A DNA stretch of 8,942 nucleotides from Deltaproteobacteria bacterium (GTDB lineage Bacteria; Desulfobacterota; Desulfobulbia; Desulfobulbales; Desulfocapsaceae), in the NCBI GenBank assembly GCA_021779275.1, contig JAJYAX010000041.1, positions 1-8,942 on the forward strand, given 5' to 3'. Below, in pieces: positions 1 through 8,942 of this stretch. A model generated the notes under the pieces. The model saw only the letters and a program-made list of their open reading frames with translations, was not told the origin of the DNA and did no database searches. The stretch's first letter is position 1, and each line of letters opens with the position of its first letter. The translations under genes and the position numbers were made by a program.

Positions 1-207
1 CTCTCCCAGTTCCGCGGCCCGGGCCCGGGCGGAAACTTCGCCACCATGGCCGTTGAGGCAGGAGTCGATTTTATCCCGAAGCAGTTGCAGATCACCTTCC
101 GGCAGGTCCGTATCAATAAGATGTTTTAATTTTCCGGGGTCGCCAAGCGGCCAGATTCGACGGATCCGGCGTAATGTTCGATCCCATAAGGGGGCATATG
201 AATTCAT
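1..207 (-). CDS. Probable malonyl-CoA decarboxylase, N-terminal fragment
   Basis: The reading frame opens with ATG at 207-205 and runs off the left edge without a stop, giving 69 residues that begin MNSYAPLWDRTLRRIRRIWP. The stretch near residues 50-67, with CLNGHGG followed by EVSARARAAELG, resembles from memory the helical N-terminal domain of malonyl-CoA decarboxylase, which converts malonyl-CoA to acetyl-CoA and CO2. The catalytic GNAT-like domain would lie outside the window, so no active-site residue can be checked. The ribosome binding site is weak (only an AAG just before the ATG), but no better start is visible in frame. It lies 60 bases downstream of the Nudix gene on the same strand and could be co-transcribed with it; both products would act on CoA compounds. 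Another helical protein is possible. Confidence 0.6.
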   Translation of the reverse strand, partial: MNSYAPLWDRTLRRIRRIWPLGDPGKLKHLIDTDLPEGDLQLLRDKIDSCLNGHGGEVSARARAAELGE

Positions 208-267
208 CTTAATTATTTATTTCCGTGGTGTTAAGTGAAGCTGCATTTTAGTTAAAAGGTCAAAAGG

Positions 268-936
268 CTATTGCCAGGCCCAGAAGGGCTGTTCAAAGTG
301 GGCGACGCGGATTGTTCTGCCGAGGATGGCCACCTCGCGGAATTGATAAATCATTGCGGCGGTGGGAGAGGCTATGCTGTCCTTGCCTATGGGCATGAGC
401 AAAACAGGATTGTCACTGCCGGGCATTTCCTTGAGTATCGGCGCATCCACACGAAGAAATTCCGCCAGTGGAATGCGGTGAATCGATTCGACCTCCGCCT
501 GGTTGGGAATGAGGTGCAGGCCGGTTCCTCCCCAGACTACTACCGGACTGATGATGAACCCGGAATGGGTGATATAATCGTCCAGCCTTCCTATAACCCG
601 GTCTGCATCAAGCCTCAACCCAACCTCTTCCTCAAGCTCACGCAGGGCCGTCTCTTCCGGAGTTTCACCTGCGTCCATACTTCCTCCGGGGAGGGCCCAC
701 TGGCCGGCGTGTCTCCTGAGTCGGAATGCCCGCCTGGTCAGGATGAGAGCCGCGTCACTGCTCAAGGCGTTGTCGTAGGAGCCGTCATGTATGTCTGTGG
801 CGTGATCAATATCCACAATTGTGATGGCGACAGCCGCCCTTCTTAGATTTTTCTGCTCCAGAGGCAGAGCTGTGAATATATCCAGGTTGTTTCTTATATG
901 GCGTAATAAATTCTCGTCACATCGCAAATTTTTCAT
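268..936 (-). CDS. Nudix hydrolase, CoA-pyrophosphatase-like
   Basis: This 222-residue protein carries a complete Nudix box (GX5EX7REUXEEXGU) at residues 85-107: G85, E91, R99, E100, E103, E104, G106. The glutamates bind the metal that hydrolyses a nucleoside diphosphate linked to another group. Just before the box, LTRRAFRLRRHAGQWALPGG (residues 66-85) resembles the extra motif of CoA and acyl-CoA diphosphatases (NudL/PCD1 type), so CoA or a derivative is the likeliest substrate; this is inferred, not proven. No signal peptide or membrane segment is seen, so it should be cytoplasmic. The ATG at 936-934 has only a weak GGA upstream and lies 10 bases after the stop of the small gene before it, suggesting translational coupling. 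The N-terminal 30 residues are helical and lie outside the Nudix fold. An open frame on the opposite strand at 271-846 is its shadow. Confidence 0.88.
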   Translation of the reverse strand: MKNLRCDENLLRHIRNNLDIFTALPLEQKNLRRAAVAITIVDIDHATDIHDGSYDNALSSDAALILTRRAFRLRRHAGQWALPGGSMDAGETPEETALRELEEEVGLRLDADRVIGRLDDYITHSGFIISPVVVWGGTGLHLIPNQAEVESIHRIPLAEFLRVDAPILKEMPGSDNPVLLMPIGKDSIASPTAAMIYQFREVAILGRTIRVAHFEQPFWAWQ

Positions 937-946
937 AAGTCCAAAT

Positions 947-1120
947 TCAGAAATCCATTATTTTTTCTATCCGCAGGATTTCCTGTTCAATCTCGGATCG
1001 TTCATTGTCGGAAAGCCCGACCTGGGTGAGGCGTTTTTTTAATCCTGCCAGAATCATCTCTTCCCTGTATTCCTTGCAGGTGTAGGAATTGGCCTTCGCA
1101 TTGTTTATTGGGTCCACCAT
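947..1120 (-). CDS. Small conserved-looking hypothetical protein, 57 aa
   Basis: ATG at 1120-1118 opens a 57-residue frame ending in TGA at 947-949. The protein starts MVDPINNAKANSYTCKEYRE, continues with EMILAGLKKRL, and ends in a charged segment, about residues 39-55, predicted to be one amphipathic helix. It is soluble, with one cysteine (C15) and no signal peptide. An AAGGAG motif lies upstream with spacing of about 12 bases, somewhat long but convincing. The stop is 10 bases before the Nudix start, so the two are probably one transcript. Support for a real gene is the ribosome binding site, tight packing with the next gene, and protein-like composition. I do not recognise a named family; the CKEYREEMIL pattern feels familiar from short hypothetical proteins of sulfate reducers, but I cannot confirm this. 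Function unknown. Confidence 0.65.
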   Translation of the reverse strand: MVDPINNAKANSYTCKEYREEMILAGLKKRLTQVGLSDNERSEIEQEILRIEKIMDF

Positions 1121-1636
1121 ACGTGTTTATCTCTCCTTAACAGAGTAATCAAGCAAAAATGAGAGCATCCGGCTCATAAGAGGAAAAACCATGCAAAAAT
1201 GCAGCTGAAGAGTTCTTTTTTGCAATATATACATCTTAGAGAGTTTTTTCTCTTGAAGCGATGACATAGTTTGATGTACTGATTACAGTAGCAAATAATT
1301 TGGTATAAAAATATTTCTTGATTATCTTTATCACTTAAGAGGATAATACTTTTAAGGTAATGTCATGAAGGGTCTTTACAGATCCATATCCATTCTTGTC
1401 TTTTATTATAATCCGCTTCTGTCAATGGTGGATGGTGTGTTTTAGTTTGCGCAGCAGGTTTCCGGGAGATTGGGTAAGGACAAGGAAATCAGGATGAAAG
1501 TGTGAAGTGGCTGGTTTTTATCAGGAAAGGAAACTCGGAGAGTTTTCAGGAAGGGTACTCTAGCCGATTTGGGGATGCAGGATGTGAGATGTTGTTTATA
1601 GAGAAAAATGCAAAAATCAACAAGGAGGAAAAGAAG
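1121..1636. other. AT-rich divergent intergenic region and long ompA leader
   Basis: No convincing gene lies here. The stretch separates the leftward small gene (start 1120) from the rightward OmpA gene (start 1637) and should hold promoters for both. It is clearly more AT-rich than the flanking genes. A 26-codon open frame at 1365-1445 (MKGLYRSISILVFYYNPLLS...) begins 7 bases after AAGG and lies just downstream of the predicted promoter; it might be a leader peptide, but nothing else supports it. Small hairpins occur at 1159-1177 (ATGAG/CTCAT) and near 1236-1254 (AGAGA/TCTCT). If the promoter at 1318-1347 is used, the untranslated leader is about 280 bases, long enough for post-transcriptional control. 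No known riboswitch was recognised. Confidence 0.6.
1318..1347 (+). promoter_or_regulatory. Candidate sigma-70 promoter for the OmpA-type gene
   Basis: A -35 like hexamer TTGATT (1318-1323) and a -10 like hexamer GATAAT (1342-1347) are separated by 18 bases within AT-rich DNA. They match the consensus at four and five of six positions. Transcription would begin near 1354. No other pair in the gap with good spacing was as strong on this strand, but promoters called by eye in AT-rich DNA are often wrong. Confidence 0.45.
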
Positions 1637-2524
1637 ATGAAAAAAGTGATGATTGTAGCGGGATGCATGGCGATGACATTTGCTTTAAGTACCATGTCGT
1701 TCGGGATTGAATTATCCACACAGCAGGCCGATACGCTTAAGGGCAGTGTCAGTGGTGTCTACGTAACGGAGGTAAAAGGTGGAAAGGTCATCTATACAGA
1801 TAAAGCTACCGCCTATCGTCCGGCTGAATGGGATACCATCCTGAAGGCCTATGGCTTGACTTTATCTGATAGTAAAGATCTGCCAAGGGGGTATGCAACA
1901 ACCACGAGTGGCAAAACCACATTTTCTGAGCAGGCTACTGCTTTTAGCCCCATTCAGTATGATGAAATTTTCAGAGCCTATGGTCTGCAGCTTGATGCCG
2001 CCTGTATTCAGAAAACCATCAATGCCTTCGGCTATGCCACGGCTGTAAGCAGCGATGGAAAGGTGACCCTGGGTGATAAGGCCACGGCATTCACGGGCAT
2101 GGAGTATGCGTCTATCCTGTACTGTTATAACCTGCCTGCCAAGAAGAAAGTTGTTGAGAAAAAGGTGGAGCCTGAGCATACCGGTTGGGTTATGGCCTCA
2201 GACTATCTCTTTGATTTCGATAAGTCCGTGATCAAAAAGAAATATTATAGCAAACTGGATGAGATTGCCATCCAAATTAAAAAGGATCCGAAGCTGAGAG
2301 TTGAGATTCAGGGACATACCGACGGCGTAGGTACGGAAAAATACAACATGGGACTTTCCCTGAGACGCGCCAATGCCGTGAGAAATTATTTCATCAAGAA
2401 GAGTGGGATTGCCGCCAACCGTCTGACCGCAGTCGGCTTTGGCAAGACAAGACCAATTGCAACTAATGAAACAGCGGAAGGCCGTGCCCAGAACCGGAGA
2501 GTGGAGTTGAAACCCATTAAATAA
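1637..2524 (+). CDS. OmpA-family outer-membrane/peptidoglycan-linked protein with triplicated module
   Basis: The start is ATG at 1637, 8 bases after a strong AAGGAGG; the frame is open further upstream, but only this start gives a signal peptide at the N-terminus. The product has 295 residues. Residues 1-23 are a Sec signal peptide (MKK, hydrophobic core, likely cleavage after SFG). A Cys at 10 lies too near the N-terminus for a credible lipobox. Residues 49-166 hold three copies of a 26-residue motif ending AYGL, AYGL or CYNL. A Lys-rich linker (169-178) leads to an OmpA C-terminal domain (about 188-295) with FDFDKS, the HTDG motif at 227-230, and the NRRVE ending. This domain binds peptidoglycan in the periplasm. 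No beta-barrel is evident, so the N-terminal part may be periplasmic or bind a partner. It is probably transcribed alone. Confidence 0.88.
   Translation: MKKVMIVAGCMAMTFALSTMSFGIELSTQQADTLKGSVSGVYVTEVKGGKVIYTDKATAYRPAEWDTILKAYGLTLSDSKDLPRGYATTTSGKTTFSEQATAFSPIQYDEIFRAYGLQLDAACIQKTINAFGYATAVSSDGKVTLGDKATAFTGMEYASILYCYNLPAKKKVVEKKVEPEHTGWVMASDYLFDFDKSVIKKKYYSKLDEIAIQIKKDPKLRVEIQGHTDGVGTEKYNMGLSLRRANAVRNYFIKKSGIAANRLTAVGFGKTRPIATNETAEGRAQNRRVELKPIK
1781..2134 (+). repeat. Three in-gene repeats in the OmpA-type protein
   Basis: Three diverged protein repeats are encoded at residues 49-74, 92-117 and 141-166. Each reads GK, two to three residues, a short polar stretch, ATA(Y/F), four to five residues, an aromatic or acidic pair, (I)L or IF, then AYGL or CYNL. 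The spacing between unit starts is 43 and 49 residues, and units 2 and 3 are preceded by GYAT. The similarity is at protein level; the DNA copies have diverged, so the expansion is old. Confidence 0.75.
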
Positions 2525-2543
2525 ACCGGGAACGCAAGAAATA

Positions 2544-2584
2544 CCTTCTTGATGCGTTGGGCTGAGATGAATGCATCAAGAAGG
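2544..2584 (+). terminator. 12-bp inverted repeat after the OmpA-type gene, possible terminator
   Basis: CCTTCTTGATGC (2544-2555) and GCATCAAGAAGG (2573-2584) are perfect complements around a 17-base loop, starting 20 bases after the OmpA stop. A second, overlapping hairpin (AAGGG 2581-2585 with CCCTT 2592-2596, then TTAC) shares bases with the right arm, so the two cannot form together. The T-tract after the first stem is missing, so it is not a textbook intrinsic terminator. It may stop or attenuate transcription into the nitroreductase gene, or protect the 3' end of the OmpA mRNA. Confidence 0.5.
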
Positions 2585-2669
2585 GGATGGTCCCTTTTAC
2601 CAGGGAGACAGTCGCGAATGGATTCTGATTCCGATGTTTCTCTGGTTTTTTTTTGCTGGAGTGAAGATC

Positions 2670-3212
2670 ATGCAATCACTTGATGAAATAATCAGAGAGA
2701 GAAGAAGCATCAGAAGGTTTGAGAAGCGGGACGTGGAACTGGAGAAGGTGACGGCATTGCTTGAAGCGGCAAGATGGGCTCCCTCGTGGGGCAATAGTCA
2801 ATGCTGGCATTTTATTGTCATTCAGGACCAGGAACAGAAAGAGAGACTCGCAGAGACATTATCAAAGAAAAATCCTGCTACACTCACTGTCCGGGATGCT
2901 CCCGTCGTTTTGGCTGTTTGCGGTGAGTCAAAGAAATCAGGCTACTATGGCGGTCAACAGATTACACGATACCATGACTGGTTGATGTATGACCTTGGCC
3001 TGGCCACCCAGAACATCTGTCTTACCGCCCACAGCCTGGGGCTTGGCTCGGTCATTGTCGGATCATTTGACCATGAGCTGGCCGAGAAGGTGCTTGGTGT
3101 TCCTCAAGGGTATGAGGTCGTATCCTTGTTGCCTCTGGGGTATCCTGACCATGCACCCTCAGCTCCCAAAAGAAAAGAGAGTGCATCCTTCGTCCATTAC
3201 GGATGTTTCTAA
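2670..3212 (+). CDS. Nitroreductase-family FMN-dependent oxidoreductase
   Basis: The start at 2670 (MQSLDEIIRERRSIRRFEKR) is chosen because GGAGTG lies 6 bases upstream and the family N-terminus begins here; an upstream in-frame ATG at 2571 falls inside the inverted repeat after the previous gene. The 180-residue product has the usual family length. RERRSIRRF (residues 9-17) is the phosphate-binding arm for FMN, AARWAPSWGNSQCWHF (33-48) is the second conserved block, and the C-terminal GLGSVIVGSF...LGVP...LLPLGYPD block (about 123-160) completes the fold. Such enzymes are cytoplasmic dimers that move electrons from NAD(P)H to nitro compounds, quinones or flavins; the substrate here cannot be told. 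Immediate neighbours give no pathway hint, and the gene converges with metF. Confidence 0.88.
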   Translation: MQSLDEIIRERRSIRRFEKRDVELEKVTALLEAARWAPSWGNSQCWHFIVIQDQEQKERLAETLSKKNPATLTVRDAPVVLAVCGESKKSGYYGGQQITRYHDWLMYDLGLATQNICLTAHSLGLGSVIVGSFDHELAEKVLGVPQGYEVVSLLPLGYPDHAPSAPKRKESASFVHYGCF

Positions 3213-3299
3213 GAAGGCAGTCTCCTGCTTGACGTTTTTCTGCATGTTGAGCATCAGGAAAGCGGTCGTTTTCACGGATCTGTCTGAGCGCGGGGTCTT

Positions 3300-3342
3300 G
3301 TTCTCAAACCGGCCCGGTTTGAGAACACCGGGCCGGTTTGAG
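3300..3342. terminator. Overlapping GC-rich hairpins between convergent genes
   Basis: Two perfect, mutually exclusive hairpins overlap here. Hairpin A pairs GTTCTCAAACCG (3300-3311) with CGGTTTGAGAAC (3315-3326) around a 3-base loop. Hairpin B pairs 15 bases, CTCAAACCGGCCCGG (3303-3317) with CCGGGCCGGTTTGAG (3328-3342), around a 10-base loop. The element sits between the ends of the nitroreductase and metF genes, where a bidirectional terminator is expected. There is no clear T-tract on either side, so it could instead be a dispersed palindromic repeat (REP-like) or an mRNA 3'-end stabiliser. A further imperfect palindrome lies next to it at 3343-3356. Confidence 0.65.
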
Positions 3343-3364
3343 TCGAACATGTTTGAAATATCTG

Positions 3365-4309
3365 TCAGTCAAATACCGGGCGAGGAAGCACCTTAGCCTG
3401 AGCTGCGATCTCGGGTACTTTGTGCTCCCATTCGATGGCCATCAGATGCACGCCATGTACGCCCTTCATTCCTTTGAACTCTTCGATCTGTTCGCAGGCG
3501 ATATTGATACCTTCCTGGGCGACCTTATTTTTCTCGACGCCCTGCAGGCGCTTGATGATCTCGTCGGGGACATCCATGCCCGGCACCTTGTTTTTCATAT
3601 ACTTGGCCATACCCACGCTTTTCATCGGGGTTACTCCGGCCAGGATATGAATTTTGTCAGTCAGCCCCTCTTCATTGGCAAGCCGGATGAATTCCCGGAA
3701 CTTCTCCATATTGTAGATACACTGAGTCTGAATGAAATCGGCGCCCGCTTCGATCTTTTTCGCCAGGCGATGCACCCGCCATTCAAAGGGGTCGGCGAAG
3801 GGGTTGCTGGCGGCGCCGATGAAAAGTTTCGGAGACCCGTGCAGATCTCCGCCGCTTAAGAATGTCCTCTCGTCCCGCATCTGTTTGACCATGGATATCA
3901 ACTGTATGGAGTCGATGTCGAAGACGCCTTTGGCATCGGGGTGATCTCCGAATTTCTGGTGGTCTCCGGACAGACAGAGCATGTTGCGAATACCGAGTGC
4001 GGAGCTGCCCAAAATATCGGCCTGCATGGCCAGGCGGTTTCGATCCCGGCAGACCATCTGATAGTTGGGCTCAAGTCCTTCCTGGACCAGAATTAAGGAT
4101 GCCGCCCAGCTGGCCATTCTGACCATGGCGGTCTGATTATCGGTAATATTGACCGAGTCGACATTTCCCTTGAGGAATTGGGCCTTCTCTCTCACCTCAT
4201 TAACATTTGTTCCTCGTGGAGGGCCCAGCTCACCTGTAAAAGCAAATTGACCCGATGCGAGGATCTTTTCCAGGTTGCTTCCAGATTTATATGTTGTTTC
4301 TGTGCTCAT
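3365..4309 (-). CDS. metF: Methylene-tetrahydrofolate reductase, catalytic flavoprotein subunit
   Basis: This 314-residue protein matches the MetF TIM barrel. It interconverts 5,10-methylene- and 5-methyl-tetrahydrofolate using FAD, the last folate step before methyl transfer in the Wood-Ljungdahl methyl branch. Visible motifs are FTGELGPPRG (residues 24-33, E27 matching the catalytic Glu), the CRDRNR block (87-92), LSGD (113-116, flavin contact), KKIEAGADFIQTQ (184-196), and a C-terminal GVHLMAI (286-292). It lacks the regulatory domain of eukaryotic enzymes. The start has AGGGGA upstream at good spacing. It is the last gene of the operon, 67 bases after metV. With MetV and the Hdr proteins before it, it should receive or donate electrons through iron-sulfur clusters rather than directly from NADH, as in acetogen MetFV complexes. 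A biosynthetic role in methionine supply is possible but less likely here. Confidence 0.93.
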   Translation of the reverse strand: MSTETTYKSGSNLEKILASGQFAFTGELGPPRGTNVNEVREKAQFLKGNVDSVNITDNQTAMVRMASWAASLILVQEGLEPNYQMVCRDRNRLAMQADILGSSALGIRNMLCLSGDHQKFGDHPDAKGVFDIDSIQLISMVKQMRDERTFLSGGDLHGSPKLFIGAASNPFADPFEWRVHRLAKKIEAGADFIQTQCIYNMEKFREFIRLANEEGLTDKIHILAGVTPMKSVGMAKYMKNKVPGMDVPDEIIKRLQGVEKNKVAQEGINIACEQIEEFKGMKGVHGVHLMAIEWEHKVPEIAAQAKVLPRPVFD

Positions 4310-4376
4310 ATTTAATCCCCTGATCAGTATTGAGGGTATGTCTGAAAAATTGTTGGCATACGAGAGCGAAAGGCAA

Positions 4377-5060
4377 TTATTTCAATGAATTTTCAGGCTT
4401 TTTGTAGCCGGGTTGGACCAGATTTCTGGGTATTTGGTCATTCCATCCCCGGACGGCATTGAGCTTTTTGATGGAATCCAGGCGGTTCTGTCCTTTCAGG
4501 CGTTCGTAGATCATAAACCAGGCACAGGGCTGTTCATTACTTATCTCACAGCTTCCCTTATTGGTTCCACCGCAGGGACCGTTGAAAAGGCCCTTGGCGC
4601 ACATGGTGACCGGGCAAATCCCGCCGGTCATGCCCAGGACGCACTGGCTGCAGGAGCGGCAGCGCTCCTCATACCAGCCTACCGCCTGGTTGACGGCAAG
4701 GCCGGTTGTGTCGACAGCAGGAAAGGTCGGGATAAGGGGATATCTTTCCGCCAGAAACTGGATGCCAACGCCACAGGCCATGGACATCAACGCATCAAAA
4801 TTTCCCTCTTCGATGATACTGTCAAGCTCGGCCAGATACTCGCGATCACATTGACGTTCAATGGTGTGTCCTTGAATTTCAATGGGCTCTTTATCAAGCC
4901 TTCTCGTCATCTCGATTTCGGTGTTGAGAATGGTGACTTCCTTCTCACCACCGGCCAGACAGACAGAAACGCAGGTGCCGCATCCAACGTTCAACACTTT
5001 TTTATAGCCCTTTAACATGGCCTTAATTTCGGCAAAAGGCTTTCTTTTGGCAACTATCAT
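4377..5060 (-). CDS. metV: MetV, cysteine-rich partner subunit of methylene-tetrahydrofolate reductase
   Basis: The start is taken at 5060 (MIVAKRKPFAEIKAML) because GGAGG lies 5 bases upstream; a longer frame adds nine residues but contains that ribosome site. The 227-residue product matches the family called methylene-tetrahydrofolate reductase C-terminal domain protein, or MetV. It is rich in cysteine: CGTCVSVC at residues 27-34, C71, C96, then CRSCSQC (134-140) with C149, C154, C163, C171 and C179, enough to bind iron-sulfur clusters and zinc. From work on acetogens, MetV forms a tight pair with MetF and passes electrons between the Hdr module and the MetF flavin. It lies 51 bases after the hdrC-hdrB fusion and 67 before metF. 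No signal peptide or membrane segment is present. Confidence 0.87.
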   Translation of the reverse strand: MIVAKRKPFAEIKAMLKGYKKVLNVGCGTCVSVCLAGGEKEVTILNTEIEMTRRLDKEPIEIQGHTIERQCDREYLAELDSIIEEGNFDALMSMACGVGIQFLAERYPLIPTFPAVDTTGLAVNQAVGWYEERCRSCSQCVLGMTGGICPVTMCAKGLFNGPCGGTNKGSCEISNEQPCAWFMIYERLKGQNRLDSIKKLNAVRGWNDQIPRNLVQPGYKKPENSLK

Positions 5061-5111
5061 AATTTCCTCCAAAACGGGCCGGGACATGGAGTGATCCGGC
5101 CCCAGAAAATG

Positions 5112-6410
5112 CTAGAGACCGACGTTCTGAAGATCCGGTCCGAGGTACACTCTTTCGTTTTCACCAAGCATGCCCATGGACAGGCAGATAAGTGTCCAGA
5201 GATGCACCGTATGCCACTTGCCGTTATAATGTTCCTTCAAATCATGGATTTGGGCGTGACAGTTATGACAGGGAGTGATCGCGTATGTTGCCCCGGTATT
5301 AATAATCTGTTCGGCCTTGAGGCGGCCATACTCTCGACGGGCATCGGGAAGTCCTGACTGGAGGAATCCGCCGCCGCCGCCGCAACAGTAGTTGTTTGAC
5401 ATATTGGGTGTCATGTCGATGAAGTTCTCTTCGCCGACCACCTTTTTGACAACATACCGAAGGTCTTCAGCCACGGGGTCACCGTAGGTTTTTCGGACAA
5501 GCTGACAAGGATCCTGAACGGTAAAGGTCACCTTGAGGTCTTTGTTCCAGTCGGAACTGACCGGAAGCCTTCCTTCACGGATCCATTTGGCATAGTATTG
5601 GATGATGCTGGCGATTTCAAACTTGTAAGGAATGTTGAATTTTTTCAGTCCGGCCCGGACTGCAAAGAGTTCGTGGCCTCACTCGGTGTTGAGCCAGACC
5701 TTGCAGCCCAGGTCATCGACGGCCTTTGCCTTGACCCTGACGATATGCTCCCATGCATCATTGTCAGCAAGAAACATACAGTAATTCTCAGCCGCCCATC
5801 CTTTTGAACCGTAGGTCCAGTCGGCTCCGACCTTGTTAAGGATTTTCCATAAGGGGATCATCTCGTCCGGCTCGGTGACCGGCTCCCTGGAGTTCTGATT
5901 CAGATAGAACTGAGCCCCATGCTTATTCATGGGCACCTGCAGATTCTCAAACCCCGGCTGGGTCTGCCGGACCTCTTCGGCCACATCCTCCACCACGAAG
6001 CGCCAATCTTCTTCCGTGGCGCCCATGGCGCTGCAGGTGTCATTGCGAAGCGCCATATCACAGGAGCCCAGGATCCCTTTCGGCCGTTTATCTCGCGGCC
6101 TGGCATTTCTTAGATTAAAGACCAGCTGGGGGATATCGATTTTCATCGGACACACATAATTGCATCGCATGCACATGGTGCACATCCAGGGCCAATCGGA
6201 TGCCAGCAACTCCTCATCCATGCCCAAAGCGGCCATTCTCAATAATTTTCTGGGGTCCATGTTTTCAAGACCGGTGGCCGGGCAACCGGAAGAGCAGGCC
6301 CCGCAGGTCAGACACATGTCAAGGTTCCCGCCCTCAGGCAGAAGCCCCTTGACCGTATCCATAAACCGGTTTTTCTTTTTGCCGCCAATTTTTATTGCTT
6401 CATCAGACAT
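5112..6410 (-). CDS. HdrC-HdrB fusion selenoprotein, UGA read as Sec244
   Basis: The frame runs from ATG at 6410 (GAGGAG upstream) to TAG at 5112-5114, 432 residues, with one internal TGA at 5679-5681. The N-terminal part is HdrC-like, with two 4Fe-4S motifs (C33/36/39/43 and C77/80/83/87). The C-terminal part is HdrB-like, with a CCG motif of C302, C342-C343, C381 and C384, which in HdrB binds a noncubane 4Fe-4S cluster. The TGA sits in NTE-stop-GHE, where relatives such as DsrK-type proteins carry ECGH from memory, so Sec replaces a likely cluster-binding Cys. Translation past TGA is clearly protein-like (GHELFAVRAGLKKFNIPYKF), the second half has no ribosome site, and a SECIS-like hairpin follows. 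A normal annotation would show a false 243-residue protein and a false 139-residue one. The role is probably electron transfer between HdrA and MetFV. Confidence 0.85.
5637..5678 (-). promoter_or_regulatory. Bacterial SECIS-like hairpin after UGA of the hdrC-hdrB fusion
   Basis: The TGA occupies 5679-5681. Sixteen bases after it, CAGTCCG (5662-5656) pairs perfectly with CGGACTG (5652-5646) around a GGC loop at 5655-5653. A lower stem adds three U-A pairs beyond one G-A mismatch, and a GAA/UUC pairing may close the base. The loop begins 23 bases after UGA, within the range known for bacterial SECIS elements, and has G in its first positions. SelB would bind this loop to bring Sec-tRNA to the ribosome. 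Confidence 0.75.
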
Positions 6411-6425
6411 AATGCACTCCTCTTC

Positions 6426-6857
6426 TTAGGCGCAGGGCCTTTTCGACATATCTTTCAAAGGGTTTGGTCCGAGTGACATGATATGCTCGGTCATTTCTTT
6501 GGCATATTTTTGGAAGGTGGGGCCCTCACCCGACGACAGGTTATACATCCTGACGCGGTCACCTTCGATACCGATTTCCTCCAAAAGCTCGTGGATGTGT
6601 TCGACCCGTTCCCGGCATCGAAGATTTCCCTGGTTGTAGTGACAGTTTCCCTCCAGGCAACCGACGCAATAGACCCCGTCGGCCCCTTCCTGGAAACAGC
6701 GTAACAGGTACATCACATCCACTTTTCCGGTGCAGGGAACCCGGATTATTTTAATAGTGGTGGGGTAGCTCAACCGCATCGAACCTGCCAGGTCCGCAGC
6801 AGAGTACCCTCAGTAATCACAGCAAAAGGCTATTATAGTTGGTTCGAAGTCTGCCAT
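6426..6857 (-). CDS. mvhD: MvhD selenoprotein, copy 2, UGA read as Sec16
   Basis: The start is ATG at 6857-6855 with AGGAGGG upstream. Codon 16 is TGA (6810-6812); the next in-frame ATG (6779) would delete the N-terminal cluster motif. The 143-residue product reads MADFEPTIIAFCCDY-Sec-GYSAADLAG, matching the family motif in which CxxC is followed by a Tyr and an Ala-Asp pair; Sec takes the place of the second Cys. C42, C54, C64, C67, C72 and C81 follow, including CVGCLEGNC. MvhD is a small 2Fe-2S protein that links an electron donor (hydrogenase or formate dehydrogenase) to HdrA. It lies 26 bases after copy 1 and 15 bases before the hdrC-hdrB fusion. Over the first 135 residues it differs from copy 1 at only six positions, while the last residues (DMSKRPCA) are unrelated. 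Confidence 0.88.
6763..6809 (-). promoter_or_regulatory. Bacterial SECIS-like hairpin in mvhD copy 2
   Basis: Directly after the TGA at 6810-6812, GGGUA pairs with UACCC at the base, then an eight-base segment pairs (one U-U mismatch, some G-U) with CGGUUGAG, then CGGACCU pairs with AGGUUCG around a GGC loop. The loop begins 20 bases after UGA. Compared with copy 1, base changes at the lower stem keep pairing (UAUCCC against UACCC, U-G against C-G), which suggests the fold itself is maintained. Confidence 0.78.
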
Positions 6858-6883
6858 TAATTTCCCTCCTGCACGATCCCGTA

Positions 6884-7321
6884 TTAGGAGACCGTTACGG
6901 CCGCTTTAGGTTTTGCCTTGAGAGGGTTGGGGCCGAGCGCCATGATATGCTCGGTCATCTCCTTGGCGTATTTCTGGAAGGTGGGGCCCTCACCCGACGA
7001 CAGGTTGTACATCCTGACGCGGTCACCTTCGATACCTATTTCCTCTAAAAGCTCGTGGACATAACCGACCCGTTCCCGGCATCGAAGATTTCCCTGGTTG
7101 TAGTGACAGTTTCCTTCCAGGCAACCGACGCAGTAGACACCGTCGGCCCCTTCCTGAAAGCATCGCAACAGGTACATCACATCCACTTTTCCGGTGCAGG
7201 GGACCCGGATGATTTTTATATTAGTGGGATAACTCAACCGCATCGAACCTGCCAGGTCCGCAGCTGAATACCCTCAGTAATCGCAGCAAAAGGCTACTAT
7301 AGTCGGTTCGAAGTCCGCCAT
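6884..7321 (-). CDS. mvhD: MvhD selenoprotein, copy 1, UGA read as Sec16
   Basis: ATG at 7321-7319 overlaps the hdrA stop in TGATG, and GGGAGGG lies 5 bases upstream, so translation is probably coupled to hdrA. Codon 16 is TGA (7274-7276), giving MADFEPTIVAFCCDY-Sec-GYSAADLAG. The product has 145 residues, the usual length for MvhD (delta subunit of methyl-viologen-reducing hydrogenase). The frame is unbroken up to TAA at 6884-6886. C13-x2-Sec16 replaces the CxxC thought to bind the 2Fe-2S cluster; further Cys are 42, 54, 64, 67, 72 and 81. From the family, it accepts electrons from a dehydrogenase or hydrogenase and passes them to HdrA. No hydrogenase subunit is visible, so the partner here may be formate dehydrogenase, NADH-type subunits, or something elsewhere. 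Starting at the next ATG (7243) would lose 26 conserved residues and is rejected. Confidence 0.9.
7226..7273 (-). promoter_or_regulatory. Bacterial SECIS-like hairpin in mvhD copy 1
   Basis: After the TGA at 7274-7276, GGGUA pairs with UAUCCC (one bulged U), UUCAGCUG pairs over its full length with CGGUUGAG (using G-U wobbles), a three-base AUG bulge follows on the 3' side, and CGGACCU pairs with AGGUUCG around the GGC loop at 7253-7251. About 20 pairs in all, with the loop beginning 20 bases after UGA. This position and the G in the loop fit known bacterial SECIS elements. Confidence 0.8.
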
Positions 7322-8942
7322 CACATCCCTCCCGCCAGCAATGTATCAATCGCACATGTGATCTGGTCATCTTCATAATTGTTGAGTTTAATGGTCTGTC
7401 GCGGGCAGACGCAGGCGCAGACGCCGCAACCCTGACAGAGAGCAGGGTCTATCTCAACCTCGCCTTTCTCCACATTGAACTGTGGAACCTCAAAGGGGCA
7501 GGAGCGAACGCAGGTCAGGCATTTCACGCAGTGATCCGGATCAACCTGCGCCTTAATGGCCGACAGCTTGATTTTATCCTTGGAGAGGAAGGTGACTGCC
7601 CGTGAGGCGGCGGCATTGGCCTGCACAATAGCCTCGGAGATCAGCTTCGGACCGTGCGCGGTCCCGCAGAGGAAGACACCTTCGCTGCCCATATCCACCG
7701 GCCGGAGTTTTACGTGGGCCTCAAGGAAGTAGCCCTCGGAATTTATATTGAGCTTCATCTTCCTGCTCACCTCTTCCGACCCGGCCGGCATGATGCCTGC
7801 GCTCAGGGTGAGAATGTCGGCGCGAATCTCGACGTTTCTCTGGAGGACATGGTCCTTGACGGTGACAAGAATACCCTCGTCCGAGGCCTTGGCCACGGGC
7901 GGGTTGTCCTTCTGGAAGCGGATAAAAATGACGCCCTGCTTTCTTGCCTCGGTGTAATAATCCTCCATAAGACCGTACATGCGCATATCCCGGTACAGGA
8001 TAAAGACCTGGGTGTCAGGGCTTTTCTTTTTTATCGCCAGGGCATTCTTCACGGCAGACTGGCAACAGATCCTGGAGCAGTTTGGTCGTTCCTCGTTTCT
8101 GGAGCCGACACATTGGATCATCACCACCGAGTCGAGTCCGGCCGCACCTTTTTCAGCCAGTCTGTCGCTCAGCTGGAGCTGGGTGATGACCCGGGCGTCC
8201 TCTCCGTAGAGGAATTCTTTCGGCTTGTATTCATCGGCGCCTGTGGCAATAATGACGACACCGTGCTCAAATTCCTGAGCGGCTTCATTGCCGTTTATCC
8301 TGACCGAGGTCTTGAAATTGCCCTGAAAACCCTCAAAACCGGCAACAGTCGCATTGGTCAGGACGGTAATTTTATCTTCCGTGCGAACCTGACCGATGAG
8401 TTTTTCCATGTAGGCCCTGGCGTCGGCTCCCTCCAGGGTATGATGAAGCCTTCGCGCCATACCGCCCAGCTGCTCCTGTTTTTCGACCAGGACCGATTCA
8501 AAGCCCTGCCGGGCCAGATCCAGAGCCGCATTCATGCCGGCGATGCCGCCTCCAAGAACGAGTGCTCTTTTGTTGACAGGGATGATTTTGCCTTTCAAGG
8601 GTTTTAGCCGCATGGCGCGGGCAACGGCCATCCGGACGAGATCCTTGGCCTTTCCCGTAGCAAGTTCGGGATTGAAGGCGTGGACCCAGGAATCTTGATT
8701 TCTGATATTGGCCATCTCAAAGAGATAGCGGTTCAGTCCGCAGGCCTCAAGGGTTTCCATGAACATCGGCGCATGGGTCTTCGGGCTGCAGGAGGCGACA
8801 ACGACCCGGTTGAGGCCTTGTTCAAGAATCTTGTCCTTGATCTTGCCCTGGGTATCCTGGCTGCAGGTGAAAAGATTGTTGTCGGTAAAGACCACACCGG
8901 GAAGAGTTCCGGCATATTCCTGCAGGCCGGGCACGTCTATGA
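7321..8942 (-). CDS. hdrA: Heterodisulfide reductase subunit A, 5' end outside window
   Basis: The frame enters from the right edge with no stop, so the start lies outside; 540 residues are visible of about 650 expected, and the GTG at 8934 is internal. HdrA carries the bifurcating FAD and several 4Fe-4S clusters. Visible parts: ACSPKTH-like segment (SCSPKTHAPMF, about 50-60), FAD-binding GGGIAGMNAAL (about 130-140) with EKQEQLGGMARR, the inserted-cluster ligands C277, C288, C292, C293 in the CVGSRNEERPNCSRICC region, and two C-terminal ferredoxin motifs, CVKCLTCVRSCP (from 471) and CQGCGVCACVCP (from 502). No in-frame UGA is seen in the visible part. The motif written from memory as ANIRxQCSWVH in methanogens reads ANIRNQDSWVH here. 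It overlaps mvhD copy 1 by one base and is the first visible gene of the operon. It should split or merge electrons between a donor via MvhD, ferredoxin, and the HdrCB-MetV-MetF branch. Confidence 0.93.
   Translation of the reverse strand, partial: IDVPGLQEYAGTLPGVVFTDNNLFTCSQDTQGKIKDKILEQGLNRVVVASCSPKTHAPMFMETLEACGLNRYLFEMANIRNQDSWVHAFNPELATGKAKDLVRMAVARAMRLKPLKGKIIPVNKRALVLGGGIAGMNAALDLARQGFESVLVEKQEQLGGMARRLHHTLEGADARAYMEKLIGQVRTEDKITVLTNATVAGFEGFQGNFKTSVRINGNEAAQEFEHGVVIIATGADEYKPKEFLYGEDARVITQLQLSDRLAEKGAAGLDSVVMIQCVGSRNEERPNCSRICCQSAVKNALAIKKKSPDTQVFILYRDMRMYGLMEDYYTEARKQGVIFIRFQKDNPPVAKASDEGILVTVKDHVLQRNVEIRADILTLSAGIMPAGSEEVSRKMKLNINSEGYFLEAHVKLRPVDMGSEGVFLCGTAHGPKLISEAIVQANAAASRAVTFLSKDKIKLSAIKAQVDPDHCVKCLTCVRSCPFEVPQFNVEKGEVEIDPALCQGCGVCACVCPRQTIKLNNYEDDQITCAIDTLLAGGM

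Follow-up and report, generated by a model that had tools for sequence, protein, structure and literature searches.

The window (the whole stretch of 8942 bases analysed here) carries an operon with the gene order hdrA-mvhD-mvhD-hdrCB-metV-metF. We predict, with a probability of about 0.7, that it encodes a selenium-containing Hdr-type methylene-THF reductase in which NAD(P)H, ferredoxin and methylene-/methyl-THF are coupled by flavin-based electron bifurcation. A bifurcating enzyme of this type, encoded by an operon with three selenocysteine (Sec) codons, had been proposed in a first-pass annotation of the same DNA. The genes present, their conserved order and the TGA codons with their hairpins support an operon for a likely bifurcating enzyme, with Sec codons in three kinds of product.

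Layout of the operon

The window spans the whole of contig G000:C32, which belongs to a draft genome that is 63% complete, and it ends inside a gene, so that hdrA is cut (Table 1). On the minus strand the order of the products is HdrA, MvhD, MvhD, HdrCB, MetV and MetF. Intergenic gaps measure 15-67 bases and there is one overlap, the start of mvhD copy a sharing one base with the hdrA stop. The names of all operon genes are backed by Pfam, and a search of the PDB sequences with MetV as query gave no match. The three in-frame TGA codons that the first-pass annotation had reported in this series of genes are all present, each with a conserved hairpin, in a host that has tRNA-Sec and SelB. The inverted repeats listed in Table 1 possibly mark the end of the transcript; the terminator scan did not flag them. 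Across the window neither promoter patterns (7, against 3.3 +/- 1.7 by chance) nor terminator patterns (9, against 6.0 +/- 2.7) were clearly above the chance level.

Table 1 Features of the operon and its downstream end in the window.
Feature	Position	Strand	Remarks
hdrA (HdrL type), last 539 residues, truncated at the contig end	7321 to beyond 8942	-	~1480 aa full-length in four relatives
mvhD copy a	6884..7321	-	predicted Sec codon TGA 7274-7276; SECIS-like hairpin 7245-7259
mvhD copy b	6426..6857	-	predicted Sec codon TGA 6810-6812; SECIS-like hairpin 6781-6795
hdrCB (HdrC-HdrB fusion, 'GlpC'/UGH selenoprotein family)	5112..6410	-	predicted Sec codon TGA 5679-5681; SECIS-like hairpin 5646-5662
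metV (DUF5981)	4377..5060	-	ATG 5058-5060 with GGAGG ahead
metF (MTHFR)	3365..4309	-	true TGA stop at end
two perfect inverted repeats that overlap (14-nt and 16-nt arms)	3299..3342	.	between the convergent metF and nitroreductase genes

Selenocysteine codons and hairpins

TGA stands at residue 16 of both MvhD copies and at residue 244 of HdrCB, and within the same operon it also serves as the genuine stop of hdrA and metF. At the HdrCB site TGA was found in 80 of 80 kept named-genome loci; because these loci were chosen as the best 80 of 405 relatives by likeness to Sec queries, the figure does not measure the Sec share of the HdrCB family. Cys occupies the same column in 47 of 47 aligned homologs, picked from 120 listed out of 2593 found. 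In the 42 distinct mvhD genes that bear TGA, the codons GAC, CTG, GCA and GGT, 6-9 positions past the TGA, are kept in 42, 42, 42 and 41 copies, whereas in 27 Cys copies they are kept in 8, 12, 5 and 7. The TGA copies of hdrA keep AAA CTG GTC GAG GTC GGC in 28/28 cases, with five of the six codons shared by the sole Cys copy compared, and the hdrCB copies keep GTC CGG in 82/82, in a comparison set without any Cys copy. Pairing in the hairpins reaches 99.3% of cells for MvhD, 97.1% for HdrA and 98.3% for HdrCB, and at most 74.1%, 60.0% and 44.7%, respectively, when the hairpins are slid by 1-3; two-sided pair changes occur in HdrCB only (2 cells). An Rfam scan across the window (E up to 1) gave no match. 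A SECIS was also looked for at the HdrCB Cys codon next to the GCA tRNA, where no stable shared hairpin was found. The genome scores 74 bits for tRNA-Sec (cut-off 47) and 384 bits for SelB (cut-off 242).

We predict from these observations that the in-frame TGA codons of mvhD a, mvhD b and hdrCB are read as selenocysteine. With a single 8942-base contig from a 63% complete draft genome, one could suspect instead that the genes are broken and that the codons are real stops or arose by sequencing error. However, independent genomes share the codon (80/80 for HdrCB, among the best 80 of 405), synonymous codons are fixed in the TGA copies of MvhD and not in the Cys copies, the downstream hairpins are paired, and both decoding components are in the genome. 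The shared codon, the fixed MvhD codons and the paired hairpins in effect rule out a stop or an error, which we regard as extremely improbable.

HdrCB and the full-length HdrA

HdrCB falls below every NCBIfam cut-off. HmcF (165.7 bits, cut-off 750), TmcB (163, cut-off 735) and DsrK (108.2, cut-off 400) come closest, and scores so far under the curated cut-offs rule out that it is TmcB, HmcF or DsrK proper. In the predicted structural model the HdrC and HdrB folds lie at residues 5-113 and 166-431, and as modelled HdrCB is a fusion of HdrC and HdrB.

Completing the operon upstream of hdrA was one of the checks suggested in the first-pass annotation; four relatives show hdrA itself in full, as a protein of ~1480 residues with an NAD(P)H-type module and an extra TGA. 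The full genes of these relatives encode 1482-1498 residues with TGA read through, and the further TGA, in the motif TNDCAMU, lies in the half of hdrA that is missing from the window; one locus (L039) has one extra TGA upstream of the likely start. Four stretches of the relatives' proteins match HdrA, and a GltD/NfnB-like (NAD(P)H-type) insertion occupies residues 160-561. This module, in a region outside the window, is present in the four full-length relatives and partly in G001, a genome of the same genus. The HdrA Sec aligns with residue 205 of Methanothermobacter marburgensis HdrA; if the offset seen further on holds here too, it would correspond to residue 197 of 5odc_A, the position of the cluster ligand Cys197. 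According to PMC9012536, this ligand is one that an HdrA contributes to its partner's N-terminal cluster; Moorella HdrA is described there as a fusion of two HdrA parts that complement each other in having lost Cys197 or the N-terminal domain.

Spread of the gene order and duplication of mvhD

Gene order across Desulfobacterota, a comparison also suggested at the outset, proved to be conserved. Close HdrCB proteins (85% or more) occur in 7 of 58 genomes including the window's, all in the order HdrA-MvhD-HdrCB-MetV-MetF (A-D-CB-V-F) and with metV adjoining metF in 7/7. Among the named-genome HdrCB loci (best 80 of 405), 22 have this order; 14 have MetF before HdrCB, 13 of those with MetV as well; 11 have MvhD before HdrCB and no metV after it, with metVF further upstream in 4; and 33, many on short contigs, have HdrCB without adjacent A, D, V or F under the adjacency rule applied, although L098, counted here, has MetF just after HdrCB and L134 has MetV 2.5 kb on. 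In the 22 A-D-CB-V-F loci the MvhD gene adjoining HdrCB has TGA in 22/22 and HdrA has it in 16/16 that reach the site, while the GltD-like insertion is present in 11, missing from the nearest HdrA in 6 and cut in 5. On a quick tree of HdrCB, which includes 12 of the 120 listed Cys homologs, the 24 rows with the A-D-CB-V-F order need 7 changes, at least 5 of them forced by starred branches, and on this tree a single origin of the order is rejected. Formate dehydrogenase or hydrogenase genes had been suggested as neighbours worth looking for: a Pfam scan of nine neighbour proteins of A-type operons, from six loci, found one molybdopterin oxidoreductase (Desulfosediminicola, L086) but no hydrogenase. 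The same scan found two thiol-peroxidase-like proteins (G001, G002); a tenth protein in it belongs to a different location (L200) and is left out of this count.

Tandem mvhD genes were found in 3/3 genomes of the window's genus and in none of the other A-D-CB-V-F operons examined; on these sequences the doubling is a genus-level duplication. Over the first 402 nt, copies a and b are 90.5% alike in the window, 95.3% in G001 and 84.3% in G002, and each G001 copy is 89-92% like the window's. The duplication looks recent or homogenised.

Other metV operons and a putative Cys counterpart

MetV was found in 54 of the 58 genomes, with four copies each in G001, G002, G005, G015, G028 and G033. The metV operons were sorted into types, with U for TGA at the Sec site and C for Cys. 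Type A is the window's operon, type B consists of HdrCB[U], a distant MetF, HdrA[C], MvhD[C], MetV and MetF (in G033 spread across two contigs), and type C of HdrC, HdrB, HdrA[C], MvhD[U], MetV and MetF. Type D (G005, G015, G028, G033) consists of HdrA[C], MvhD, MetV and MetF; in its MvhD the first site is Cys, and a second one (VAG-U-LEGQC) has TGA. Given these contents, G005, G015, G028 and G033 have one or more TGA codons at Sec-type sites in every metV operon. The gene for FTHFS lies within ~5 kb of type C (G005, G033) and type D (G015, G028), not of type A; the type A operon is not beside other Wood-Ljungdahl genes.

In G001 and G002 a fourth metV operon, with MvhD[C], MetV and MetF, is found on contigs that start inside hdrA (G001:C102, G002:C104). 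HdrCB[C] followed by HdrA[C] is on G001:C39 and G002:C65, and the Sec start of hdrA, downstream of a thiol-peroxidase-like gene, is on G001:C41 and G002:C71. In both genomes two operons break at identical hdrA residues, 277 and 438 in G001 and 202 and 602 in G002. The DNA just past the breaks is only 84% (G001) and 70% (G002) alike, so that a repeat shared within the missing hdrA stretch is a guess, and gene conversion was rejected as a shown cause of the contig breaks. The Cys counterpart relies on these contigs that end inside hdrA. The simplest reading, with the contig joins inferred, is that the window's genus has one Sec operon and one wholly Cys metV operon; the opposite pairing of contigs is disfavoured by G005, G015, G028 and G033, where the Sec hdrA is never preceded by HdrCB. 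This putative Cys operon, in which all three corresponding sites would be Cys, is likely a low-selenium isozyme. The first-pass annotation had the methyl branch depend on selenium. This is partly supported: it fits the four genomes whose four metV operons all have at least one TGA, and fits less well the window's genus, where one metV operon is apparently Cys-only if the contigs are paired rightly.

Proposed function and alternatives

CdhC, DsrA and FTHFS were found in the window's genome and in six relatives, and the host is probably a sulfate-reducing bacterium. In the proposed enzyme, the GltD-like region of HdrA would be the entry point of NAD(P)H. From an HdrA flavin, one branch of electrons would reach MetV and MetF via HdrCB, perhaps together with MvhD, and the second would lead to ferredoxin. 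Where a sulfate reducer uses the acetyl-CoA pathway to oxidise its substrate, the net flow would be reversed, with methyl-THF and reduced ferredoxin reducing NAD(P)+. Sec would stand at three points of this wire: in HdrA as the Cys197 trans-ligand of a cluster, in MvhD within the CxxU motif and in HdrCB at the UGH site. NAD(P)H input would not be universal, since the nearest HdrA is without the GltD-like insertion in 6 of the 22 loci, and HdrCB may serve other partners, given the 33 of 80 loci without adjacent A, D, V or F.

The loci where HdrCB stands apart from metVF (33 of the best 80 of 405), together with the 11 further loci that have MvhD beside HdrCB but no metV downstream (4 with metVF further upstream), would also suit an arrangement in which MetVF works by itself as a ferredoxin-dependent reductase and is only co-regulated with HdrA-MvhD-HdrCB, which would form an NAD(P)H/ferredoxin:disulfide complex of its own (for example with DsrC). 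The nearest curated models of HdrCB, HmcF, TmcB and DsrK, all far under their cut-offs, point the same way, as does Sporomusa ovata, whose purified MetVF is active alone with reduced ferredoxin (PMC9430772). The Hdr subunits of S. ovata do not co-purify with MetVF, which counts against one complex, but pulldowns described in the same paper connect HdrA, HdrB and MvhD to MetF. Because S. ovata MetVF works alone and yet meets Hdr in pulldowns, activity of MetVF without Hdr is a weak refutation of a complex. The five-gene order is moreover intact in 22 of the 80 loci and turns up at several places on the HdrCB tree, with 7 changes of which 5 or more are forced, and we consider separate enzymes unlikely.

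G001, G002, G005, G015, G028 and G033 have four metV operons apiece, with the Sec subunit differing by type, and the mvhD duplication looks recent or homogenised. This raises another possibility, that the window's operon is one of several redundant dosage copies in which Sec has no special role and is not under selenium control. Against this, Sec is retained at every site seen in the 22 A-D-CB-V-F operons, and the Cys counterpart in the genus, if the contig pairing is right, has Cys at all three sites without mixture. We regard mere dosage as somewhat unlikely, and favour the Sec-containing bifurcating methylene-THF reductase.

Relation to known systems

Hdr-type methylene-THF reductases have been described (PMC9430772, PMC5736913, PMC6895022). 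The HdrABC-MvhD-MetVF clusters of Moorella thermoacetica and S. ovata likewise combine HdrA, MvhD, HdrB and HdrC modules with metV-metF (PMC9430772, PMC5736913), and Moorella HdrA (1487 aa) is long with a GltD insertion, as in the window's relatives. Unlike in these clusters, HdrC and HdrB are fused and bear a predicted Sec codon in the window, MvhD is doubled and the gene order is another. M. thermoacetica HdrA and FrhD stand in the selenoprotein list of PMC1794560 (Table 3), where linkage to metVF is unstated. The HdrC-HdrB fusion is shared by the hdrABC-mvhD-metVF operon of the marine Chloroflexi single-cell genome DscP3, for whose Hdr and MvhD genes the available part of PMC5736913 does not mention Sec. 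Similarly, HdrABC lies beside metF in Seep-SRB1g, with selenocysteine not mentioned in the available part of PMC10553843. The same three Sec families, HdrA, FrhD/MvhD and GlpC (UGH), occur in the glpC-hdrA-frhD-frhG-frhA operon of Syntrophobacter and Desulfotalea (PMC1794560, PMC13188914), which ends in hydrogenase genes and not in metV-metF. In Desulfobacterium autotrophicum, as here, an HdrA-type protein, HdrL, combines Sec with an NADH site and is encoded next to mvhD, HdrD is an HdrC-HdrB fusion, with Sec in hdrD4, and MvhD is also a selenoprotein; the Sec hdrD is not placed in a metVF operon in the available part of PMC2702500, unlike the window's hdrCB.

This version is therefore less distinct than the first-pass annotation had it: Sec in HdrA, MvhD/FrhD and HdrCB ('GlpC', UGH) is in print (PMC1794560, PMC13188914, PMC2702500), as is the HdrC-HdrB fusion in an hdrABC-mvhD-metVF operon (PMC5736913), and the doubled MvhD is a duplication that, among the operons of this order examined, occurs in the window's genus only (3/3 genomes). 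No description of a Sec-HdrCB version ending in metVF, or of a Sec/Cys pair of it, was found in the open-access literature.

The Vhu and Vhc hydrogenases of Methanococcus voltae are under selenium control. We put forward tentatively that the window's genus runs Sec and Cys versions (HdrA, MvhD, HdrCB) of a bifurcating methylene-THF reductase that are switched by selenium in the same manner, and that the metVF-ending HdrA-FrhD-GlpC set of Deltaproteobacteria serves the methyl branch of the Wood-Ljungdahl pathway as its electron wire. Like the proposed pair, Vhu and Vhc, which are named in PMC2702500, are a Sec and a Cys version of an Hdr-linked enzyme in one organism, whereas the putative pair here would be a methylene-THF reductase, with the join inferred and the selenium control hypothetical. 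The clustering of the selenoproteins HdrA, FrhD and GlpC has been known since 2006, with the role of HdrA and GlpC in the cluster left unclear in print, and the operon offers a concrete candidate function for HdrA, FrhD/MvhD and GlpC-like HdrCB. If the proposal is true, selenium supply would affect how sulfate reducers pass carbon through the acetyl-CoA pathway, and Sec and Cys forms of the same complex, paired by nature, would give a handle on the part of selenium at iron-sulfur positions of a bifurcating enzyme. Cultured bacteria with the gene order are Desulfoprunum benzoelyticum (DSM 28570), Desulfopila aestuarii (DSM 18488), Desulfosediminicola flagellatus and Desulfobulbus sp. Tol-SR.

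tRNA-Sec-like genes with a Cys anticodon

At four loci (L197-L200) we found a second tRNA-Sec-like gene that carries the Cys anticodon GCA and scores 55-62 bits against a cut-off of 47. ARAGORN called three of the four as tRNA-Cys and missed the L197 gene. A selC* tRNA-Cys is already published (PMC7609411), and the GCA genes fit that description. The genes surrounding them encode HdrCB, formate dehydrogenase-like, MvhD and HesB-like proteins, all Cys-coded representatives of families that usually hold selenoproteins, and lie near AIRS/TusA-type genes that we read as selD and yedF. For the MvhD and formate dehydrogenase-like genes of L199 a SelB-type route inserting Sec or Cys at Cys codons is possible. 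An HdrCB gene at L198:7688-8922 has two in-frame TAG codons; its neighbours are a selD-like gene and the tRNA with anticodon GCA.

Features located at the loci, in the same-genus relatives and in the window
Feature	Location	Strand	Remark
Second tRNA-Sec-like gene, GCA	L197:6438-6529		
Second tRNA-Sec-like gene, GCA	L198:7535-7628		
Second tRNA-Sec-like gene, GCA	L199:995-1088		
Second tRNA-Sec-like gene, GCA	L200:6971-7064		
MvhD	L199:4001-4333		TGC; SECIS-like GCGGACCTCGCAGGTTC retained; adjoins GCA tRNA
Formate dehydrogenase-like	L199:1014-3950		TGT, then -20.7 kcal hairpin; adjoins GCA tRNA
Thiol-peroxidase-like (Redoxin)	L193:7368-7904		same-genus relative
Thiol-peroxidase-like (Redoxin)	L195:1114-1617		same-genus relative
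NUDIX hydrolase	window 268-936	-	
OmpA-family protein	window 1637-2524	+	
Nitroreductase	window 2670-3212	+	

MvhD sites and operon surroundings

In type D operons (L166, L168, L173, L175) the MvhD gene has TGA at a second site (VAG-U-LEGQC), with which a non-standard residue of the solved VhuD chain 9sfi_K also aligns.

Upstream of the Sec hdrA start, both same-genus relatives carry a Redoxin gene. In each of them the assembly breaks at identical residues in two hdrA genes (G001 contigs C41/C39/C17/C102; G002 contigs C71/C65/C106/C104), which may signal a near-identical stretch common to the Sec and Cys copies. Longer operons occur at L088, L109, L112 and L136, where an additional HdrA and Cys MvhD (37-41% identity) precede a GltD-less HdrA, Sec MvhD, HdrCB, MetV and MetF. 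The rest of the window contig is occupied by the last three genes of the table.
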